A stretch of DNA of 64,000 bases. Source: Acidobacteriota bacterium. Lineage in GTDB: Bacteria > Acidobacteriota > Terriglobia > Bryobacterales > UBA6623. This document shows, piece by piece, positions 1-64,000 of this stretch. The DNA lies in the NCBI GenBank assembly GCA_016125275.1, contig WGMB01000009.1:186001-250000 (forward strand), in the 5' to 3' direction. The notes under the pieces were generated by a model. It saw nothing but the letters and a program-made list of their open reading frames with translations. It was not told where the DNA came from and ran no database searches. The position numbers were made by a program, and so were the translations under genes. Every line of letters starts with the position of its first letter. The stretch's first letter is position 1.

Positions 1-2
1 CC

Positions 3-635
3 ACGCCCATGGCGGAGCTGCACGCCAAGGACGGTCTGCTGCTGACCAAACGCCTCACCCGCGAGCGCAAGACCTTCACCGTCCGCAACGTCGACCCGGA
101 CGCCAAGACCCTCTGGCTGGAGCTGCCCGTCCGGCAGGGCTTCGAACCCGTCGGCGCCGAGCCCGTCGAGAAGACCGCCGCCGCCTGGCGCTTCGAAGCC
201 GAGCTCGAGCCCAAGGCCGTCCGCGAAGTCGCCCTGCTCTTCGAGCGCGTCGATCAGACCAGCGTCGAGCTCACCCAGCTCAGCGCCGACGGGGTCCGCT
301 ACTACGCCGAAAGCCCCGTCTACGACGCCGCCGGACGGCAGCAACTGCTGGAGGTCGCCCGCCGGCTCGCCGAAGTCGAACAGCTCTACCGGGAGTCCGA
401 GCGCCTGGAGGACGAGGCCGACACGCTCTCCGAGGGCCAGGGCCGGCTGCGCGAGAACATTGAGACGCTCAACGCCCTGCCCGGCCAGTCCGCCCGCGTG
501 CAGGAGCTCGCCGACCGGCTCACCGCCAACGAAGACCGCATTCTGGAGCTCGAAAAGCAGTCCGAGCAGGTGGAGGAGCGCGCCGACGCTCTGCAGGAGC
601 GGATCGAGCGGGACATCGAACGCTTGGCCTTCTAG
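3..635 (+). CDS. C-terminal part of a DUF4139-like protein (5' truncated)
   Basis: The reading frame is open to the left edge of the window, so the Met codon at 9 is probably internal and the true start lies outside. The visible ~208 residues begin with a beta-rich stretch (about 10-95) containing FTVRNVDPDAKTLWLELPV. From about 110 to the end there is a long charged coiled coil rich in Glu, Arg, Leu and Gln, ending in IERLAF. This order resembles the C-terminus of DUF4139-family proteins, which are exported proteins of unknown biochemical role that are common in Acidobacteriota. The family match is from memory of typical sequences. The N-terminal half needed to confirm it is missing. No signal peptide or catalytic motif is visible in the part shown. 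The next gene starts 36 bp downstream behind its own -10-like element. Confidence 0.5.
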   Translation, partial: TPMAELHAKDGLLLTKRLTRERKTFTVRNVDPDAKTLWLELPVRQGFEPVGAEPVEKTAAAWRFEAELEPKAVREVALLFERVDQTSVELTQLSADGVRYYAESPVYDAAGRQQLLEVARRLAEVEQLYRESERLEDEADTLSEGQGRLRENIETLNALPGQSARVQELADRLTANEDRILELEKQSEQVEERADALQERIERDIERLAF

Positions 636-651
636 CGGACGGCGGCGCGGC

Positions 652-657
652 TATACT
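652..657 (+). promoter_or_regulatory. TATACT -10 element upstream of the hydrolase at 672
   Basis: GGCTATACT lies 14 nt before the ATG at 672. A purine-rich GGGGAACGAAG between them could act as a ribosome binding site. No convincing -35 hexamer is visible. This is one member of the recurrent CTAnnnT set described in the findings. Confidence 0.4.
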
Positions 658-671
658 TTCGGGGAACGAAG

Positions 672-1727
672 ATGACGCGCCGCCAACTCCTGCTCACCCT
701 TGCCGCCTCGCAGGCCCTCCGGGCGGAGGCTCTGCCGGCCTACCCCGACCACGACGACCTGCTCTACGTCATCGACCCCGCCACGGGCGAGCGGCGCAAG
801 GTCGCCGGCGAGAGCGACTGGCTGCTGCGCAGAAAACACATCGTCGCCCACATGGAGACCGTCATGGGGCCGTTCCCCACCGGGCCGCGCCCGCCGCTGA
901 AGGTCCGTCTGCTGGAGGAGCAGCGCGGCGAGGGCTACCGCCGCCGGACGATCACCTACGAGGCCAAGGCCGGCAACCCGGTCCCGGCGCAGCTCTACCT
1001 GCCCGACGCCCCGGGCCGCCGCCCGGCCGTGCTGGCGCTGCATCCCACCGGCGTCCCGGGCAAATTGATCGTCGCCGGCGAAGGGCCCCGCCCCAACCGC
1101 GCCTACGCCAAGGAGCTGGCCCAAAGGGGCTACGTGGCGCTCGCGCCGGACTACCCGACCATGGGCGATCCGCAGGCCGACGCCTACGAGCTGGGCTACG
1201 ACTCGGTGACGATGCAGGCGATCTACAACCATAGCCGCGGCGTGGACCTGCTGCAATCGCTCGACCAGGTGGACGGCGAGCGCATCGGCGCCATCGGGCA
1301 CTCCCTGGGCGGCCACAACTCGCTGTTCATCGCCGTCTTCGAGCCGCGCGTGAGGGCCGTGGTAACAAGCTGCGGCTTCAACTCGTTCTTCCAGTACTAC
1401 GGCGGCGACCTGAAGGGCTGGGGGCAGGACAAATACATGCCGCGCATCCGCACCCAGCTCGGCCTCGACCCCAAGCGCATGCCGTTCGACTTCACGGAGC
1501 TGCTGGCGACCATCGCGCCGCGCGCGGTCTTCGTCAACGCCCCGCTCCACGACGCCAACTTCGAGGTGCAAGGCGTCTACCGTTGCCTGAAGGCCGCCGC
1601 CCCGGTGTACGAGAAGATCTACCACGCCCAGGGGAGGCTGGTCGCCGTCCACCCGAACTGCGAGCACGACTTCCCGGACGAGCAGCGCGAGCAAGCCTAC
1701 GCCTTCCTCGACGGCTGGCTGGGGTGA
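672..1727 (+). CDS. Exported alpha/beta hydrolase (dienelactone hydrolase / acetyl-xylan-esterase-like)
   Basis: A 351-residue serine hydrolase. Residues 1-20 form a signal peptide with a twin-arginine-like start (MTRRQLLLTL), so the enzyme is probably exported. The hydrolase fold is shown by the strand-turn LALHPTG near 121-127. The nucleophile elbow is GHSLGG with Ser211. The likely acid is Asp294 in PLHDAN and the likely base is His332 in CEHDF, in the correct order for a catalytic triad. Relatives act on ester bonds in sugars or plant polymers, and the substrate cannot be read from this sequence. The gene stands alone between the DUF4139-like gene and convergent thiC. A row of hairpins follows it. 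The ATG at 672 is preferred because of its position after TATACT and a purine-rich leader. Confidence 0.8.
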   Translation: MTRRQLLLTLAASQALRAEALPAYPDHDDLLYVIDPATGERRKVAGESDWLLRRKHIVAHMETVMGPFPTGPRPPLKVRLLEEQRGEGYRRRTITYEAKAGNPVPAQLYLPDAPGRRPAVLALHPTGVPGKLIVAGEGPRPNRAYAKELAQRGYVALAPDYPTMGDPQADAYELGYDSVTMQAIYNHSRGVDLLQSLDQVDGERIGAIGHSLGGHNSLFIAVFEPRVRAVVTSCGFNSFFQYYGGDLKGWGQDKYMPRIRTQLGLDPKRMPFDFTELLATIAPRAVFVNAPLHDANFEVQGVYRCLKAAAPVYEKIYHAQGRLVAVHPNCEHDFPDEQREQAYAFLDGWLG

Positions 1728-1757
1728 ACCTAAGGCTATGCGAAAACGCGGGCCTAG

Positions 1758-1777
1758 CCCCGGACTTCAGTCCGGGG
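1758..1777. repeat. Short palindrome CCCCGGAC-ttca-GTCCGGGG
   Basis: A perfect 8-bp stem with a 4-nt loop, 31 bp after the hydrolase stop. It is the first of four consecutive hairpins in the convergent intergenic region. The pattern (G/C-rich arms, TTCA or TGAA loop) resembles dispersed REP-like palindromes of high-GC genomes. Confidence 0.6.
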
Positions 1778-1812
1778 TGAACGAACGCGAACGCTTCGAC
1801 TGAACCCAAAAG

Positions 1813-1849
1813 ATTGAGGCTGGTCCGCTCTTTGCGGACCAGCCTCAAT
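1813..1849. terminator. Bidirectional terminator-like hairpin, 16-bp perfect stem
   Basis: Arms 1813-1828 (ATTGAGGCTGGTCCGC) and 1834-1849 are exact reverse complements around a 5-nt TCTTT loop. The hairpin sits between the convergent hydrolase and thiC. No long U-tract follows on either strand, so intrinsic termination is inferred from stem strength and position. Confidence 0.6.
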
Positions 1850-1880
1850 CGGGCAAATCGATGGGGCTCGCTTCTTTGGA

Positions 1881-1900
1881 CCCCGGGTTGAAACCCGGGG
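1881..1900. repeat. Short palindrome CCCCGGGT-tgaa-ACCCGGGG
   Basis: A perfect 8-bp stem (9 if the loop closes) with TGAA loop, similar in design to the element at 1758. It is the third hairpin between the hydrolase and thiC. Confidence 0.6.
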
Positions 1901-1916
1901 CTCAGCAAAACCGAGT

Positions 1917-1934
1917 CTGGGACGTGAGTCCCAG
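1917..1934. repeat. Short palindrome CTGGGAC-gtga-GTCCCAG
   Basis: A perfect 7-bp stem with a 4-nt loop, ending 5 bp from the thiC stop codon (1940-1942 on the minus strand). It is the fourth hairpin of the cluster and could terminate or protect the thiC transcript. Confidence 0.55.
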
Positions 1935-1939
1935 GTCCC

Positions 1940-3373
<1,434 letters not shown>

Positions 3374-3490
3374 TCATTATGTCATCCGAGTCCCGGACGC
3401 GTCAGCGGTCCGGCGAGGGGCCGCCCTGCGGCGCCTGTTCGAAAGCGCCGCACTCGATGATAGGCTAAGGGATTTTCCACCCGCCGACGT

Positions 3491-5107
3491 ATGAAGACCT
3501 CCGCCGACCTGCTCTTCGATCACGTCATCGGCCTCATCGAACCCCTCACGCGCTTCGACCGAACCTCCCTGGCGCGGACCTCGGAGCGGATCACCGAAGC
3601 GCGCGGCGAGGCCTCGGTGCGCTGCCAGGCCCAGTTCGAGATCGACCGCGAGTCCAAGGCCGGCAAGCTGCCTTCCGTCGTACGCTCCTTCCCCAACGCC
3701 GCCGGCGCCCGCCAGGCCGCCGAAGCCGCCCGGCGGACCGCCCTCGCCGAGCTGCCGGCGCGGCTCGAGGCCTGGGCCGTGCGCAACCGGAGCAACGACT
3801 CCCGCCTGGCCCCGGGGGACTGTTTCGCGGGCCCCAGCGTCTGGGGCTGCCAAACCACCTGCTCGTCCTGCGGCGGCGCCGGCAAGAAGCGCTGCCACGC
3901 CTGCGGCGGCCAGGGACGCACCTCCTGCGGCTCCTGCCATGGCCGCGGACGCGCCCGCTGCAGCAGTTGCGGCGGCGGCGGCAACCAGAGCTGCGGCTCC
4001 TGCGGCGGCATGGGCCGTCAGCAGCAGGCCGTCACCCGCTCCGTCTGGGACGGCTACAACAACCGCTACAACACCGAGACGACATACGAGTACCGCAACT
4101 GCGCCACCTGCATGGGCACGGGCCGGCGGACCTGCAGCGGCTGCTACGGCTCGGGCGAAGTCACCTGCTGGACCTGCTCCGGCTCCGGTTCGGTGGGCTG
4201 CTCCACCTGCGGCTCCAGCGGCTCGGTCTCCTGCTCCACCTGCTCCGGCACCGGCGCTCTGCATGAGACCTGGCGGCTGCGCTGCTCGGTCTCGGCCGCC
4301 TACGACGTGCAAGTCGCCCACGGCGTGGCCGAAGTCGCCGCCAAGCTGCGGTCGCTCTCGCTCGCCGATCTGGGCCGGCTGGCCTCGGTCACGCAGTTGG
4401 AGCCGCATGTCTCCGCCGCCGCCGTGCGCCGCCGCTACGCCTTCGCCTGCCGCATCTCGCAACTGGTCATCCAGGCCGGCGACCAGGCGGTCTCGCTGGT
4501 CGGTTACAGCGGCGGCGCCCACGTCTTCGACTTCAAGAACATCGTCGGCGTGCTACTCGAAGGCGACCTCCAAACGCTCGAACAGGCCGTGCAGCGCTCC
4601 GAGGCGATCTCCCTGCAGCCGCAGCCGATCCTCATCGACGCCGTCAACGCCTGCCTGCAATCGGAAGCCAATGTGCATCTCGGCGAGAACGGCGAGGCCA
4701 AGCAGCGCCTGCTCGCCGACGGCGGCCTCGGGGCGGACTACGCCGCGCGCCTCACCGCCGCCCTGCGCACCGCCTTCCGCCGGCTCTACTTCGGAGAAGT
4801 GGTCCTGGGCGCTGCGATCGCCGCCCTGGTCCCGGCCGTCACCGGCGCCGCGGCCTTCCTGTTCGGCCTCATCGCCGCCTACGGCCCCGCCACGCTGCTG
4901 GCGCCTCCCCTGCTGGGCGCGGCCTTGTTCGCCGGCTTCGAGCTCATCGCCCGCCGGCGCCTGGCCGGCCTCTTCGGGGGCGTCTTCGAGCAGCGCCGCA
5001 TTGACGCCATGTTGCGCGGGCAGAAGGTGTTGCGGCGCTGGCGCCTCGCCACCGCGGCCGTCGCTGCGGTCTTCTACTTCGCCGCGATGTGGAGCGTGAC
5101 GCTCTAG
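3491..5107 (+). CDS. Membrane protein with ten 11-residue CxxCxGxG zinc-ribbon-like repeats
   Basis: A 538-residue protein of unknown function. Residues 1-120 are soluble. Residues 124-171 hold five CxxCxGxG units with cysteine pairs at 124/127, 135/138, 146/149, 157/160 and 168/171. After a 32-residue Tyr/Asn/Gln-rich spacer a second block of five follows at 204/207, 215/218, 226/229, 237/240 and 248/251. The period is exactly 11 residues in both blocks. The repeats resemble the DnaJ zinc domain (CxxCxGxG), which has only four units, so several zinc ions are likely bound. Residues ~265-410 form a mixed domain. Two to three hydrophobic helices follow (about 437-485 and 518-535), so the protein is membrane-anchored at its C-terminus. 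There is no J-domain and no signal peptide. It stands alone between divergent thiC and a DHH protein. Confidence 0.75.
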   Translation: MKTSADLLFDHVIGLIEPLTRFDRTSLARTSERITEARGEASVRCQAQFEIDRESKAGKLPSVVRSFPNAAGARQAAEAARRTALAELPARLEAWAVRNRSNDSRLAPGDCFAGPSVWGCQTTCSSCGGAGKKRCHACGGQGRTSCGSCHGRGRARCSSCGGGGNQSCGSCGGMGRQQQAVTRSVWDGYNNRYNTETTYEYRNCATCMGTGRRTCSGCYGSGEVTCWTCSGSGSVGCSTCGSSGSVSCSTCSGTGALHETWRLRCSVSAAYDVQVAHGVAEVAAKLRSLSLADLGRLASVTQLEPHVSAAAVRRRYAFACRISQLVIQAGDQAVSLVGYSGGAHVFDFKNIVGVLLEGDLQTLEQAVQRSEAISLQPQPILIDAVNACLQSEANVHLGENGEAKQRLLADGGLGADYAARLTAALRTAFRRLYFGEVVLGAAIAALVPAVTGAAAFLFGLIAAYGPATLLAPPLLGAALFAGFELIARRRLAGLFGGVFEQRRIDAMLRGQKVLRRWRLATAAVAAVFYFAAMWSVTL

Positions 5108-5187
5108 CCGCCCTCCCTCGCGCGAAGCGCCGGACGCCGCCGCTTGCGTCCCCGCTCCGGATAGTGCACCATAACTAGTTTTCCTCG

Positions 5188-6180
5188 ATGAGGGCCCGGA
5201 TTCTCCATCACGATCGCTGCTTCGACGGCGCCTGCTCGGCGGCGATCTTCACGGATTTCTTCCGCAAAGTCGTCGCCGCGGACGCGGACGTCGACTATGC
5301 CGGCCTGTTCCATCAAGCCAACCAGGTCTTCCCCGACGAGCTCTTCCCCGGCGACGAGAACGCCATCGTCGACTTCAAGTTCGCCCCGCACCCCAAGCTC
5401 ACCTGGTGGTTCGACCATCACCAGAGCGCCTTCCTGTGCGAGGCCGACGAGGCCATGTTCCGCAGCGATCGCTCCGGCCACAAGTTCTACGACCCCGGCT
5501 ACCGCTCCTGCACACAGTTCATCGCCGACATCGGCCGCGAACGCTTCGGCTACGACCCGACGCCGCTGAACACGCTCATCCACTGCGCCGACATCATTGA
5601 CAGCGCTTCCTACGACAGCGCCGAACAGGCCGTGATGATGCCCGAGGCCGCCATGAAGCTGACGCTCGTCTTCGAGGCGTCCCGCGAGAACCTCACCCAG
5701 CAGGTCATCCCCCTGCTGCTGAGCGAGTCGATGGAATCCATCATGCGCCGGCCCGACATCGCGCCGGTCTTCGAGGAGCTCTTCCGCAAGCACCTGGACT
5801 CGATCGAGATCATCCGCCAACGGGCCGCCTGCCGCGACGGCGTGATCTTCTTCGACCTGGCCGACGCCGAGTTGGCCGGCTACAACAAGTTCATCCCCTA
5901 CTACCTGTTCCCGCAGAGCGTCTATACGGTCTCGATCGTCGACGCCGGCTTCCGGACCAAGATTTCGGTGGGGTCGAACCCCTGGTCGCCCGTCGAGCCG
6001 ACCAAGAACTTGGCTTCGCTGTGCGAGCGCTACGGCGGCGGCGGCCATCCCCGCGTCGGCGCCATCAGCTACGGCCCCGGCGAGATCGAGCGCGCCCGCG
6101 CCTCGGCCGCCGAGATCGTCGAAGAGCTCACCGAGGCGGCGCAAGGCCTGCCCGAGCAGGGCGCCCGCGCGCAGGGCTGA
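5188..6180 (+). CDS. DHH-family phosphoesterase
   Basis: A 330-residue cytoplasmic metal-dependent phosphoesterase of the DHH superfamily, which includes NrnA, RecJ and pyrophosphatases. The N-terminal metal site is ILHHDRCFDGACSA (about 5-18), followed by IVDF (60-63) and the eponymous D76-H77-H78 in WWFDHHQSAF. The C-terminal DHHA1-like substrate-binding signature GGGGHPRVGA begins at residue 283. The overall size matches NrnA-like oligoribonucleotide or cyclic-dinucleotide phosphodiesterases, so hydrolysis of short RNA or pGpG-like products is plausible. This would fit beside the neighbouring diguanylate cyclases, although that link is inference from adjacency. The gene is convergent with the first GGDEF gene and only 25 bp separates their stops. 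Confidence 0.85.
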   Translation: MRARILHHDRCFDGACSAAIFTDFFRKVVAADADVDYAGLFHQANQVFPDELFPGDENAIVDFKFAPHPKLTWWFDHHQSAFLCEADEAMFRSDRSGHKFYDPGYRSCTQFIADIGRERFGYDPTPLNTLIHCADIIDSASYDSAEQAVMMPEAAMKLTLVFEASRENLTQQVIPLLLSESMESIMRRPDIAPVFEELFRKHLDSIEIIRQRAACRDGVIFFDLADAELAGYNKFIPYYLFPQSVYTVSIVDAGFRTKISVGSNPWSPVEPTKNLASLCERYGGGGHPRVGAISYGPGEIERARASAAEIVEELTEAAQGLPEQGARAQG

Positions 6181-6183
6181 GGC

Positions 6184-6216
6184 GCAGTTCAGGGCTGAGA
6201 GCAGTTCAGGGCTGAG
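6184..6216. repeat. Tandem 16-nt repeat spanning the stop codon of the GGDEF gene
   Basis: GCAGTTCAGGGCTGAG occurs at 6184-6199 and again at 6201-6216. A partial third copy (CAGGGCTGAGGC) overlaps the 3' end of the DHH gene at 6172-6183. On the minus strand each unit contains CAGCCCTGA, the last codons and stop of the GGDEF gene. Confidence 0.7.
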
Positions 6217-7651
6217 GCACGCCGGCTTCGCGGCGCTTGCTGCGCTTGGTCTCGTACATCGCCAAATCGGCGGCTTCCACCAGCTTCTGGCCGTTGGGAT
6301 GGCCGTCGCCGGACCAGGCGACGCCGTAGCTCGACGAGACCCACGCCAGCCGGCCCTCGATCTCGATCGGCTTCTCGATCACCTTGCGCGTCCGCTCGGC
6401 GACCATCTCGGCCGCCTCCCGGCTGACGGCCTCGTCGAGCACCACCACGAACTCGTCGCCGCCCAGCCGGGCCACCAGGTCTTCCTGCCGATGGCTGGTC
6501 CGCAGCCGGTTGGCGATCTCCACCAGCACGCGGTCGCCGGCGGCGTGTCCCCAAATGTCGTTGATGCGCTTGAAGCCGTCGAGGTCAAAGAACACCACTC
6601 CGAAACGCCGCTCCGGATGGCGCTCCACCAAGGCCGCCATCTGATCGAGCCGATCGAGCAGGAAGCGGCGGTTGGCGAGCCCGGTCAGCCGGTCGTGCAA
6701 GGCTTCGTGGCGCAGTTGCCGCTCCAGGCCCTTGCGCTCAGAGATGTCGAGAAAGGCCCCGGCGATGCGCACCCGCCCTTCGGCGTCGGCGGCCGCCTGC
6801 CCGCTCACCAGCGTCCACTGGTACTCGCCGTCGCTACCCCGCACGCGGTGCTCCAAGCTCAATCGCCCTGCGTCTTCGCGAAGCTGGGCCCGCAGTGCGT
6901 CGGTCACCGCCCTGCGATCGTCGGGATGCACCAGCGACAGCCAGTCCTCCAGACCGCCGTGCAGCGCCTCGGTCTCGTAGCCGAACATGGCAGCCCAGCG
7001 CGGCGACAGGTAGAGCGTCGCGTCTCCCGGGTCATACTCCCACAGCGCCGCCTCCGAGCCCGCCACGGCCCTCTCATAGCGCTGCCTCGCCGCCGCCTCG
7101 GCCTGGTTGGCCAAGAAGGCGCTCTCGAAGACCTTCAGGCGGGATTCGAACACCACCATGGCAATCACCGCCGCCACGAACGCCACCGCGCTCATCTCCG
7201 TCCGCAGCGGCCCCGGCTCGGTCTGCAGGAACGCCCACAGCCAGCAGACGAAGGTCAGCGCCCCCATCGCCGCCATCCGCCGCCGGTCCACGAAGACCGA
7301 CCCGGTCGCCAGCAGAATGATCCCCAGAAACGCGATGCAGGTCGGATTCGAGCCCGACACCGCGTGGACGGCTACCTCCACGCTCAGCACGCCGGCCAGC
7401 AGCAAGCTGCCGCTCTCGATCAGCCAACGCCCCGGCCGCAGCTTCAGCAGCAGGCAGTAGGCCATCGCCGCCAGCGCCGACGAAAGCGCCGCCGCCGTCG
7501 AGGTCCAGTGCAACGGCCCCGGCCAGATCCAGAAGTCGCCGATCAGAAACGCCCAGCACAGCAGGACCACAGGCGGGCACGCCTGGACCAACGCGTCGTG
7601 CAAGCGCACGCGCAGGAAGTCGCGATACGGAGATGGCTCGGCCATGCCCAC
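6206..7651 (-). CDS. Membrane-bound PAS-GGDEF diguanylate cyclase (paralogue 1)
   Basis: A 481-residue protein predicted to make cyclic di-GMP from two GTP. Residues ~20-175 hold about six transmembrane helices, which could act as a sensor. A PAS fold with PAC tail follows (about 190-310; ALWEYDPGDATLYLSPRWAA, then FLDISERKGLERQL), and then the GGDEF domain (about 320-475). The active-site loop is RLGGDEF with GGDEF at ~397-401. The product-inhibition site RxxD (RQED) lies exactly five residues before it, so the enzyme is probably active and feedback-inhibited. The GTG at 7651 is chosen because TAGGGT (7661-7666) lies 9 nt upstream, as for other genes here. An ATG two codons inside (7645) is the alternative. 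Its neighbour upstream is a paralogue, so the pair arose by tandem duplication. Confidence 0.9.
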   Translation of the reverse strand: MGMAEPSPYRDFLRVRLHDALVQACPPVVLLCWAFLIGDFWIWPGPLHWTSTAAALSSALAAMAYCLLLKLRPGRWLIESGSLLLAGVLSVEVAVHAVSGSNPTCIAFLGIILLATGSVFVDRRRMAAMGALTFVCWLWAFLQTEPGPLRTEMSAVAFVAAVIAMVVFESRLKVFESAFLANQAEAAARQRYERAVAGSEAALWEYDPGDATLYLSPRWAAMFGYETEALHGGLEDWLSLVHPDDRRAVTDALRAQLREDAGRLSLEHRVRGSDGEYQWTLVSGQAAADAEGRVRIAGAFLDISERKGLERQLRHEALHDRLTGLANRRFLLDRLDQMAALVERHPERRFGVVFFDLDGFKRINDIWGHAAGDRVLVEIANRLRTSHRQEDLVARLGGDEFVVVLDEAVSREAAEMVAERTRKVIEKPIEIEGRLAWVSSSYGVAWSGDGHPNGQKLVEAADLAMYETKRSKRREAGVPQP

Positions 7652-7660
7652 GTGCAGCCT

Positions 7661-7666
7661 ACCCTA
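7661..7666 (-). promoter_or_regulatory. TAGGGT -10-like element for GGDEF gene 1
   Basis: On the minus strand TAGGGT ends 9 nt before the GTG at 7651. The spacing matches the other near-leaderless promoters and supports the GTG start over the internal ATG. Confidence 0.35.
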
Positions 7667-7767
7667 CAGTCCTTCCGCCCAAGTTGACCACTCGCTCTCC
7701 GCCCTAGCTGTGTCAAGAGAAGCCCTGAAGTCGGCCCGGACCCAAAGGGCTGTGGCGCATGGCCCGT

Positions 7768-9312
7768 TTAGTTCTTCGGCAGTCTCGGAACCAAGCCGGC
7801 GTCGAAGCCGCGGGCGCCGGACTCGGTCTCGACCGGCCAGCTCTTGGAGGCGTCCGGCCCCGCCGCGTCGCGCTCCGCGGCGCCCGCGCGCAACCGTTTT
7901 GTCCGCTTGGCCTCATACATGGCCGCATCGGCCGCTTCGAGCATCTCCTTACCGGTTGCGAAGCCGTCCCCGGACCAAGCGATGCCGCAGCTCGACCCCA
8001 CCCGCACCGAATGACCCTCGGAAACCTCGATCGGTTGCGCCAGCTTGCCGCGGATGCGCTGCGCGAAGCCCTCGCTCGAGCTACGGCTGGAGGCGTCGTG
8101 CACCAGCACCACGAACTCGTCGCCGCCCAGCCGAGCCAGCGTATCCTCCACCCGGCAGTTCTCGCGCAGCCGCTCGGCGGTCTCGGTCAAGACTCGGTCG
8201 CCGGCGGCGTGGCCCCACTCGTCGTTGACTTGCTTGAATCCGTCGAGGTCGAAGAAGACCACGGCGAAGGTCTGACCCGGATTGCGGCGCGCCCGGGCTA
8301 GGCTCTGCTCCAGCCGGTCGTAGAGCAGCCGACGGTTCGCCAGCCCCGTCAATCGGTCGTGCAGCGCCTCGTGCCGCAAGTGGGTCTCGAGCTGGATCCG
8401 GTCGTCGATGTCCACGAACGAGCCGGCCAGCCGCATCAGGCCCAGCGAGTCCGGCGAGGACTTTCCGCTCACCAGGAACCAGCGGTAGGCCCCGTCGGCG
8501 CACTGGATGCGGTGCTCCAGCGAGAACGTGGGCAGCGCCTCCTCCGAGCGCATCTCCAGCGCCTCGACCACGGCTGCCCGATCGTCCGGGTGGACCCGCG
8601 AGATCCAGGCGTCGAGCGTGGCGGGCAACTGACCCGGCTTGTAGCCCAGCATCGCCGCCCAGCGCGGCGCCAGCGTCAGTGCGCCGTTGGAAGGGCAATA
8701 CTCCCACAAGGCGCTGTGCGAGCCCTCTGTGGCCCGCTCGTAGCGCAAACGCGCCTCCACCTCGGACTGCCCGGTGGCGAACGACGTCTGAAAGGCCTTC
8801 GCCCGCACATGAAAGCAGAACAGGCCCGACAGCGCCGCCACCGCGCCGGCGATCGCCATCTCCGACCACTGCTGGTCCTGCGGCGAGTGGTACCAGACCC
8901 AGGCCCCTCCGATCAGCATCGACGCCAGCGCCGCCATCATCTGCGGCCAGCGAACCAAGATCGCGCCGGCGACCAGGATGATTACGCCCAGATACGCCGC
9001 GCCGCTGGCCTGACCGCCCGTGGCGGCGTTGATCGAGGTCAGCCCGATCAACGAGATCACCAGCGCCGGCCCGCCCCATTCGATGACGTACGAATTGGGG
9101 CGTCGCCACAGCGCCAAGCCATACAAGCCCGCCACCAGCGCCGACGCCATCGAGATCGCCGCCATCTCCCAGCGCACGGCCCTCGGCCGGTAGTAGAGAT
9201 TGAAGGGAACGAAGGCCAGGCAGATCAGTACTGTGGGCGGCACGACATGCAGCAACGCGTCGCGCAGCCGAGCGTTCAGGTACTCTCGATATCGCGCTTC
9301 AGGAGCCAGCAT
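7768..9312 (-). CDS. Membrane-bound PAS-GGDEF diguanylate cyclase (paralogue 2)
   Basis: A 514-residue paralogue of the preceding GGDEF protein with the same order: about six N-terminal membrane helices (20-180), a PAS/PAC module (about 195-315, ALWEYCPSNGALTLAPRWAA), then GGDEF. The signature RLGGDEF is intact, and the inhibitory RxxD site is present as RVED five residues upstream. It differs by a ~35-residue polar C-terminal tail after the GGDEF fold. The two proteins share stretches such as LRHEALHDRLTGLANRR, but their membrane segments have diverged, which suggests different input signals with the same output. The ATG at 9312 lies 9 nt after a TAGCGT element that is embedded in a palindrome. 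The two GGDEF genes are 116 bp apart and probably have separate promoters. Confidence 0.9.
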   Translation of the reverse strand: MLAPEARYREYLNARLRDALLHVVPPTVLICLAFVPFNLYYRPRAVRWEMAAISMASALVAGLYGLALWRRPNSYVIEWGGPALVISLIGLTSINAATGGQASGAAYLGVIILVAGAILVRWPQMMAALASMLIGGAWVWYHSPQDQQWSEMAIAGAVAALSGLFCFHVRAKAFQTSFATGQSEVEARLRYERATEGSHSALWEYCPSNGALTLAPRWAAMLGYKPGQLPATLDAWISRVHPDDRAAVVEALEMRSEEALPTFSLEHRIQCADGAYRWFLVSGKSSPDSLGLMRLAGSFVDIDDRIQLETHLRHEALHDRLTGLANRRLLYDRLEQSLARARRNPGQTFAVVFFDLDGFKQVNDEWGHAAGDRVLTETAERLRENCRVEDTLARLGGDEFVVLVHDASSRSSSEGFAQRIRGKLAQPIEVSEGHSVRVGSSCGIAWSGDGFATGKEMLEAADAAMYEAKRTKRLRAGAAERDAAGPDASKSWPVETESGARGFDAGLVPRLPKN

Positions 9313-9321
9313 GGGCGGGAT

Positions 9322-9340
9322 ACGCTAGGACTAATCCTAG
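9322..9340 (-). promoter_or_regulatory. TAGCGT -10 element overlapping a CTAGGA...TCCTAG palindrome
   Basis: TAGCGT (9322-9327, minus strand) ends 9 nt before the ATG of GGDEF gene 2. It overlaps a perfect 6-bp inverted repeat at 9325-9330/9335-9340 (CTAGGA-ctaa-TCCTAG), which could be a repressor site over the promoter. Confidence 0.4.
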
Positions 9341-9349
9341 GCCGCTCAA

Positions 9350-9386
9350 AATGCGTTGGCTATGAGCGCTCCTACTCAAACGCATT
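9350..9386. promoter_or_regulatory. Nested dyad AATGCGTT ... GAGCGCTC ... AACGCATT
   Basis: Outer arms AATGCGTT (9350-9357) and AACGCATT (9379-9386) are exact reverse complements. They are centred on a perfect 8-bp palindrome GAGCGCTC (9364-9371). The dyad lies between the RidA stop and the GGDEF gene 2 start, both minus strand. Operator or terminator are both possible. Confidence 0.4.
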
Positions 9387-9463
9387 AGGAAAGTCGCTCT
9401 AGGTCTCTAGGACCTATGACCCAGGCGGACGCCGTGCGGACTCTCCGGAATCGCCCGGGCGTC

Positions 9464-9877
9464 TCAGGCGCGCTCTTCGGGGCCCCGCGGAGCCACCGCG
9501 TCGGCCTCGATCTCCACCAGCATCTTCTTGTCGATCAGCCGCGCCACCTCCACCATCGTGGCCGCCGGACGGATCGCGCCGAAGAACTCGCGGTGCGCCC
9601 GGCCGACCGCCTCGCTGTCGCGCACGATGTCGGTGACGTAGATCCTGGTGCGGATCACGTCTTCCAGCCGGGCTCCGGCCGCCTCCAGCGCTTCCTGGAT
9701 GGTTCGTAGCGCCTGCAAGGCTTGGCGGTAGGCCTCCTCGGACGAGCCCAGGCGGCCGAAGGGCCCGCGCGAGACCGTGCCGGAGACGGCGATCAGGTCG
9801 CCGATCCGCACGGCCCGCGAGTAGCCCACCGTCTCCTCCCACGGCGCGCCGGAGGAGACGTTGCGCCGTTCAGGCAC
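9464..9877 (-). CDS. RidA/YjgF-family protein
   Basis: A 137-residue single-domain Rid protein. Canonical RidA hydrolyses reactive enamine/imine intermediates, and relatives serve other catabolic steps. The conserved block MVEVARL gives Arg113 (equivalent to the catalytic Arg of RidA) and VEIEADAVA gives Glu122/124. The N-terminus SSGAPWEETVGYSRAVRIG is typical of the Rid subgroup in sugar or amine catabolic clusters. The GTG start overlaps the stop of the upstream isomerase-like gene by 8 nt, which indicates translational coupling. The two products therefore probably work in the same pathway. The cytoplasmic substrate is unknown. Confidence 0.88.
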   Translation of the reverse strand: MPERRNVSSGAPWEETVGYSRAVRIGDLIAVSGTVSRGPFGRLGSSEEAYRQALQALRTIQEALEAAGARLEDVIRTRIYVTDIVRDSEAVGRAHREFFGAIRPAATMVEVARLIDKKMLVEIEADAVAPRGPEERA

Positions 9878-10721
9878 GCAGTCGCTCCAGCAGAGCGATC
9901 GCCTCCAGGATGTCCTTGCGCTGCTCGTCGCCCAGAATCTCGCGCTCGATCGTCAGCGGGCCGGTGTAGCCCACCTCCTTGAGCTTGTCGACGAAGCGCT
10001 CCATGCCCACGTCGCCCTTGCCCAGCGGCGTCTCCGCGCCCCACTCGCCCTTCACCTTGGGCCACGAGCCGTCCTTGGCGTGGACGGTCACCAGGTGATC
10101 CTTCACCATCTCCAGCGCCTCGATCGGGTCGCCTTCGCCGTAGAGGATCAGGTTGGCCGGATCAAAATTGATCTTCAGGTTCTCGCGGTCCACGTCGGCC
10201 AAGAAGTTCAGCAGGTTCTGGGCCGGCTCCTGCCCGGTCTCGAGCGCAAAGGTCTGGCCGTGGGCGGCGCAGTGGTCGCACAGCCGGCGCACCAGATCGC
10301 GCACGGCGATGTATTCCGGGTCGGAGCGGTCGTGCGGCAGGCAGCCGACGTGCGATGCCAGCCCCGGCACGCCCAGCTCGCGGGCGAAGTCGCTGGCCTC
10401 GAAGGCCCTCTTTTCCCGCTCAGCGCGCGGCTGCTTGGGCACGAAGCCCACCGTGCCGGCGCAAATCGGGATGCTGGCGTAGCTCTCGCCCTCGAATCCC
10501 GGAAAGCAGGTGACGACGGTGATGCCGGCGTCAGCCAGCGCCTTCTTCCAGCGAGCCGCGTTGGCGGAGCTCAGGTCGGCCTTGCCGTCCAGCCCGAGCT
10601 GGCCGCAAGTGACGCCCAAGGATTTGACCGAAGCCACGATCTGCTCCGGAGGCGCCTCCACGCCGAGCGGACCGCCGGTCCAAAACATCACGCCCACTTG
10701 CAGGGGTTCCAGGTTCAGCAT
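9870..10721 (-). CDS. Sugar phosphate isomerase/epimerase (xylose-isomerase-like TIM barrel)
   Basis: A 283-residue protein of the AP-endonuclease-2/xylose-isomerase TIM-barrel superfamily. The usual four metal ligands are visible: Glu161 (FALETGQEP), Asp187 (INFDPAN), His214 (VTVHAKDGS) and Glu259 (LTIEREI). Family members interconvert keto sugars or inositol derivatives in the cytoplasm. The exact substrate is not predictable. It lies between a Gfo/Idh/MocA oxidoreductase (62 bp upstream) and a RidA protein (overlapping downstream), all on the minus strand. That is a common arrangement for degradation of inositol-like or modified sugars via dehydrogenation and isomerisation. The ATG at 10721 is followed directly by the first barrel strand, so no signal peptide is present. 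Confidence 0.88.
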   Translation of the reverse strand: MLNLEPLQVGVMFWTGGPLGVEAPPEQIVASVKSLGVTCGQLGLDGKADLSSANAARWKKALADAGITVVTCFPGFEGESYASIPICAGTVGFVPKQPRAEREKRAFEASDFARELGVPGLASHVGCLPHDRSDPEYIAVRDLVRRLCDHCAAHGQTFALETGQEPAQNLLNFLADVDRENLKINFDPANLILYGEGDPIEALEMVKDHLVTVHAKDGSWPKVKGEWGAETPLGKGDVGMERFVDKLKEVGYTGPLTIEREILGDEQRKDILEAIALLERLRA

Positions 10722-10783
10722 GATTCGTTCTCCTCAGAGCCGGATGCGTCGCGGGGCCGACCTTCCCCGTCCGGGCCGCACGC

Positions 10784-11767
10784 CTAGCGGGCGTCGCGCG
10801 CCTCGATGGTCATGCGGATGGCCTCCGCCGAGTCCTGCGGGCGACAGTCGGACGGGGGCTCGCCGGTCTCGCAGGCTTGGACGAAGGCTTCCAGCTCGGC
10901 CACGAAGCCGTCCTTGTCCGGCACGGCGACCTCTTCCGCCTTGCCGTCGGCGCCGTACAGCGTCAGCCGCCGCAAACCGCTGTGAAAGTCCAGCGTGCCG
11001 CCCTCGCACACGATGGTGAACTCCATCGAGAAGGGGTAGGCCTGCGGATGCCGCCAGCCGCCGGCGATGGTCACCTGCGGGCCGCCGGGGTAGACCAGCC
11101 GGGCCTCCAGCGTGTCGATGCCTTGGGGCATCTCCTCCACCCCCTGCGCGTCGATGCTCTCCGGCTTGCCGAACAGGTGCTGGCAATAGTCGAAGTCGTG
11201 GATCAGCAGGTCGAACACACCGCCGCCGGAGCGCTCTCGGTCGTGCATCCACTTGCTCCACACCGGCGCGGCGCACTTGCGGTAGAAGAACGCCTGCTTC
11301 ACAGGCCCCAGCCGGCCGGACCGGATCAGGTCGCGGGCGGCCACATAATCGGGCCAGAAACGCAGCACCTGCGCCACCATCAGCACCTTGCCGGCCTTGT
11401 CGGCGGCGGCGATCATCTGGTCGCACTCCGCGGCGCTCAGCGCCATCGGCTTCTCCACCAGCACGTGCTTGCCCGCCGCCAGCGCGGCCAGCGCCTGCGA
11501 AGCGTGCAGCGAGCTCGGCGTGCACAGGTCCACGGCCTCTACGTTGGGGTCGGCGAAGAGCTCTTCGGCCGTGCGGTAGCGCGCCGCCGCGCCGAAATCC
11601 ATGCGCTGGCCGCCCCGGTCGAGATTGCCCGAAATCGAGCTCAAGTCGCCGCTGAGTTTCTTCTCGTCGCTGCTGGAAACCGCAACGATCTCCGCGCCCT
11701 CCACCTGCTGATAAGCCTGCAGATGGGTGCTGCCCATGAATCCGAGTCCGACGACGCCGATTTTCAA
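10784..11767 (-). CDS. Gfo/Idh/MocA-family NAD(P)-dependent oxidoreductase
   Basis: A 327-residue oxidoreductase. The N-terminal Rossmann motif GVVGLGFMG (4-12) binds NAD(P). The conserved EKP triad is Glu105-Lys106-Pro107 in VLVEKPMAL, whose Lys is the usual catalytic residue. GGGVFDLLIHDFDYC, near residue 190, supplies the Asp and His normally close to the substrate. The family oxidises sugars, inositols and their derivatives. It is the first gene of a three-gene minus-strand cluster with a TIM-barrel isomerase and RidA, so conversion of a sugar to a keto-sugar followed by isomerisation is the likely pathway. No signal peptide, hence cytoplasmic. The lone metallophosphoesterase further upstream has no evident connection. 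Confidence 0.9.
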   Translation of the reverse strand: MKIGVVGLGFMGSTHLQAYQQVEGAEIVAVSSSDEKKLSGDLSSISGNLDRGGQRMDFGAAARYRTAEELFADPNVEAVDLCTPSSLHASQALAALAAGKHVLVEKPMALSAAECDQMIAAADKAGKVLMVAQVLRFWPDYVAARDLIRSGRLGPVKQAFFYRKCAAPVWSKWMHDRERSGGGVFDLLIHDFDYCQHLFGKPESIDAQGVEEMPQGIDTLEARLVYPGGPQVTIAGGWRHPQAYPFSMEFTIVCEGGTLDFHSGLRRLTLYGADGKAEEVAVPDKDGFVAELEAFVQACETGEPPSDCRPQDSAEAIRMTIEARDAR

Positions 11768-11830
11768 CCTTGGAGCTCTCCTTGCCTCGAGTGGAACCTA
11801 CTGCTCGGGTCGATCATGATCTCATTCCGC

Positions 11831-12424
11831 CTACAGCTCCAGCAAGAATCCGCGTTTGCCCACGTTGCGGCCCTGGGTCGCGCCCAGCCGCGCGGAGACG
11901 CCCTCGGCCTCGTGGATATGGCCGCAATAGAGGTACGCCGGCTGCTTGCGGTCCACGAACTCCCGCACCGCCTGGCTGCCGAAATGGGCGTTGGGGCCGG
12001 CGGCGTCCAGCGGCGTGCCCTGCGGCGGCGCGTGGCACACCAGCGCCAGCGGCTCCAGATCGGCGAAGGCCTCCAGCCGCGAGGCCAGCTCGGCCTCGCT
12101 GAACTCGCCCGGCGTATCGAACGGCGTGGGGCTGGAATAGCCCAGGCCGGCGAAATGCCAGCCGCCCTTTTCGAACGAAACGCCGTGAAAATTCTGAAAT
12201 CCGAACTTGCGGCAAAAAGCCTCGATCTGCTCGCCGGTTTCGTGGTTGCCCGGCATCACCCAGAGCTTGTCGCCCAGCGGTTTCAGCACCTCTCCGCAAG
12301 CATCGAGCCCGCGGCCCCAGTTGCACAGGTCGCCGGCGCACAGGTACAGGTCGGCGTCCACGGAGGCGTTGCGTTCCAGAGCGGCCAAGTCGCTGTGGAT
12401 GTCGGAGAAGATCTGCACCCGCAT
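11831..12424 (-). CDS. Calcineurin-like metallophosphoesterase
   Basis: A 197-residue cytoplasmic phosphoesterase. Motifs appear in order: DIHSD (8-12), CAGDLCNWG (near 30), MPGNHE (near 57), VCHAPPQG (near 127) and YCGHIHEAEG (near 168). These supply the Asp, His and Asn ligands of the di-metal centre of the calcineurin-like/YfcE group. Family members hydrolyse phosphodiesters or phosphomonoesters, and the substrate is unknown. A much longer open frame continues upstream into the antisense of the HEAT-cyclophilin gene. The ATG at 12424 is the true start because the first beta strand MRVQIFSDIHSD begins there and matches family N-termini. It is divergent from the HEAT-cyclophilin gene, 48 bp away. 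Confidence 0.88.
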   Translation of the reverse strand: MRVQIFSDIHSDLAALERNASVDADLYLCAGDLCNWGRGLDACGEVLKPLGDKLWVMPGNHETGEQIEAFCRKFGFQNFHGVSFEKGGWHFAGLGYSSPTPFDTPGEFSEAELASRLEAFADLEPLALVCHAPPQGTPLDAAGPNAHFGSQAVREFVDRKQPAYLYCGHIHEAEGVSARLGATQGRNVGKRGFLLEL

Positions 12425-12460
12425 CGGCCCCAGTGTACGACAGCGCCCCGCGCGCGTTGC

Positions 12461-12466
12461 TAGCAT
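12461..12466 (+). promoter_or_regulatory. TAGCAT -10 element, leaderless GTG start at 12473
   Basis: TGCTAGCAT ends 6 nt before the GTG, so a transcript beginning about 7 nt after the hexamer would start at the GTG itself. An ACGACA at 12437-12442 (18-nt spacer) is a possible -35 with four of six consensus matches. Confidence 0.45.
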
Positions 12467-12472
12467 GCCTGG

Positions 12473-13936
12473 GTGGATTTCTCCTTCTTCCGCCGCAACG
12501 AGGTGCGGCTGCTGGGCCTGTGCATGACGCTGTTGGCCGCCGCGGCCGCCTGGCTGCTCTCCACCCGGCCGGGCCATCGCATCGACGGCGACTTCATGGA
12601 GCGCGAGCAGGCCGGCGACGCCGATCTCTGGCTGCTGCGGCAGGCCGCCAACAACACCGTGGCCGAGGAGCGCGCCCGCGCCGCGCTGGCCCTGGGGCGC
12701 ATCGGCGGCCCCGTCGCCGTGGAGAGGCTCGTCAAGATGCTCGGCGACTCCGCCCCCAGCGTGCGCGCCAACGCGGCCTTCGGGCTGGGTTTGGCCGAGG
12801 ACGCCGGCTACGGCGCGCAGCCCGATGAAGCCGCCGCCGAGGCCTTGCTCGCCGCTCTCGACGACGACGAGCGCAAGGTGGTGGCCTACGCCGTCGAAGC
12901 CCTGGGCAAGATGCATCGCCAGTCCGCCGCCGTGCGCCTCACCCGCACGCCGGCGCCGCTGGTCTTCACGCTCACGGCGCTGGTGCGGCTCGACGACGAG
13001 CGCTTGCTGCCCTGGATCGCCGCCCGGCTCAGCTCCGGCGACCAGGACGTGCGCTGGGCCGCCGCAGTGGCCCTCAACGAGCTCGAAGCCCCTTGCGACG
13101 AAGCCATCAGCCGCTCGATGGTCAACCTCGCCACCCGCGACCGCAACGACTTCGTCCGCGCCGCCGCCGCCCGCGCCCTGCGCCGCTGCGAGCCCGGCGA
13201 CGACGCCAAGACCGCCATCGGCGCCGCCCTGAGCGACCGCGACCCCAAAGTGCGCGGCCAAGCCGCCGAGACCATCGGCCTGTGGGGCGACGCTGACCTG
13301 GCCGAATGGCTCGACCCGGCCACCAAGGATTCCAACCCGGTGGTCCAGCTCCAGGCTCTGCAAGCGGCCGTGCGGCTGGTTCCCGAGCTGCTGCCGGAGG
13401 TCCGCGCGCAGCTCGGCTCGGTGGACCTGGAGTTGGCCGCGCCGGCCTTCCCCGCCCCCGCTGCGCGTCCGGCCGAGGCCGTCCCCGCCTTCGAGCCGCC
13501 GGAGCTGCAGCAGATCGCGCGCACCAAGGGCCGCAACCTGGTGATGGAGACTTCCGAGGGCGAGCTGCCCATCGAGCTCGACTACGAGCTGGCGCCGCTG
13601 GCCGCCGAGCGCTTCTACCGCATGGCTCTGTCGGGCGCTTTCGAGCTGCAAACGGTCGGCGCGCTGCGCCCCAACGGCTACGTGCAGTTCCCGGCCCGCG
13701 ACTTCGCCGCCCAGAAGCTGGCGGCGCACCGCAACCAAAGGCCCTTCCTGCGCGGCAGCCTGGGGCTGGTTCCGCTCGACGGACGCTGGGACGCGCCGGC
13801 CTTCTTCATCGCGCTCACGCCGCTGCCGCTGCTCGACGGCCGGGCCACCAACTTCGGGCGCTTGCTGGCCGGCGACGACATCCTGGACCGCCTCGGACCC
13901 CAGGCGCGCATCCTGGCGATCCGGGCGGCCCAGTGA
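12473..13936 (+). CDS. HEAT-repeat protein fused to a degenerate cyclophilin-like domain
   Basis: A 487-residue exported or membrane-anchored protein. Residues ~12-31 form one hydrophobic helix near the N-terminus. Residues ~45-330 are alpha-helical HEAT/PBS-type repeats, seen as recurring units such as RARAALALGRIGG, RANAAFGLGLAED, RWAAAVALNELEA and RGQAAETIGLWGD. After an Ala/Pro linker, residues ~355-487 resemble a cyclophilin peptidyl-prolyl isomerase: NLVMETSEGELPIELD, RGSLGLVPLDG and FFIALTPLPLLDGRATNFGRLL align with the usual strands. The catalytic Arg and Phe positions of cyclophilin (FHR) are not evident, so enzymatic activity is doubtful. HEAT repeats suggest protein binding and possibly a periplasmic scaffold or chaperone. 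Start is GTG with a probable leaderless promoter. It converges with the TIGR03437 gene, 10 bp apart. Confidence 0.72.
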   Translation: MDFSFFRRNEVRLLGLCMTLLAAAAAWLLSTRPGHRIDGDFMEREQAGDADLWLLRQAANNTVAEERARAALALGRIGGPVAVERLVKMLGDSAPSVRANAAFGLGLAEDAGYGAQPDEAAAEALLAALDDDERKVVAYAVEALGKMHRQSAAVRLTRTPAPLVFTLTALVRLDDERLLPWIAARLSSGDQDVRWAAAVALNELEAPCDEAISRSMVNLATRDRNDFVRAAAARALRRCEPGDDAKTAIGAALSDRDPKVRGQAAETIGLWGDADLAEWLDPATKDSNPVVQLQALQAAVRLVPELLPEVRAQLGSVDLELAAPAFPAPAARPAEAVPAFEPPELQQIARTKGRNLVMETSEGELPIELDYELAPLAAERFYRMALSGAFELQTVGALRPNGYVQFPARDFAAQKLAAHRNQRPFLRGSLGLVPLDGRWDAPAFFIALTPLPLLDGRATNFGRLLAGDDILDRLGPQARILAIRAAQ

Positions 13937-13946
13937 CGCCGCAGCC

Positions 13947-15629
13947 TTACTGGATCGTCACCAGCCGGGTGTAGCCCAGGCTGTAGCCGAACAGGCCCCG
14001 CACCGAGCCGCCGGCCGTGAGCGGCGCCTGGAACGTCGTCCGGCCCGGCCCCGGAATGGCAAGCACGGCGAGCGAGCCCTGGATGGGCGAGGTGGCGTCG
14101 ATCACCGGCAGCCGCGAGAGAATCGTCGCCGGAATGTTCATCGACCCCGCCGCCGCATCGGCGATGCAGGAGAACAGCGTCCCCTCGATGATCACGTTGT
14201 CATAGTCGGTCGCCAAATCGCCGGAGATGACCTTGGCGCCGTAGCCGGTGATGTTCACCCAGCCCGGCGTCCCGCCGACCCACTCGATGGTCATGCCGGA
14301 GCGCAGAATCGAGTTGGTCGAGGTGCGGCCGATCCAGTCGAACTCCGGCAGGTTGGCGGTGGCTTCGAAGCTGCCCACGTCCGCGCCGCCCGGCGCCTTC
14401 ATGGTGTAGGCTCCGCTGGTCACTCCGTTGAGCTGCGCGAAGTACTCGTTGGGCCGGTCGGGCAGCTTGCCGGCGCTGACCTGTCCGATGCCCGGGCCGC
14501 TGACCTGGATGGCGTCGCCGGCGTCGTAGCCCAGGTAGGTCACCACGCCGAACTGGATCTCCGAGGGATGCGCCTGACGCGTCCAGGCGGTGCACTGGCC
14601 GGGCGTCAGCGCGATGCCCTCGGCCACGACGTCGTTCTGGGTATAGTCCACCACGCCGCCGAAGAAGGTCTCGGTCTTGGTGGGCGGCACGTCCACGCCC
14701 GGGAAAGCGCTCTCGAGCAGGGTGTTGTGGACGTCGAAGATGCCGATGCGGACGTTGCCGCCGAGGCTCAGAGTCAGCAGCTCCTCGGCCGTGAACTGGG
14801 CGCTCTCGCAGACCGCCGCGCCGGGCTTGGCGACGGCGATAGTCACGCGGTTGCTCAGCACGCCGCCGGCCCGCACCTGGATCGAGACGTCGCAGGCCGG
14901 CGCCACGTCAGCGGGCACGAAGAAGTTCACCTGGTCGGTGCCCGGCAGCCCGGAGGCTCGGCCGGCGTAGAACGGCGTCACCTCCACGCCGTTGACCAGC
15001 ACCTCTACCTCGGCCGCGGCGGTCATGTCGCCGGAGGAGCCTCCGGCCAGGTCCGACTGCGCGTCGGCGCCCAGCCCGGTCAGCCACAGCACCACGGCGT
15101 CGCCGGCGTAGACCGGCCGCAGCGTGTACCCGGCCAGCTCGCCCTGGGCGAAGCGGATCAGCTCGTAGTTGGCGGTGGTCGCCTGCGCCGGGCCGGAGCC
15201 GCTGCTGTCCGCGGTAACGATGCCGGGATTGCGCGCCACCACCTTCACCCGCAGCACGCCGCTGGTCTGGCCGGCGCGCGTCACCGTCACGTCGTACTCG
15301 CCCGGCGCAGCGCCCGAAGGCAGCAGCCCGGCGAGCTGATTCACGCCGCCGACGTTGTAGTTGTAGATCATCAGCGCATCCAGCGCCGCGCCCCCTCCCA
15401 CGGGAGCGAAGCGGATGGAGACGCCGGCCAAAGCGGTTTCCAGCGGCAGGCCCGCCGCCTGCACGAAGCCTTCGTCGCTGAGGCCCGTGCCGCGCAGCAC
15501 GAAGATCGAGCCGGCCGCGATGTCGTAAGCGTAGGAACCGCCGTTCTGCATGGCGGTAAGAACGGGCTGAGCCTGCGCGCCGGCCGTCAGGCCGGTCAGC
15601 AGCAGCGCCGAGAGGAGAAAATAACGCAT
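13947..15629 (-). CDS. Exported protein with TIGR03437 (Solibacter) domain
   Basis: A 560-residue secreted or surface protein. MRYFLLSALLLTGLTAGAQA is a clear signal peptide. Residues ~21-265 match the TIGR03437 module: a start like NGGSYAYDIAAGSIFVLRGTGL, an internal NYNVGGVNQLAGLLPSG, then VVLWLTGLGADAQSDLAGG and PGTDQVNFFVPADVAP. This domain is largely restricted to Solibacter-type Acidobacteriota and usually sits at the C-terminus. Here it is followed by ~290 further residues with a FDVHNTLLESAFPG block and beta-rich segments that I do not recognise. The function is probably adhesive or structural at the cell surface, by inference only. A longer frame runs upstream into sulfatase antisense, and the ATG at 15629 is chosen for its signal peptide. 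Confidence 0.8.
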   Translation of the reverse strand: MRYFLLSALLLTGLTAGAQAQPVLTAMQNGGSYAYDIAAGSIFVLRGTGLSDEGFVQAAGLPLETALAGVSIRFAPVGGGAALDALMIYNYNVGGVNQLAGLLPSGAAPGEYDVTVTRAGQTSGVLRVKVVARNPGIVTADSSGSGPAQATTANYELIRFAQGELAGYTLRPVYAGDAVVLWLTGLGADAQSDLAGGSSGDMTAAAEVEVLVNGVEVTPFYAGRASGLPGTDQVNFFVPADVAPACDVSIQVRAGGVLSNRVTIAVAKPGAAVCESAQFTAEELLTLSLGGNVRIGIFDVHNTLLESAFPGVDVPPTKTETFFGGVVDYTQNDVVAEGIALTPGQCTAWTRQAHPSEIQFGVVTYLGYDAGDAIQVSGPGIGQVSAGKLPDRPNEYFAQLNGVTSGAYTMKAPGGADVGSFEATANLPEFDWIGRTSTNSILRSGMTIEWVGGTPGWVNITGYGAKVISGDLATDYDNVIIEGTLFSCIADAAAGSMNIPATILSRLPVIDATSPIQGSLAVLAIPGPGRTTFQAPLTAGGSVRGLFGYSLGYTRLVTIQ

Positions 15630-15683
15630 TCCCCTAGTGTTTCGCGATCGCAACACGAACCGGGAGGGAAGCCCCGGGACGAA

Positions 15684-15714
15684 TCGCACCCAAATCCCCG
15701 GGGTTTGGTGCGAT
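15684..15714. terminator. Imperfect hairpin between the sulfatase and the TIGR03437 gene
   Basis: TCGCACC(C)AAA(T)CCCC pairs with GGGGTTTGGTGCGA with two single-base bulges. It lies 38 bp past the sulfatase stop on the minus strand and upstream of the next gene on that strand. It is probably a terminator or attenuating structure. Confidence 0.45.
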
Positions 15715-15751
15715 AGCGCCCAGTCCCCGGGGGATCTCCGCGTCGTCGCGC

Positions 15752-17302
15752 CTACAGATTCTCGAGGTCCTTGTCCTTTTCCGGCACCTTCAAGTCCTTG
15801 CGCAGCTTGGCCAGCTCCCGGGTCAGCTCGGCCTGGATGTCCGCATAGGCCGGGTCGCCGTAGACGCTCTGCATCTCCATCGGGTCCTTCTCGAGGTCGA
15901 ACAGCTCCCACTCGCCGTCGATGTAGTAGTGGATGAGCTTGTAGCGCGCCGTGCGTACGCCGTCATGCCGCGCCACGTTGTGCACGGCGTTCACCGGCGG
16001 CCCTTCGTAGTAGTGGTAGTAGAAGCTGTTGCGCCAGTCGGTCGGCGTGCGGCCCTTGAAGACGGGCGCCAGGCTGCGGCCCTGCATGTCGGCCGGAATG
16101 GGCGCGCCGGCCAGGTCCAGGAAGGTTTCCGGAAAGTCCACGTTCGAGACCAGGTCAGTGTTCACCGAGCCCTTGGCGATCACGCCCGGCCAACGCGCCA
16201 GCAGCGGCGTCTTCAGCGACTCCTCATACATCCAGCGCTTGTCGAACCAGCCGTGCTCGCCCAGATAGAAGCCCTGGTCGGAACTGTACATCACCACCGT
16301 GTTCTCGGCCAAGCCGTTGGCGTCGAGCCAGCGCAGGATGCGCCCCACGTTCTCGTCCACGGCGGCGATGCAGCGCAGGTAGTCCTTGATGTAGCGCTGG
16401 TACTTCCAACGCACCAGCTCGCGGCCCTGCAGGTCGGCGGCGCGGAACTCCGCGTTCTTCGGCTCATAGGCTGCGTCCCACATCGCGCGCTGCTCCTTGT
16501 CGAGCCGGCCGATGTTGGCGTCGTAGGCGCGCTGCTCGTTCGAGCCGTCCGGCGGCTTGACCTTCAAGTCCGCCCCGAAGTTCATGTGCCGGTCGATCTC
16601 CATCTCCTGCTTGCCCGCCGGGGTGGCCCGCCCGCTGTAGTCGTCGAACAGCGTCAGCGGCTCCGGCATCGTAATGCCGTCGAACAGCGCCAGGTGCCGC
16701 GGCGCCGGCATCCAGTTCCGGTGCGGCGCCTTGTTCTGGTACATCATCAGGAACGGCTTGGAGGGGTCCCGCTCCTCCTCGAGCCAGTGCATCACGCGAT
16801 CGGCGATCACGTCGGTCACATAGCCCGGCCGCGTGACAGTCCCCTGGGCGGTGCGAAAGTCCGGGTTGTAGTAGTGTCCCTGGCCCGGAAGAACCTCCCA
16901 GAAGTCAAAACCCGTGGGCTCGCTCTTGAGGTGCCACTTGCCGACGATCGCCGTCTGGTAGCCGTTCTGACGCAGGATCTTGGGGAAGGTCTGCTGTGAG
17001 CCGTCGAAGACGTCGCGGTTGTCGGCCACGGTGTTCAGGTGGCTGTACTTGCCGGTCAGGATGACGGCGCGGCTGGGCGCGCAGATCGAGTTGGTGACCA
17101 GCGCATTGCGAAACAGCATGCCCTCGCGGGCCAGCCGGTCGATGTTCGGGGTCTGGTTGCGATTGGAGCCGTAGGCCGAAATCGCCTGGTAGGCGTGGTC
17201 GTCAGAGAAGATGAACAGGATGTTCGGCTTCTGCTGCTGGGCGCCGAGCGCGGCGGCGCTCAGGGCCGCCAGAACGGGAAGCAGGGCAAGTGGGTTCCGC
17301 AT
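15752..17302 (-). CDS. Exported sulfatase (Cys-type, formylglycine-dependent)
   Basis: A 516-residue sulfatase with a signal peptide (1-21). Metal ligands Asp34-Asp35 lie in FIFSDDHAY. The modification motif CAPSR (Cys74-Arg78) is where a formylglycine-generating enzyme converts Cys to the catalytic aldehyde. [13 protein letters not shown] (from about 122) and the [21 protein letters not shown] block (near 343) are canonical for sulfatases acting on sulfated glycans, in the iduronate-2-sulfatase/choline-sulfatase-like branch. It probably works in the periplasm on sulfated polysaccharide. No sulfatase-maturing enzyme is encoded in this window. TACAAT (17312-17317) lies 9 nt before the ATG. It is divergent from a DUF5060 glycoside hydrolase, and the 95-bp region between them may coordinate both. 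Confidence 0.93.
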
Positions 17303-17311
17303 CGCCCTGCT

Positions 17312-17317
17312 ATTGTA
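17312..17317 (-). promoter_or_regulatory. TACAAT -10 element for the sulfatase gene
   Basis: On the minus strand TACAAT ends 9 nt before the ATG at 17302. This leaves only a few nucleotides of leader and no room for a normal ribosome binding site. Confidence 0.45.
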
Positions 17318-17397
17318 CTCATCCCGTTCCGGAGGGGCGCCTCCCCGCCCGGGAAGACTCTGCTAAGCTTTCAGACCGTCGGAGGAGAACGCCTCTC

Positions 17398-19185
17398 ATG
17401 CGCCATGTCGTCGTCTTCGTCGCGTTGCTCATCGCCGGAGGGTGCGGTCCGACCGGTTTGGTCTCCGACAATCCCCGCCAGTGGACGCCCCTGACGGTCA
17501 GCTTCGAAGGCCCGGAAACCTCCGAAGACGCCGCCCCCAACCCCTTTCTCGACTACCGCCTCAGCGTCACCTTCCGCCATGAGGAGAGCGGCGACGCCTT
17601 CACCGTGCCCGGCTACTTCGCCGCCGACGGCGACGCCGCCGAGAGCTCTGCCAAGGCGGGCAAGGTCTGGAGGGCGCGCTTCACCCCGCCGGCCGCCGGC
17701 GCCTGGCGCTACGAAGCCTCCTTCCGCCAAGGCGAGCGCGTGGCCCTGAGTGACGACCCGCAGGCCGGCGAGCCGGGCCCGCTGATCGACCGCGCGAGCG
17801 GCAAGCTCACCGTCGCGCCGCCCGCCGCCGACGCCCCCGGCTTCTACGCCAAGGGCGCGCTGGCCTGGGACGGCGAGCGCTACCTGCGCTTCGCCGACGG
17901 CGACCGCTTTCTCAAGGGCGGCGCCGACAGCCCCGAGAACTTCCTGGGCTACTACGAGTTCGACGACACCTTCGACAGCGGCAAGCACGAGAAGGTCGAT
18001 ACCGACAAAGCCGACTTCATCCACCACTACGAGCCCCACGCCGGCGACTGGAAGGAAGGCGACCCGACCTGGCAAGGCGGCAAGGGCAAGAACATCGTCG
18101 GCGCGCTGAACTACTTGGCCTCCAAGGGCATGAACAGCGTCTACTTCCTGACCTACAACGTCGACGGCGGCGACGGCAAGGACACCTGGGTCTGGACCGG
18201 TCCCGACGAGCGCGAGCGCTTCGACGTCTCCAAGCTCGCCCAGTGGGAGATCGTCTTCTCCCACATGGACCGGCTGGGCCTGATGCTCCACGTGGTGCTG
18301 CACGAGACCGAGAACGACGAGAAGCTGGGCGGCGACGGCGGCCTCAACGACGTCCGCAAGCTCTACTTCCGCGAGCTCGTCGCCCGCTTCGGCCACCACC
18401 CTGCGCTGATCTGGAACATGGGCGAGGAGAACGACATGCTCGACGACGACCGCCTCGACAACGCCGAGTACCTGCGCTCGATCGACGCCTACCGCCACCC
18501 CATCACCGTCCACACTCACAACCGCCGAGCCTTCGCCACCTACGACTGCCTGCTCGACAAGCCTCCCTACGAGGCCACCTCCATCCAGGGCCGCATGGAG
18601 CGCGCCAACGCCGAGACCATCGAGATGATCCGCCGCGCCACCGCCGCCGGACGCCAGTGGGCCGTCTTCCACGACGAGCAGACGCCGGCTAGTACCGGCG
18701 TGAAGCCCGACGCCGACGACCCCGACCACGACCTGCCGCGCCAGGGCGAGCTGTGGGGCAACCTGATGGGCGGCGGCTCCGGCGTGGAGTGGTACTTCGG
18801 CTACAAGTACGACCACATGGACCTGAACGCCGAGGACTGGCGCTCGCGCGAGCGGATGTGGGACCAGACCCGCTACGCGCTGGAGTTCTTCCGCACCCAC
18901 CTGCCGTTCTGGGAGATGGCCGCCGACAACGCGCTCAGCTCCGCCGCCGACGCCTACGTCTTCGCCAAGCCCGGCGAGGTCTACGCCGCCTACCTGCCCT
19001 CCGGCGGCGCCTCGGAGCTCACGCTCGAGCCGGGGAGCTACTCGGTGGGCTGGTATGACCCGCGCCACGGCGGCGCCTTGCAGGTGGGCACGGTCGAGAC
19101 CGTCGACGGCCCCGGAACCGTCTCACTGGGCGCGCCCCCTTCGGAAGCCGGCCGGGACTGGGCCGCCCTGGTCCGCAAGAAGTAA
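17398..19185 (+). CDS. DUF5060-containing glycoside-hydrolase-like lipoprotein
   Basis: A 595-residue exported protein. The N-terminus VVVFVALLIAGGC has a lipobox-like Cys near residue 17, so it may be a lipoprotein. Residues ~30-130 form a DUF5060 beta-sandwich (TVSFEGPETSEDA ... FTPPAAGAWRYEASF). The central ~170-505 region is a TIM-barrel of the DUF4038/apiosidase-like type: RFLKGGADSPENFLGYY, HVVLHETENDEK, LIWNMGEEND (a Glu-rich putative active-site strand) and WAVFHDEQTPAS. The last ~90 residues form a beta domain like the collagen-binding-type C-terminus. Such enzymes cleave plant or surface glycans. A strong GGAGGA precedes the chosen ATG at 17398, and an upstream in-frame start lacks a signal sequence. 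It is divergent from the sulfatase. Confidence 0.85.
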   Translation: MRHVVVFVALLIAGGCGPTGLVSDNPRQWTPLTVSFEGPETSEDAAPNPFLDYRLSVTFRHEESGDAFTVPGYFAADGDAAESSAKAGKVWRARFTPPAAGAWRYEASFRQGERVALSDDPQAGEPGPLIDRASGKLTVAPPAADAPGFYAKGALAWDGERYLRFADGDRFLKGGADSPENFLGYYEFDDTFDSGKHEKVDTDKADFIHHYEPHAGDWKEGDPTWQGGKGKNIVGALNYLASKGMNSVYFLTYNVDGGDGKDTWVWTGPDERERFDVSKLAQWEIVFSHMDRLGLMLHVVLHETENDEKLGGDGGLNDVRKLYFRELVARFGHHPALIWNMGEENDMLDDDRLDNAEYLRSIDAYRHPITVHTHNRRAFATYDCLLDKPPYEATSIQGRMERANAETIEMIRRATAAGRQWAVFHDEQTPASTGVKPDADDPDHDLPRQGELWGNLMGGGSGVEWYFGYKYDHMDLNAEDWRSRERMWDQTRYALEFFRTHLPFWEMAADNALSSAADAYVFAKPGEVYAAYLPSGGASELTLEPGSYSVGWYDPRHGGALQVGTVETVDGPGTVSLGAPPSEAGRDWAALVRKK

Positions 19186-19244
19186 CAACCACGCCGCCGG
19201 ATGACGGGTTTCTCCCGCCAAGATCGCATCCATCGCTGAGAGCC

Positions 19245-19275
19245 CCCTCGCTCGAGCGCCCGAGCGCAACGAGGG
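19245..19275. repeat. Hairpin upstream of the hypothetical gene at 19298
   Basis: CCCTCG (19245-19250) pairs with CGAGGG (19270-19275), and inside it CTCG (19251-19254) pairs with CGAG (19261-19264). A GGAGGA ribosome binding site follows before the ATG at 19298. It could terminate the DUF5060 transcript or structure the leader. Confidence 0.35.
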
Positions 19276-19297
19276 CCTCTTCGGAGGAGACGCAGCG

Positions 19298-20161
19298 ATG
19301 AGCGATACCTATCAGCGGATTGCAGGGCGGCTCGCGGGCTTCATGCCGCCCATCCCCATCGGCAAGTACATCGAGACCGGCACCCTGCAGGTCGCCAAAA
19401 CCACCCTCGACGGCATCACCTTCAAGCCCAAGGACCACGACGGCCTGCTGCAAGCGCTGCGGGTCGCCCGCACCGATCTGGGCGACAAGGCCTTCGCCGC
19501 GGCCAGCCTTGACCGCAATCACGAGCATTGGGCGCTCAAGCTCTCCCTGCGCCGGACCGAAGGGACCGGGTTTCGCGAGACCTGGCGCTTTCCGCCGCTC
19601 TCGGACCGCCCGCTCACGACCGCCGCGGGCCGCCTGGACCGCCGCGCCCAGCAACTGGCCGGGAACTACGCCGGGCAGTTCGGCGACCTGGTGGAGCTGC
19701 CCGACATCTCCTCGCTGCACGTGGGCTTGGCCGAGCACAAGTGCAACATCCACATCGACAAGACCGGCTTCGTACTCGAAGGCGTGGACAAGGACGTCTC
19801 GCTGACGCCGGACTTCCTGGAGCATCTGGTGAACGAGCTGGTCTTCAAGACCGACATCAAAGGCATCGCCCCGCACTGGGCCAAGCGCGCCTTCGATCAC
19901 GTCTCGCTGGTCTATCCCAGCTCCGAGAGCAACTTCTCGCGGATGGGTCCGCGCCTCCGCCAGGTCCCCCTGCTGCGCGAGCTGGGCCGGCTGCCGGGCG
20001 TCGGTCCGATCCTGGGCCGCGTGCCGTTGCCGGGCGTCAAGATCGACTTCTTGAACAGCCGCAAGTACAAGCTCACCGCGATGGCCTCCTGCGGGCTCAC
20101 CGGCGGCTGCTCGGCGACGCTGACCTTCGGCGGAACCCACGACCTGTTTGGTTCCAAGTAG
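19298..20161 (+). CDS. Conserved hypothetical protein, 287 aa
   Basis: I do not recognise this family. The protein has no signal peptide, no obvious membrane helix and no known catalytic motif. Visible features are a beta-rich middle (LHVGLAEHKCNIHIDKTGFV), a His/Lys/Arg-rich composition, and a C-terminal segment with GLTGGCSATLTFGG. Start ATG at 19298 is preceded by an excellent GGAGGA at 8-nt spacing. Codon use is like that of its neighbours, so it is a real gene. It lies between the DUF5060 glycosidase and an M28 peptidase on the same strand, but the hairpin upstream and a promoter-like element before the peptidase suggest its own transcription unit. It is probably cytoplasmic. Confidence 0.6.
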   Translation: MSDTYQRIAGRLAGFMPPIPIGKYIETGTLQVAKTTLDGITFKPKDHDGLLQALRVARTDLGDKAFAAASLDRNHEHWALKLSLRRTEGTGFRETWRFPPLSDRPLTTAAGRLDRRAQQLAGNYAGQFGDLVELPDISSLHVGLAEHKCNIHIDKTGFVLEGVDKDVSLTPDFLEHLVNELVFKTDIKGIAPHWAKRAFDHVSLVYPSSESNFSRMGPRLRQVPLLRELGRLPGVGPILGRVPLPGVKIDFLNSRKYKLTAMASCGLTGGCSATLTFGGTHDLFGSK

Positions 20162-20206
20162 CACATGCCAGGGACTTTCCGTCCGGCTCGGCGGGCGCCC
20201 CTGTGC

Positions 20207-20212
20207 TAGATT
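20207..20212 (+). promoter_or_regulatory. TAGATT -10 element, leaderless TTG start at 20219
   Basis: TGCTAGATT ends 6 nt before the TTG start of the M28 peptidase, so the predicted transcript starts at or next to the initiation codon. No ribosome binding site is present. Confidence 0.45.
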
Positions 20213-20218
20213 CCTAGG

Positions 20219-21691
20219 TTGACCCGCCGCAACCTCCTGGCGCTCGCCGGGCTCGCTCCGCTGCTGCGCGCCGGCGACGCGCCCGTGCACGCCGTGCTCG
20301 AAGCGGTGGCGCGCTCGGAGAGCATCGACCCCACCCTGCGGCAGGTGTGCGACGAGCTCGGCGCCCGGCCGGCCGGCACCCCCGCCATGCGGCGCGCCGT
20401 CGACTGGGCTCTGGCGGAGTTCCGCGACATCGGCGTCGACGAGGCGCACGCCGAGGAGTTCACCATCCCCATGCTGTGGCAGGAGGGCGACACCCGCGTC
20501 GAGGTGCTCGAGCCGGTCGCCTTCCAGGTTCAGGCCGCCGCCACCGCTTGGTCGCCGCCCACCCGCCGCAAGGGCATCGAGGCGGAGGTCATCGACGGCG
20601 GCTCGCGCGCCGGCGACATCGAGCGGCTCGGCGCGGCCGTCCGTGACAAGATCGTGCTGATGCGTCTGGACGAGGTGCGCACCTTCTACGACCTCGGCAT
20701 CGAGCAGCGCGACGCCATCGTGGCCCTGCGCGAAGCCGCCGCCGCCGGCGCCGCCGCCCTGCTGCTGGTCTCCACCCGCGGCGACCGCCTGCTCTACCGC
20801 CACATCCACAGCGTCAACGGCGAAATCGACCCGCTGCCCAGCGCGCTGGTCACGCGCGAGGACGGCCTGCGCATCGCGCGGCTGCTCGACGCCGACAAGA
20901 CCGTGCGCGTCCGCCTGCGGCTGCCCAACCACATCGAGCACGACGCCCCCGACTCCAACGTCATCGCCGAGATCCGCGGCCGCGAAAAACCCGACGAGAT
21001 CGTGCTGCTGGGCGCCCACTTCGACTCCTGGGACATGGGCACCGGCTGCCTGGACAACGGCGTGAACGTGACGCTGGTGATCGAGGTCGCCCGCGCCATC
21101 GTGCGCGCCGGCGTCCGCGCTCGCCGTACCATCCGCTTCGCGCTGTTCAGCGGCGAGGAAGCCGGCTTGCTGGGCTCCTGGGCCTACGTCCGCCGCCACT
21201 GCGACGAGCTCGACCGCTTCGTGGCCGTGATCGTGCATGACATGGGCCTGGGCGAGATCGAGGGCTACGCCCTCAACGGACGGGCGGAGCTCGAAGAGCC
21301 GCTGCGCAAAGCCCTGGAGCCGCTCGGCCGCAGCGCGCCCCAGCGCAACACCACCGAGGCCTTCTTCGGCAGCGACCACTTCGACTTTCTGCTCGAAGGC
21401 GTACCCGCGCTGGTCGCCATGCAGGACACCTCCGGCTACGTGCGGCCCTACCACTCCGCCGCCGACACCTACAATCAAGTCGAGCCCGGCCAACTGCGCC
21501 AGCGGATCCGCACGGCCGCCGCGGCCTGCTTCGGCATCGCCGACCTGGAGGAGCGCTTCGGCCCCCGGCTGGACCGCCAGGGCGTGGAGCAGTTGCTGGA
21601 CCGCACCCAGCTCGACGAGCAGATGCGCTTTCTGCATTTTTGGGATCAGTGGCAGTCCGGCGCGCGGGGCCGCGCGCCGTCGGGAGGCTGA
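20219..21691 (+). CDS. Exported M28-family zinc metallopeptidase
   Basis: A 490-residue aminopeptidase-type enzyme. A short N-terminal signal (MTRRNLLALAGLAPLLRA, Tat-like) indicates export. Residues ~100-250 form a PA-type insertion. The M28 catalytic core follows: GAHFDSWDMGTGCLDNG supplies the first His and the bridging Asp, FSGEEAGLLGS the catalytic Glu-Glu pair, VIVHDMGLG an Asp ligand and PYHSAADTYNQ the last His. All zinc ligands are present, so an active di-zinc peptidase (aminopeptidase or carboxypeptidase) is expected in the periplasm. The start is TTG at 20219, supported by the leaderless -10 element. The stop codon overlaps the ATG of msrB (TGATG), so the two are translationally coupled. 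Confidence 0.88.
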   Translation: MTRRNLLALAGLAPLLRAGDAPVHAVLEAVARSESIDPTLRQVCDELGARPAGTPAMRRAVDWALAEFRDIGVDEAHAEEFTIPMLWQEGDTRVEVLEPVAFQVQAAATAWSPPTRRKGIEAEVIDGGSRAGDIERLGAAVRDKIVLMRLDEVRTFYDLGIEQRDAIVALREAAAAGAAALLLVSTRGDRLLYRHIHSVNGEIDPLPSALVTREDGLRIARLLDADKTVRVRLRLPNHIEHDAPDSNVIAEIRGREKPDEIVLLGAHFDSWDMGTGCLDNGVNVTLVIEVARAIVRAGVRARRTIRFALFSGEEAGLLGSWAYVRRHCDELDRFVAVIVHDMGLGEIEGYALNGRAELEEPLRKALEPLGRSAPQRNTTEAFFGSDHFDFLLEGVPALVAMQDTSGYVRPYHSAADTYNQVEPGQLRQRIRTAAAACFGIADLEERFGPRLDRQGVEQLLDRTQLDEQMRFLHFWDQWQSGARGRAPSGG

Positions 21692-22281
21692 TGCGGCTAC
21701 GGTTGGCGTGCTGGCTGACGGCGGCGTGGAGCTGTTCCTGCGCCGTGCCGGTCGCCCCGCCCGAGCTGCAGCCGCCGCTGGAAACCTGGGGTCCGCCGGT
21801 GGAGGTCCAGCGCTTCGACGCCGCCGGCCGCCCGCTCGGCCCCGAGTCGGTTCCTACAATCCTCAAGAACCCCGCCGCCTGGCAAGCCCGGCTGGGCGTC
21901 CGCTCCTACGCCGTGTTACGCCAGGGCGCCACCGAGCCGCCGTTTTCGAGCCCGCTGGCCCAGGTGGCCGAGCAAGGCGTCTACGTCTGCCGGGGTTGCG
22001 GCCTGGAGCTGTTCGCGGCGGCGGCGCAGTTCGACTCCCCCACCGGCTGGCCGAGCTTCACCGCGCCGCTGAGCGGCCGCAACATCGTCACGGGTTGGGA
22101 CAGGAGCTGGGGCATGCAGCGGCGGGCCGTGCGTTGCGTCCGCTGCGGAGGGCGCCTGGGCCACGTCTTCGGCGACGGCCCGGCTCCCACCTACAAGCGC
22201 TACTGCCTCAACGGCGCGGCGCTGCGGCTGGTGGGCGGCGATTCGCCTGGCTCCGCTACTCCTTCGGGCCCTTCTGACTGA
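21691..22281 (+). CDS. msrB: Exported peptide-methionine (R)-S-oxide reductase MsrB
   Basis: A 196-residue methionine-R-sulfoxide reductase that repairs oxidised protein methionines. The catalytic domain begins near residue 55. Zinc ligands are Cys100/Cys103 (VCRGCG) and Cys149/Cys152 (VRCGGRLGHVFGDG). The catalytic residue is Cys172 in RYCLNGAAL, and GWPSF (119-123) is canonical. The N-terminus MRLRLACWLTAAWSCSC is hydrophobic and ends in cysteines, so a signal or lipoprotein peptide is likely and the enzyme probably works in the envelope. The ATG shares an A with the peptidase stop (TGATG) behind GGGAGG. A longer in-frame start upstream would lie inside the peptidase and is rejected. Its 3' end overlaps the convergent yhaM-like gene by 26 bp. 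Confidence 0.9.
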   Translation: MRLRLACWLTAAWSCSCAVPVAPPELQPPLETWGPPVEVQRFDAAGRPLGPESVPTILKNPAAWQARLGVRSYAVLRQGATEPPFSSPLAQVAEQGVYVCRGCGLELFAAAAQFDSPTGWPSFTAPLSGRNIVTGWDRSWGMQRRAVRCVRCGGRLGHVFGDGPAPTYKRYCLNGAALRLVGGDSPGSATPSGPSD

Positions 22282-23461
22282 GAGCCATCTGGAGCTTTTC
22301 GCCGAACAGCCCCTGCGAGAGATCCACCTTCTTCTGCTGCTTGGCCGTCGTCGGCGCGGGGCCAGCTAGAGCGTCCGGCGCGGGAGCCGACAGCGGCAGC
22401 GGAGGAGGAGGCGGCGGCGCCATCCACTCGCTCTCGTTGTCGTCGCCGTCGGAATCCTTGGCCTCGGAACCCTCGGTCTCGCCCTGCTCCGGGGCCGGGC
22501 CGTTGAGGTACCGCGCCACGTTCAGAATCGGCCGCTCGAGCGACGGGTTGTAGCGCGTCCACTCCGGCTCGACGCCGAGCTCGGCGTCGAGCGAGGCCCG
22601 CATGCTCTCGAGCTTCGAGTCCAGGTCGTCGATATACGACAGCGCCAGCGCTTCCGGAAACATCGGCAGCTTCGGCGAGCCGAACTCATAGCGGCCGTGG
22701 TGACTCAGCACCATGTGCTCCACCAGCCGCTTCAGCCGTGGCGGAAAGCCCGGCAGCGCGGAGCACTTGCGGTCCACCAACTGCAGCGCCATCGAGATGT
22801 GGCCCAGCAACTGCCCGTCGGAGCTGTAGCCGAAGGAGCGCTCGTAGGTCAGCTCGTCGATCTTGCAGATATCGTGGAACAGCACGCCGGTCTGGATCAG
22901 GTCGAGGTCCAGGTAGTCGTAGTTCGACGCCACCAACCGCGCCAGGTTCATCAGCGAGCAGACGTGCTCGAGCAGGCCGCCCACGCAGGCGTGATGCAGC
23001 GACTTGGCGGCCGGCGCCACCCGCAGCTTGCCCACGATCTCCTCGTCGTCGAGCACCGACAGCGCCAGCGCCTTGAGGTCGGGGTTGGAGAAGCCGCTGA
23101 AGGCCGCCCGCAGCTCCGCCAGCATCTCGTCGATGTCGCGCTTGGTGTGCGGCATGTAGTCGGCGAGATCGATCTCCGACTCCTCCGCCCGCCGCAGCCG
23201 CTGGATGATCATCTGCGGCTTGTCGCGATAGAGCTGAATATTGGCTTTGACCTTGACGAAGTCGTCGCGATCGAAGGTCTCGAGCACGTCTTCGACGCCG
23301 TCCCACATCTTCGCCTCGACTTGGCCGGTTCGGTCCGACAACACGAGGGAAAGATAGGGCTCGCCGGAGTTCTTCTTGAAGCGGACTTCCTTGGATTGCA
23401 CCAAGAAGAACGAGACGACGCGGTCGTTGGGCTGACAGTCCTGAACGTATTTGGTCTTCAC
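22256..23461 (-). CDS. YhaM-like 3'-5' exoribonuclease (OB fold plus HD domain)
   Basis: A 401-residue cytoplasmic nuclease. Residues ~8-95 form an OB fold (LVLSDRTGQVEAKMW) that binds nucleic acid. Residues ~150-300 form an HD domain with His157, His166 (GGLLEHVCSL), the HD pair His196-Asp197 in LFHDICKID, and a later LSHHGRYEFG. Bacillus YhaM (about 314 residues) trims RNA 3' ends, and this protein is longer. The extra ~80 residues are an acidic and Pro-rich tail (EWMAPPPPPPLPLSAP) that looks disordered. It is the last gene of a minus-strand group rfaE2-mfd-ppiC-yhaM. Start is GTG. The 3' end overlaps convergent msrB. Confidence 0.85.
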   Translation of the reverse strand: MKTKYVQDCQPNDRVVSFFLVQSKEVRFKKNSGEPYLSLVLSDRTGQVEAKMWDGVEDVLETFDRDDFVKVKANIQLYRDKPQMIIQRLRRAEESEIDLADYMPHTKRDIDEMLAELRAAFSGFSNPDLKALALSVLDDEEIVGKLRVAPAAKSLHHACVGGLLEHVCSLMNLARLVASNYDYLDLDLIQTGVLFHDICKIDELTYERSFGYSSDGQLLGHISMALQLVDRKCSALPGFPPRLKRLVEHMVLSHHGRYEFGSPKLPMFPEALALSYIDDLDSKLESMRASLDAELGVEPEWTRYNPSLERPILNVARYLNGPAPEQGETEGSEAKDSDGDDNESEWMAPPPPPPLPLSAPAPDALAGPAPTTAKQQKKVDLSQGLFGEKLQMALSQKGPKE

Positions 23462-23511
23462 GAAATCCGCCCTGCTGGGTTGGAACGGGCGCGCTCCCAG
23501 CCGGCCTGCGA

Positions 23512-24690
23512 TCAGTTGGTCGGATCGATGTCGCTGGCCGGCCGATCCCCCTTATCGTCCTTGTTGCCGCCGAGAGGGATCATCCACAGCAGCTTTTTCT
23601 TCTTGCCCTTGCGAAGGACTTCATCGCGGGTGGTGGTCACCGGGGCGAGCTTGGCCGGGTCGGTCCAAGAAGTGTCCTTGCCCGGGGCCGCGCCTATGTC
23701 GACGAATCCGGGGCGGATCTCGATGTAGGCGTCATAGCGCAACTCGGTGAGAAACTTGCGGATCGCGGGGCTGTAGAGCGGAGCCGAGAGCTTGTTGCGG
23801 ATCTCGTCCTCCACCTCCGGCAGCCCGGCCAGGCCCTCGCGATACTTGTCGGTGACCTTCAGGATCAGGTAGCCGTTGGGAACTTCGATCAGGTCGGTGA
23901 TGTAGCCGGGGTTCTTGTCGAAGACGCGCTCTTCGAGATCGGCGCGCAGCGAGCCGCGCCGCCAGATGCCGATGTCGCCGCCGTTCTCCTTGGAGCCGGC
24001 GCTGTCGGAGAAGCGCCGCGCCATCTCAGCGAACGGCTCGCCCTTCTGCACGCGGTCGTGCACCTCGCGCGCCTTCTTCTCCACTTCCGCCTTCTGCTCG
24101 GCGGTCGCCGCGCTCTCGTTCGAGATCAGCAGCTCGCTGAGCCGGACGCCCTCCTCGCGGATGAACTCGTCCTCGTGCTCCTTGTAGTACTTCTCGATCT
24201 CCTCGGGCTTGACCGAGATGCGCGAGCCGACTTCCTGGCCGATCACCGTCTGCGACAAGAAGTTGTCGCGCATCTGATCCATCAGATCCTCGACCGGCGT
24301 GCCGGCCTTCTCACTGGCCCAGCGCTCGAACTCTTCGACGGTCTTGATCTCGTACTGCTTCATGATCGCGTCGCGCTGGCGGAGCACCTGGGGTTCCACA
24401 TTCACCCCCATCTCCTTGCCCTTCTGCACCAGCAGGCGCTCGTCGATGAGGTCGCGCAAGGAGTTCTTCTCGCGCTCCTGCGCCACCTGCTCCTTCTGCT
24501 CGGCCGGGATGCGCCCGTCGCGATCGATCTCGGATCTCTGCTCGTTCACCATCCGCTCGTATTCCGAGCGCAGGATCACGTCGCCATTGACTTTGGCGAT
24601 GATCTCTTCGACGACGATCGTCGCCGCGGAGGCCGCGCCGCAACACACGGCGACCCCGAGCAAGGCAAGCACGCGATTCCGAGCCAACAT
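23512..24690 (-). CDS. Exported SurA/PpiC-type peptidyl-prolyl isomerase
   Basis: A 392-residue periplasmic chaperone/isomerase. A signal peptide spans ~1-23 (LALLGVAVCCGAASA). The SurA N-terminal-like helical domain follows with VVEEIIAKVNGDVILRSEYE, which is typical of SurA. The parvulin domain lies at ~190-300, with RLSELLISNE, FAEMARRFSDSAGSKENGGD and YLILKVTDK. A basic/Asp-rich C-terminal tail (GKKKKLLW) follows. Function: folding or isomerisation of outer-membrane and exported proteins. TACCAT (24698-24703) ends 7 nt before the ATG at 24690, so the message is probably leaderless. An upstream TTG start is less likely. It sits 48 bp after mfd and 50 bp before yhaM. Confidence 0.9.
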   Translation of the reverse strand: MLARNRVLALLGVAVCCGAASAATIVVEEIIAKVNGDVILRSEYERMVNEQRSEIDRDGRIPAEQKEQVAQEREKNSLRDLIDERLLVQKGKEMGVNVEPQVLRQRDAIMKQYEIKTVEEFERWASEKAGTPVEDLMDQMRDNFLSQTVIGQEVGSRISVKPEEIEKYYKEHEDEFIREEGVRLSELLISNESAATAEQKAEVEKKAREVHDRVQKGEPFAEMARRFSDSAGSKENGGDIGIWRRGSLRADLEERVFDKNPGYITDLIEVPNGYLILKVTDKYREGLAGLPEVEDEIRNKLSAPLYSPAIRKFLTELRYDAYIEIRPGFVDIGAAPGKDTSWTDPAKLAPVTTTRDEVLRKGKKKKLLWMIPLGGNKDDKGDRPASDIDPTN

Positions 24691-24697
24691 CTGCTTT

Positions 24698-24703
24698 ATG
24701 GTA
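24698..24703 (-). promoter_or_regulatory. TACCAT -10 element for the ppiC/surA-like gene
   Basis: Minus-strand TACCAT ends 7 nt before the ATG at 24690, in the 48-bp gap after mfd. This predicts an internal, leaderless promoter inside the mfd gene group. Confidence 0.4.
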
Positions 24704-24738
24704 TCTGTTCCGCGCCGGGAAACCAAAAAGTTCCCTTT

Positions 24739-27700
24739 TCAGATCGCGATTCGCCGTAACAGATCGCGCACGGCGGCCAGCAGCTCCGGGGCCTGCTCGG
24801 GCGCCCCGATCCAGGTGAGCTCGCCGGTGGGAGAGAAGGTGGCCCCGCGGGTTTGGCTCACGAATTCCATCAGCCGTACCGGGTCGACCTTGGAGTCTTC
24901 GCGGAACTTGATGGTCAGCCGCGGGCCGCGCCGCTCGATCGACGAAGCCCTTATGTTCTCCGCGTCGGTCTTGAGCAAAGAGTATTCGAGCAGGTTGCGC
25001 ACCGACTGCGGCAGCGGCCCGTAGCGGTCGGCCAGCTCGGCCTCCAGCCGCGCGCGCTGCTCCTCGTCGGCCGCCTCGGCCAGCCGCTTGTAGGCGCGTA
25101 GCCGCTGGGCCTCCTCGCTGATGTAGTCGGTGGGGATGTGGATGTCGATGTGCAGCCGCAGCGACGAGCGCACCTGCTCCTCCACCACCTCGCCGCGCAG
25201 CTCGCGGACGGTCTCCTCCAGCAGCCGGCAGTAGGTTTCGAAGCCCACCGCGCCGATGTGGCCGGACTGCTCGGCGCCCAGCAGGTTGCCGCCGCCCCGC
25301 AGCTCCAGATCGAGCGCGGCGATCTTGAAGCCCGAGCCCAGCTCGCTGAACTCCTTGAGCGCGGCCAGCCGTTTGCGAGCCACGTCGGTCAACTCCCGGT
25401 CCTCGGGAATCAGCAGGTAGGCGTAGGCCCTTCGGTTGGAGCGGCCGACGCGCCCGCGAAGCTGGTAGAGCTCGGAGAGGCCGTAGTTCTGCGCGTCGTG
25501 GATCAGGATCGTGTTGGCCAGCGGGATGTCCAACCCGTTCTCGACGATCGTGGTCGCCAGCAGCAGATCGTACTCGTGATGCACGAACTTGTACATCACC
25601 TTCTCCAGCTCGTTCTCGCCCATCTGGCCGTGGCCCACGCCGATGCGCAACGACGGCACGAGCTCCTGGATGTGCGCCGCCAGCGGCCAAATCGAATCCA
25701 CCCGGTTGTGGATCATGTAGATCTGGCCGCCGCGGCCCAGCTCCTGCTCGATCGCCGTGCGCACCAAGTGATCCGAGTACGGCGCCACCACCGTATGGAT
25801 CGCCAGGCGGTCCTTCGGCGGGGTCTGGATGATCGAGATGTCGCGCATCCCCGCCAGCGCCATGTGCAGCGTGCGCGGGATCGGCGTGGCCGACATCGAC
25901 AGTACGTCCACGTTGCGGCGCATCTGCTTCAGCCGCTCCTTGTGGCGCACGCCGAAGCGCTGCTCCTCGTCCACGATCAGCAGCCCCAGGTCGGCGAACT
26001 CCACGTCCTTGGAGAGGATGCGGTGGGTGCCCACCACCACGTCCACCTTGCCGGCCGCCAGGCGCTCCAGCACCTCCTTCTGCTCCTTGGGCGAGCGGAA
26101 GCGGTTGAGCATCTCGATCGTCACCGGGAACGACCGAAAGCGCTGCTTGAAGGTCTCGAAGTGCTGGAACGACAGCACCGTCGTCGGCGCCAGCACGGCC
26201 ACCTGCTTGTCGTCGCCCAAGGCCTTGAACGCGGCCCGCATGGCGACCTCCGTCTTGCCGAAGCCCACGTCGCCGCACACCAGCCGGTCCATGGCCTTGG
26301 GCGACTCCATGTCGGTCTTCACTTCCTTGACGGCGCGAAGCTGGTCGGCGGTCGGGGTGTATTTGAAGGAGTCCTCGAACTCCTGCTGCCAGGGCCCGTC
26401 GGGAGAGTACGAGAAGCCTTGGGCCAGCTCGCGCTCGGCGTAGAGCTTGAGCAGCTCGTCGGCCATGTCGACCAGCTTGGCCTTGATGCGCGTCTTGGTC
26501 CGGCTCCAAGTCTGGCCGCCCATGCGGTCCATCGCCGGGGCGCGACCGCCGGCGCCGTGGTGCTTCTGGACCAGGTCGAGGCGGGCCAGCGGCACGTAGA
26601 GCTTGGCGCGATCGGCGTACTCGATCACCATCAGCTCTTCTTCGCGCTCGCCCTGCTTGACCTTCGTCATGCCCATGTAGCGGCCCACGCCGTGCTCGGC
26701 ATGGACGACGAAGTCTCCGGCCTTGAGGTCCTGCAGGTCGGAGAGGAAGGTGGCGGCGGCGGACTTGCGCTGCTCCGGCGTGGCCGCGATCGACGAGGCG
26801 GCAAAAATGTCGTCGCTGCCGTAGATCGTCAGCCCCGCCTCGGGGAACGCCACGCCCTCGGGCACCGAGGCGCGCACCAGCAGGGCCTGCGCCATGGGCC
26901 CGGCCAGGTAGGCCTTTTCGGCCAGATAGGGGCTCAAGCCCTTGGCCGCCTCGCGCAGCCCGAGCTGGTAGCCGATCTCGTACTCGGTGAAGATGTCGGC
27001 CAGCCGCTCCAGATCGCCCAGCGAGGCCGCCGCCACCAGCAGCCGGCCGCCCGCCTGGATCTGCGCCTTGAGCTCGCGCATGGCGTGCGCCACGTTGCCC
27101 TGGAAGCGCGGCGCAGGGCGCGTGCGGATCTCCGCCGCCTCACTTTCCTCGCCGGCGCGCGGCCCCAGCCCCAGCCGGTCGAAGGCCAGGCTGCGGCCCG
27201 CCGCCGCTTGGCGCATCTCCGGCCAGCTCCAATAGAACAGCTCCGGAGGCGGCGCGTCCGCCGGCGCCGCGGCGCGGGCTTCGGCCAGCCGCTCGCCTAG
27301 TTTCCCAGCCGCCTTGTCGAGCGCGTCGGGCTCGCACCACACCACGATCGCCTGCGGCGACGCCTCGAGTACCTTGCTCTGCCGCCGCTGGGCCCGCGCT
27401 TCGGAGAACTCCCAGCCGGGGCCCAGCAGCGCGTCCGAATCGGCGTCGCTGCGGGCCGGCGCGGGCGACTCGCTCAGCGGCAGCAGCGTCACGCGCTCGA
27501 TACGGCGAATCGACTTCTGGGTCTCCGGATCGAACTCCCGCAGCGAAGCCGCCTCGTCGCCGGCCATCTCGATGCGCACCGGGTAGCTCGCCTCGGGCGA
27601 GAAGACGTCCACGATGCCGCCGCGCACCGAGAACTGCCCCACGGCCTCCACCGGCTCCTGCCGCACATAGCCCGCTCCGCCCAGGCTCTCTTCCAAATCC

Positions 27701-28239
27701 TCGAGAAAGAACTCGTCGCCCACCTCGATCGTCAGCGCCAGGTTGCGGATCACGTCCGGCGGCGCCGTCTTGAGCAGCAGCGCGCCGACCGGCGCGGCCA
27801 CCACCGAGGCGCCGCCCTCGGCCAGCCGCCACAGGGCTATGCCGCGCTGCTCGTGGATCGCGGCGTGGGGCGAGAGGCCGTCGTAGGGCGTCACGTCGTG
27901 CGCCGGCAGCGTCATCGGCGCGGCGCGGTGTGGGTTCTCCTCCAGCAGCCCGAAGAAGGCCGCCGCCGTCTCGGCCAGGTTTTCGGCGGCGCTGTTGGAT
28001 TCAGTAACCAGGATCACCGGCCGCTCGCTCTGGCGATGCAGCAGCACGGCGTAGAGCGCCTGCGCGGTCGGCGTCAGCCCGGACAGGTGAATCTCGCCCG
28101 ATTCGCCAAGGCGCATCTGCGCCCCGGCGCTATCGCGCAGTTGCGCCCCGGCGTTGTGACGCAGTTGCGCTACGGCTTGTTGAAAGCCGGGGTGCCGACC
28201 GAGCTGGTCGAAGAAATCGCGCAGGGCGGGGGGGATCAC
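24739..28239 (-). CDS. mfd: Transcription-repair coupling factor Mfd
   Basis: A DNA translocase of about 1166 residues that removes stalled RNA polymerase and recruits UvrA to lesions. The order is standard: UvrB-like domain (about 1-490), RNA-polymerase-interacting Tudor/CarD-like domain with FVVHAEHGVGRYMGM (~residue 512), then the RecG-type motor with Walker A GDVGFGKTEVAMRA (~655), the DEEQ box (LLIVDEEQRFG, ~756), motif III SMSATPIPRTLHMAL and QLRGRVGRSNRRAYAYL. The C-terminal TRCF domain regulates UvrA access. The start is uncertain. GTG at 28239 fits the homologous N-terminus (IPPALRDFFDQLG), and a TTG at 28299 would add 20 residues. It is preceded by rfaE2 and followed by the ppiC-like gene on the same strand. 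Confidence 0.97.
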   Translation of the reverse strand: MIPPALRDFFDQLGRHPGFQQAVAQLRHNAGAQLRDSAGAQMRLGESGEIHLSGLTPTAQALYAVLLHRQSERPVILVTESNSAAENLAETAAAFFGLLEENPHRAAPMTLPAHDVTPYDGLSPHAAIHEQRGIALWRLAEGGASVVAAPVGALLLKTAPPDVIRNLALTIEVGDEFFLEDLEESLGGAGYVRQEPVEAVGQFSVRGGIVDVFSPEASYPVRIEMAGDEAASLREFDPETQKSIRRIERVTLLPLSESPAPARSDADSDALLGPGWEFSEARAQRRQSKVLEASPQAIVVWCEPDALDKAAGKLGERLAEARAAAPADAPPPELFYWSWPEMRQAAAGRSLAFDRLGLGPRAGEESEAAEIRTRPAPRFQGNVAHAMRELKAQIQAGGRLLVAAASLGDLERLADIFTEYEIGYQLGLREAAKGLSPYLAEKAYLAGPMAQALLVRASVPEGVAFPEAGLTIYGSDDIFAASSIAATPEQRKSAAATFLSDLQDLKAGDFVVHAEHGVGRYMGMTKVKQGEREEELMVIEYADRAKLYVPLARLDLVQKHHGAGGRAPAMDRMGGQTWSRTKTRIKAKLVDMADELLKLYAERELAQGFSYSPDGPWQQEFEDSFKYTPTADQLRAVKEVKTDMESPKAMDRLVCGDVGFGKTEVAMRAAFKALGDDKQVAVLAPTTVLSFQHFETFKQRFRSFPVTIEMLNRFRSPKEQKEVLERLAAGKVDVVVGTHRILSKDVEFADLGLLIVDEEQRFGVRHKERLKQMRRNVDVLSMSATPIPRTLHMALAGMRDISIIQTPPKDRLAIHTVVAPYSDHLVRTAIEQELGRGGQIYMIHNRVDSIWPLAAHIQELVPSLRIGVGHGQMGENELEKVMYKFVHHEYDLLLATTIVENGLDIPLANTILIHDAQNYGLSELYQLRGRVGRSNRRAYAYLLIPEDRELTDVARKRLAALKEFSELGSGFKIAALDLELRGGGNLLGAEQSGHIGAVGFETYCRLLEETVRELRGEVVEEQVRSSLRLHIDIHIPTDYISEEAQRLRAYKRLAEAADEEQRARLEAELADRYGPLPQSVRNLLEYSLLKTDAENIRASSIERRGPRLTIKFREDSKVDPVRLMEFVSQTRGATFSPTGELTWIGAPEQAPELLAAVRDLLRRIAI

Positions 28240-28332
28240 GGCGCCAGGGAACGGGTTCTCAGCTTTCTCACGATGACAGCAGACGGCGAGCCGGAGCAAC
28301 GCGCCCCCCGGGGGCCCACCGACCGCCGAAGA

Positions 28333-28818
28333 TCAACGAGCGGCGGCGGCGTGCGTCTCCAGGATGTTGCGCACCACATCGGTGGTCGAGTAGCCGGGCT
28401 CGACCGGGATCGGCAGCACCTGGCCGCCGGCTTCCTCGACAATTTCGCGGCCGGCGATCCAGTGCGACCAGTCCGACCCCTTCACCAGCACGTCGGGCAG
28501 CAGCTTCTCGAGCAGCGGACACGGCGTCTCCTCGTCGAACACCGTCACCGCGTCGACGGCTTCGAGCGCGGTCAGCACCGCCGCCCGCTCCTGTTCGGGC
28601 AGGATCGGCCGGGTGGGACCCTTCAGGCCCCGCACGCTGGCGTCGGAATTGATCGCCACCACCAGCCGGTCTCCCAGCGAGCGGGCGCTCTCGAGCAGGC
28701 GGATGTGGCCCGGGTGCAGCAGGTCGAAACAGCCGTTGGTGAACACCACCTTCAGACCGTCGGCCCGCCAGCGCTCGCGCAACGCGAGCAAGTCGGCTCT
28801 GGAGACTACAGCGGACAT
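28333..28818 (-). CDS. rfaE2: D-glycero-beta-D-manno-heptose 1-phosphate adenylyltransferase (RfaE2/HldE C-terminal domain)
   Basis: A 161-residue cytidylyltransferase-fold enzyme that adenylylates heptose-1-phosphate for lipopolysaccharide inner core synthesis, in the cytoplasm. Motifs: TNGCFDLLHPGHIRLLESA with the HxGH at His35-His38, VVAINSDASVRGLKGPTRP, DVLVKGSDW and EPGYSTTDVVRNI. The kinase domain of bifunctional HldE is absent, so this is the stand-alone RfaE2 form. The kinase (RfaE1), isomerase and phosphatase are not in the window. This is expected in a Gram-negative envelope and matches the outer-membrane-type PpiC/SurA nearby. It opens the minus-strand group with mfd. A TAGACT (28833-28838) lies upstream on the minus strand. 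Confidence 0.92.
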   Translation of the reverse strand: MSAVVSRADLLALRERWRADGLKVVFTNGCFDLLHPGHIRLLESARSLGDRLVVAINSDASVRGLKGPTRPILPEQERAAVLTALEAVDAVTVFDEETPCPLLEKLLPDVLVKGSDWSHWIAGREIVEEAGGQVLPIPVEPGYSTTDVVRNILETHAAAAR

Positions 28819-28939
28819 TTCAGCTCTTCCGTAGTCTACCGCGCAGCTCGGGTATCCTACGGGCCGAGACCTGCCCGATCCGGCGGAAGCGCTTCAATTT
28901 CAAGCCGGTTACCGGACGCCGGAGCCCTAAGGGCATAGG

Positions 28940-28953
28940 CGGGTTCGGACCCG
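28940..28953. repeat. Small hairpin CGGGT-tcgg-ACCCG in a divergent region
   Basis: A perfect 5-bp stem with a TCGG tetraloop. A second small hairpin GCCC-taa-GGGC lies at 28924-28934. Both are in the 195-bp region between divergent rfaE2 and the AAA+ gene. The role is unknown. Confidence 0.35.
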
Positions 28954-28997
28954 AATATTCAGCATAATGCCCGATGGTCGCCGCCCGGCGCCATTGC

Positions 28998-29003
28998 TAG
29001 CAT
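28998..29003 (+). promoter_or_regulatory. TAGCAT -10 element for the AAA+ gene
   Basis: TTGCTAGCAT ends 10 nt before the ATG at 29014. It is the same TGCTAGCAT as at 12458-12466. Confidence 0.4.
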
Positions 29004-29013
29004 CCCCAGTAGT

Positions 29014-30303
29014 ATGAGCGCGGCAAGCGTCTTCGAAACGGCGAGCAGTCAGTCCCGCGAACGCCTCGCGGGCGGTCGTTTCTTCCCCAAATGCCCCGAG
29101 CGCGTCAGCGAGCTGGGAGTCTCGCAGAACTCGCTGGTCAACTTGATGCTCAAGATGACGCTGCTGGAAGGCGAAACCCAGCTCAGCGCCTTGAGCGATC
29201 GCCTGAAGCTCCACCCCGGCGTCTGCTCGCAGATCTTTCAGCATCTGCGCAAGGAGCAGTACATCGAGGTCAAGGGCATGCAGGGCAACGACTACGTGCT
29301 GACCCTGTCGGCCACCGGCCGCGCCGTCGCCCAGGAACGCTACCGCATCAGCCAGTACGTGGGCCCGGCGCCGGTGGCCCTCGACGCCTACACCGAAGCG
29401 GTGCGGGTGCAGACGGCCCGCTACAAGATCAACCGCGCCCGGCTGCGCGAGGTCTTCTTCGACTTGGTTCTGACCGACGAGACCCTCGATCAGCTCGGCC
29501 CAGCCGTGCTGTCGAACTCGCAGATCTTCCTCTACGGCTCCACCGGCAACGGCAAGACGTCCATCGCTGAGCGGCTGGTGCGCGTCTTCCGCGACGAGAT
29601 CTTCCTGCCCTACGCCGTGGAGGTCGACGGGCAGATCATCCAGATCTACGACTCGGTGATGCACAACGCGCTGGAGGCGCCCGACGGCGTCGACCCGCGC
29701 TGGCTGCGTTGCCGCCGCCCCTGCGTGGCCGTCGGCGGCGAGATGGTGCAGGAGATGCTCGAGCTGCAGTTCGAGTCGTCGCTGGGCTACTACACCGCGC
29801 CCTTGCAGATGAAGGCCAACAACGGCCTGTTCATCATCGACGACTTCGGCCGGCAGATGATCAATCCCCGCGATCTGCTCAACCGCTGGATCGTGCCTCT
29901 GGACCGCGGCGTGGACTTTCTCACACTGCGCACGGGCGTGAAGATTCCCGTGCCGTTCGAGACCTTGGTCGTCTTCTCGACCAACCTCGACCCCCGCCAG
30001 CTCGCCGACGAAGCCTTCCTGCGCCGCATCCAGAACAAGGTCAAGATCGACGCCATCAGCCCGCGCGTCTTCGATGAGATCCTGCGCCGAATCTGCGAAT
30101 CCGAGGGCATTCGCTGGACCGAGGAGGCCTCCGAGAAGATCCGCCAGCGCTGTCTCTCCGACGGCCGCTCGCAGGTGCTGCGCGCCTGCTATCCGCGCGA
30201 CGTGGTGCTGATCCTCAAGAACATCGCCGAGTATGAGGGTCGGCCGCCGCACCTCGACGACGCCGACATCGACCGCGCGGTGAACCTGTATTTCGCGCGC
30301 TGA
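29014..30303 (+). CDS. AAA+ ATPase with N-terminal winged-helix domain, unknown partner
   Basis: A 429-residue cytoplasmic ATPase. Residues ~28-110 look like a winged-helix DNA- or protein-binding domain (LSALSDRLKLHPGVCSQIFQHLRKEQYIE, then a wing-like YVLTLSATGRA). The AAA+ core has Walker A GSTGNGKTS (175-183), Walker B LFIIDDFG (273-280), a sensor-1-like VFSTNLDP (~320) and ADEAFLRRIQNKVKID with a possible Arg finger. The C-terminal helical lid ends in AEYEGRPPHLDDADIDRAVNLYFAR. Similar proteins are common in many phyla and remain poorly characterised. Roles proposed for AAA+/wHTH proteins include remodelling and secretion, but no partner is adjacent. A strong hairpin (30322-30357) follows, so it is monocistronic. 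Confidence 0.85.
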   Translation: MSAASVFETASSQSRERLAGGRFFPKCPERVSELGVSQNSLVNLMLKMTLLEGETQLSALSDRLKLHPGVCSQIFQHLRKEQYIEVKGMQGNDYVLTLSATGRAVAQERYRISQYVGPAPVALDAYTEAVRVQTARYKINRARLREVFFDLVLTDETLDQLGPAVLSNSQIFLYGSTGNGKTSIAERLVRVFRDEIFLPYAVEVDGQIIQIYDSVMHNALEAPDGVDPRWLRCRRPCVAVGGEMVQEMLELQFESSLGYYTAPLQMKANNGLFIIDDFGRQMINPRDLLNRWIVPLDRGVDFLTLRTGVKIPVPFETLVVFSTNLDPRQLADEAFLRRIQNKVKIDAISPRVFDEILRRICESEGIRWTEEASEKIRQRCLSDGRSQVLRACYPRDVVLILKNIAEYEGRPPHLDDADIDRAVNLYFAR

Positions 30304-30321
30304 GCCGGATCCCATGCGCCA

Positions 30322-30357
30322 CCCGCCGCGGCCGCTCCGCGCGGCCGACTCGGCGGG
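30322..30357 (+). terminator. Two-tier GC hairpin after the AAA+ gene
   Basis: An outer stem CCCGCCG/CGGCGGG (30322-30328 with 30351-30357) encloses an inner stem CGGCCGC/GCGGCCG (30329-30335 with 30341-30347) and a 5-nt loop. It lies 18 bp after the AAA+ stop. A short T-run (GTTTTC) appears 10 bp further on. Confidence 0.55.
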
Positions 30358-30370
30358 CTCGCGAGTTTTC

Positions 30371-30376
30371 TATCAT
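30371..30376 (+). promoter_or_regulatory. TATCAT -10-like element for cstA
   Basis: TTCTATCAT precedes the cstA ATG (30406) by 29 nt. This gives cstA a short untranslated leader containing GGGAG (30381-30385). It matches the CTAnnnT pattern seen elsewhere. Confidence 0.35.
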
Positions 30377-30405
30377 AGTCGGGAGCTGCCAGCCTAGGTT
30401 CCCGT

Positions 30406-32082
30406 ATGCATCCCGTCATTGCCGCCGCCGCCTGCCTCGTTGTCTACGCGGTCGTCTATCGCTTCTACGCCCGCTACCTGGGCCGCAAAATCTTCGCTCT
30501 GGACCCGACGCGCGCCACCCCGGCGCACACCATGCGGGACGGCGTGGACTACGTGGCCTGCCAGCCGACGATCCTGTTCGGCCATCACTACGCCTCGATC
30601 GCGGGCCTGGCGCCCATGCTCGGACCGGCCATCGCCGTCATCTGGGGCTGGTTGCCGGGCATGCTGTGGGTGGTGTTCGGCACGCTGTTCATCGGCGCGG
30701 TGCATGACTTCGGCGCGCTGGTGGTATCGATGCGCAACCGCGGCCTGTCGATCGGCAAGGTCGCCGAAGACCTCATCGGGCATCGCGCGAAGTTTATCTT
30801 CCTGCTGATCATCCTGTTCCTGATCTGCTTGGTGATGGGCGTGTTCGTGCGCACGGTCGCCGGGCTGTTCACCCCCGCCTACTACCCGGAGTCGGTGTTC
30901 CCGACGTTCTTCCTGATCTTCGTGGCGATGGGGATCGGCTGGCTGGTCTACAAGCGCAACGGCAACGTCAGCCGCCTGACGGTGGTGGGCTTCGTGCTGA
31001 TGATCGCCTCGATCTGGGCCGGCCTAGTGATGGCTCGGCCGGACCTGGGCGCCAACACCTGGATCTATCTGCTGCTGGCGTACGCCTTCGCGGCGTCGGT
31101 GCTGCCGGTCTGGCTGCTGCTGCAACCGCGCGACTACCTCAACTCGATGCTGCTGTACTTGGGTCTGGGCGCGGCCTACGTGGGCTTCTTCGTGCTGGCC
31201 CCGAGCTTCGCCGCGCCGGCGCTGGACGCCACCCCCAAGGACGCTCCGCCGATCTTCCCGTTCGTGTTCATCGTCATCGCCTGCGGCGCCGTCTCCGGCT
31301 TCCACGGCTTGGTGAGCTCGGGCACCACTTCCAAGCAGATCGACAAGGAGACCGACGCGGTGGTCATCGGCTACGGCGGCATGATCGGCGAGTCGCTGCT
31401 CGGGCTGATGGCCGTGCTGGCCTGCACGGCCGGCTTCTCGTCGCCCGAGGCCTGGAGCGAGCACTACGCCAGTTGGACCTCGGCGGACACCTTGGCCGGC
31501 AAGATGCAGGCCTTCATCGACGGCGCGGCCACCTTCGTCTCCACGCTCGGCGTCCCCATGGAGGTCGCCCAGGCCTTCATCGCGCTGGTGGCGGTGAGCT
31601 TTGCGCTGACGTCGCTGGACTCGGGCACCCGCCTGCTGCGCTACAACATCGAGGAGATCGGCGCGTCGATCGGCGCCGAGCGTTACGTGGGCCGCTACTC
31701 GGCCTCGATTCTGGCGGTCGCCTTCATCGGCTTCTTCGCCTTCTATGAGATCAACGGCCAGCCGGCCGGGCTGGCGCTGTGGAGCCTGTTCGGCAGCACC
31801 AACCAGGTGCTCGGCGCCCTCACGCTGCTGACCGTAGTCGTCTACCTGCGGCAGCGCGGCGCCAACTACTGGCCCTACCTGCTGCCGATGGCCTTCATGA
31901 TGGTGGTGACCTTCGTGGCCATGGTGCTGGACCTGCAACAGTACTGGGCTGCCGGCAACGTCCTGCTGACGCTGGTGGCGGCGGCGATCTTCGCCCTCAG
32001 CATCTGGCTGGCGGTCGAGGCGGCCCTGCGCATGGGTCGCGATTCGGCCGAGCCGGTGGCGACCCCGGTCGAGGGCGATTGA
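30406..32082 (+). CDS. cstA: CstA-family transporter (carbon starvation protein A)
   Basis: A 558-residue inner-membrane transporter with about 14-16 hydrophobic helices. Conserved CstA blocks are present: [60 protein letters not shown] and [15 protein letters not shown] near residues ~400-415. CstA/BtsT family members import pyruvate or peptides, often during carbon limitation, and the substrate here is not certain. The length is near the shorter family form (BtsT/CstA range from about 500 to 720). The next gene, an amidohydrolase, starts 8 bp downstream and is probably co-transcribed. Whether the transporter supplies that hydrolase's pathway is unknown. Confidence 0.93.
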
Positions 32083-32090
32083 GCGCGCCC

Positions 32091-32918
32091 ATGCGAATCG
32101 ACGCCCACCACCACTTCTGGAAGTACACCGTCGCCGAGTACGACTGGATCGACGACTCCATGGCGCGCATCCGGCGCGACTTCCTGCCGGCCGACCTGGA
32201 GGCCGAGCTGCGAGCCGCCGGCATCGACGGGGCGGTCTCGGTGCAAGCTCGGCAGACGCTCGAAGAGTCGGAGTTCCTGCTCGGGTTGGCCGATGCGCAC
32301 GACTTCCTGAAGGCCGTGGTCGGCTGGGTTCCGCTGATCGAGCCGGACGTCGCCGAACCGCTCGATCGTTTTCGCGCCAACCCCAAGTTCCGCGGCGTGC
32401 GCCACGTGCTGCAAGGCGAGGCCGACGACCGCTACATGCTGCGGGAGGACTTCAACCGCGGAATCTCGTTGCTGGCGGACCGCAACCTGGTCTACGACAT
32501 CCTGATCTTCGAGCGTCACCTGCCCCAAACGCTGCAACTCGTCGACCGCCATCCGAAGCAGACGTTCGTGCTCGACCACATCGCCAAGCCGCGCATCAAG
32601 GACGGCGCGCTGTCGCCCTGGCAGAGCCTCATCATCGAGCTCGCCCACCGCCCCAACGTCTACTGCAAGGTGTCCGGCATGGTCACCGAGGCCGACTACA
32701 AGAGTTGGACCCCGGAGCAGTTGCGGCCCTACTTCGATACGGTCCTGTCCGCCTTCGGGCCCAAGCGCATCCTATTCGGCTCGGACTGGCCGGTCTGCCT
32801 GGTCGCCTGCGAGTACGGGCGCTGGGCCGAGATCGTGCGCGGCTGGATCAGCGAGCTCTCCCCGGCGGAGCAAGCCCGCATCCTCGGCGGAACCGCCGCC
32901 GAGGCCTACGGGCTCTAG
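32091..32918 (+). CDS. Amidohydrolase-2 family lactonase (L-fuconolactonase-like)
   Basis: A 275-residue TIM-barrel hydrolase. Motifs: the N-terminal [10 protein letters not shown] metal-site strand, [11 protein letters not shown] near residue 165, [11 protein letters not shown] near 190 and ILFGSDWPV near 225. This set is typical of the amidohydrolase-2 branch containing L-fuconolactonase, L-rhamnono-lactonase and 2-pyrone-4,6-dicarboxylate lactonase. A role in opening a sugar lactone in the cytoplasm is the best guess. The ATG at 32091 sits 8 bp past cstA. A longer frame upstream is antisense-type readthrough of the cstA region and is discarded. It is convergent with the sigma factor gene, whose stop lies 17 bp beyond. 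Confidence 0.85.
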
Positions 32919-32935
32919 CTTCTAGGCCGCCGGTT

Positions 32936-34312
32936 CTAAGCCGCTGCGTCGGTCAGCCCGCGCAGCAGGTGAGCGTTCTCCGGCGACCGCAACGCATCCA
33001 GCGCCTTGGACTCGATCTGCCGAATGCGTTCCCGGGTCAGCCGAAACTCCCGGCCGATCTCCTGCAGGGTGTACTCCCGCTCACAGCCGATGCCGAAGCG
33101 CAGCCGCAGCACCTTCTCCTCGGTCGGCGACAGCGAAGCCAGCGCCGAAGCCGTGGTGAGCTGGCGCTCGCGCTCGGACAGGCGCTCCGACGGCGACAGC
33201 TCGTTCTCGTCCGTAAGAATGTCGCTGATCGTCGACTCGCCGTCGCGGCCCACCGGCAGGTCCAGCGAGACCGGGTCGCGCATCACCGCGCGCAGCTCGC
33301 GCACCTGCTCGATCGGCAACTCCAACACCTCGCTGAGCTCGGCGTCGGTGGCCGGCCGCTCGAGCTCCGCCTCCAGCCGGCGGTAGGCTCGCTTGAGCTT
33401 GAGCAACTGCTCGTTGGTGTGCACAGGGATGCGCACGGTGCGGGCCTTATCGGTCAGCGCGCGCGTCATCGACTGCTTGATCCACCAGTGCGCGTAGGTC
33501 GAGAACTTGAAGCCGCGGGTGTAGTCGAACTTGTCGACCGCATGCATCAAGCCGATATTGCCTTCCTGGATCAGGTCCAGGATCGGCAGCCCGCGATTGA
33601 CGTAGCGCTTGGCCACCGAGACCACCAGCCGCAGGTTCGCTTCCACCAGCCGCTGTTTGGCCGTCTCAGACTTGCGGCGGGCCCGCAGAACCGTCTGGTG
33701 CAGCCGCCGCTGGGCGCCCTCGGAGATGCCGTAGGCCGCCTTGCCCACCGCGCCCAGCCGCACGAACTGTTCCGCCCAGCTCTGCCACAGCTCCAGCCGC
33801 AGCGGCATGGCGTGGATCGCCCGCGTCAAGCGGATCACCGCCCGGCCGTGGGCCCAACCGCCTTGCGGCGCCGCCGCTTCCAGCGCCGCCAGCACGCGCT
33901 CGAAGCCCTCGAAGCGGCGCAGGCCCGCCGCCAGCCGCCGCGAGCGCGTGAGCGGCTGCCCGGAACCGACCGAGTCGAAAGCGCTGCGAATCTTCGTGCG
34001 GCGCTCGGCGATCTCGGTCCGCAGCTCCTCGAGCTTGCTCCACATCCAAGGGCTGCGCGCCATGTAGCGGCGAACGGCCGACGCGCCCTGAGCCATCTGG
34101 CGCGCCAGCCTCACCTCTTCCGGCTTGGTCAACAACTTGTACTGCCCCATCTCTCCCAGGTATCGCCGCACGGCGTCCTCGGCCGGCGAGGCCGCCAACA
34201 GCGCCGGTTCCTGGTCCTCGGAATCGTCGTCGCTCTCCGGGAGCTCGAAGTCTTCGTCGAGAAGGGTCTGGTCCAGATCGGAATCGTCGATGGGATGGGA
34301 AATCATGGTCAC
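32936..34312 (-). CDS. RNA polymerase sigma-70 factor (RpoD/primary-like)
   Basis: A 458-residue sigma-70 factor. Region 1.2 is near 45-75 ([20 protein letters not shown]). A non-conserved insert of about 140 residues follows. Region 2 holds [20 protein letters not shown], the core-binding and DNA-melting helix [19 protein letters not shown] and [18 protein letters not shown] (2.3-2.4). Region 3 comes next. Region 4.2 contains [19 protein letters not shown] (from ~414). The classical acidic region 1.1 is short or absent (an Asp/Glu-rich 40-residue start). The sequence could be the housekeeping RpoD or a group-2 paralogue, and this cannot be settled here. The GTG start at 34312 is supported by AGGAG at a 9-nt spacing. 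A ~245-nt leader is predicted. Confidence 0.9.
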
Positions 34313-34629
34313 TTGGGGAAGCTCCTATCCGCCGGTGCGAGTTGCCAACACGCGCCGCTCGGCCGTCAATCCAAAGATCGAGTGAGGGTAGACATAGCCT
34401 TTGATGCCGCCGGCCCCCGTTTGGGATGCAACGGCTGCGACAATCGAGGCGCGAAGGCCCGTTTCGGGTCCGAAAGGTGCCCGGGTCGGGGGGATCCGAC
34501 TCGGGAAAGAAGGGGAAATCAGCAGGAAGGGGAGGCCCACGTCGCGTTCGATGACCCGTGAAGGATCATAACACGACATGGACAAAATCTAGACAGACGA
34601 CCGTGCCGGTCCGGGGAGGGCCGCGCCGG
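34313..34629 (-). promoter_or_regulatory. 317-bp gene-free region: extended -10 promoter and long leader of the sigma-factor gene
   Basis: On the minus strand TGTTATGAT (-10 TATGAT at 34565-34570, with the extended TG) is the best promoter candidate. It predicts a transcript start near 34558 and a leader of about 245 nt. No -35 hexamer at the right spacing is convincing. The rest of the region holds no open frame with coding character and no RNA gene that I recognise. AGGAG lies 9 nt before the GTG at 34312. The long leader contrasts with the short leaders of the other genes. Confidence 0.4.
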
Positions 34630-35796
34630 TCACTTCAACGTCTGTTGCGTTTTGAGCTTCAGCGTCTTGCCGCCCCGCTTGTCGTGCAGCACGATCGCGC
34701 CGCCCGTCATCTCGATCTCGTCCACGCCCAGCATCCCTTCCGGCGCCGGCGTCCAGAACATCAGGTAGTCGGTCGTGATCGTCGACAGCGCCGGCAGCCA
34801 GCGATACAGCAGTTGGCCGAACAGGCTGTTCTCGGTGACCACCTGTCGCCGCGGCAGGTCAAAGGCCTGCGTGCCGAACTCCAGCCCGCGGGCCAGCATC
34901 CCCTGCGCCGGATAGCTCTCCCAAGTCTGCAGCCAGGGATACTCGTCGGTCTTGAACAGGTAGCCCAGCAGCAGCTTCTTCTCCGGGTGCAGCGCGGTCA
35001 CCCAGGCGACCTTGCCGCTCTTGGTCATCAGATGCCCGGTGTGGTCGCCCGAGTCGGGGTGGACCGGCGCGGCCCGCAGATCGACCTTGCCGCCGTCGGC
35101 GGTCGGCGCCATGGGCCACTCGAACTCGACGCCGCCGGGCAGCCGGTGCTGGCGGCCGGGCGCGCCCTTGGGGTGCGGACGCGTCAGCGCCTTGTTGGCC
35201 GACATGTCGACCACCGTCTTGCCGGGCTCCAGGAAGGGCGAGCCGATAGTGGCGTGCTCGGCCCACACGGCCGGCCGGTCAAAACCCAGCAGGCTGGTCA
35301 GCTCGGAATGCACCTTGAGCACGTTCTCGCCGTCGCGCAGCGTGATCGTGCGCTGCAGGGTCTCGTAGACGATCGGCAGCGAGACGACCTGCGTCAGCTC
35401 CGCCACGCCGTTGCCGGCGCGGGACGAGGCGGTCGACCAGATGTGGCGGTGCGCCTCGCCGTGGCCTTCCAGGCCCGCCGCCCGCTCCTCGGGGCTGGTC
35501 GGCCCAAAGCCGTCCACGCAGGTGAAGTGGCCCACGCCGCCGTTCTGCCGGATCGGCCGGCCGGACTCCTGGTCGTTGCGGAAGGAGTCCCACAGCGGGT
35601 TGATCTCCGCGGGGTCCTGGCGGGAGATGACCTTGACGATCGGGCCGCCCAGGGGCATCACCGTGACGGCGATGCGGTCGTTGCCGATCTCGATCGCCGG
35701 CCGGTCGTAGTGGGTGGCGCCGGCGTTGATCTCGGCGGCCGGAAGCGAGCAGACCGCGCAGAGCGCGAAGGGCAGAAGGGCGAAGCGGGGCGACAT
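34630..35796 (-). CDS. Exported mutarotase-like (galactose mutarotase superfamily) protein
   Basis: A 388-residue exported protein. Signal peptide 1-21 (MSPRFALLPFALCAVCSLPA). The body is beta-rich in the manner of the galactose-mutarotase supersandwich (YDRPAIEIGNDRIAVTVMPLGG at the start, HGEAHRHIW, VWAEHATIGSPFLEPG, LGYLFKTDEYPWLQTWES). His residues in GEAHRH and WAEHATIG could form the active site, but aldose 1-epimerase catalytic residues cannot be assigned with certainty. Proteins of this type in Acidobacteriota and Planctomycetota are periplasmic and of unknown substrate. TATAAT (35816-35821, minus) and GAGG precede the ATG at 35796, which is chosen over an upstream in-frame start that has no signal sequence. 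Confidence 0.75.
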   Translation of the reverse strand: MSPRFALLPFALCAVCSLPAAEINAGATHYDRPAIEIGNDRIAVTVMPLGGPIVKVISRQDPAEINPLWDSFRNDQESGRPIRQNGGVGHFTCVDGFGPTSPEERAAGLEGHGEAHRHIWSTASSRAGNGVAELTQVVSLPIVYETLQRTITLRDGENVLKVHSELTSLLGFDRPAVWAEHATIGSPFLEPGKTVVDMSANKALTRPHPKGAPGRQHRLPGGVEFEWPMAPTADGGKVDLRAAPVHPDSGDHTGHLMTKSGKVAWVTALHPEKKLLLGYLFKTDEYPWLQTWESYPAQGMLARGLEFGTQAFDLPRRQVVTENSLFGQLLYRWLPALSTITTDYLMFWTPAPEGMLGVDEIEMTGGAIVLHDKRGGKTLKLKTQQTLK

Positions 35797-35815
35797 GGCA
35801 AACCTCGAAGACCCA

Positions 35816-35821
35816 ATTATA
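35816..35821 (-). promoter_or_regulatory. Consensus TATAAT -10 for the mutarotase-like gene
   Basis: A perfect TATAAT on the minus strand lies 19 nt before the ATG at 35796. It gives a leader of about 13 nt that contains GAGG. The -35 region has no clear consensus. Confidence 0.5.
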
Positions 35822-35854
35822 GGCCCTCGAGGCTGTCGCAACCGCAGGCGCGAG

Positions 35855-36433
35855 CTACTGCTCGCGATGTTCTCCCATCTTGTAGACGTAGATGCGGTGG
35901 GCGCGCGTCTCGCCCGGCACCTCGACGGTGCGGTAGGGCTTCCAACCCAGGAAGCGGAAGTCGTGGGAGACCACCCGCGAGCCGGGCTGCAGCTCGGCCT
36001 CGAGCTTCGGCTTGAGCTGCTCGTTGGTCGAAGACAGCAGATAGACCGTCACGACGGTGGCGCCGGTCAGGTCGGCCTCGAGCAGGTTGTGGCGGACGAC
36101 CTGCACGCGGTCCTCGAGCTTCATCTGCGCGATCCGGGCGCGCGTCTCATCCACCAGCGCCTGATTGATCTCGATGCCCACGGCCTTGGCGCCGAACTGC
36201 TGGGCGGCCGTGAACAGAATGCGTCCGTCGCCGGAGCCCAAATCGTAAACCGTATCGTCTTTGGTCACATCCGCCGACGACAGCATCTGCTCCACAATGC
36301 GCTCGGGCGTGGGCACGAAAGGCGCCAGCGTCCGAGGATCGAGAATGTTGTTCTGGGCGCCGGCCGGCAGCGAACACAGCGCTGCAAAGATAGAGCCCAA
36401 CGCCAGGCGCGCGACACGCCTTGAAGCCTTCAT
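35855..36433 (-). CDS. Class I SAM-dependent methyltransferase with signal peptide
   Basis: A 192-residue protein. An N-terminal basic and hydrophobic stretch (residues 1-26, ending SLPAGAQ) is a signal peptide. After it the SAM-binding motif I is intact (VYDLGSGDGRILFTAA), followed by GIEINQALVDETRARIAQ and RVQVVRHNLLEADLTGATVV, as in small methyltransferases. The C-terminal half resembles the DOT1-like/tRNA-type small MTases (SRVVSHDFRFLGWKPYRTVEV). The combination of a signal peptide and an SAM enzyme is odd because SAM is cytoplasmic, though similar proteins recur in Acidobacteriota. The target is unknown. The ATG at 36433 with AAGGAATC just upstream is preferred over an upstream start lacking a leader. 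Confidence 0.8.
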   Translation of the reverse strand: MKASRRVARLALGSIFAALCSLPAGAQNNILDPRTLAPFVPTPERIVEQMLSSADVTKDDTVYDLGSGDGRILFTAAQQFGAKAVGIEINQALVDETRARIAQMKLEDRVQVVRHNLLEADLTGATVVTVYLLSSTNEQLKPKLEAELQPGSRVVSHDFRFLGWKPYRTVEVPGETRAHRIYVYKMGEHREQ

Positions 36434-36581
36434 GATTCCTTCCCCTTGCGGCGGCGCGAAGCGCGTCCGCCACTCGTTCTGCCTCAACCTAATGGATGAG
36501 ACGCGAAAAGCTCGCCGTCGGTATACACACGACCTGGGTCGACGGCGGCCCTTCCCCGTTCATTTGGTGGTCAATGTAACA

Positions 36582-36624
36582 CGGCGCCCAGGTGAAAGCG
36601 GGTTCGCTTTCGCACCGGGCGCCG
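36582..36624 (-). terminator. Long hairpin after tex
   Basis: Stem CGGCGCCC/GGGCGCCG (36582-36589 with 36617-36624) continues with GGTG/CACC and AAAGCG/CGCTTT around a GGTT loop, with small bulges. It lies 18 bp beyond the tex stop on the minus strand. No U-tract follows. Confidence 0.55.
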
Positions 36625-36642
36625 CGGCAAGGATCAGAAGTC

Positions 36643-39624
36643 TTAGATCTTGGTCCGGAAACGGTCCTGCAGCAGGCCCAATTTCTCGTTCAAGGAGAGG
36701 TCTTTGAGCTTCTCCTCTTCTTTTTTGCGCTGCTTTTCATCCGGCCCGAAGGAGCGGTTGATCGGCTCGCGATGACGGTCGTCCCGGCGCGGACGCCGAT
36801 CGCCGCGCTCGCCGCGATCCCCGCGGTCGCCGTAGCTGCGGCGCGCTTCCGGAGCCACCCGGCGCTGCCGAGAGGTCTCCCGCGGCTCACGGGTGGAAAG
36901 CGAGATGCGCCGGCCGCCGTCGACGACGCTGACGATGAACACCTCGATGCGGTCGCCGACCTTGAGCGCTTCGGGACCCTCGCGCTGGGCCTGGCTGAGC
37001 TGGGAGATGTGCACCAGCCCGTCCTGCTCGGCGCCGATGTCGACGAAGCGGCCGAAGTCGGTGACGCTGGTCACGACGCCCTCGACCTTCGCGCCGACCT
37101 TCGGCTCCGCCAAGGGTTCGACGTCGACGGCGGGCTCGGGAATGTCGAGCTTGCCGCGCGGGTCGCGAACCTGCGGGTCGAGCTCACGCACCATGGCCTG
37201 CAGCACCGGCAGCGGATGCTCGGCGTCCACGAACGGCTGCAGCTCCAGCGCCGCCAACGGCGCGGAGTCTTGGAGCGCCTGCTCGGCGGTCACGCCGGCG
37301 GCCTCCAGCAGCGCCTGCATCTTCTCGTACCGGCGCGGGTGCAGACCGGTCGAGTCGAGCGGATTGTCGCCGCCGTAGATGCGCAGATAGCCGGCGGCCT
37401 GCTCGAACACGCGAGCGCCGAAGCCCGGCATGGCCGCCAGGGCCTTGCGGCTGGTGAAGCGGCCCTTCTGCTGGCGGTGCTCGACGATGCGGCGGGCGAC
37501 GCGCTCGGTCATGCCCGGCGCCACGGCCAACAGCTCCGCCGGCGCCGCGTTGACGTCGCAGCCGACCTCGTCGACGGCGCCCTCCACGGCCTCGGCCAGC
37601 GCGGTCCGCAGACGCTTCTGGTCGACCTCATGGTGGCCCTGGCCCACGCCCAGCACGCGCGGGTCGAGCTTGATGAGCTCGCCCAGCGGATTCTGGACGC
37701 GGCGCGCCAAGCACACCGCGCTACGCACGGCCGGCTCGTAGTCCGGCATCTCCTTGCGCGCGGCCTTCGAGGTGGCGTAGATCCAGGTGCCCGCCTCGTT
37801 GGTCGTCAACCACTTGACCTTGCGGCCGGAAACCTTGGCCGCCACGCGCACGAAGCGCTCGGCCTGGCGAATGCCGGGGCCGTTGCCCAGCACCACCAGC
37901 TCCACCTTGTACTTCGCGATCAAGTCCGCCAGGTCGCCCTGCGGCGTCTCCTTGCGCTGCTCTTCGCGCGAACCCTTGCGCTGCGAGCCCTTGCCGCGCG
38001 AGGACTTCCCGCTGGGCGCTTGCTCGTCGCTCGCGGCGGCGGCCTGCTCCTCGTTGTCGGAGGAGTCGGACTCGTCGTCTGCGTCGGAGTCGTCGGACGA
38101 AGCCGATTCGTCATCCGAAGCGGCGGCCTCGGACTCCTCGGAAGCCTCGCCTTCCGGCTTGGCCTCGAGCGCGGCCTGCTCGGGCTTGGCGGTTTGCTCG
38201 GCGCTCATCGCGGGAGCTTCTTCGGCCGGAGCGTCCTCGGCGGGAGCGCTCTCAGCCGGCGCAGCGGCGGCCGGCTCCTCAGCGCTCTCGGGCGCGGCTT
38301 CCTCGGCCTGGGCCTCCGCAACGGGAGCCGCCTCGGGCTCCGCAGCCGGGGTCGCCTCGGGCTCCGCAGCCGGGGTCGCCTCGGGCTCCGCAGCCGGGGT
38401 CGCCTCAGGCTCCGCAGCTTGGGTCGCCTCAGGCTCCGCCGCCGGAGCAGCGCTCTCAGTCGGGGCCTCGTCCGTAGACTCGGACCCTTCGGCCGGCGCA
38501 GCAGCCTCGGCCTCGGCCTTCTTCTCGTCGCGCGGGTCGGGCCGCACGATGGCGACCTCGAGCACCGTGCCGTCGGCGCCGATCACGGCCGCACGCCAGC
38601 CGCCGGGGCGGCCGGTCTCGATGCCGATCATCGGAATCGGACCCGCGCCGGGCGTCAGCAGCAGCTTCCGCAAATTCTTCTTGTAATGCGCGATGGCCTC
38701 TTCATCGCAGCGCTCGTCCAGGCGCAGCCGCACCTCGTTTTCGAGCGAGCCGGCGATGTGGCCCTCATAGGCGCGCCGGGCGGCGTCGGCGAGCTGGAGC
38801 GAAAACTCCGAAGCCGGCACGCGCAGCAGGCGTCCCAACAGATAGTGGACGGCGCGGTTCTCCGGCAGCGACACGCGGTAGCGCAGCCAGCCCTCGCGGG
38901 CGCCGCGGCGGATGTTGAGCATCTGCCGCCAAGGCGTCTTGCTCACGCGAGCGGTGTAGCCATGCAGCGCCTCGAAGCGCTTGCGCAAGCTTTCGTCGCG
39001 ACCCGAGAGCCGGCGCCGCGACGGCACAGCTTCCACGATGATCTCCGACTCGGCGAACATCAGCTTGCGCAGGTCGCGCCGAATCTCGGCGTTCTCGCCC
39101 AGCCAACGCGCCACGATGGCGCGCGCGCCCATCAGCGCGTCGCGGCTCTGCCCGGGCTGCCCGTTCACATAGGGCTCGGCGGCGCCTTCGACGTCGGCGT
39201 CGGGCGGCTCCTGCGTCCACAGGAAGCGCGCCAAACCCTCCAAGCCCTGCTCGACGGCTTCGTCGGCCAGGCCCCGCCGCTTCGGCTTGTACGGCAAGTA
39301 CAAGTCCTCGAGCTCGCGGCGATCCATGGCGGTCTCGACCTGTTCCCGCAGCTCCGGCGTCAGCCGGTTCTGCTGGTTGATCGCGGTCAACACTGTGACG
39401 CGGCGATCGGCCATATCCAGAAACGCCCGCAGGCGATCCTGAATGTGACGGATACGATCGGCGTCCAGCCCGGCTGCGATGTCGGGTCGGTAGCGCGCCA
39501 GGTAGGCGGGCGACAGATTGGATTCCAACTGTTGGACCAGACCAAGCAGGTCCGCCAGAGGAACGTTTGCTTCCTCACCGACCTGAATGTAGGCCTGTGT
39601 CGGAAGACCGGTCAGAGCTTTCAT
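36643..39624 (-). CDS. tex: Tex-family RNA-binding transcription accessory protein with a large low-complexity insertion
   Basis: A 993-residue cytoplasmic protein, about 200 longer than typical Tex (~770). Order: N-terminal Tex helical domain (about 1-320, with LEDLYLPYKPKRRG), YqgF/RuvC-like domain, helix-hairpin-helix motifs (VNAAPAELLAVAPGMTERVA and KALAAMPGFGARVFEQA, about 685-750), S1 domain (about 838-910, VEGVVTSVTDFGRFVDIG) and a basic Arg/Asp-rich tail. The YqgF domain is split. Its first strands (PMIGIETGRPGGWRAAVIGA, ~333) are separated from the rest (KYKVELVVLGNGPGIRQAER) by ~195 residues of acidic Ala/Glu/Pro, then Ser/Asp. The insertion contains five 24-nt repeats (38329-38448). 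The RuvC-type Asp in the usual GLDPG is replaced (GIETGRPGG). Binding of RNA or polymerase is expected. Confidence 0.93.
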   Translation of the reverse strand: MKALTGLPTQAYIQVGEEANVPLADLLGLVQQLESNLSPAYLARYRPDIAAGLDADRIRHIQDRLRAFLDMADRRVTVLTAINQQNRLTPELREQVETAMDRRELEDLYLPYKPKRRGLADEAVEQGLEGLARFLWTQEPPDADVEGAAEPYVNGQPGQSRDALMGARAIVARWLGENAEIRRDLRKLMFAESEIIVEAVPSRRRLSGRDESLRKRFEALHGYTARVSKTPWRQMLNIRRGAREGWLRYRVSLPENRAVHYLLGRLLRVPASEFSLQLADAARRAYEGHIAGSLENEVRLRLDERCDEEAIAHYKKNLRKLLLTPGAGPIPMIGIETGRPGGWRAAVIGADGTVLEVAIVRPDPRDEKKAEAEAAAPAEGSESTDEAPTESAAPAAEPEATQAAEPEATPAAEPEATPAAEPEATPAAEPEAAPVAEAQAEEAAPESAEEPAAAAPAESAPAEDAPAEEAPAMSAEQTAKPEQAALEAKPEGEASEESEAAASDDESASSDDSDADDESDSSDNEEQAAAASDEQAPSGKSSRGKGSQRKGSREEQRKETPQGDLADLIAKYKVELVVLGNGPGIRQAERFVRVAAKVSGRKVKWLTTNEAGTWIYATSKAARKEMPDYEPAVRSAVCLARRVQNPLGELIKLDPRVLGVGQGHHEVDQKRLRTALAEAVEGAVDEVGCDVNAAPAELLAVAPGMTERVARRIVEHRQQKGRFTSRKALAAMPGFGARVFEQAAGYLRIYGGDNPLDSTGLHPRRYEKMQALLEAAGVTAEQALQDSAPLAALELQPFVDAEHPLPVLQAMVRELDPQVRDPRGKLDIPEPAVDVEPLAEPKVGAKVEGVVTSVTDFGRFVDIGAEQDGLVHISQLSQAQREGPEALKVGDRIEVFIVSVVDGGRRISLSTREPRETSRQRRVAPEARRSYGDRGDRGERGDRRPRRDDRHREPINRSFGPDEKQRKKEEEKLKDLSLNEKLGLLQDRFRTKI
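38329..38448. repeat. Five tandem 24-nt repeats inside tex, encoding AAEPEAxP-type octapeptides
   Basis: Copies begin at 38329, 38353, 38377, 38401 and 38425. The first three are identical (CGCCTCGGGCTCCGCAGCCG plus GGGT), and the last two differ at a few bases. The 24-nt unit keeps the frame and encodes alternating Ala-Glu-Pro octapeptides in the insertion of the YqgF domain. Confidence 0.75.
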
Positions 39625-39660
39625 TGCGAGAACTAACCCGAAGCCGTGCAGGGCCTCTAG

Positions 39661-39666
39661 TAGTAT
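39661..39666 (+). promoter_or_regulatory. TAGTAT -10 element, leaderless ATG at 39673
   Basis: CTCTAGTAT ends exactly 6 nt before the ATG, so transcription seven bases after the hexamer would start at the A of the ATG. It lies in the 48-bp divergent gap with tex. Confidence 0.45.
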
Positions 39667-39672
39667 AAGTTG

Positions 39673-40296
39673 ATGCCTTCGAGCCGGAGAACCCCCATAG
39701 CTTTCCGCCTCGCTCCAATCATTCTACTCACATTGCCGCTCGCCGCGCGCGGTCAGGTTTTGGAGTTCTCTTCGAACGGTCTGCAGTACCAGGCCCTGAC
39801 CCGCCAAGGGCTCACCGTGATGCACGCCCGCATGCCGCAGGCGATCCGCGATTTCGGCGTGCTGCAGGTGGCGATGAACAACGGCAGCCCGCACATCTGG
39901 AAGGTCAAGCCCACCGATTTCGTCTTCCAGCCGGCCGACGGCCGCCCGCCGATTCGCGCCGTCGCCGAGCGAGTGGTCATCGCGGACCTGTTCCGCAACG
40001 CCGGTCGCTCGGAGGTCGTCAAGCTGCAAGCCGCCTACGAGCAGGCTCTGTTCGGCAATCAGCACATCCGCTCGAGCAACGGGTATGAGCAGCGCAGGCT
40101 CTCGGCGCTGGCGCTGGGGGACCGCGGCGTGAAGGCCGCGGCGGCGGCCTCGGCGTTGACCTTCGTTGAAGACGAGCTCAGCCCGGGCGCCTCCACCGAC
40201 GGCGCCGTCTTCTTTCCCTTCCGCGGCCAGCCGCTGGGGCCGGGCCGGGTGGTGGCGCTGATCAACGGCCAGGTCTTCGAGTTCCGCGACGAGTGA
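39673..40296 (+). CDS. Exported hypothetical protein, 207 aa
   Basis: I do not recognise this family. Residues 1-28 form a signal peptide (an Arg-rich start, then LAPIILLTLPLAARGQ), so the mature protein is about 180 residues and extracytoplasmic. The middle looks beta-rich (LEFSSNGLQYQALTRQGLTV, SPHIWKVKPTDFVFQPADG). The C-terminal part (TDGAVFFPFRGQPLGPGRVV) resembles a fibronectin-like or small beta-sandwich domain. No Cys, heme or catalytic motif is evident. A TTG one codon upstream is possible, but the ATG at 39673 fits the leaderless -10 spacing exactly. It is divergent from tex and lies 57 bp before a sulfatase gene that has its own promoter. Confidence 0.65.
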   Translation: MPSSRRTPIAFRLAPIILLTLPLAARGQVLEFSSNGLQYQALTRQGLTVMHARMPQAIRDFGVLQVAMNNGSPHIWKVKPTDFVFQPADGRPPIRAVAERVVIADLFRNAGRSEVVKLQAAYEQALFGNQHIRSSNGYEQRRLSALALGDRGVKAAAAASALTFVEDELSPGASTDGAVFFPFRGQPLGPGRVVALINGQVFEFRDE

Positions 40297-40339
40297 GGCC
40301 CCGCACCGCCGCCGGACCGCGCCGCCGGGCCTGATCTGC

Positions 40340-40345
40340 TATCGT
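40340..40345 (+). promoter_or_regulatory. TATCGT -10 element for the second sulfatase
   Basis: CTGCTATCGT ends 8 nt before the ATG at 40354, consistent with a leader of one or two nucleotides. Confidence 0.4.
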
Positions 40346-40353
40346 CTTGCGCG

Positions 40354-42111
40354 ATGAGACTCGCGTCGCTCTCCGCTCTGTCGCTGACCCTGCTTTCCCT
40401 GGGCTGCTCCTCGCAGCCCCAGCCCGAGGCGGAAGCCTCTCGTCCCCCCAACATCGTCCTGGTGATGACCGACGACCAGGGCTACGGCGACCTGGGCGTC
40501 CACGGCAACACGATGATTCACACGCCGAACATCGACAAGTTGCACGACGAGAGCATTCGGCTGACGGATTTCCACGTCGATCCCACCTGCTCGCCCACCC
40601 GTTCGGCGCTGATGAGCGGCCGCTACTCCAGCCGCACCGGCGTTTGGCACACCATCATGGGCCGCTCCATCGTGGCCGCCGACGAGGTGCTGCTGCCCAA
40701 GATTCTCGGTGACGCGGGCTACGCCACCGGCCAGTTCGGCAAGTGGCACCTGGGCGACAACTATCCCTTCCGGCCCGAGGACAAGGGCTTTCAGCGGGTG
40801 GTGCGGCTCGGCGGCGGCGGCGTGCAGCAAACGCCTGACTACTGGGGCAACGACTACTTCGACGACACCTACTGGACCGACAGCGTGCCCAAGCCCTACC
40901 AGGGCTACTGCACCGACGTCTTCTTCAACGAGGCGCTGGCGTTCATCGAGCAGAACAAGGACAAGCCCTTCTTCGTCTACCTGCCCACCAACGCGCCGCA
41001 CGGCCCCTATCTGGTGGACGAGAAGTACTCGCAGCCCTACGTGGACAAGGGCGTGCCGCAGCAGATGGCGCAGTTCTACGGCATGATCGAGAACATCGAC
41101 GAGAACGTCGGGCGGCTCTCGGCCAAGCTCGACGAGCTGGGGCTGCGCGAGAACACCATCCTGATCTTCATGACCGATAACGGCTCCGCCGCCGGGGTGT
41201 CGCCCGACGGCTCGCCGATCACCGGCGCCGAGTGGGGCGGCTTCAACGCCGGAATGAAGGGCCGCAAGGGCTCGCAGTACGACGGCGGCCACCGCGTGCC
41301 GTTCTTCCTGCGCTGGCCGGCGGGCGACTTCGGCCCGCCCCGCGACATCGACACGCTGGCCGCCCACGTGGACGTGCTGCCGACGCTGGCCGAGCTGGGC
41401 GGGGCAGCGATCCCCGCCGGGCTCGACCTCGACGGACGCAGCCTGGCGCCGCTGCTGCGCGGCAAGGACTGGTCCGAGAGGACCCTGGTGGTGCACTCCC
41501 AGCGCATCGACATCCCTCGCAAGTGGAAGACCAGCGCGGTGATGACCGAGCGCTGGCGACTCATCGACGGCGAGGAACTCTACGACATCGAGGCCGATCC
41601 GGGCGAGACGCGCGACGTCTCCGGCGACTTTCCCCAAGAGGTGCAGTCACTGCGCGCCGCCTACGAAGCCTGGTGGGACCACATCGACGAGCGCTTCGAC
41701 GACCGCGTCCACATCCCCATCGGCTCCGACGGCGAGAACCCGACCCGTATCACCGCCCACGACTGGCTGGCCGACGACGACGAGCAGGTTCCCTGGAACC
41801 AGCCGGCGATCCGCAAGGACCCGGCGGTCAACGGAGTCTGGTACGTGGAGGTTCCCGTCGCCGGGACGTATGAGCTGGAGCTCTACCAGCACGACAAGCC
41901 CGACAACAAGACGCTCGACGCCACCCAGGCCTGGGCCCAGGTGGGCGAGCAGGAGGCGAGCGCCGCGGTGGCCCCGGGCGCCGTGTCGGCCAAGCTGACC
42001 CTCGAGCTGCCGGCCGGGCGCACCACGATGCGGACCAAGCTCAGCGGCAAAGGCGCCGAGCGCGGAGCCTTTTTCGTCTACGTCAAGCGCGTGGGCGCGG
42101 CCGGAGACTAG
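40354..42111 (+). CDS. Arylsulfatase-like lipoprotein (Cys-type)
   Basis: A 585-residue sulfatase. The signal peptide ends in the lipobox LSLGCSS (Cys18), so the enzyme is probably anchored to the outer or inner membrane. Metal site MTDDQGYGDLG (Asp40-Asp41). Modification motif C-S-P-T-R with Cys79 as the formylglycine precursor. Canonical GKWHLGDNYPF (near 129) and FMTDNGS (near 272) blocks follow. The last ~120 residues are a beta-sandwich-like C-terminal extension absent from short arylsulfatases. It removes sulfate from aromatic or glycan substrates outside the cytoplasm. It differs from the sulfatase at 15752 in subfamily. It is convergent with the esterase gene, and the stops overlap by 4 nt. 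Confidence 0.92.
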   Translation: MRLASLSALSLTLLSLGCSSQPQPEAEASRPPNIVLVMTDDQGYGDLGVHGNTMIHTPNIDKLHDESIRLTDFHVDPTCSPTRSALMSGRYSSRTGVWHTIMGRSIVAADEVLLPKILGDAGYATGQFGKWHLGDNYPFRPEDKGFQRVVRLGGGGVQQTPDYWGNDYFDDTYWTDSVPKPYQGYCTDVFFNEALAFIEQNKDKPFFVYLPTNAPHGPYLVDEKYSQPYVDKGVPQQMAQFYGMIENIDENVGRLSAKLDELGLRENTILIFMTDNGSAAGVSPDGSPITGAEWGGFNAGMKGRKGSQYDGGHRVPFFLRWPAGDFGPPRDIDTLAAHVDVLPTLAELGGAAIPAGLDLDGRSLAPLLRGKDWSERTLVVHSQRIDIPRKWKTSAVMTERWRLIDGEELYDIEADPGETRDVSGDFPQEVQSLRAAYEAWWDHIDERFDDRVHIPIGSDGENPTRITAHDWLADDDEQVPWNQPAIRKDPAVNGVWYVEVPVAGTYELELYQHDKPDNKTLDATQAWAQVGEQEASAAVAPGAVSAKLTLELPAGRTTMRTKLSGKGAERGAFFVYVKRVGAAGD

Positions 42112-42998
42112 CGGCCGGCAAACCGGCTCAGCAGAAACTCCGCCAGCGAGGCCGTCTCGTCTTTCGGCGCGTCGCCCAAGGCCGGCGCGTACGCCACGGC
42201 CGGCACGCCGACCTGCGCGCAGCGGAGCTGAATCGCCAGCGCGTGCGCCGGGTGGTGGTTGAGGTGGCCCTTGCTGGTCACCGGACCGCCCGGCTGCGTG
42301 CTCAGCAGCCACACCGGCGGGTCGTCGGGCGTGATCAGCCCGCGCATGTCCACATCGGCCCGCACGGTTCGACCCTGCGGCCCCAGGACGGCGTCCCAGC
42401 TCGGCAGGCCGTAGAAAGCCGGGTTCGGCGCGTGGTACTGGATGGCGGGGACGCCCAGCACCTCCTCCCACTGCAGCAGGTCGTAGCTGAACTGGGTCGC
42501 CGAAGCGCCGGCTCCGACCAGCCGCGTGGACTCCCGCAACACCGGGTCGGGGTTGTCCGGGTCGGCCAGATCGTCGTGAAAGGCCAGCCACAGCGAGGTC
42601 CCCGCCCCGGCCGAGCCGCCGTGCGCCGCGAAACGCTCCTTGTCGAGGTTGTACTCGGCGGCGTGGGCGCGCAGAAACTGCACCGCCCGGGCGGCGTCGC
42701 GCAAGATGTCCTGGATCGGGGCGCTGGGCAAAAAGCGGTAGTTGATCGCCGCGTAGGAGACGCCCTCGCCGAGCATCCGCTCCAGCAGCGGCGCGGCGAC
42801 CTTGGACTTGTCCCCGCCCACGAAGCCGCCGCCGTGGATGAACAGCACCAGCGGCGTGGGCCGGTCCGAGGCCGCCAGCCAAAGGTCCAGCCGGTTGCGC
42901 TCGTGGGGACCGTAGGCCAGGTCGGCGCGGCTGGGGGGCGGCGCGGCGGTCAGTAGGCAGGGGAGGAGCAGCAGCAAGAGAAACGGCGCGCGCGGCAT
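42108..42998 (-). CDS. Exported HSL-type alpha/beta hydrolase (esterase/lipase)
   Basis: A 296-residue exported esterase. Signal peptide 1-19. The oxyanion-hole motif HGGG (55-58, FIHGGGFVGGD) and the nucleophile Ser129 in GGSAGAG define the hormone-sensitive-lipase-like family. The remaining triad is probably a late Asp and the His in LNHHPAHALAI. Such enzymes hydrolyse short acyl or acetyl esters, including those on sugars. The gene starts 9 nt after a TAGAAT element (43008-43013, minus), so it is probably leaderless. It follows a methyltransferase gene on the same strand, 19 bp apart. The -10 therefore lies in the spacer between the two genes. Confidence 0.85.
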   Translation of the reverse strand: MPRAPFLLLLLLPCLLTAAPPPSRADLAYGPHERNRLDLWLAASDRPTPLVLFIHGGGFVGGDKSKVAAPLLERMLGEGVSYAAINYRFLPSAPIQDILRDAARAVQFLRAHAAEYNLDKERFAAHGGSAGAGTSLWLAFHDDLADPDNPDPVLRESTRLVGAGASATQFSYDLLQWEEVLGVPAIQYHAPNPAFYGLPSWDAVLGPQGRTVRADVDMRGLITPDDPPVWLLSTQPGGPVTSKGHLNHHPAHALAIQLRCAQVGVPAVAYAPALGDAPKDETASLAEFLLSRFAGR

Positions 42999-43007
42999 GG
43001 CGGCCTG

Positions 43008-43013
43008 ATTCTA
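43008..43013 (-). promoter_or_regulatory. TAGAAT -10 element for the esterase gene
   Basis: Minus-strand CGCTAGAAT ends 9 nt before the ATG at 42998, in the 19-bp gap after the methyltransferase stop. Confidence 0.45.
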
Positions 43014-43017
43014 GCGC

Positions 43018-43878
43018 TCACTTGACGGCGACGACCACCGCTTCACCGCAAAAACGCCGCAGCGGGGGCAGCGCGCGGAACAGCGCCCGGTCCGCGCCTT
43101 CCAGCGTACCCAGCGCCAGACGCGCCCAAGGCTCGTGAAACCGGCCCCGCAGCAGACGTTTCGCCATCCCGAACGCGTTGAGCGGCTCGACCTCCACGCT
43201 CCGGAAGCGCGTTTGCAGCAGCCGCACGGCCCAGGGGCCGAAGATCAAGCCCTCGCCGGCCTCTTCGGGCTCGTTGGCGAGCCGCCAGCGCAAGCGCCGC
43301 AGCCCGTCGAGCGCCGGGTTGCCCCAGCCCTCGGCCAGCACCAGCCGTCCGCCGGGCCGGATCACCCGCACCACCTCGTCGAAGGCGCGAGGGTACTTGA
43401 GCGTGTGGTGGATGGCCGCGCAGGCGAACACGACGTCGAACTCGCCGTCGCCGAAGCAGCTCAAGTCGCTGGCGTCGCGGGCATGGCCGGTCACGCGCTC
43501 GGCCACGCCGCTGGCCCGGGCACGCCGCAAGCCGACCTCGATCGCGGCCGGCGACAGGTCGAGCAGCGCCGTGCGCGCCCCTTCGGTCGCCAGCACCACG
43601 CCCCATTCGCCGGTGCCGCAGCCGTAGTCGAGCGCGCGCAGCCCCGCGGCCGGCTCGGCGAACAGCCGCTCGAAGGCGCGCCGGTACAGCCGCCGCCGCT
43701 CGAAGAAGCCGCTGCGGGGGTTATCCATCTCGGCCAGAAAGATCCGGCGGTCCAGGCGCAGGTCGGCGTCGCTGGCATTCCCGCGCGGGGCGTAGACGGC
43801 GTCGTAGAAACGGCGCTCGGCGTCGACGTCGAGACTCACTGGGAACGAGGCTAGCAAACCCTGGGCCGAGAGCCGCAC
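43018..43878 (-). CDS. SAM-dependent methyltransferase (class I)
   Basis: A ~286-residue cytoplasmic methyltransferase. Motif I is LDYGCGTGEWGVVLA (near residue 82), then ALLDLSPAAIEVGLRRA and FDVVFACAAIHHTLKYPRAF (motif II region) and RPGGRLVLAEGWGNP (motif III). The profile resembles small-molecule or lipid/quinone methyltransferases of the UbiE type, but no substrate is indicated. The N-terminal start is unclear. A GTG at 43878 gives the length stated, and a GTG at 43839 would begin SLDVDAERRFYDAVYA, which also fits the family. Neither has a clear ribosome binding site. It is divergent from the histidine kinase and upstream of the esterase. Confidence 0.8.
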   Translation of the reverse strand: MRLSAQGLLASFPVSLDVDAERRFYDAVYAPRGNASDADLRLDRRIFLAEMDNPRSGFFERRRLYRRAFERLFAEPAAGLRALDYGCGTGEWGVVLATEGARTALLDLSPAAIEVGLRRARASGVAERVTGHARDASDLSCFGDGEFDVVFACAAIHHTLKYPRAFDEVVRVIRPGGRLVLAEGWGNPALDGLRRLRWRLANEPEEAGEGLIFGPWAVRLLQTRFRSVEVEPLNAFGMAKRLLRGRFHEPWARLALGTLEGADRALFRALPPLRRFCGEAVVVAVK

Positions 43879-43928
43879 GAGAATTCCGGGGCTGGCGAGA
43901 CGAGCGGAACCCGCCGATATGCACTGAC

Positions 43929-45644
43929 GTGGGTTCGGTTTCCGTCAAGCCGCCGCACGCGGACCAAGCCGCTTCGGCCCGCGTTGCGTCGCAACGGTCC
44001 GACAAGCGCGCGCAGGCCCGCGCCAAGGCGGCCCCAACCGCGGAACCGAACGCCCAGTCGCGAGCACGCTTCGAGAAGCGGCTGCTGAACCTGCACAGGA
44101 CCGCCGGCGCCGCCGCGCTCAGCATCGGCGTCGTAGGAATGGTCGGCTGGATCGGCCAACACACCCTGCTGCAGTCGGCCATTCCGGGCGCGGCCACCAT
44201 GAAGTTCAACACGGCGGCGTGCATCATCCTGTGCTCGCTGTCCCTGCTGCTTTCGCGGGGCTCTCCACGCTCGGCGCTCGGGTTTGCGCTGACGGCCGGT
44301 TCGGTGGCCCTGGCCACCATGGCCGAGTACGTCTTCGGCGTCAACCTCGGCGTCGATGAGCTCCTGTTCAAGGATCCCAACTCAGCGGTCTATCCCGGCC
44401 GCATGTCGGTCGCGACCGCGCTGGCGATCCTGTCGCAGGCGACGGCCACGGTCTGCGCCTTGGCGCGGCGGTTCGCGCCGGCGCATTGCCTGTCGTTGGT
44501 TTCGGGGGCGGTGGGCCTCTTGGCTCTAGTGGGCTATGCCAACGGCTTCCAGTCGCTGTATGACCTCTTTATGTTCAGCTCGATCGCCGTTCACACCGCC
44601 ATGGCCGTCGTGCTGATGGCTTTGGCGCTGCTCTTTTACGCCCCGCACGAGGGGTTGATGGGACTGTTCAACAGCGATTCGCTGGGCGGCTCGACTGCCC
44701 GCCGGCTGCTGCCGTTCGCGATCCTGGCGCCGATTCTGCTCGGCTGGCTTCGGCTCGAAGGCGAGCGAGCCGGCTACTACGACTCCACCTTCGGGGCGGC
44801 CTTGACGACGCTCGGCTCGGTCGTCGTCCTCAGCCTGGTGATCTACCTGACGGCCCGTAGCCTCCACCAGGTGGACATGGCTCGCCGCCGAGCCCAGCGC
44901 GCCGAGCAGGCTGCCGCGCGCCGGCTCCAGCTCGCCAACGCCGAGCTCAGACAGTTCGCCTACAGCGTCTCCCACGACATCAAGGGGCCTTTGTCTTCCG
45001 TCCTAGGGCTCGCTCGACTCGCCCTCGAGGATCTCGAGCAAGGCAATCTCGTCGAGACCCGGCACGCCCTGGGAGAGATCGACGCCCGCGCCGGACGGCT
45101 CTCGCGCTTGGTCGACGACACCCTCGAGCTCACCCGAGCTGACCTGCTGGCCGAATCCCGCGCGCGCAAATCCGTCGCAGCCATCGCCGAGGAAGCCTGC
45201 ACCCAGCTCCGCCGCATGGCGGAAGCGGCGCGCGTCGAGCTCACCGTCGACGCCGAAGGTCCGCATGAGATTCAGACCCAGCCGGCGCGGCTGAGCTCGG
45301 CCCTGCACAATCTAGTGGAGAACGCCATCAAGTACCGCAGCCCGCTCCGGGACCGCAATTGGGTTCGGATCACCATTCGGGGTGCGGCCGAGACCGGGAT
45401 CCGCATCGAGGTCGCCGACAACGGCCTGGGAATCCCTATCAGTTCCCAAAAGGATGTCTTTCGCCTTTACCTGCGCTTCCACCCGAACGTGGCGGCGGGC
45501 ACAGGCCTGGGTCTGGCACTGGTCAAGCGCCAAGCGAGCTACCTGGGCGCGGCCGTGGATTTCCGCAGCGACAGCGAAGGCACGACCTTCTCCTTGACAT
45601 TGCCGCCGGAGCCCAAAGCGTCCGAAAAGCCGGATCAGCCGTAG
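43929..45644 (+). CDS. Orphan membrane sensor histidine kinase
   Basis: A 571-residue kinase. Roughly eight hydrophobic helices lie at 55-305, not a typical periplasmic sensor loop, so the signal may be within the membrane. A short coiled linker (310-340) leads to the HisKA domain with the phospho-acceptor His349 in YSVSHDIKGPLSSVLG. The HATPase_c domain has N-box NLVENAIKYRSP, G1 VADNGLGIP and G2 AGTGLGLALVK. All boxes look intact. No response regulator is adjacent, so the partner is elsewhere. The GTG start at 43929 is uncertain, and the first ~50 residues are Ala/Arg-rich and may be disordered. The 3' end overlaps the convergent DUF1552 gene by 10 bp. Confidence 0.9.
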   Translation: MGSVSVKPPHADQAASARVASQRSDKRAQARAKAAPTAEPNAQSRARFEKRLLNLHRTAGAAALSIGVVGMVGWIGQHTLLQSAIPGAATMKFNTAACIILCSLSLLLSRGSPRSALGFALTAGSVALATMAEYVFGVNLGVDELLFKDPNSAVYPGRMSVATALAILSQATATVCALARRFAPAHCLSLVSGAVGLLALVGYANGFQSLYDLFMFSSIAVHTAMAVVLMALALLFYAPHEGLMGLFNSDSLGGSTARRLLPFAILAPILLGWLRLEGERAGYYDSTFGAALTTLGSVVVLSLVIYLTARSLHQVDMARRRAQRAEQAAARRLQLANAELRQFAYSVSHDIKGPLSSVLGLARLALEDLEQGNLVETRHALGEIDARAGRLSRLVDDTLELTRADLLAESRARKSVAAIAEEACTQLRRMAEAARVELTVDAEGPHEIQTQPARLSSALHNLVENAIKYRSPLRDRNWVRITIRGAAETGIRIEVADNGLGIPISSQKDVFRLYLRFHPNVAAGTGLGLALVKRQASYLGAAVDFRSDSEGTTFSLTLPPEPKASEKPDQP

Positions 45645-46969
45645 AGCTCGGACATCTCGCCGGAGCTGTCGGAGAAGCCCTGCGTCGGAATCTCCATGCG
45701 GTCCAGAGCCGTCACGAACAGGTTCGACAGCGGCGTCTCTTCCTTGAACCGCAGGAAGCGTCCCGGCTGCAGGCCCATCCCCCGGCCGCCGGCCAGAATC
45801 AGCGGATAGTTCTTGTTGTTGTGGGTCTGGCTGTTGCTGCTGCCATAGAAGGCCAGCGTATTGTCCAACAAGGTGCCCTCGCCTTCGGGCGTCGAGCGCA
45901 GCCGCTCCAGGAAGGCTCCGAACTCCCCGGCCATGTGACGATCCCACAAGCCCAGCTCTTCAGCGCCGTTTTCCTTGTTCCAGTCGTGCGCCAGCTTGTG
46001 CAGCGTGCCGGCGAAGCCGAGCAACTGCGGGAACTTGCCGGCCTTGGACGAGAAGTCGCCCATGCTGCCGATCTGGTAGGTCGCCACCCGCGTCGAGTCG
46101 GTCCGGAAGGCCAGGTAGATGAGGTCGTACATCGTCCGCATCAGGTCCTTCGGAGCCTGGTCGTCGGCTTCGAGCTTCAGCATCTCGCGGTCGGCGTCGG
46201 TCAGCTCCGGCCGGGGAATCTCGAGCCAAGCCTGCGAGCGCTCCACCCGCTCCTCGATCTGCCGCACCGATTCGAGGTACTCGTCGAGCTTGGCCTGATC
46301 CTGCGCGCCCAGGTCGCGCCGCACCTGCTTGGAGTGCTCCACCACGCGGTCGAGCATGCTGGCCGAGCTGCGCAGCGAGCGCCGTTCGCGCGACAAGTCC
46401 CCGTCGCCCGCGCCGAACAGCCGGTTGAACACCGTCCGAGGCGAGTTGAGCGCCGGAATCGGGTGCCCGTTCTCACTGAACGACAGCGTGCTGGCCCGCG
46501 ACGGCTCGCCCACGCCGCCGTCCGTGGAGAGCACCAGCGACGGGTAGCGCGTGTGATGCCCCACCGCGGCGGCCATCACCTGGTCCACCGAGACCGTATT
46601 GCGCAGGAACCGCCCCTCGAGCTTGCTGCCGGTCAGGAAGGTGTCAGCCGTATCGTGCGCGCCCATGTCGCGGCACTGCGGGTGCGACAAGCCCTCGAGG
46701 ATGAGGATGTCGTTGCGCAGCGGCTCGAGCACTTCGAGCGTCTTGGTGAACCGGAAGTCCCGCTCGCCGCCTTCGGGGAACCAGCGCCAGTGGGCGTGCT
46801 CGGAGTCCTTGTCCGGCAGGCTCACGCCGTAGGGAAAGTAGAACGAGCAGAAGCGCTTGGGCGCCGCCGACGTCCCCTTGGCCTCCGCCATGCAATCGAG
46901 GAAGGGCAGCGCGAGGGCCACGCCTGCTCCACGGAGAACGGTTCTACGGTCGAGTCGGCGGGTTCGCAT
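45635..46969 (-). CDS. DUF1552 protein, Tat-type exported
   Basis: A 444-residue protein of the DUF1552 family. It begins with a twin-arginine-like leader (MRTRRLDRRTVLRGAGVALA) and is therefore probably exported folded. The body has the family's start FCSFYFPYGVSLP, DILILEGLSHPQCRDMGAHD, and later GSSNSQTHNNKNYPLILAGG, which recalls the metal-binding alkaline-phosphatase/sulfatase-like fold of this family. Its function is unknown. It is characteristically encoded beside DUF1592 proteins in Planctomycetota and Acidobacteriota, as here, where it starts 14 bp after the DUF1592 gene. This makes a two-gene operon. It overlaps the convergent kinase at its 3' end. Confidence 0.9.
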   Translation of the reverse strand: MRTRRLDRRTVLRGAGVALALPFLDCMAEAKGTSAAPKRFCSFYFPYGVSLPDKDSEHAHWRWFPEGGERDFRFTKTLEVLEPLRNDILILEGLSHPQCRDMGAHDTADTFLTGSKLEGRFLRNTVSVDQVMAAAVGHHTRYPSLVLSTDGGVGEPSRASTLSFSENGHPIPALNSPRTVFNRLFGAGDGDLSRERRSLRSSASMLDRVVEHSKQVRRDLGAQDQAKLDEYLESVRQIEERVERSQAWLEIPRPELTDADREMLKLEADDQAPKDLMRTMYDLIYLAFRTDSTRVATYQIGSMGDFSSKAGKFPQLLGFAGTLHKLAHDWNKENGAEELGLWDRHMAGEFGAFLERLRSTPEGEGTLLDNTLAFYGSSNSQTHNNKNYPLILAGGRGMGLQPGRFLRFKEETPLSNLFVTALDRMEIPTQGFSDSSGEMSELYG

Positions 46970-46983
46970 AAGGGGATTGGTCC

Positions 46984-49470
46984 TTACTTTGTCCGAAACA
47001 GGTCGCTTTTGACAACCTCTTCGAGCAAAGTTCGCAATTTCAGGTCGTTTTCGACGAAGCGCGCGGTCAGGCCGTCGACTTCCTTCTCGTCGGCCAGCTC
47101 CAGCGAGCGGCCCAGCGAGTACGCCAGCAACTTGGTGACGATCGTCCGGGCGAAGTCGTCGCGCCGCTTGCCGAGCAGATAGCCGCGCAGGTCGTCCACG
47201 CCGGCGATCTCGGTTCCGTCGGGCAGCGTCTCGTGGGTGTCGACGGGCAGCAGATCGAACTCCGGCGGCGGCGGTTCCTTGTCCTTGTCCTTCTTCTTGG
47301 CCTCGGCGCCTTCGCCCTCGGCTTCGGGCTCGGGGCGCGGCTTGAGCTTGCGAATCTCGTTGCGCCATTGCCCGATGGCGTCAAAGTGCTCGAAGGCCAC
47401 GCCCCAGGGGTCGATATCGACGTGGCAAGAGGCGCAGGCGGCGTCCTTGCGGTGGGCTCGGAGCTGCTCCCGCACTGACAGGCCGGCCATCTCGGGGCTC
47501 TCCGAGTCCAGCTCGGGCACGTTCGCCGGCGGAGGCGGCGGCGGATCGTCCAGCAACCGCTTGCGCACCCACACGGCCCGCTTGATCGGATGCGAATCCT
47601 CGCCGGTCGAGTTGCCCAGCAGCAGCGACGCCTGCGTCAGCAGCCCGCCGCGCGGGCTCGTCCGCTCCAGCGGCACGCGCCGAAACGCCGAGCCCCACAC
47701 GCCCTCGATGCCGTAGTGCCGCGCCATCGTCTCGTTGAGCATCAGAAAGTCCGAGTCGATCAGATTCACGGCGCTGAGGTCGTGGCGCAGTAGCTCCATG
47801 AAGAACTGCCGCGTCTCCTCGCGGATCTGCCGCTTGAGGTTGTCGTTGAAGCCCGGGTAGTACTCCGGGTGGATCGCCACCCGGTCCATGGCGTCGAGGT
47901 AGAGCCAACTGCCCAGAAACTCGTCAGTGAAGGCCCAGGCGCGCTCGTCGCCGAGCATCCGCTCGACCTCCGCGCCGAGCGTATCGGGTTCGAGCAGCTC
48001 GCCGCTCTCGGCCAGCGCGAACAGGCGCTCGTCGGGCATCGTGCTCCACAGCAGATACGAGAGCCGAGAGGCCGTCTCCCAGGCGTCCAGCGGGCGCTTG
48101 GCCTGGCTGTCGGGCTCCATCAGGTAGAGGAACTCCGGGCTGATGAGCACCATCGCCAGCGTCTCGCGGATGCGCTCCTCGAACACCGGGAAGGCCTCCT
48201 GCTGCGCCCGGAAGAAGCTCACGTAGCTCTCCACGGCCCAGTCCTCGGGCGGCCGTCGCCAAGCCCTCGTCATGAACCGCTTCAGGACCTGCCGGGCGTA
48301 TTCGGTCTCGTCGCTCTCGCGCAGCTGCGACTCGAACAGGATGCGCTTGTGATGAGCCGGCGGATACTCGTCGTAGATGGGGCCGGTGAAGGTCACCTTG
48401 TCGACGCGCACCTTCGGGTAGTCCGGCTCCTCGGGGTAGTAGCTCTCCTTCTTGCCGTTTTCCTTCTCGCGCGTCTGCAGCTTCGGCTTCGGGGTGCCGT
48501 CGTCATAGACGTTGGTCACGCGCACCACCAGCCCCGGGTACTTGCTCTGCCCGCGCACCGGCTTCGGATAGTTCTCCATGTAGCCGGTGACGGTGAACGT
48601 CCGCGCCTCTTCGGAGTCGAGCTCGAACGTCCCGGCCGTGCGGAACATGATCTCGGTGTCCGGGCGAAAACCCACCGACACCTGCATGATCGGCGGCCCC
48701 TTGCCGGGCTTGAGCTCCGCCCCGGCGGTCACGGTCACCACAAAGCGGCCCTCTTCGGGGTAGCAGGGGTCGATGTGGCCCAGGAAGGCGTCCGTGCGGC
48801 TGATGAGGTTCTTGGCCGGCTGCTCCTCGCGCAACAGCCACTGGTCGAGATTGGTCGCCGTGAAGGTCCGGTCGAAGATCTCCATCGGCTCGGGCTCGGT
48901 CACGATCACCCGCTCCATGGCGGCCCGCGCGGCCTCCAGGTAGTACTCGAGCTGCGTGGCGGTCATCCGCAACGACAAGGCGTTGTTGTGGAAGCCGTCG
49001 CGCGACATGCCGTCGGGAGGGATGTCCCGCGCGTAGTCCATCTCGTAGCCGAGCAGATCGGTCATCGTCCGCTGATACTCGGTGCGATTCAGACGCCGCA
49101 GGACCGTGCGGCCGTCGGTGCTGCGCCGCTGCTCGGCCGCGCGCTCGACCGCGGCCCGCAGCACGGCGATGGCTTGGTCGCGCTCGGCGGCCTCCGGGTG
49201 CGGCGCGCCCTTGGGAGGCATCTCCCCGCGGCGCAGCTTGTTGAGCACGTTGCCCCAAATCTCGGCCGCGCGACGATTCTCGACCAAATCGTCGGGAACG
49301 TCGTCGAGCCGCAAATTGGCAAGCTGCAGGGCCGGGCCGTGGCAGGAGTAGCAATAGCTCTCGAGCAGCGGCTGGACCTCGCCGACAAAGGCGGCCGGCT
49401 CCGCCGCCCTGCCGCCGGGGACGGCGACCAGGCACAGCGCAATCACAACCGACGGGAACGAGAGCTTCAT
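46984..49470 (-). CDS. DUF1587/DUF1592/DUF1588/DUF1585 cytochrome-like protein
   Basis: An 828-residue exported protein. Signal peptide 1-22. A c-type heme motif CYSCH lies near residue 40, with MPPKGAPHP about 45 residues later as a candidate Met ligand. Then come the DUF1587 (RRLNRTEYQRTMTDLLGYEM), DUF1595/DUF1592 (RFMTRAWRRPPEDWAVESYV, DAWETASRLSYLLWSTMPDE) and DUF1588 (WGSAFRRVPLERTSPRGGLL, then CASCHVDIDPWGVAFEHFD) modules, with a DUF1585-like end (VTKLLAYSLGRSLE). The CASCH near 680 may be a second heme site or a structural Cys pair. Such proteins are linked to extracytoplasmic electron transfer or polymer use in Planctomycetota, but the activity is unproven. Start at 49470 is chosen for the signal peptide. 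Confidence 0.9.
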   Translation of the reverse strand: MKLSFPSVVIALCLVAVPGGRAAEPAAFVGEVQPLLESYCYSCHGPALQLANLRLDDVPDDLVENRRAAEIWGNVLNKLRRGEMPPKGAPHPEAAERDQAIAVLRAAVERAAEQRRSTDGRTVLRRLNRTEYQRTMTDLLGYEMDYARDIPPDGMSRDGFHNNALSLRMTATQLEYYLEAARAAMERVIVTEPEPMEIFDRTFTATNLDQWLLREEQPAKNLISRTDAFLGHIDPCYPEEGRFVVTVTAGAELKPGKGPPIMQVSVGFRPDTEIMFRTAGTFELDSEEARTFTVTGYMENYPKPVRGQSKYPGLVVRVTNVYDDGTPKPKLQTREKENGKKESYYPEEPDYPKVRVDKVTFTGPIYDEYPPAHHKRILFESQLRESDETEYARQVLKRFMTRAWRRPPEDWAVESYVSFFRAQQEAFPVFEERIRETLAMVLISPEFLYLMEPDSQAKRPLDAWETASRLSYLLWSTMPDERLFALAESGELLEPDTLGAEVERMLGDERAWAFTDEFLGSWLYLDAMDRVAIHPEYYPGFNDNLKRQIREETRQFFMELLRHDLSAVNLIDSDFLMLNETMARHYGIEGVWGSAFRRVPLERTSPRGGLLTQASLLLGNSTGEDSHPIKRAVWVRKRLLDDPPPPPPANVPELDSESPEMAGLSVREQLRAHRKDAACASCHVDIDPWGVAFEHFDAIGQWRNEIRKLKPRPEPEAEGEGAEAKKKDKDKEPPPPEFDLLPVDTHETLPDGTEIAGVDDLRGYLLGKRRDDFARTIVTKLLAYSLGRSLELADEKEVDGLTARFVENDLKLRTLLEEVVKSDLFRTK

Positions 49471-49577
49471 TGCAGCAATCGGCTCATTGTACTGAACCCT
49501 CAAAACTAGATCGACAGGCAACGGCGGCGCGACCACGCCCGAGAGCCTCCCGGCGCGCTCTGCCGCTGAGCGGAAAC

Positions 49578-50327
49578 CTAAACCGACCCGAGGCCGCCGT
49601 CGACCGGGAGATCGATTCCCGTGATGTAGCTGCTCTCATCCGAGGCCAGGAACACAGCGGCGGAGGCTATCTCTTCCGGCCTGCCGATGCGGCCCAGCGG
49701 GACCGACGCCATGAACTGCTTGCGACCGGCCTCCTCGGCCTCCTTGGTCGGAAACTGCTCGCCGAACATCGCCGTCTCGATCGGGCCGGGGCTGATGACG
49801 TTGGCGCGAATCCCGCGCTTGGAAAGCTCGGACGACCAAGTCCGGACGTAGGAGCGTACGGCCGCCTTGGTCGCCGTGTACGCGCCGTAGGCCGGGAAGC
49901 CCTTGGTCCAGACGACGGAGCTGGTGAGGATGATGGATGCGCCGTCCCGGAGCAGCGGAAGCGCCTTCTGCACGGTGAAGTAGGCCCCTCGGGCGTTGAT
50001 GTCGAAGGTTCTGTCAAAATGCTCCGGCGTGGAATCGGCGAGCGTCACCGTCTCCAAGATGCCGGCGTTGGCGAACAGGACGTCGATCCCGCCCTTTGCC
50101 GCGCCGACCTCGGCGTAGAGACGATCGAGGTCCTCCAGCTTGGATACATCCACTGGGACGGCCGAAACATTCTCGCCGATCTCCGCAGCCGCCTTGTCGA
50201 GCTCCGACTGGCGGCGGCCGCAGATGAACACGTATGCGCCTTCGGCCGCAAAGCGCTTGGCGGTCGCCAAGCCGATCCCTACGTTGCCGCCCGTGACGAC
50301 TGCAACCTTTCCGTCAAGCAATGCCAT
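49578..50327 (-). CDS. Short-chain dehydrogenase/reductase
   Basis: A 249-residue SDR. The NAD(P) site VVTGGNVGIGLATA (TGxxxGIG, about 11-24), NAG (FANAGILE), the catalytic Ser in ILTSSVVW and Tyr/Lys in YGAYTATK (YxxxK) are all present. The C-terminus PVDGGLGSV is typical of the classical family. The substrate is unknown. It is cytoplasmic. GGGAG precedes the ATG at 50327 by about 6 nt. Downstream (49471-49577) is a 107-bp gap before the DUF1592 start, so these are probably separate units. Confidence 0.9.
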   Translation of the reverse strand: MALLDGKVAVVTGGNVGIGLATAKRFAAEGAYVFICGRRQSELDKAAAEIGENVSAVPVDVSKLEDLDRLYAEVGAAKGGIDVLFANAGILETVTLADSTPEHFDRTFDINARGAYFTVQKALPLLRDGASIILTSSVVWTKGFPAYGAYTATKAAVRSYVRTWSSELSKRGIRANVISPGPIETAMFGEQFPTKEAEEAGRKQFMASVPLGRIGRPEEIASAAVFLASDESSYITGIDLPVDGGLGSV

Positions 50328-50542
50328 GGTGTGTGCTCCCTACGGGAGTGGAATCCGTAAATTTCTCGACGCGCCGGGCGATGCAGCCGCGACTCGCTCG
50401 TGGAGTCTCGGGGGATCTCGGGAGCGTTCCCGCTGCCAAACCCCGCACCGCCGCAGATCCATGATAGGCGGGAACGAGGGGCGGCTCGGGCCGGCCGGAG
50501 TACGCCAACGGACCAAGCCGGTGATCCGCCGCCGGGCGGCCC

Positions 50543-52879
50543 CTATTCCGGCAGCGCAAACGTCAGGATGTTCGCACCGACCGCCAGCGTCACATACTGC
50601 CGGCCGTCCACCGCATAGGTCATCGGCGAGGTCTTGATGGTCGCGTTGAGCGGCAGCCGCCAAAGCGTCTTGCCGTCGCGCTCGTCGGCCGCCAGCAGGT
50701 AGCCGCTCGGGTCGCCGTAGAACAGCAGCCCGCCAGCCGTCCCCAGCAGGCCCGCCACTCGCTTGCCGTCCACCGGCCCCACCAGCGGCGTCTCCCAGGC
50801 GATCTCGCCGGTCTCGATGTCCAGCGCGCGTAGATACTTCTTGCCGGGGTCCACCGCCGGCGGCGGCTCCTTCCAGCTCCCGGGCAGCAGGTTCACCCGG
50901 CAGCGCTCGGTCACGATCACCGCGTACAGCCCCGTGGCCGGGCTGTAGGACGTCCCGTTCCAGTTGGTGGCGTGGTCCGGGCAGCTCAGCTTCGAGGGCG
51001 GAGCCGGCGTCGGACGCCCGTCCGGCCCGATGCCTTTGGTCCAGGTCACCTGCCGCACGAGCGGCTTGGCCAGCAGCAGCTCGCCGTCGGTGCGGTCGAA
51101 AACGTAGAAGAAGCCGTTGCGGTCGGCGTGCAGCAGCAATTGGCGCGGACGGCCGCGGTACTCCGCGTCGACCAGCACGTTCGGAACCACGGCGTCCCAG
51201 TCGTGCGTGTCGTGCGGCGTGAACTGGTAGTACCACTTCTGCTCGCCGGTGGCCGGGTCGAGGGCGAGCACGCTGTCCGTAAACAGGTTGTCGCCGCCGC
51301 GCTCGCTGTCGTCGGAGTTCGGCCAGGGGTTGCCGGTGGCCCAGAACAGGGTGTCCGTAGCCGGGTCATAGGAGCCGGTCAGCCAAGTGGAGCCGCCGCC
51401 GAGCTTGTAGCCCGGGCCCTCCCAGGTCTCTATGCCCGGCTCGCCCTCGGCCGGCACCGTCCAGTGCCGCCACGCCGGCTCGCCGGTCTCGGCCTTGTAG
51501 GCGGCGACGAAGCCGCGGATGCCCCAGTCGCCGCCCGCCACCCCCGCCACCACCAGATCCTTGACGATCAGCGGCGAAACCGTGCCGCCGTAGCGTTGCT
51601 TCTCCAGCGGCATCGCCACTTCCCAAACCAAGCTGCCCGTGGTGCGGTTGAGCGCGATCAAGCGCGCATCGTCGGTCACCATGAACAGCTTGTCGCCCAG
51701 CATCGCCACGCCGCGGTTGGTGCCCAGCGAAGGGTCCGAGACCAGCCCCTCGGTGCGCGGCCGGGCGTAGCGCCAAATTTCGGTCCCGGTGCGGGCGTCG
51801 AGCGCCATGGCCTGGTTCGGCCCGGTCACGTACATGATCCCGTCGGCCACCAGCGGCACCGTCTCCAGCCCGAAATAGCGCATGTTCTCGTGGAAGTAAG
51901 GCGTGTCCGGCAGGAACTGCTGCCACAGCGGAACGGTGTAGGACCACTGCAAGGCCAGCTTGCCCACGTTCGACGTGTTGATCTGGTCGAGCTTGCTGTA
52001 GCGGTTGCCGCTCAGGCTGCCGTTGTACGTCAGCCAGTCGTCGGGTGAAGGATGGAGCAGCCGCGCAAAGTCCACGCCGCCCGGCGCGGGCTCGCCCGCC
52101 GCGGCGGCGGCGCCGGGGGTCACCCCGCGCAAGCCGCTGAGGTAGGCCAGCAGGTTCTGCAGCTCCTCGTCGGAAGCCCGTACGGCCGGCATCAGCGACG
52201 ACGCTTCCTCGGAGATCTCCGTCGTCTCCTCCACTGACACCACGTGCAGCCCGCCGTCGAGATCCTGCACCGCCAGGTCGAAGCCGGTCCGGTTGCGGGC
52301 GAATCCGCGCAGCGACTCGCCGTCGCGCAGGCGCACCCGAACCAGCCCGTAGCCGTCGGCGATCTCCGCGGAGGGCTTCGTCAGCGACTGGCGGAGCTGG
52401 TCGACCGTCCGTCCGCGCGCGATGCTCGACAGGTCCGGGCCGACGGCCTTGCCGGCCCCCGCCGCCATGTGGCAGTCGGCGCACCGGCCCGCGCCGAAGA
52501 AGAAGCGCTTGCCGGCCGCCGCATCGCCGGCGACCTCGGAGTCGGCCGCGGAGGCGTTCAGCGAGATCACCAGCTTGGCCAGGGCGTCGACGGTCTCGCC
52601 GGGCAGATCGAACGGCGGCATGCCGGCCGCCGGAATCCCCTTGCTGATGACGTTCTGCAGGCTCCGCATCGACCGCCGGCTCACCCGCACGTTGCCGGCC
52701 AGCCCGGGCCCTTGCTGGGTGCCGTGCGCGTCGGAGCCGTGGCAGCCCGCGCATAGCTGCGCGTAGACCTCCCGCACGTCCCCTGTCGCCGCCTGCGTCT
52801 GCGCTCGGGCGGCCGCGCCCGGCAACCAGGTTCCGGCGAGGACGAGAGAGAGAAAGGCGAGCGAACGATGGACGGGCAC
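50543..52879 (-). CDS. Cytochrome c / PQQ-dependent quinoprotein dehydrogenase fusion
   Basis: A 778-residue exported oxidoreductase. Signal peptide ~1-26. Two c-type heme sites follow, CAGCH (Cys43, Cys46, His47) and CADCH (Cys133, Cys136, His137), with a possible Met ligand at GMPPF (near 87). From ~270 an eight-bladed PQQ beta-propeller begins (LTYNGSLSGNRYSKLDQINTSN), with TGNPWPNSDDS, SVLALDPATGEQKWYYQ and FTPHDTHDWDAV, as in PQQ alcohol dehydrogenases. The cytochrome module lies at the N-terminus, not the C-terminus as in many quinohemoproteins. It would oxidise alcohols or sugars in the periplasm and pass electrons on through its hemes. The GTG at 52879 is chosen for AAGGAAG 8 nt upstream. 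It is divergent from padR. Confidence 0.9.
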   Translation of the reverse strand: MPVHRSLAFLSLVLAGTWLPGAAARAQTQAATGDVREVYAQLCAGCHGSDAHGTQQGPGLAGNVRVSRRSMRSLQNVISKGIPAAGMPPFDLPGETVDALAKLVISLNASAADSEVAGDAAAGKRFFFGAGRCADCHMAAGAGKAVGPDLSSIARGRTVDQLRQSLTKPSAEIADGYGLVRVRLRDGESLRGFARNRTGFDLAVQDLDGGLHVVSVEETTEISEEASSLMPAVRASDEELQNLLAYLSGLRGVTPGAAAAAGEPAPGGVDFARLLHPSPDDWLTYNGSLSGNRYSKLDQINTSNVGKLALQWSYTVPLWQQFLPDTPYFHENMRYFGLETVPLVADGIMYVTGPNQAMALDARTGTEIWRYARPRTEGLVSDPSLGTNRGVAMLGDKLFMVTDDARLIALNRTTGSLVWEVAMPLEKQRYGGTVSPLIVKDLVVAGVAGGDWGIRGFVAAYKAETGEPAWRHWTVPAEGEPGIETWEGPGYKLGGGSTWLTGSYDPATDTLFWATGNPWPNSDDSERGGDNLFTDSVLALDPATGEQKWYYQFTPHDTHDWDAVVPNVLVDAEYRGRPRQLLLHADRNGFFYVFDRTDGELLLAKPLVRQVTWTKGIGPDGRPTPAPPSKLSCPDHATNWNGTSYSPATGLYAVIVTERCRVNLLPGSWKEPPPAVDPGKKYLRALDIETGEIAWETPLVGPVDGKRVAGLLGTAGGLLFYGDPSGYLLAADERDGKTLWRLPLNATIKTSPMTYAVDGRQYVTLAVGANILTFALPE

Positions 52880-52940
52880 GGGGCGAATCTTCCTTGCCCC
52901 GCGGCGGGTTCGAGCCGTGCGGGGCGGACCGAAGTCACCG

Positions 52941-53024
52941 ACAAGCTTGACACAGTAGCCCGCGACCGAAGCGTCCCCCTCAGCGCTTGACAAGCCGATT
53001 GTCGATGATCGATGCTTGTCGATG
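52941..53024 (+). promoter_or_regulatory. PadR promoter/operator region with repeated CTTG(A/T)C motifs
   Basis: A perfect -35 TTGACA (52987-52992) lies inside the palindrome CTTGACAAG (52986-52994). GATGCT (53011-53016, 18-nt spacer) is a weak -10. CTTGAC occurs at 52946 and 52986 and CTTGTC at 53015. TTGTCGATG is directly repeated at 52999 and 53016. PadR regulators commonly repress their own promoter. The pattern fits, but the assignment is inference. Confidence 0.35.
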
Positions 53025-53037
53025 TTCTAGGTATCCC

Positions 53038-53367
53038 ATGCCAAAACCCACGGATCTGTTGCAAGGAACCTTGGATCTGTTGATCCTGCAGGCGATTCGC
53101 CGCGAGCCGGTCCACGGCTGGGGCATCGCCAAGCGCATTCAGGTGCTCTCCGATGAAGTGCTGGCCGTGCAGCAGGGCTCCCTCTACCCCGCCCTGCACC
53201 GGCTCGAACAGCAGGGCTGGATCAAGTCCGCCTGGAAGGAGAGCGACCTGGGGCGCCAAGCGAAGTTCTACGAGCTGACGCCGGACGGCCGCCGCCAACT
53301 CGAGCGGGAGCTCGAAACCTGGAACCGCTTGTCGTCGGCCGTGCGCCTCGTCCTCGAGCGCGCCTGA
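53038..53367 (+). CDS. PadR-family transcriptional regulator
   Basis: A 109-residue cytoplasmic repressor-type protein with the PadR winged-helix domain: LLQGTLDLLILQAIRREPVHGWGI, then LAVQQGSLYPALHRLEQQGWIKSAW (recognition helix and wing) and the dimerising C-terminal helix ELETWNRLSSAVRLVLERA. It is the size of the shortest PadR group. This regulator and the following permease start 10 bp apart, and this pairing is characteristic of Acidobacteriota. The ATG at 53038 is chosen for homology of MPKPTDLLQGTLDLL. An upstream in-frame start would add residues that do not belong to the domain. It probably represses its own operon and the permease in response to an unknown ligand. Confidence 0.92.
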   Translation: MPKPTDLLQGTLDLLILQAIRREPVHGWGIAKRIQVLSDEVLAVQQGSLYPALHRLEQQGWIKSAWKESDLGRQAKFYELTPDGRRQLERELETWNRLSSAVRLVLERA

Positions 53368-53377
53368 GGGGGACCCG

Positions 53378-55993
53378 ATGCGGCTGCCGCGCATTCTTCG
53401 TCAGCGCCTACGCTCCTTGTTCCGGGCTTCCCAGGCGAACGCCGAGCTGGCTCGCGAGCTCGAGATGCACCTCGACGAGCTGACCCGCGAATACATCGCA
53501 GACGGCATGGACCCCGCCGAGGCGCGGCGCGCGGCGCGGCGCGTCCTGGGAGGTGTGGCGCAGATCGAGGAGCAGTGCCGCGAACACCGCCGGGTGAGCG
53601 GTCTCCTCGATCCGCTGCGCGACTTCGCCCAGGCCGGGCGCTCGCTGGCCAAGTCCCCGGGCTTCACCGCCCTGGCCACGCTCACGCTGGCGCTGGGCGT
53701 GGGCGGCGGCGTCGCAGCCTACGCCCTGTGCGAAGCCCTGCTGCTGCGCTCGCTGCCCTACCCCGAACCGGAGCGGCTGGTGAGCGTGGAGAACCTGCAC
53801 CGCCGGCAGCCCCGCGGCGGCTTCGTGAGCCAGGAGAAGTTCCGCGACTGGCAAGCCGCCGCCCAGTCCTTCGAGCGCATCGCCATCGCCGAGTTGTCCG
53901 AGGCGACGCTCACCGGCGACGGCGAAGCCGAGCGGATCGAGGGCCGCGCGGTCTCTCCCGGCTTCTTCGAGATGCTGGGAGTGCAGCCGCAGCTCGGGCG
54001 CCGGCTCACGCCCGAAGAGCAGCAGCCCGGCGCAGCCTGCGCCCTGCTGGTCAGCCACGACTTCTGGACGCGCCGTCTCGGCGCCCGCGCGGACGCCGTC
54101 GGCCGGACGGCGATCCTCAACGGCGAGCCCTGCCGGATCGCGGGCGTCATGCCCCCTCGCTTCCACTTCGACGAGAGCGGCTTCGGCGTGGCCGAGTACT
54201 GGAGGCCCATCGCCGCGGTCACGCACAATCGTCTGTACTCGAGCTATCTGGCCTACGCGCGCCTGCGGCCGGGAACCTCGCTGGAGACCGCCCAGGCCGA
54301 GATGGACCGGATCGCCGCCCGCCTGGAGGCGACCTACCCCGAGGACAAGGACTGGCAAGTCCGCGTAAAGAGCATGCGCGGCACGCTGCTCGAACGCTTC
54401 GGCCAGGAGCTGGCAATCTTCTCCGCGGCGGCGCTGGTCGTGCTGCTGGCGGCCTGCGCCAACGTGGCGGGCCTGCTGCTGGCGCGCGGAGTCGGCCGGG
54501 CCCGCGAGATCGCCGTGCGGGCGGCTCTGGGCGCCGGCCGGGCGCGGCTGATCCGCTTGCTCCTGGCCGAAAGCCTGCTGCTGTCCGGCTTCGCCTCCGC
54601 CCTGGGCGTGCTGTTCGCGGCCTGGCTGTTGCAGACGGCGATCGCGGCGTCCCCGGCCCCGATGCACTTGGCTGACAGCATCGTGGTCAGCCCCTGGCTG
54701 GTCGCCTTCGCGGTCGGCCTGACCGTGCTCTCCAGCCTGCTCGCCGGGCTGTGGCCCGCGCTGCGAGGGTCCCGCACCCGCCTCGAGCGAGACCTGCGCG
54801 AGAGCGGCTCCGGCCTGGTCTCGGGCCGCCGGCAGATCCGCTCGCTGCGCGCCCTGGTCGTCACCGAGGCGGCTCTGTCGGTGCTGCTGCTGTGCTTCGC
54901 CGGGCTGCTGGCGAAGAGCTTCGCCCACCTGCTGCAGGCCGACCTGGGCTATCGCACCGAAAGCCTGCTGGGCGTGGAGGTCCCGCTGCCGCCCTCTCGC
55001 TACCGCACCGCCGCCGACCGCCTGCGGTTCTGGAACGCCCTGCTCGACGAAGCCGGCCGGATTCCGGGGGCTCTCTCGGCAGCGGCGTCCGACAGCGTGC
55101 CTCTGGGCGGACGCTATCCGGCGGCGCCGGTCGAGGTCGAAGGCCCATCCGGCCCGCGCGACCCTGCGGAGTCCACGGCGTTCGTGGCGATCGTGAGCCC
55201 GGGCTACTTCCAAACGCTCGGCATCCCTCTGCGGGCGGGCCGGGAGCTCGGCTCAGAAACAGAGCCGTCCGTCATCGTCAACCAGGCGTTCGTCCGCAAG
55301 TTCCTCGCTGACCGGGAGCCGATCGGCGCGCGGGTTCGCATCGGCTCGGCTTGGATGCCCGTGATAGGAGTCGTCGAAGACGCCCTGTATTTCGGCCCGA
55401 AATCCGTGCAGGGGCCCGAGGCCCGCGCCTACGGGCCGCACACGCTGGGCGCCTACCTGCAATTCCTGTCGATCCACACGGCGGGCGCCGAGCAGAGCGT
55501 GGTCGAGGCTGTGCGGGAGATCGTACGGCGGCTCGACCCGCAAGTCCCCGTGGCGCAAACGCGGACCATGCGGCAGTCGATCGACGGGGCCCTCTCCACC
55601 GAGCGCCAGATGCTGGCCGCCCTGGCGGGTTTCAGCGCGATCGCCCTGGCGATGGCCGCCACGGGGCTGAGCGGCGTCATGCTCTACACGGTGTCGCGAC
55701 GGCGCCGCGAAATCGGTCTGCGGATGGCTCTTGGCGCACAGCCCGCGGACATCCGCCGCGAGGTGCTGGGCGGCGCCGTCAAGCTGGTCGCCGCCGGCTC
55801 GGCGCTGGGCGCGGCGGCCGCCCTGGCCGGCGGACGCGCACTGGAGTCACTGCTCTACGGCGTGCACTGGTACGACCCGGCGGCATTGGCCGCGGCCCCG
55901 GCCCTACTGCTCGTGGCGGCCCTCGCCGCCTGCCTGCCCCCGTCGCGCCGAGCCTCCTCCATCGAGCCCATGGAGGCTCTGCGACTAGATTAA
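53378..55993 (+). CDS. ADOP-type (acidobacterial duplicated orphan) FtsX-like permease
   Basis: An 871-residue permease of the ADOP/FtsX type. It starts with a short cytoplasmic head with charged helices (ELARELEMHLDELTREYIAD), a membrane helix at ~98-122 and a MacB-like periplasmic domain (about 125-335). A first FtsX block follows at ~345-475 (LAACANVAGLLLARGVGRAR, AALGAGRARLIRLLLAESLL), then a second core (about 520-740) and a final FtsX segment (about 745-865, ATGLSGVMLYTVSRRRREIG). The duplicated FtsX domains and absence of an ATPase match the family known as acidobacterial duplicated orphan permease. Transport or signalling function is unproven. The ATG is 10 bp after padR. The end of the coding region is repeated downstream. 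Confidence 0.93.
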   Translation: MRLPRILRQRLRSLFRASQANAELARELEMHLDELTREYIADGMDPAEARRAARRVLGGVAQIEEQCREHRRVSGLLDPLRDFAQAGRSLAKSPGFTALATLTLALGVGGGVAAYALCEALLLRSLPYPEPERLVSVENLHRRQPRGGFVSQEKFRDWQAAAQSFERIAIAELSEATLTGDGEAERIEGRAVSPGFFEMLGVQPQLGRRLTPEEQQPGAACALLVSHDFWTRRLGARADAVGRTAILNGEPCRIAGVMPPRFHFDESGFGVAEYWRPIAAVTHNRLYSSYLAYARLRPGTSLETAQAEMDRIAARLEATYPEDKDWQVRVKSMRGTLLERFGQELAIFSAAALVVLLAACANVAGLLLARGVGRAREIAVRAALGAGRARLIRLLLAESLLLSGFASALGVLFAAWLLQTAIAASPAPMHLADSIVVSPWLVAFAVGLTVLSSLLAGLWPALRGSRTRLERDLRESGSGLVSGRRQIRSLRALVVTEAALSVLLLCFAGLLAKSFAHLLQADLGYRTESLLGVEVPLPPSRYRTAADRLRFWNALLDEAGRIPGALSAAASDSVPLGGRYPAAPVEVEGPSGPRDPAESTAFVAIVSPGYFQTLGIPLRAGRELGSETEPSVIVNQAFVRKFLADREPIGARVRIGSAWMPVIGVVEDALYFGPKSVQGPEARAYGPHTLGAYLQFLSIHTAGAEQSVVEAVREIVRRLDPQVPVAQTRTMRQSIDGALSTERQMLAALAGFSAIALAMAATGLSGVMLYTVSRRRREIGLRMALGAQPADIRREVLGGAVKLVAAGSALGAAAALAGGRALESLLYGVHWYDPAALAAAPALLLVAALAACLPPSRRASSIEPMEALRLD

Positions 55994-56063
55994 CGGAGGC
56001 CTTGCGACTAGATTAACGAAGGCCCTGCGACTAGATTAACGAAGGCCCTGCGACTGGACTGCG
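55973..56063 (+). repeat. Tandem 22-23-nt repeats of the ADOP 3' end including the stop codon
   Basis: Units start at 55973, 55996, 56019 and 56042 and read about GAGGCTCTGCGACTAGATTAA. The first unit encodes the last codons EALRLD and the TAA stop of the permease. A more divergent fifth unit begins near 56064. The copies are in tandem immediately after the gene. Confidence 0.75.
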
Positions 56064-56110
56064 GAGGCTCTGCTCTGCCACTGGACGAACGGAGGAGCCC
56101 ACGGCAGCCG

Positions 56111-57712
56111 TCAACGCTTCCGCCAGTCATGCCCGCTGAAGTACCGGTCGTCGGTGGGCTTCTCGTCGGTCGCCTCCAGCCGTAGGATGATCGGCCCTTC
56201 CTCCTCCGCGGAAATCTCCAGCGAGCCTCGATACACCACCTGGGCGTCAGGATCGTAGCTCGCAGCCTCCAGCACGTACTCGAGCGTCTCCAGCGGCCAT
56301 ACGACGAACTGACCGTCGCCGCTCGTCGGGCCGCTTCGCTCCACGACCTCCTTGAGACCGGGCCGTCGCAGCGTAATCCGGACATCCGCGGCTGGGGAGC
56401 CGTTCGGCAGCCGAGCGGCTCCCGTGATTCGACGCTCCGACAAGCGCGCCGGCAGCGTCCAGTCCTCCAGGCGAATCGTCTGGCCCCGCTCGACATGAAA
56501 CAACGCGGCCTTCTCTCGGTCGGTCACACCGGGATAGTAGGTAGGACCATAAGGCCAAACGCGACCATACTCAGCATTTGGGTAATGCGGCCCTGTTGGC
56601 GAATTGCCCACGTTGATGGCAACGAAATAGTCGCCTGGCTCCATCTCATCGATCTCGAAGGCGCCATCCGGCGCTTTCGCCGTTGCGTCGGACGGCTCGG
56701 CGTCTCCCGGATTCTTCGCGACAGCTTCGATCCAAAGGTGGTCGGGCAACTCTTCCCCGGCGTATGGCACAACACGACCAGCGATGGCGCCTTGCTCTTC
56801 CCTGATCAGGAGCGAAAGCACCGCGCACCCGGTCGAGGTGAGATCGATCGGCCGCTGCCCGTCCGACACTCGGATGAGGCTCCACCGCGGATCACCGAGC
56901 CGCAGAGAATACTCCGCATGCTCCAAGTCTTCGAACTGGAAGCGGCCGGTTTCGTCCGTCTTGGTCTGGACGGCGGCTTCCTTTTGGGAAAGCGTGAGAG
57001 CAAGTCCCGCGGCCGGAGGATAGCCGCGCGATTGGTCATTCCGGCGTCGTGTCCAGTCCGAAGCGTAACCGTAGATCCTCGGCGCGAGAGGCTCGCCCCG
57101 TTTCCAGGCCCTGAGCGTGCGCAACTCCTCGGTGGCGGATTTCACAGCAGCGACTCGCGAGGAGCATAGCCAGGCATGGAGCTCGCCATTGGGCCGACGC
57201 TGAGCCTCCACCAGATACGTCTCCCCCTCCGAGAAGTCAAAGCCACAGTCGCCGCCGCCACGGCCGGTAAATACTTCCAGACTCCGAGGTAGATCTCCGA
57301 TCACCCTCTCCACGACCTCAAACTCTACGGGTCGTCCCAGAAGAGCGATCATAAAGACGAGCTCACTCAGTTCACGTTCGGACTTGACATTGAGCAACCA
57401 CGCCCGCTGAGCTTCATCCAAACGGCTTCCATACTGATTTAGGTAAGCCCGTTTCACTTCTTCGAGCCTTGCACTGAACTCTTCCGGGGCTGCATCCTCC
57501 GCCTGTTCGGCGGCCGACTCCGCCTCCTGAAGTTCGCGCATGCCGCCGGCCGCTGAGATGACGCGACCAACGAACACAACGGTCTGGTCTGGGTCGATAG
57601 CGTCGAGATCACGAGCGCAGAATGGCTGTGGGCGAGTCGAACACTGACAACCGGGGAGCGGGTTCGGGCTCGTCAACAGAAGGAGAATCGCAGCGCATGG
57701 GAATCTGAACAT
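56111..57712 (-). CDS. Exported protein with NTR/TIMP-like domain and carboxypeptidase-regulatory-like repeats
   Basis: A 533-residue exported protein. Signal peptide ~1-21, then Cys22 and Cys24 (GCQCSTRPQPFC) as in NTR/TIMP-type domains. The signature GGGDCGFDFSEGETYLVEAQR and a later LCSSRVAAVK are typical of the bacterial NTR-like module (about 20-200). Downstream are at least two beta-sandwich carboxypeptidase-regulatory-like (CnaB/CarboxypepD_reg) segments: QTKTDETGRFQFEDLEHAEYS, and GAARLPNGSPAADVRITLRR near 430. Such proteins are common in Acidobacteriota, but their ligand is unknown. AAGGAG lies close to the ATG at 57712, and TATGCT (57747-57752, minus) is a plausible -10. The gene is visibly less G/C-rich than the core. 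Confidence 0.75.
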   Translation of the reverse strand: MFRFPCAAILLLLTSPNPLPGCQCSTRPQPFCARDLDAIDPDQTVVFVGRVISAAGGMRELQEAESAAEQAEDAAPEEFSARLEEVKRAYLNQYGSRLDEAQRAWLLNVKSERELSELVFMIALLGRPVEFEVVERVIGDLPRSLEVFTGRGGGDCGFDFSEGETYLVEAQRRPNGELHAWLCSSRVAAVKSATEELRTLRAWKRGEPLAPRIYGYASDWTRRRNDQSRGYPPAAGLALTLSQKEAAVQTKTDETGRFQFEDLEHAEYSLRLGDPRWSLIRVSDGQRPIDLTSTGCAVLSLLIREEQGAIAGRVVPYAGEELPDHLWIEAVAKNPGDAEPSDATAKAPDGAFEIDEMEPGDYFVAINVGNSPTGPHYPNAEYGRVWPYGPTYYPGVTDREKAALFHVERGQTIRLEDWTLPARLSERRITGAARLPNGSPAADVRITLRRPGLKEVVERSGPTSGDGQFVVWPLETLEYVLEAASYDPDAQVVYRGSLEISAEEEGPIILRLEATDEKPTDDRYFSGHDWRKR

Positions 57713-57800
57713 AGCCTGCTCCTTACGACGTTCTCGGGTGCATCAAAGCATAGGGCGCGTTCGCGGGGGTAAGGAGCGACGCAGCGCGGGCCGTTTCCGC

Positions 57801-58253
57801 TCACCCGGCGGCCGGCTTCCTCAGCTCCTGAGCCAAGCCGATGAGAATCCCCTCGGGCCCCCGGATATAGCAAAGGCGATACACGTCTCGATACCGAACC
57901 ACTTCGCCCACGACTTCCGCACCGTACGGACCCAGCCTCGCGAGCGTATCGTCGAGATCCTCCACAGCAAACATTACGCGCAAGTAGCCTAGAGCGTTCA
58001 CCGGCGCCATGCGATGATCACCGACCACGGGGGGCGCCAGAAACCGCGACAACTCTAGCCGGCCGTGCCCGTCCGGCGTCCGCATCATGGCAATCTCGAC
58101 GCGCATGCCGGGCAAGCCGGTGACGCCGTCCGCCCAAGCCCCCTCGATCGGCGCGCGCCCCTCCAACTCGAGACCCAGCTCTCGAAAGAATTCGATCGCG
58201 GCGTCGAGGTCTTCCACCACGATGCCGACATTGTCCATCCGCTTGACCGTCAT
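57801..58253 (-). CDS. VOC (glyoxalase/bleomycin-resistance) family protein
   Basis: A 150-residue VOC-fold protein. Two betaalphabetabetabeta modules are seen: MDNVGIVVEDLDAAIEFFREL at the start and LRVMFAVEDLDDTLARLGPYG in the middle, with FLAPPVVGDHRMAP between them and YIRGPEGILIGLAQ at the end. The family includes glyoxalases, dioxygenases and fosfomycin or bleomycin resistance proteins, and metal ligands cannot be assigned with certainty here. Start: the ATG at 58253 matches homologous N-termini (MTVKRMDNVGIVVEDLD). An ATG at 58277 would add eight residues. The gene lies 88 bp after the NTR gene on the same strand and next to a decayed hydrolase. Confidence 0.85.
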   Translation of the reverse strand: MTVKRMDNVGIVVEDLDAAIEFFRELGLELEGRAPIEGAWADGVTGLPGMRVEIAMMRTPDGHGRLELSRFLAPPVVGDHRMAPVNALGYLRVMFAVEDLDDTLARLGPYGAEVVGEVVRYRDVYRLCYIRGPEGILIGLAQELRKPAAG

Positions 58254-58499
58254 GCTGGTCGCGATTATGCCACGCATCCCATCGAGCGCCGAACCGGCGA
58301 ATCGGGACGCGCCGTAGACGCCGGATCGCAGGCGTCATCGGCGGAAGCGCGAGCGCCGGAGCAAGAGGCGCAGTGGCGGCGGGTTCGTGATCCACGCAAC
58401 GGCGCAGGAAGTGGGTCGAGCAAAGGCAGAACGCCGACGCGCGGCTCGGAATGGCTCTGACGGGACGGCTGGCGAGACCAGGCAGCCTGGCCAGCGTCA

Positions 58500-59069
58500 A
58501 GGCCGCTGCTTCAGTCAGTCTTCGACCGTCAAGATCGGCGCTGCAGCGCCTTGACGCAGTCGTAGGGCGGCCTTCGCCCCCGCCTGCATGCTCCACAGCT
58601 AGAACTGCTCGAGCGTGCCGGCGGCGACCTGCGCGCCCGGCCGATTCGCCCCGTAGAACTGCACGGCCAGGTCCTTGTAGAACTGCGAGCGGTCGCCGGC
58701 CAATCCCGCTCGGATGTCGTCGAACACCTTCATCGGAAGCCCCTCCGGATTGGCGTCCGTCTGGAGCATGATGGGCGGCGCCGCCGCGATGAGGACGACC
58801 TTCGCCACGCGCTTCGAGCCGTGGCGACCGAGGTACCGCACGACCTCGCCGCCTCTGGTCGAGTGCCCGACGAGCACGGCGTCGCGCAGGTCGAGAGCCT
58901 CGAACAGCCCGGCCAAATCGTCGGCGTAGCCGTTCATGTCGGTGCCCTGCGACGTCTGCGTGGCCGGTACGCGGACTTCGATGCAACCGTCGCGAAACTC
59001 CGCCTCTAGCACAGTCAGGTTCGGGAAACTGCACCTCGCCCCGTCGCCGCGTACGAAGCAGGCACTCAT
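58500..59069 (-). pseudogene. Decayed haloperoxidase-type alpha/beta hydrolase
   Basis: The longest intact frame (58599-59069) contains the middle of a non-heme chloroperoxidase/RsbQ-like hydrolase: [34 protein letters not shown] (nucleophile Ser) and [19 protein letters not shown]. The family is usually about 270 residues. Here the first strands and the final Asp/His part are out of frame. Downstream in another frame, traces such as YDCVKAL and then SKTD (near 58514-58566) match the family C-terminus after a stop at 58599. Upstream, RTGHAD in another frame corresponds to the usual RGHGRS. Several frame disruptions therefore indicate a pseudogene. Boundaries are approximate. Confidence 0.7.
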
Positions 59070-59105
59070 ACGAACCAGCCCAGAGCGCGGCGAGACGCGG
59101 AGCCA

Positions 59106-59120
59106 TACAGTGTGTAGACT
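59106..59120 (+). promoter_or_regulatory. TACAgtgTGTA dyad overlapping a TAGACT -10 element
   Basis: The inverted repeat TACA/TGTA (59106-59116) overlaps TAGACT (59115-59120), which ends 10 nt before the GTG at 59131. The arms recall CopY/BlaI-type operators with a longer spacer. Metal-responsive control of the efflux operon is plausible but unproven. Confidence 0.35.
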
Positions 59121-59130
59121 ACTGGGGTAC

Positions 59131-59535
59131 GTGCGTTCTCCGCTGGCACTCGTTCTGAGTCTCGCCGTGCTGGCGACTGTCCAACAGTCTCCGGGCCTGC
59201 ATGTGCATCACGCCCGCTCGTCGGACCAGCACGTTTCCAAAGACCATCATCATGGTGCGGCGAAGCATCTGCATTCACCGCGGCATTCCGAAGTCGAACA
59301 CGGTGGTTCGGCTTGGTCCTCTGTTGATGACGATCCAATTGCCTTGGACGGCTCCTGGCTAAGGCCCGAGCATCCGAGACTTGTCATCGAGATAGCTCTC
59401 ACTGGCCCGACGACAGCGTTGCCGCAGCCTTCCACGTTTTCGAGGAAGTCGGCATCCGAACAGCCACGTACGCACGATCCGCCTGAAGGATCTCCCCGCA
59501 TCCCCAGAGCCCCGCCGGTTCTCAATCTCGCCTAA
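59131..59535 (+). CDS. His-rich exported protein at the head of the efflux operon
   Basis: A 134-residue exported protein. Residues 1-18 form a signal peptide ([13 protein letters not shown]), followed by a His-rich stretch with [20 protein letters not shown] and [17 protein letters not shown], which would bind metal ions. The tail [13 protein letters not shown] is of the PRxPPxL type often seen in small proteins encoded before CzcCBA/CusCBA systems. Its role may be metal sensing or buffering in the periplasm, but I know of no demonstrated function. Two GTG starts are possible, 59110 (behind GGAG) and 59131. The latter is chosen because a TAGACT element ends 10 nt before it and the signal peptide begins there. 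The CzcC-like gene follows 48 bp downstream. Confidence 0.65.
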
Positions 59536-59583
59536 GACTGCTCTGCTTCTTTGGGTCTGAGTACCCGTCTGCGAGGTTGAACC

Positions 59584-60813
59584 ATGATTCGAAGGCTGTG
59601 CGCCTATGGGCGTCTGTGCCTTGTGTCGGCGTGGGTGGCGACAAGCGCCGCCGGTCAGGCGCTGACGGAACGGCAGGCGCTGCAACTCCTTCGGGAGAGT
59701 CCGTATTTCGTCGAGCTACAGGCTCGTGTGGAGGTCACGCGCGCCGAGCGGCGTCGCGACACTGTGTATCCCAACCCCTCCGCCGTCGGATGGGCCGAAG
59801 GGGCGGGACAGACCAACTTCTTCACGGTGGAACAGCCGTTGGCGCTCAACGGCCGCCTTCGGCTCCTCAGGCAGGCGGGGGAGTCAGCCGTCGCGGCAAC
59901 CCAAGCGCAGGGCGACTACGAGCTGCGTCAGATTGAAGCGCTCGTACGCCTGGCATTCGGGGAGCTGGTCTACGCCCAGGAACGCAAGAGCGCCATCACG
60001 GCGAGCATGGCGGAGCTCGAGGATCTGGTTCGAATCCTGCGCGAACGCGAAGACGCCGGCGAAGGGTCCAAGTTTGATCGGCTGCGGGCCGAGCGCGAGA
60101 TCATCGAACGGCGTTCCGAGCTCGACGGCGTCGAGACTTCCATCGCGCAGGCGCGAGCCCGGCTTGCGGGCTTTCTCGGTCAGCGCATCGCGCCGGAAGG
60201 GCTCGTCGCCAAAGGAACGCTGGATCGGACTGCATCGCCTCCGGAGGTGATGGGGGCGATGCAGTCCGCTTTGATGACGCGAGGCGACTACCGCAGTCAG
60301 GAAGCCGCGCTCCAGACCCTCGAGACCGAAGCGCAGGCGGCCGATCGGAGACGGATTCCGAATCCGGTCGTACTTGCCGGCCTGAAGCGCGCACAGGTGG
60401 GCAGCGCCAACCGCTATGCCAACGGACCCGTGGTGTCCGTCTCGGTCGATCTGCCGCTCTTCAACAAAGGCCAGGCTGAGCGGCGGCTCGCCGAGGCCGA
60501 GGCGGCGCGGGTAAGGGCGCGTCGGTCCATTCTCGAGACCCAAATTCTGGCCGACGTGCGGGGCGCTCATCAGACCCTCCTGCTGCGACTGGCGGCGGCG
60601 GATCGGTACGAACGCAGCTCACAGCAGCGCGCCGAGGAACTGCGAGCGATCGCCGAGATCGCCTACCGAGAGGGTGAATTGGGAATCCTCGAGCTGATCG
60701 ACTCGTTTCGAGTCGCGCAACAGGCGCAGCTTCGTCTGCTGGAGCTGAAGGCAGCCGCAAGAATGGCTCAGATCGAGTTGGATCGTGCGATGGGTGCGGA
60801 GGTGACGCCGTGA
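59584..60813 (+). CDS. czcC: Outer-membrane efflux protein (TolC/CzcC family)
   Basis: A 409-residue outer-membrane channel component of an RND metal efflux pump. Signal peptide ~1-24 (ending in ATSAAGQ). The rest is dominated by two long alpha-helical hairpin repeats characteristic of the OEP family: LTERQALQLLRESPYFVELQ at the start of repeat one, YPNPSAVGWAEGAG, and a second part with RRRIPNPVVLAGLK. The Pro-Asn motif (YPNP and IPNP) marks each OEP repeat. The channel would span the outer membrane and connect to the CzcB-like adaptor. The gene has GAGG about 7 nt before the ATG and overlaps the next gene by 4 nt. Metal specificity cannot be inferred from this protein alone. Confidence 0.9.
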   Translation: MIRRLCAYGRLCLVSAWVATSAAGQALTERQALQLLRESPYFVELQARVEVTRAERRRDTVYPNPSAVGWAEGAGQTNFFTVEQPLALNGRLRLLRQAGESAVAATQAQGDYELRQIEALVRLAFGELVYAQERKSAITASMAELEDLVRILREREDAGEGSKFDRLRAEREIIERRSELDGVETSIAQARARLAGFLGQRIAPEGLVAKGTLDRTASPPEVMGAMQSALMTRGDYRSQEAALQTLETEAQAADRRRIPNPVVLAGLKRAQVGSANRYANGPVVSVSVDLPLFNKGQAERRLAEAEAARVRARRSILETQILADVRGAHQTLLLRLAAADRYERSSQQRAEELRAIAEIAYREGELGILELIDSFRVAQQAQLRLLELKAAARMAQIELDRAMGAEVTP

Positions 60814-62414
60814 ATAGCAAGAGGCTTTCCCTGTTGGTTCTGATTGTTTTCGCCGGCTGCGCCGCCTCGGTCGAAGAGTCCCACACGCACGCCGAAGCTG
60901 AAGGGCCCGAGCCCGTCGCCGTCACGGACTGGACCAACGAGACGGAGCTGTTCGTGGAGTACCCTCCCCTGCAGGCCGGTTCGACATCGCGGTTTGCGAT
61001 TCACTTGACGGATCTGGACGACTTTCGCCCTCTGACCGAAGGACGCGTCGTCGTCGAGCTGGCCTTCTCCGGCGGCCCGACCGAGACGTTTCCCGTCAGC
61101 GGTCCTTCTCGACCGGGCATCTTCGGCGTCGACGTAACGCCGACCCGCCCGGGCGCCGCTGAGATGGCGATCCGCGTCGACTCGAAAGCAGCGACAGATG
61201 AACACCGGCTGGGCCGTGTGGATGTCCGCGCGCCACACGCCGCCGAGGACCATGAGCATCCTCACCCCCACGAAGAAGGGGCGGAGGAGACTGCGCATCC
61301 CCGCCCGGGAGAGGAGCAAGCGGTCCGGCAGTCCCCAGCCGAGGAGATCTCATTCCTCAAGGAGCAGCAGTGGACGATGGACTTTGCCACTCAGGTCATT
61401 GAGACCGCGCGGCTGCCGGAATCCTTGACCGTTCCGGCGAAGATTCAGCCACGTAGCGGCGGCAGAATTGCGGTGACCGCGCCGATTGGGGGCCGCCTCT
61501 CGACAGGAGTGCGGCTGCCCGTGATCGGGACCATGGTCCAGAGCGGCCAAGTGATTGCCGCCATCGTTCCTCCAACCAGTGCGCCGTCTGATTTGGCTTC
61601 GCTCGAACTGGCGGCCGAGGAGGCCCGGGTCAAGCTGGATTTCGCGCGTCAAGAGCTTGCCCGAGTGGAGCGCCTTCTCGAAGCCGGCGCGATTCCTGCG
61701 AAGCGCGTCCAGGAGACGAAGTCGCAGGAAGCGTTGGCCCTTGCCCAACTCAAGGCCGCTAAGGCGCGGATCGAGCAGTACGAGCAGACCCGCCAAGCCG
61801 ATCACCGTGATGACGCCCGCACGACGTTCCAGGTGCGGTCGCCGCTTTCAGGCGTCGTCGCCGACGTGGCGGTCACGGACGGCGCGCATGTCGAAAACGG
61901 CGAACGAATCATCGAAGTCGTCGCGGTGGATCTCGTCTACGTGGTCGGCGAAGTCCCGGAAGTCGAGGCGCCTTCGATGCGCCGCCCTGCGGGAGCCGAA
62001 GTCATCGTCCCAGGCCTGCACGATCCGATGCGTCCGGGCCGGCTGATTTCGGTAGCCAACTTCGTCGATCCCGAAACGCGAACGGTGAAAGTGATCTATG
62101 AGCTGGCGAACGAGCGTCGACGGCTCGCGGTAGGCCAAGCGGTGACGCTCCGCTTACTCGAGCAATCGACGCAGGAAGGTCCGACCGTCCCGGAGTCTGC
62201 GATCGTCGACGATGGCGGCCGTCCGGTGGTCTACCTGCAGACCGGAGGGGAGTCGTTTGAGCGCCGGCCCGTGACACTAGGCGGCCGCGAAGCCGAGCGG
62301 GTCCTGGTGACGAGCGGCTTGGCGAAGGGCGAGCGGGTTGTCACCGAAGGGGCCTATCTCGTGCGCCTCGCTTCGATGTCCTCGCAGGCCCCCGCACACG
62401 GCCATGTCCACTAG
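60810..62414 (+). CDS. czcB: RND efflux periplasmic adaptor with His-rich segment (CzcB/CusB family)
   Basis: A 534-residue membrane-fusion protein. The lipobox VFAGC gives an N-terminal Cys anchor. Between ~20 and 150 there is an extra beta domain and a His-rich segment (AAEDHEHPHPHEEGAE) that may bind metal. The HlyD-type barrel-sandwich and helical hairpin follow: RIAVTAPIGGRLSTGVRLPV, ARVKLDFARQELARVERLLE, FQVRSPLSGVVADVAVTDGA, and a beta-barrel and membrane-proximal domain. A short His-containing tail (HGHVH) ends it. It would link the inner-membrane CzcA-like pump to the outer channel. The GTGA overlap with the czcC stop (60810-60813) shows translational coupling. Confidence 0.9.
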   Translation: MNSKRLSLLVLIVFAGCAASVEESHTHAEAEGPEPVAVTDWTNETELFVEYPPLQAGSTSRFAIHLTDLDDFRPLTEGRVVVELAFSGGPTETFPVSGPSRPGIFGVDVTPTRPGAAEMAIRVDSKAATDEHRLGRVDVRAPHAAEDHEHPHPHEEGAEETAHPRPGEEQAVRQSPAEEISFLKEQQWTMDFATQVIETARLPESLTVPAKIQPRSGGRIAVTAPIGGRLSTGVRLPVIGTMVQSGQVIAAIVPPTSAPSDLASLELAAEEARVKLDFARQELARVERLLEAGAIPAKRVQETKSQEALALAQLKAAKARIEQYEQTRQADHRDDARTTFQVRSPLSGVVADVAVTDGAHVENGERIIEVVAVDLVYVVGEVPEVEAPSMRRPAGAEVIVPGLHDPMRPGRLISVANFVDPETRTVKVIYELANERRRLAVGQAVTLRLLEQSTQEGPTVPESAIVDDGGRPVVYLQTGGESFERRPVTLGGREAERVLVTSGLAKGERVVTEGAYLVRLASMSSQAPAHGHVH

Positions 62415-62423
62415 GAGGGAACG

Positions 62424-64000
62424 ATGTTGAACGCTCTGATTCGCTGGTCCCTCGACAATCGGCCTCTGGTGTTGGCCCTCGCCGTGGGCTTGCTGGCATG
62501 GGGCGGCTTCGTCACTGCGGCGCTGCCCGTGGATGTGCTCCCCGACCTTACGGCGCCAACGGTGACGATCCTTGTCGAGAATCCGGGCATGGCGCCGACC
62601 GACATGGAGTCGCTCGTCACGTTTCCGATCGAAGCCACCATGAACGGCGCTTCCGGCGTGCGGCGCGTACGTTCGGCCACGGCGGTCGGCGTCGCCATCA
62701 TTTGGGTCGAGTTCGATTGGGGTGAAGATGTCTACAGAGCGCGCCAGACGGTCACCGAACGCCTCAACGTGGCCGCCGAGCAGTTGCCGGCCGGGACGAG
62801 TAGTCCCTTCCTCGCGCCGATCTCCTCCATCATGGGCGAGGTCCTGTTCGTCGGGCTGACGTCCGAGAAGCATAGCGGCCTGGAGCTACGAACCGTGGCG
62901 GACACCGTCATCCGGCGTCGGATTCTCGCGGTCCCCGGCGTCGCACAAGTCACCCCGATCGGTGGCGGACAGAAGCAGTATCAAGTGCGGCTGGAGCCGA
63001 AGAGGCTGCGCAGCTACGACATCTCGCTCTCGCAAGTCGAGGACGCGCTGAAGGCGGCGAATCAAAACACCTCGGCGGGCTTTCGCGTAGCCGGCGGGCA
63101 GGAGTATTTGATCCAGGGATTCGGCCGCTACTCGAACCTGGAGGAGATTCGCAGAACGGTGGTCGCCCAACAAGGCGGAACGCCGGTGTACGTTGGTGAC
63201 CTTGCCAGCGTCGAGATCGGTGAAGCGCTGAAGCGCGGCGAGGGTTCGCTCAACGGCGAACCGGGAGTGATCATCGGCATCCGCAAACAACCGGACACCA
63301 ACACTCTCGAGCTGACCGGCAACATCGACGCAGTTCTCGACGACATCGAGAGAGGCCTTCCCGCCGGTATGGAGATTCATCGCGACATCTTCCGGCAGGC
63401 CGACTTCATCGAGGTGGCCATCGCAAACCTCGAAGAGGCGCTGACGTACGGCGGCGCGCTCGTCGTCCTCGTGGTGATCGCATTCCTCGCGAACGGGCGG
63501 GCCAGCATCGTCACTCTTGCGGCGATTCCGCTGTCGATGACGGCGGCCTTTCTCGGGCTGAACGCAATGGGGATGACGATCAACAGCATGACGCTCGGCG
63601 GTTTGGCGATCGCGATCGGTGAGCTGGTCGACGATGCGGTGATCGACGTGGAGAACGTCTTTCGTAGGCTCCGCCTGAATGCCGGCCTGCCCAACGACGA
63701 GCAGCGGCCGGTTCTTGAAGTCGTCTTCGAGGCAAGCAAGGAGATTCGGGGATCGGTCGTCTTCGCCACGATCATCGTGATCCTCGTCTTCGCGCCGCTG
63801 TTCTTCTTGAGTGGCGTCGAAGGACGGCTGCTTCAGCCGTTGGGCATCTCGTACGTGATGGCGCTATTCGCGTCGTTGGTCGTCGCGTTGACCGTGACTC
63901 CGGTCCTTTGCTCGTATCTGCTGCCGCGCGCTCGCGCCGTCCTGCACCCGCACGAGCCATTCCTTGTTCGGGCGCTGAAACGCGCGTATGAGCCGGTTCT
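62424..64000 (+). CDS. czcA: CzcA/CusA-type heavy-metal RND transporter (3' truncated by window)
   Basis: The frame starts at ATG 62424 behind GGAGGG and stays open to the window end (~525 residues of the usual ~1040). Hallmarks of the heavy-metal RND branch: N-terminal helix with DNRPLVLALAVGLLAWGGF, the periplasmic ENPGMAPTDMESLVTFPIEA and VRSATAVGVAIIWVEFDWGE. The proton-relay membrane segment follows, GGLAIAIGELVDDAVIDVEN, with two adjacent Asp, like CzcA/CusA. These residues place it in the HME family and not the drug-efflux HAE family. Which metal is moved cannot be decided here. It is the third structural gene of the operon after czcC and czcB. Confidence 0.93.
   Translation, partial: MLNALIRWSLDNRPLVLALAVGLLAWGGFVTAALPVDVLPDLTAPTVTILVENPGMAPTDMESLVTFPIEATMNGASGVRRVRSATAVGVAIIWVEFDWGEDVYRARQTVTERLNVAAEQLPAGTSSPFLAPISSIMGEVLFVGLTSEKHSGLELRTVADTVIRRRILAVPGVAQVTPIGGGQKQYQVRLEPKRLRSYDISLSQVEDALKAANQNTSAGFRVAGGQEYLIQGFGRYSNLEEIRRTVVAQQGGTPVYVGDLASVEIGEALKRGEGSLNGEPGVIIGIRKQPDTNTLELTGNIDAVLDDIERGLPAGMEIHRDIFRQADFIEVAIANLEEALTYGGALVVLVVIAFLANGRASIVTLAAIPLSMTAAFLGLNAMGMTINSMTLGGLAIAIGELVDDAVIDVENVFRRLRLNAGLPNDEQRPVLEVVFEASKEIRGSVVFATIIVILVFAPLFFLSGVEGRLLQPLGISYVMALFASLVVALTVTPVLCSYLLPRARAVLHPHEPFLVRALKRAYEPV

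Follow-up and report, generated by a model that had tools for sequence, protein, structure and literature searches.

An open reading frame on the forward strand at positions 3491–5107 of the window, by which we mean the whole 64,000-nucleotide stretch of DNA analysed here, encodes a 538-residue protein of a soil bacterium, P0001. The protein carries ten CxxC units split between two five-unit blocks, starting at residues 124, 135, 146, 157 and 168 and at residues 204, 215, 226, 237 and 248, with spacings of 11,11,11,11 / 36 / 11,11,11,11. A Tyr/Asn-rich loop of 28 residues (176–203) lies between the blocks. The gene divides as follows:

3491..5107, + strand: P0001 gene, for a predicted 538-residue zinc-hairpin membrane protein; open frame with full-length homologues 26–33% identical
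3491..3838, + strand: N-terminal platform, residues 1–116; helix, two-stranded sheet and helix, from alignments and AlphaFold2 (AF2)
3860..4015, + strand: units 1–5, residues 124–175, predicted ascending arm; period 11, cysteines kept in 5/5 proteins, AF2 strands
4016..4099, + strand: predicted tip beta-hairpin, the Tyr/Asn-rich loop, residues 176–203; AF2 strands 176–187 and 192–203
4100..4255, + strand: units 6–10, residues 204–255, predicted descending arm facing units 5–1; AF2 strands
4256..4525, + strand: second half of the platform, residues 256–345, beta-rich; AF2 strands, conserved in the alignment
4526..4771, + strand: helical linker, residues 346–427, with a conserved LxSExN; AF2 helices (moderate confidence) and alignment
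4772..5104, + strand: membrane anchor, residues 428–538, with three predicted transmembrane (TM) segments; hydropathy and charge count

An earlier sequence-only reading of this DNA had described ten units in two blocks of five with an exact period of 11 within each block, and P0001 confirms this description. When residues 120–262 were shuffled 20,000 times, the longest period-11 CxxC chain was 3 (reached in 13 shuffles), against 5 + 5 in the real protein. The mean pairwise DNA identity between units is 58%, so the array is not a recent tandem duplication of DNA. Searched alone, P0001 gave no match in Pfam, NCBIfam, PHROGs or PDB sequences, in keeping with the earlier remark that no named family with this architecture was known; none was found in the Pfam, NCBIfam and PHROGs libraries.

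Upstream of the gene, on the opposite strand, lies ThiC, and directly downstream, at 5188–6180 (+), a 330-residue open reading frame without a Pfam match, which by eye resembles a DHH phosphoesterase. Further along, at 6206–9312 (−), two adjoining genes look like paralogues, the first encoding a PAS-GGDEF protein according to Pfam. No gene neighbours conserved among the P0001 homologues were found, so genomic context lends the function of P0001 no support.

Full-length homologues came from two Pyrinomonadaceae (L036 and L039), an Acidobacteriales MAG (L043) and an alphaproteobacterial MAG (L044). The first was found by searching Acidobacteriota with the C-terminal part of the protein and the second by a family-level search; the three-sequence alignment, run against the genome collection, then yielded L043 and L044. 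Zero relatives emerged when P0001 as a single protein was run against the genome collection, when the family alignment was used in a viral scan, or when phage records were searched by tblastn. The family is rare and scattered, being present in 2 of 396 sampled Acidobacteriota genomes (the window's own genome counted), while among 349 genomes of the alphaproteobacterial MAG's phylum a convincing score was obtained in the query genome only. We set aside matches in relatives at E about 1e-4, which aligned over the array only and lay mostly in DnaJ-sized open reading frames, and did not count plasmid matches as family members, these being array-only as well, with unrelated flanks in two of them.

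Across the full-length alignment the other four members are 26–33% identical to P0001. All five share the IEPLTRFD motif (P0001 residues 16–23), which is invariant, five + five Cys pairs, the platform and a C-terminal TM region, and several further positions flanking the array on both sides are also invariant. A variable low-complexity region with non-conserved cysteines, which the sequence-only reading had named as counter-evidence, is not what the alignment holds: the ten units keep their full set of 20 cysteines in 5/5 proteins, unit 8 of L043 being CxC rather than CxxC. The glycines are far less conserved than the cysteines, many Pyrinomonadaceae units having no GxG, and block 1 is unevenly spaced in both Pyrinomonadaceae homologues (11,10,11,16 and 11,13,13,16). 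The strict CxxCxGxG motif and period thus stand for P0001 but not for the family, whose conserved feature, as judged from the alignment, is ten Cys pairs arranged as five + five. The loop between the blocks has the same length in P0001, L043 and L044 and is nearly absent from L036 and L039.

AlphaFold2 was run on residues 1–349, with a five-sequence alignment and no zinc, and separately on the full-length protein; the soluble part was folded alone because TM helices filled the VIA list of the full-length model. The 1–349 model (mfc9771cc178b) has a mean pLDDT of 85, with the hairpin blocks at about 84–95 and the platform at about 60–68 over residues 1–30 and 83–95 thereafter; the other four models reached 68–73, and pTM was 0.58. 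The chain ascends through strands 117–123, 132–134, 143–145, 154–156, 165–167 and 176–187 and descends through 192–203, 212–214, 223–225, 234–237, 245–247 and 256–275. The outer strands pair as 117–123/256–262, 132–134/245–247 and 143–145/234–236, the inner strands as 154–156/223–225 and 165–167/212–214, and the tip as 176–187/192–203. Read outward from the tip, the partners all sum to 379 (165+214, 154+225, 143+236, 132+247, 117+262), indicating a single antiparallel ladder whose axis falls at residue 189.5 and in which units face each other as 1–10, 2–9, 3–8, 4–7 and 5–6; this pairing was taken from the secondary structure and register of the model. The full-length run gave the identical register, and within the arm its confidence is low only at 141–152 and 226–237, two stretches that mirror each other about the axis. 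The second half of the platform (strands 256–275, 299–302, 306–308, 311–329 and 332–340) seals the hairpin at its base, against strand 117–123.

We consider it very probable that the array forms a five-rung antiparallel zinc hairpin with cross-arm pairing, zinc being the predicted metal of its sites. The Tyr/Asn-rich loop, on the AF2 models, is the tip of the hairpin and not a spacer. The rigid rod proposed from the sequence survives in part: the modelled shape is indeed elongated, yet it consists of one antiparallel hairpin whose blocks face each other and would form five four-Cys sites, not ten units in single file.

In the VIA comparison of the 349-residue model, four BSD2 entries (crystal and cryo-EM) lead with Z of 6.4, 5.1, 5.0 and 4.3, DnaJA2 ranks fifth at 3.6, and unrelated rows score 3.1 and less. 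The best BSD2 structure, 6ekb, reaches Z 6.4 over 60 residues, a value below 8 and obtained with a predicted model. The aligned ranges (142–237, 141–238, 138–239 and 130–252 for BSD2; 166–213 for DnaJA2) are all centred near residue 189.5, and both DnaJA2 and 6jzb (Z 2.4) superpose, at weak Z, on residues 166–213, that is, on units 5–6. Such Z values below 8 are weak when taken alone, yet the top chains are those that would be expected, and they stand above the unrelated rows. Against PDB sequences, the family profile matched BSD2 (9ci1) at E 6.6e-5 and the E. coli DnaJ zinc domain at E 7e-4. Foldseek against the PDB returned nothing at E <0.001, and the structural matches listed contained no convincing known fold for the platform domain.

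In DnaJ (type I Hsp40), Cys4 zinc sites form between two hairpin arms, and the loop between its inner units 2 and 3 is the equivalent of the Tyr/Asn-rich loop of P0001. CxxCxGxG units are common to P0001 and the DnaJ Cys-rich domain (PF00684), but DnaJ has four units and two zinc ions against ten units and a predicted five, its units are more widely spaced, and it carries J, G/F and C-terminal substrate domains. The absence of a J-domain, already noticed from the sequence, was upheld in P0001 by the lack of a Pfam or NCBIfam match and of any HPD in its 538 residues; PF00684 did not match it either, one homologue touching that family at E 0.16 only. BSD2, or ZnJ2 (bundle sheath defective 2, PF25436), shares with P0001 CxxCxGxG units without a J-domain, in a hairpin of the kind predicted for P0001, and is its best match both in structure (6ekb) and in PDB sequence (9ci1). 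It is, however, a small soluble chloroplast protein that binds RbcL and has four units, without platform or membrane anchor, and PF25436 did not match P0001, which has ten units rather than four.

Anti-TRAP (RtpA, PF15777) likewise shares the CxxCxGxG zinc module, which there serves protein–protein contact; it is a soluble 53-residue protein of two units that forms trimers and dodecamers (PMC2896485). P0001, with ten units at spacing 11 in a 538-residue membrane protein, differs from this single two-unit module, and the NCBIfam RtpA model touched one homologue at E 0.043 only. The FtsH5-interacting protein of Arabidopsis (FIP) is a membrane-anchored CxxCxGxG zinc finger that has no J-domain and binds the FtsH5 protease (PMC5915565); it has two repeats, belongs to the plant thylakoid and has one hydrophobic region, and no other resemblance to P0001 is known. 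P0001 would work like an enlarged DnaJ/BSD2 hairpin but is a member of neither family, having no J-domain, ten units, a platform split by the arm, and an anchor. Metal binding and DnaJ-like units without a J-domain would both fit all the evidence. A limited search of open-licence text found no description of equal-halves arrays of ten or more units.

The C-terminal helices that marked P0001 as a membrane protein in the sequence-only reading correspond to three TM segments predicted by hydropathy at about residues 432–461, 468–487 and 519–538; at the same place, three segments are predicted in 4/5 family members and two rise above threshold in L044. The loop between the second and third segments (489–518) holds 9 K/R, whereas that between the first and second (458–465) holds 0, and nothing resembling a signal peptide was seen at the N-terminus. 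By the positive-inside rule, the basic loop predicts that the N-terminal part, with the zinc arm, is cytosolic. In the cytosol, cysteines remain reduced and able to bind zinc.

If rungs form between two arms, arrays are expected to be even-numbered, with the turn in the middle, and other CxxC arrays support the hairpin independently on this point. We searched viral contigs for runs of three or four period-11 units, a pattern that constrains one arm and leaves the other free, and combined the viral-contig matches listed with sequences from a pattern scan of Acidobacteriota, giving 101 distinct arrays of at least 5 units that were uncut by a contig end. The Acidobacteriota scan was mostly CTG-repeat noise, the real arrays after filtering being the window family and L185 only. 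Among the matches listed, 96 of the 101 arrays are even-numbered, in 89 of these 96 a single longest gap sits exactly at the centre, and halves of 3, 4, 5, 6 and 7 units account for 32, 37, 21, 3 and 3. The odd-sized halves exclude neighbour pairing as a general rule, and the central gaps, at only 10–15 residues, are too short to allow a parallel arrangement. The flanks fall into eleven clusters, the largest of 68 among the matches listed, and the arrays are thus not independent. Within clusters, again among the matches listed, N-flanks 41–57% identical accompany 6, 8, 10 or 12 units, indicating that whole rungs are gained or lost on both arms. We had also expected single-residue changes in gap length to be mirrored on the other arm, but this failed (only 3 of 19 among the matches listed), and the Pyrinomonadaceae members, too, have extra residues in one arm only, against mirrored arms.

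The rule is not confined to phage families. An Acidobacteriota protein (L185 856–3111, genome G593) combines a 4+4 array with subsequent TM segments and TPR repeats; Halobaculum WP_284063458.1 has 18 CxxC units, with two 15-residue gaps that mirror each other; and the Streptomyces plasmid protein WP_326695775.1 (L063) is 4+4 when degenerate units are counted by eye. As in P0001, these arrays and those of the phage families have period-11 units in two equal halves, and in the Halobaculum, Streptomyces and L185 proteins TM segments follow the array; they differ in having 6 to 18 units and flanks for which no relationship to the window family was detected. The equal-halves rule is a general one that reaches beyond the P0001 gene.

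Several of these proteins, and some others, have features of their own. The Halobaculum protein, encoded at 2479–4899 of L062 (a Halobaculum halobium plasmid), is 806 residues long, contains several TM segments and resembles a winged helix in a stretch at its C-terminus. On one viral contig (L241), adjoining genes at 9543–10982 and 11048–12601 belong to the same phage family but carry 3+3 and 5+5 units, as though the number of rungs had changed following a gene duplication. A 340-residue open reading frame on the Halobacterium salinarum R1 plasmid PHS2 (L065 2935–3957), for which the plasmid table lists no covering gene, has about 12 CxxC at spacings mostly alternating between 10 and 11. In the window genome's order (G152, L014 1057–1914), a 285-residue protein combines ten irregular CxxC units with a C-terminal segment that is repeated, and its gene adjoins an open reading frame possibly for a phage structural protein.

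Cysteines so arranged could be used in other ways. Were neighbouring units to pair (1+2, 3+4 and so on) with one zinc per pair, as in anti-TRAP, the array would be a string of knuckles and a true linear rod. Two-unit CxxCxGxG proteins are known, namely anti-TRAP and the cysimiditides (PMC13001092), and a Methylobacterium protein whose 12 units form six pairs, at spacings of 14 and 27, scores with Pfam Anti-TRAP; its pair spacing, however, is 14 and not 11, the blocks of P0001 are odd (five units), the common halves of 3, 5 and 7 (32, 21 and 3 of the 96 listed) would leave a unit unpaired, and both AF2 runs predict pairing across the arms. We regard neighbour pairing as very unlikely. The Methylobacterium protein itself (L064 2119–3678, M. 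aquaticum plasmid pMaq22A_1p) has an HNH domain and also matches Pfam DnaJ_CXXCXGXG, and its paired arrangement differs from the equal-halves arrays. We give equally little credence to a metal store or metallothionein-like buffer, in which the cysteines would provide capacity for zinc or other ions rather than shape. Twenty cysteines could hold five or more metal ions, and zinc handling could benefit from such capacity at the membrane, but a store would tolerate odd or uneven arrays where equal halves are general, the family keeps its unit number fixed at ten with precise Cys spacing, and next to the P0001 gene neither a transporter gene nor a metal gene was recognised.

Redox-active CxxC pairs would make P0001 a membrane-bound thiol oxidoreductase or redox switch, which we think improbable: no redox partner gene was recognised nearby and the predicted four-Cys sites look structural, even though weak thiol-reductase activity of DnaJ is reported (PMC4428491), and algal ZnJ2 has been tested for such activity and discussed in connection with it (PMC5818400). 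A minority prospect of more weight, though still doubtful, is that P0001 serves at the membrane as a spacer or ruler of fixed length, or offers a zinc scaffold to some non-chaperone partner, nucleic acid for example, the length of the arm outweighing client binding. Similar phage-family proteins differ by whole rungs, as expected of a tuned reach; in the window family, however, the unit number is constant at ten, and no nucleic-acid domain was found with Pfam or NCBIfam.

Our preferred reading, to which we assign a probability of about 0.6, is that P0001 is a cytosolic, membrane-tethered and zinc-stabilised hairpin arm that binds protein. The chain would begin with one half of a small alpha/beta platform, climb through units 1–5, turn at the beta-hairpin tip, descend through units 6–10 and then complete the platform. 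The CxxC of unit i would meet its counterpart in unit 11-i, located on the facing strand, making five predicted Zn(Cys)4 rungs (1+10, 2+9, 3+8, 4+7 and 5+6) and so extending the two-rung zinc hairpin of DnaJ and BSD2 to five rungs. The three-helix anchor after the platform would tether P0001 to the inner membrane and, since the platform is built from both flanks of the array, the arm would project from a fold beside the membrane. Its tip and faces may bind a partner protein, holding it or helping to assemble it at the membrane. BSD2 contacts RbcL, anti-TRAP contacts TRAP and the DnaJ arm contacts substrates; it is because these known small relatives act by protein contact that we guess at protein binding. 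ZnJ2, moreover, is zinc-binding and has been called a chaperone (PMC5818400). By this analogy, a membrane-tethered protein-binding arm of the BSD2/DnaJ type is a tentative functional assignment, at slightly less than even odds.

Zinc-finger repeats are usually pictured as beads on a string. If the ladder is true, the repeats instead lie opposite one another in a single long hairpin, where one chain supplies all five metal rungs. The equal-halves rule is seen alike in phage, bacterial and archaeal proteins whose flanks are unrelated. A sequence rule for such hairpins would then be an even number of units with the longest gap central, a rule that predicts zinc content from sequence as half the unit number. 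Among hairpins ordered by length, the 2+2 zinc hairpin of DnaJ appears to stand at the short end, and we lean towards viewing the DnaJ zinc finger as a short member of a general, unnamed antiparallel zinc-ladder fold that spans 2+2 to 9+9 and whose two arms gain or lose rungs together in evolution, so that it can serve proteins as an arm of adjustable reach, P0001 being its five-rung, membrane-tethered example. This raises the evolutionary question of the route by which rungs are gained on both arms in step, and would offer protein design a set of naturally occurring stiff arms that differ stepwise in length.

Follow-up and report, generated by a model that had tools for sequence, protein, structure and literature searches.

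An Insert Predicted to be Disordered Interrupts the YqgF Domain of Tex in a Family of Acidobacteriota

A Tex Gene with a Split YqgF Domain

Tex is a widespread protein whose molecular role is poorly understood. In the window, i.e., the whole stretch of 64,000 nucleotides analyzed here, a Tex had been predicted whose YqgF domain is split by about 195 residues, which raises the question of what such a segment is, how it came to be there and whether the protein makes use of it. Pfam and an alignment to P. aeruginosa Tex (3bzc) confirm that the gene encodes a Tex, and put the length of the insert at 197 amino acids. The features of the locus are as follows.

36643..39624, minus strand: Tex gene, 993 amino acids (list of open reading frames, Pfam, alignment to P. 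aeruginosa Tex)
39379..39582, minus strand: Tex_N domain, residues 15–82 (Pfam, just below cut-off)
38689..39201, minus strand: Tex central region, residues 142–312 (Pfam)
38530..38643, minus strand: first part of YqgF, strands 1–3, residues 328–365 (alignment to canonical Tex)
38617..38619, minus strand: codon of Glu336, which replaces the RuvC-like first-strand Asp (alignment)
37939..38529, minus strand: insert predicted to be disordered, residues 366–562, 197 amino acids (alignments, composition)
38306..38445, minus strand: 24-nt tandem array, 5.8 copies, unit P-A-A-E-P-E-A-T (tandem-repeat detection)
37939..37998, minus strand: basic end of the insert, last 20 residues, K+R 35% (composition)
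37675..37938, minus strand: second part of YqgF, residues 563–650, including Glu610 on strand 5 (Pfam, alignment)
37156..37575, minus strand: HHH_3 and HHH_9 helix-hairpin-helix domains, residues 684–823 (Pfam)
36889..37107, minus strand: S1 domain, residues 840–912 (Pfam)
36646..36888, minus strand: basic C-terminal tail, 81 amino acids, net charge +8, with a conserved LSLNEKLGLLQDRF segment at its end (composition, alignment)
39670..40296, plus strand: neighbor gene divergent from Tex, 208 amino acids, without a Pfam match (Pfam, loci of relatives)

The protein has the domain order of the Tex family (central region, YqgF, HhH, and S1), with Pfam scores of 46.8 bits for Tex_central (cut-off 27), 80.8 for Tex_YqgF (27), 67.4 for HHH_3 (27), 36.5 for HHH_9 (23.1), 60.9 for S1 (22), and 31.9 for Tex_N against a cut-off of 32. 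P. aeruginosa Tex (3bzc, 2oce), reported in the accessible part of PMC13340108 to bind RNA and DNA, and E. coli YhgF share this order and match the window protein strongly over residues 30–363 and 564–947; in the alignment to 3bzc, only 11 residues of the latter lie between the two aligned parts. Canonical Tex have no insert and, in those aligned, keep the first-strand Asp and the GNGTASRE motif. Instead of a continuous YqgF fold with a short connector from strand 3 to the following helix, the window's Tex has residues 366–562 placed between strand 3 and the helix leading to strand 4, so that the predicted separation of the first RuvC-like strands from the rest holds, and the Tex_YqgF match covers only positions 37–126 of the 126 in the profile (residues 555–644). 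We do not take the interruption to exclude membership in the Tex family, because all other features match and both flanks align. The eukaryotic Spt6 and SRBD1 are Tex homologs with a YqgF-like domain; the C-terminal part of the window's YqgF matches the SPT6 YqgF model of Pfam below its cut-off, and residues 608–794 match human SPT6 (8a3y). No other Tex was found in the window's genome.

The insert comprises 58 A, 43 E, 22 P, 22 S and 13 D among its 197 residues (29% Ala, 22% Glu, 11% Pro, 11% Ser), with only 2% large hydrophobic residues. Its 56 D+E and 12 K+R give a net charge of −44, while its last 20 residues are basic (net +4). The five 24-nt repeats originally predicted belong to an array with a period of 24 nt and 89% matches, in which five clear 8-residue copies (residues 394–433) differ by synonymous as well as other changes.

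The Insert in the Window's Family and Beyond

Relatives are denoted by f for family, g for genus, G for genome and L for locus, with f1 being the family of the window. Tex is present in 17 of the 18 f1 genomes, including the window's. A YqgF match was obtained in 16 of the 18, with the first third of the profile missing in all 16; the remaining Tex, from G011 (35% identity, insert of 70 amino acids), was found by a later protein search, and the same kind of search found no Tex in G002, an f1 genome that is 93% complete. All 17 Tex carry an insert at the window's site, ranging from 70 to 197 amino acids, although the f1 Tex are deeply divergent from each other (35–42% identity).

The divergent gene at 39670–40296 adjoins Tex in all 15 f1 relatives whose loci were fetched, and the locus has therefore been inherited within the family; this gene was not detected at 59 Tex loci from other families (some genomes counted twice). 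By eye, the start of its product resembles a signal peptide. Tex itself was found in 17/18 f1 genomes vs. 17/41 f3 genomes searched (Fisher p = 1.3e-4 with relatedness ignored, the f1 figure including an extra protein search that the f3 figure does not).

An array of 24-nt units with more than three copies is confined to the window within f1, and its copy number, as assembled, could be wrong. Tandem repeats may be assembled wrongly, and a long antisense frame runs opposite to Tex (36592–39636, plus strand, 1014 residues), likely as a by-product of the high G+C, so one might suspect an artefact of assembly or gene calling, or two genes wrongly fused. However, the other 16 f1 genomes have an insert in the same place with the frame unbroken, which excludes chance and makes an assembly artefact an unlikely source of the window's insert, and both halves of the protein align to one canonical Tex. 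We thus regard an artefact of any of these kinds as highly improbable.

Outside f1, the short connector originally predicted for most Tex was recovered. In the order-mates (families f2 and f3), the connector after the anchor has 8–10 residues in 18/18 Tex, and in the class as a whole, where 105 of the 299 genomes searched had a YqgF match, the domain is unbroken in 82, has an insert in 20 and belongs to broken genes in three (G137, G141, and G210, counted as neither split nor unbroken). An insert is not a property of most Tex homologs compared here. The 20 carriers comprise seven genomes of f1, two of f5 genus g47 and 11 of f9. The f5 g47 inserts lie at the window's site; G070 has 180 extra residues built on a 24-nt unit in 13.8 copies, and the insert of G096 is cut by the contig end. 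In f9, by contrast, the inserts occupy a second site, before strand 5, with 89–277 extra residues in 10 copies (L057–L066, L071), an 11th copy being cut by its contig.

The phylum-wide search covered 396 genomes, 135 of them with a YqgF match, and added f42, in which ten genomes encode a canonical Tex along with a second copy that is split at the window's site (e.g., L080, L095 of G554). The second copy is long, with altered YqgF motifs, a basic tail, and an insert that adds 43–274 residues (nine measurable copies); five f42 genomes of other genera have a Tex of this second type with the same altered motifs and tail but without the insert. Among annotated plasmids, 117 records matched Tex, and 27 near-full-length matches among the 30 listed span 1.9–2.2 kb, too short to accommodate an insert of the window's size. 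Alignment of Tex from the Acidobacteriota thus makes the insert a feature of the whole of f1, with independent recurrence elsewhere. We found no description of Tex inserts of this kind in the literature searched, mostly without subscription papers.

Separate Origins of the Inserts

A tree of 33 rows, inferred under a mixture model with the YqgF columns excluded, recovers f1 as one clade with full support. The placement of this clade is ambiguous, either nearer the f2/f3/f11 type or nearer the f5/f9/f42 type (AU p = 0.43 and 0.45 for the two placements). The fewest changes on the tree are three for the window's site and four when the second site is included, and although such a count does not tell gain from loss, the insert-free relatives that branch within both f5 and f42 make repeated gain the simpler interpretation. 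A constraint that unites all carriers at the first site is rejected (log-likelihood lower by 163, p = 1.6e-67), and so is one that unites f1 with only the f42 carriers (lower by 51, p = 9e-4). On these trees, a single origin of the inserts at the window's site is rejected, and those of f42 and f5 g47 are their own.

The f1 Tex was also considered as a transferred copy of the second Tex of f42, which the first tree, inferred after removal of 10 rows that were fragmentary or redundant, joined to it with a support of 0.98; given the ambiguous placement of f1 in the later tree, we do not claim such a transfer.

The YqgF Domain as a Putative Scaffold

The first strand of the window's YqgF reads GIETG vs. 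GIDPG in canonical Tex, so that the predicted replacement of the RuvC-like Asp is borne out, with Glu336 in its place. The nuclease-type Asp is Glu in all 17 f1 Tex (16 aligned plus G011) and, outside f1, in a single aligned sequence, from f9 g73; two rows with other letters at this site are fragments without the N-terminal part. The acidic residue of strand 5 is kept in the window (Glu610) and, according to the alignment, lost or shifted in most other f1 members. Whether nuclease activity was lost can hardly be judged from the Asp-to-Glu change, since the available text of PMC3985635 describes Tex in general as being without the third carboxylate, and as a protein whose nuclease activity is not confirmed.

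Motif changes and inserts arose in a different order in different lineages. In f9 g56 and g70 the insert is present and the YqgF motifs are intact, whereas in the insert-free genera of f42 the motifs are altered; the insert thus neither depends on the loss of the motifs nor causes it. The YqgF domain of the window's Tex, with its altered motifs, would be a folded scaffold and not a nuclease.

In-frame Growth and Constraint

Many inserts contain tandem repeats, with units of 12, 15, 24, 30, 60, and 156–204 nt, all of them multiples of three; the largest are direct repeats present in five of the six genomes of f9 g43. Insert length differs between close relatives, from 101 to 119 amino acids among six close species of g5 and from 158 to 277 extra residues in f9 g43. 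Repeat units divisible by three, along with length differences between close species, fit in-frame tandem duplication, by which the loop appears to have grown and still to change its length.

Ratios of dN/dS were estimated for the insert, for YqgF and for the rest of the protein. Among the six close species, they are 0.20–0.62, 0.07–0.18, and 0.07–0.12, respectively, and in f9 g43 0.34–0.78, 0.03–0.15, and 0.12–0.29, with 15 non-independent pairs in each case and with estimates that are affected by repeat misalignment (e.g., an insert dS of 1.13 in one f42 pair). A pair from f9 g56 with saturated dS was dropped from the counts. Neutral simulation of such inserts gave median dN/dS of 0.77–1.01, with lower bounds of 0.38–0.64. 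The insert therefore reads as being under weak to moderate constraint, evolving faster than the core yet below the neutral expectation, and the altered YqgF core is, by the same ratios, under strong purifying selection. A relaxed decay of YqgF is ruled out for the present day, as its dN/dS is as low as that of the rest of the core.

It is nevertheless possible, if somewhat doubtful, that the insert is tolerated filler, i.e., an exposed loop of a non-catalytic domain to which slippage adds nearly harmless in-frame A/E/P-rich repeats without any function. The faster evolution of the inserts relative to the core, their variable length in close species, their differences in charge and sequence between genera and the fresh tandem arrays within them all argue for such an explanation. 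However, the insert has never been lost in the 17 Tex of a family as divergent as f1, and in most close pairs its dN/dS is lower than in the neutral simulation. Further, such stretches are rare nearby: a rough scan, which covered 162 frames chosen from the window and from the loci of 15 f1 relatives, flagged Tex in 15 of the 16 stretches and only five other frames, all of which are in the window and four of which are apparently over-extended at the N terminus. A GC-rich genome alone is not sufficient either, because the order-mates with canonical Tex have no insert.

Charge, Disorder, and the C-terminal Tail

The predicted acidic nature of the insert stands for the window and for most inserts (33/37 are net negative), but not for 4 of the 17 in f1, where three of the 16 aligned inserts and that of G011 are net positive. 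The charge-hydropathy rule places 30/38 inserts on the disordered side vs. 1/79 cores, the other eight inserts falling on the ordered side, mostly by a small margin; the loop is thus predicted to be disordered. A single-sequence structure model of the window's Tex had a mean pLDDT of 42, too low to use.

The tail after S1 is long and basic in all 36 insert carriers in which it could be read (74–131 amino acids, net +8 to +24). By contrast, the tail of E. coli YhgF has 53 residues and a net charge of +4, and insert-free Tex have a tail of at most 62 amino acids in 33 of 43 cases, one of the other 10 being a fragment of a split gene. Long basic tails without an insert exist in relatives from f5 and f42, and the tail therefore does not require the loop. 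A simple pairing of charge between insert and tail is rejected, as the correlation in f1 has the wrong sign, with more acidic inserts accompanying less basic tails (Spearman +0.57, n = 16; +0.74, n = 10 non-redundant).

The insert might alternatively be a docking arm, whose short linear motifs or basic end would attach to RNA polymerase, the ribosome, the nucleoid, or a similar partner, in the manner of the disordered region that Spt6 has at its N terminus. Consistent with this, the last 20 residues of f1 inserts have 20–40% K+R in 12/16, so that several f1 lineages retain the basic end, and this end is nearly identical across the six close species; E. coli YhgF is also reported, in the accessible part of PMC13298495, to bind sigma70. 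However, no motif common to all f1 inserts was found by eye, and the inserts of f42, f5, and f9 mostly lack a basic end. We consider a docking role unlikely, but take both it and tolerated filler seriously as rivals of the account that follows.

A Possible Tethered Polyanion

Taken together, we tentatively favor, as a possible rather than a probable account, that the window's Tex is a family-specific form in which a YqgF scaffold carries a disordered, mostly acidic loop that tunes nucleic-acid binding. In this proposal, the YqgF domain with altered catalytic-site motifs would serve as the folded scaffold, and its loop between strand 3 and the next helix would hold the long disordered, mostly acidic segment with its basic end. 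With lower confidence, and by analogy to Hfq with its acidic tip and HMGB1 with its D/E repeats, the loop might act as a tethered polyanion and spacer. By transiently occupying the basic tail and the nucleic-acid-binding surfaces of HhH and S1, in competition with RNA or DNA, it would limit non-specific binding and speed release. What selection may maintain, as the comparisons above bear out in part, is the disorder of the loop, its composition, and a minimum length of about 70 residues, but not its sequence.

There is precedent for such a mechanism. Hfq, through its acidic C-terminal tip, and HMGB1, through its D/E repeats, each have a disordered acidic segment tethered to a nucleic-acid binder, and autoinhibition has been measured for both, according to the accessible parts of the respective reports (PMC5606850; PMC10250230). 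As described there, however, the acidic segments are terminal, whereas in the window's Tex the segment lies within a folded domain, as a loop. The tethered-polyanion reading is supported by the inserts in 17/17 f1 Tex, the predicted disorder, the coexistence of acidic inserts and basic tails, the mostly short tails of insert-free Tex, the several origins, the constraint and this precedent. Against it stand the four positive inserts of f1, the wrong-sign correlation, the long tails of insert-free f5 and f42 relatives and the eight inserts that the charge-hydropathy rule classes as ordered.

That similar loops arose separately in several families suggests a recurring way to tune Tex. A bolder version, which we hold to be rather unlikely, is that a pseudonuclease domain in an Spt6/Tex relative was turned at least three to four times in one phylum into the holder of a polyanionic loop that grew by repeats and autoregulates the binding of nucleic acids, i.e., a convergent intramolecular mimic of nucleic acid within a folded domain, with repeat number as an evolvable dial.

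The proteins compared here form a natural series, with canonical Tex, altered YqgF without the insert (f42 genera), the insert with intact motifs (f9 g56 and g70), and both together (f1, f42 g142, and f9 g43), which allows the contributions of YqgF, tail, and loop to be separated. The independent origins, in turn, provide a test set for distinguishing selection from mere tolerance of disordered inserts in proteins that bind nucleic acids.

Two minor observations concern the ends of Tex across the phylum. Many Tex tails in the phylum end in an EK(I/L)xxLQxKF-like or a KLAALxxRWK-like sequence, depending on the lineage. In f37, many Tex frames have 850–1197 residues with an unbroken YqgF match, and may owe their extra length to an extension at a terminus or merely to a frame that is open upstream.
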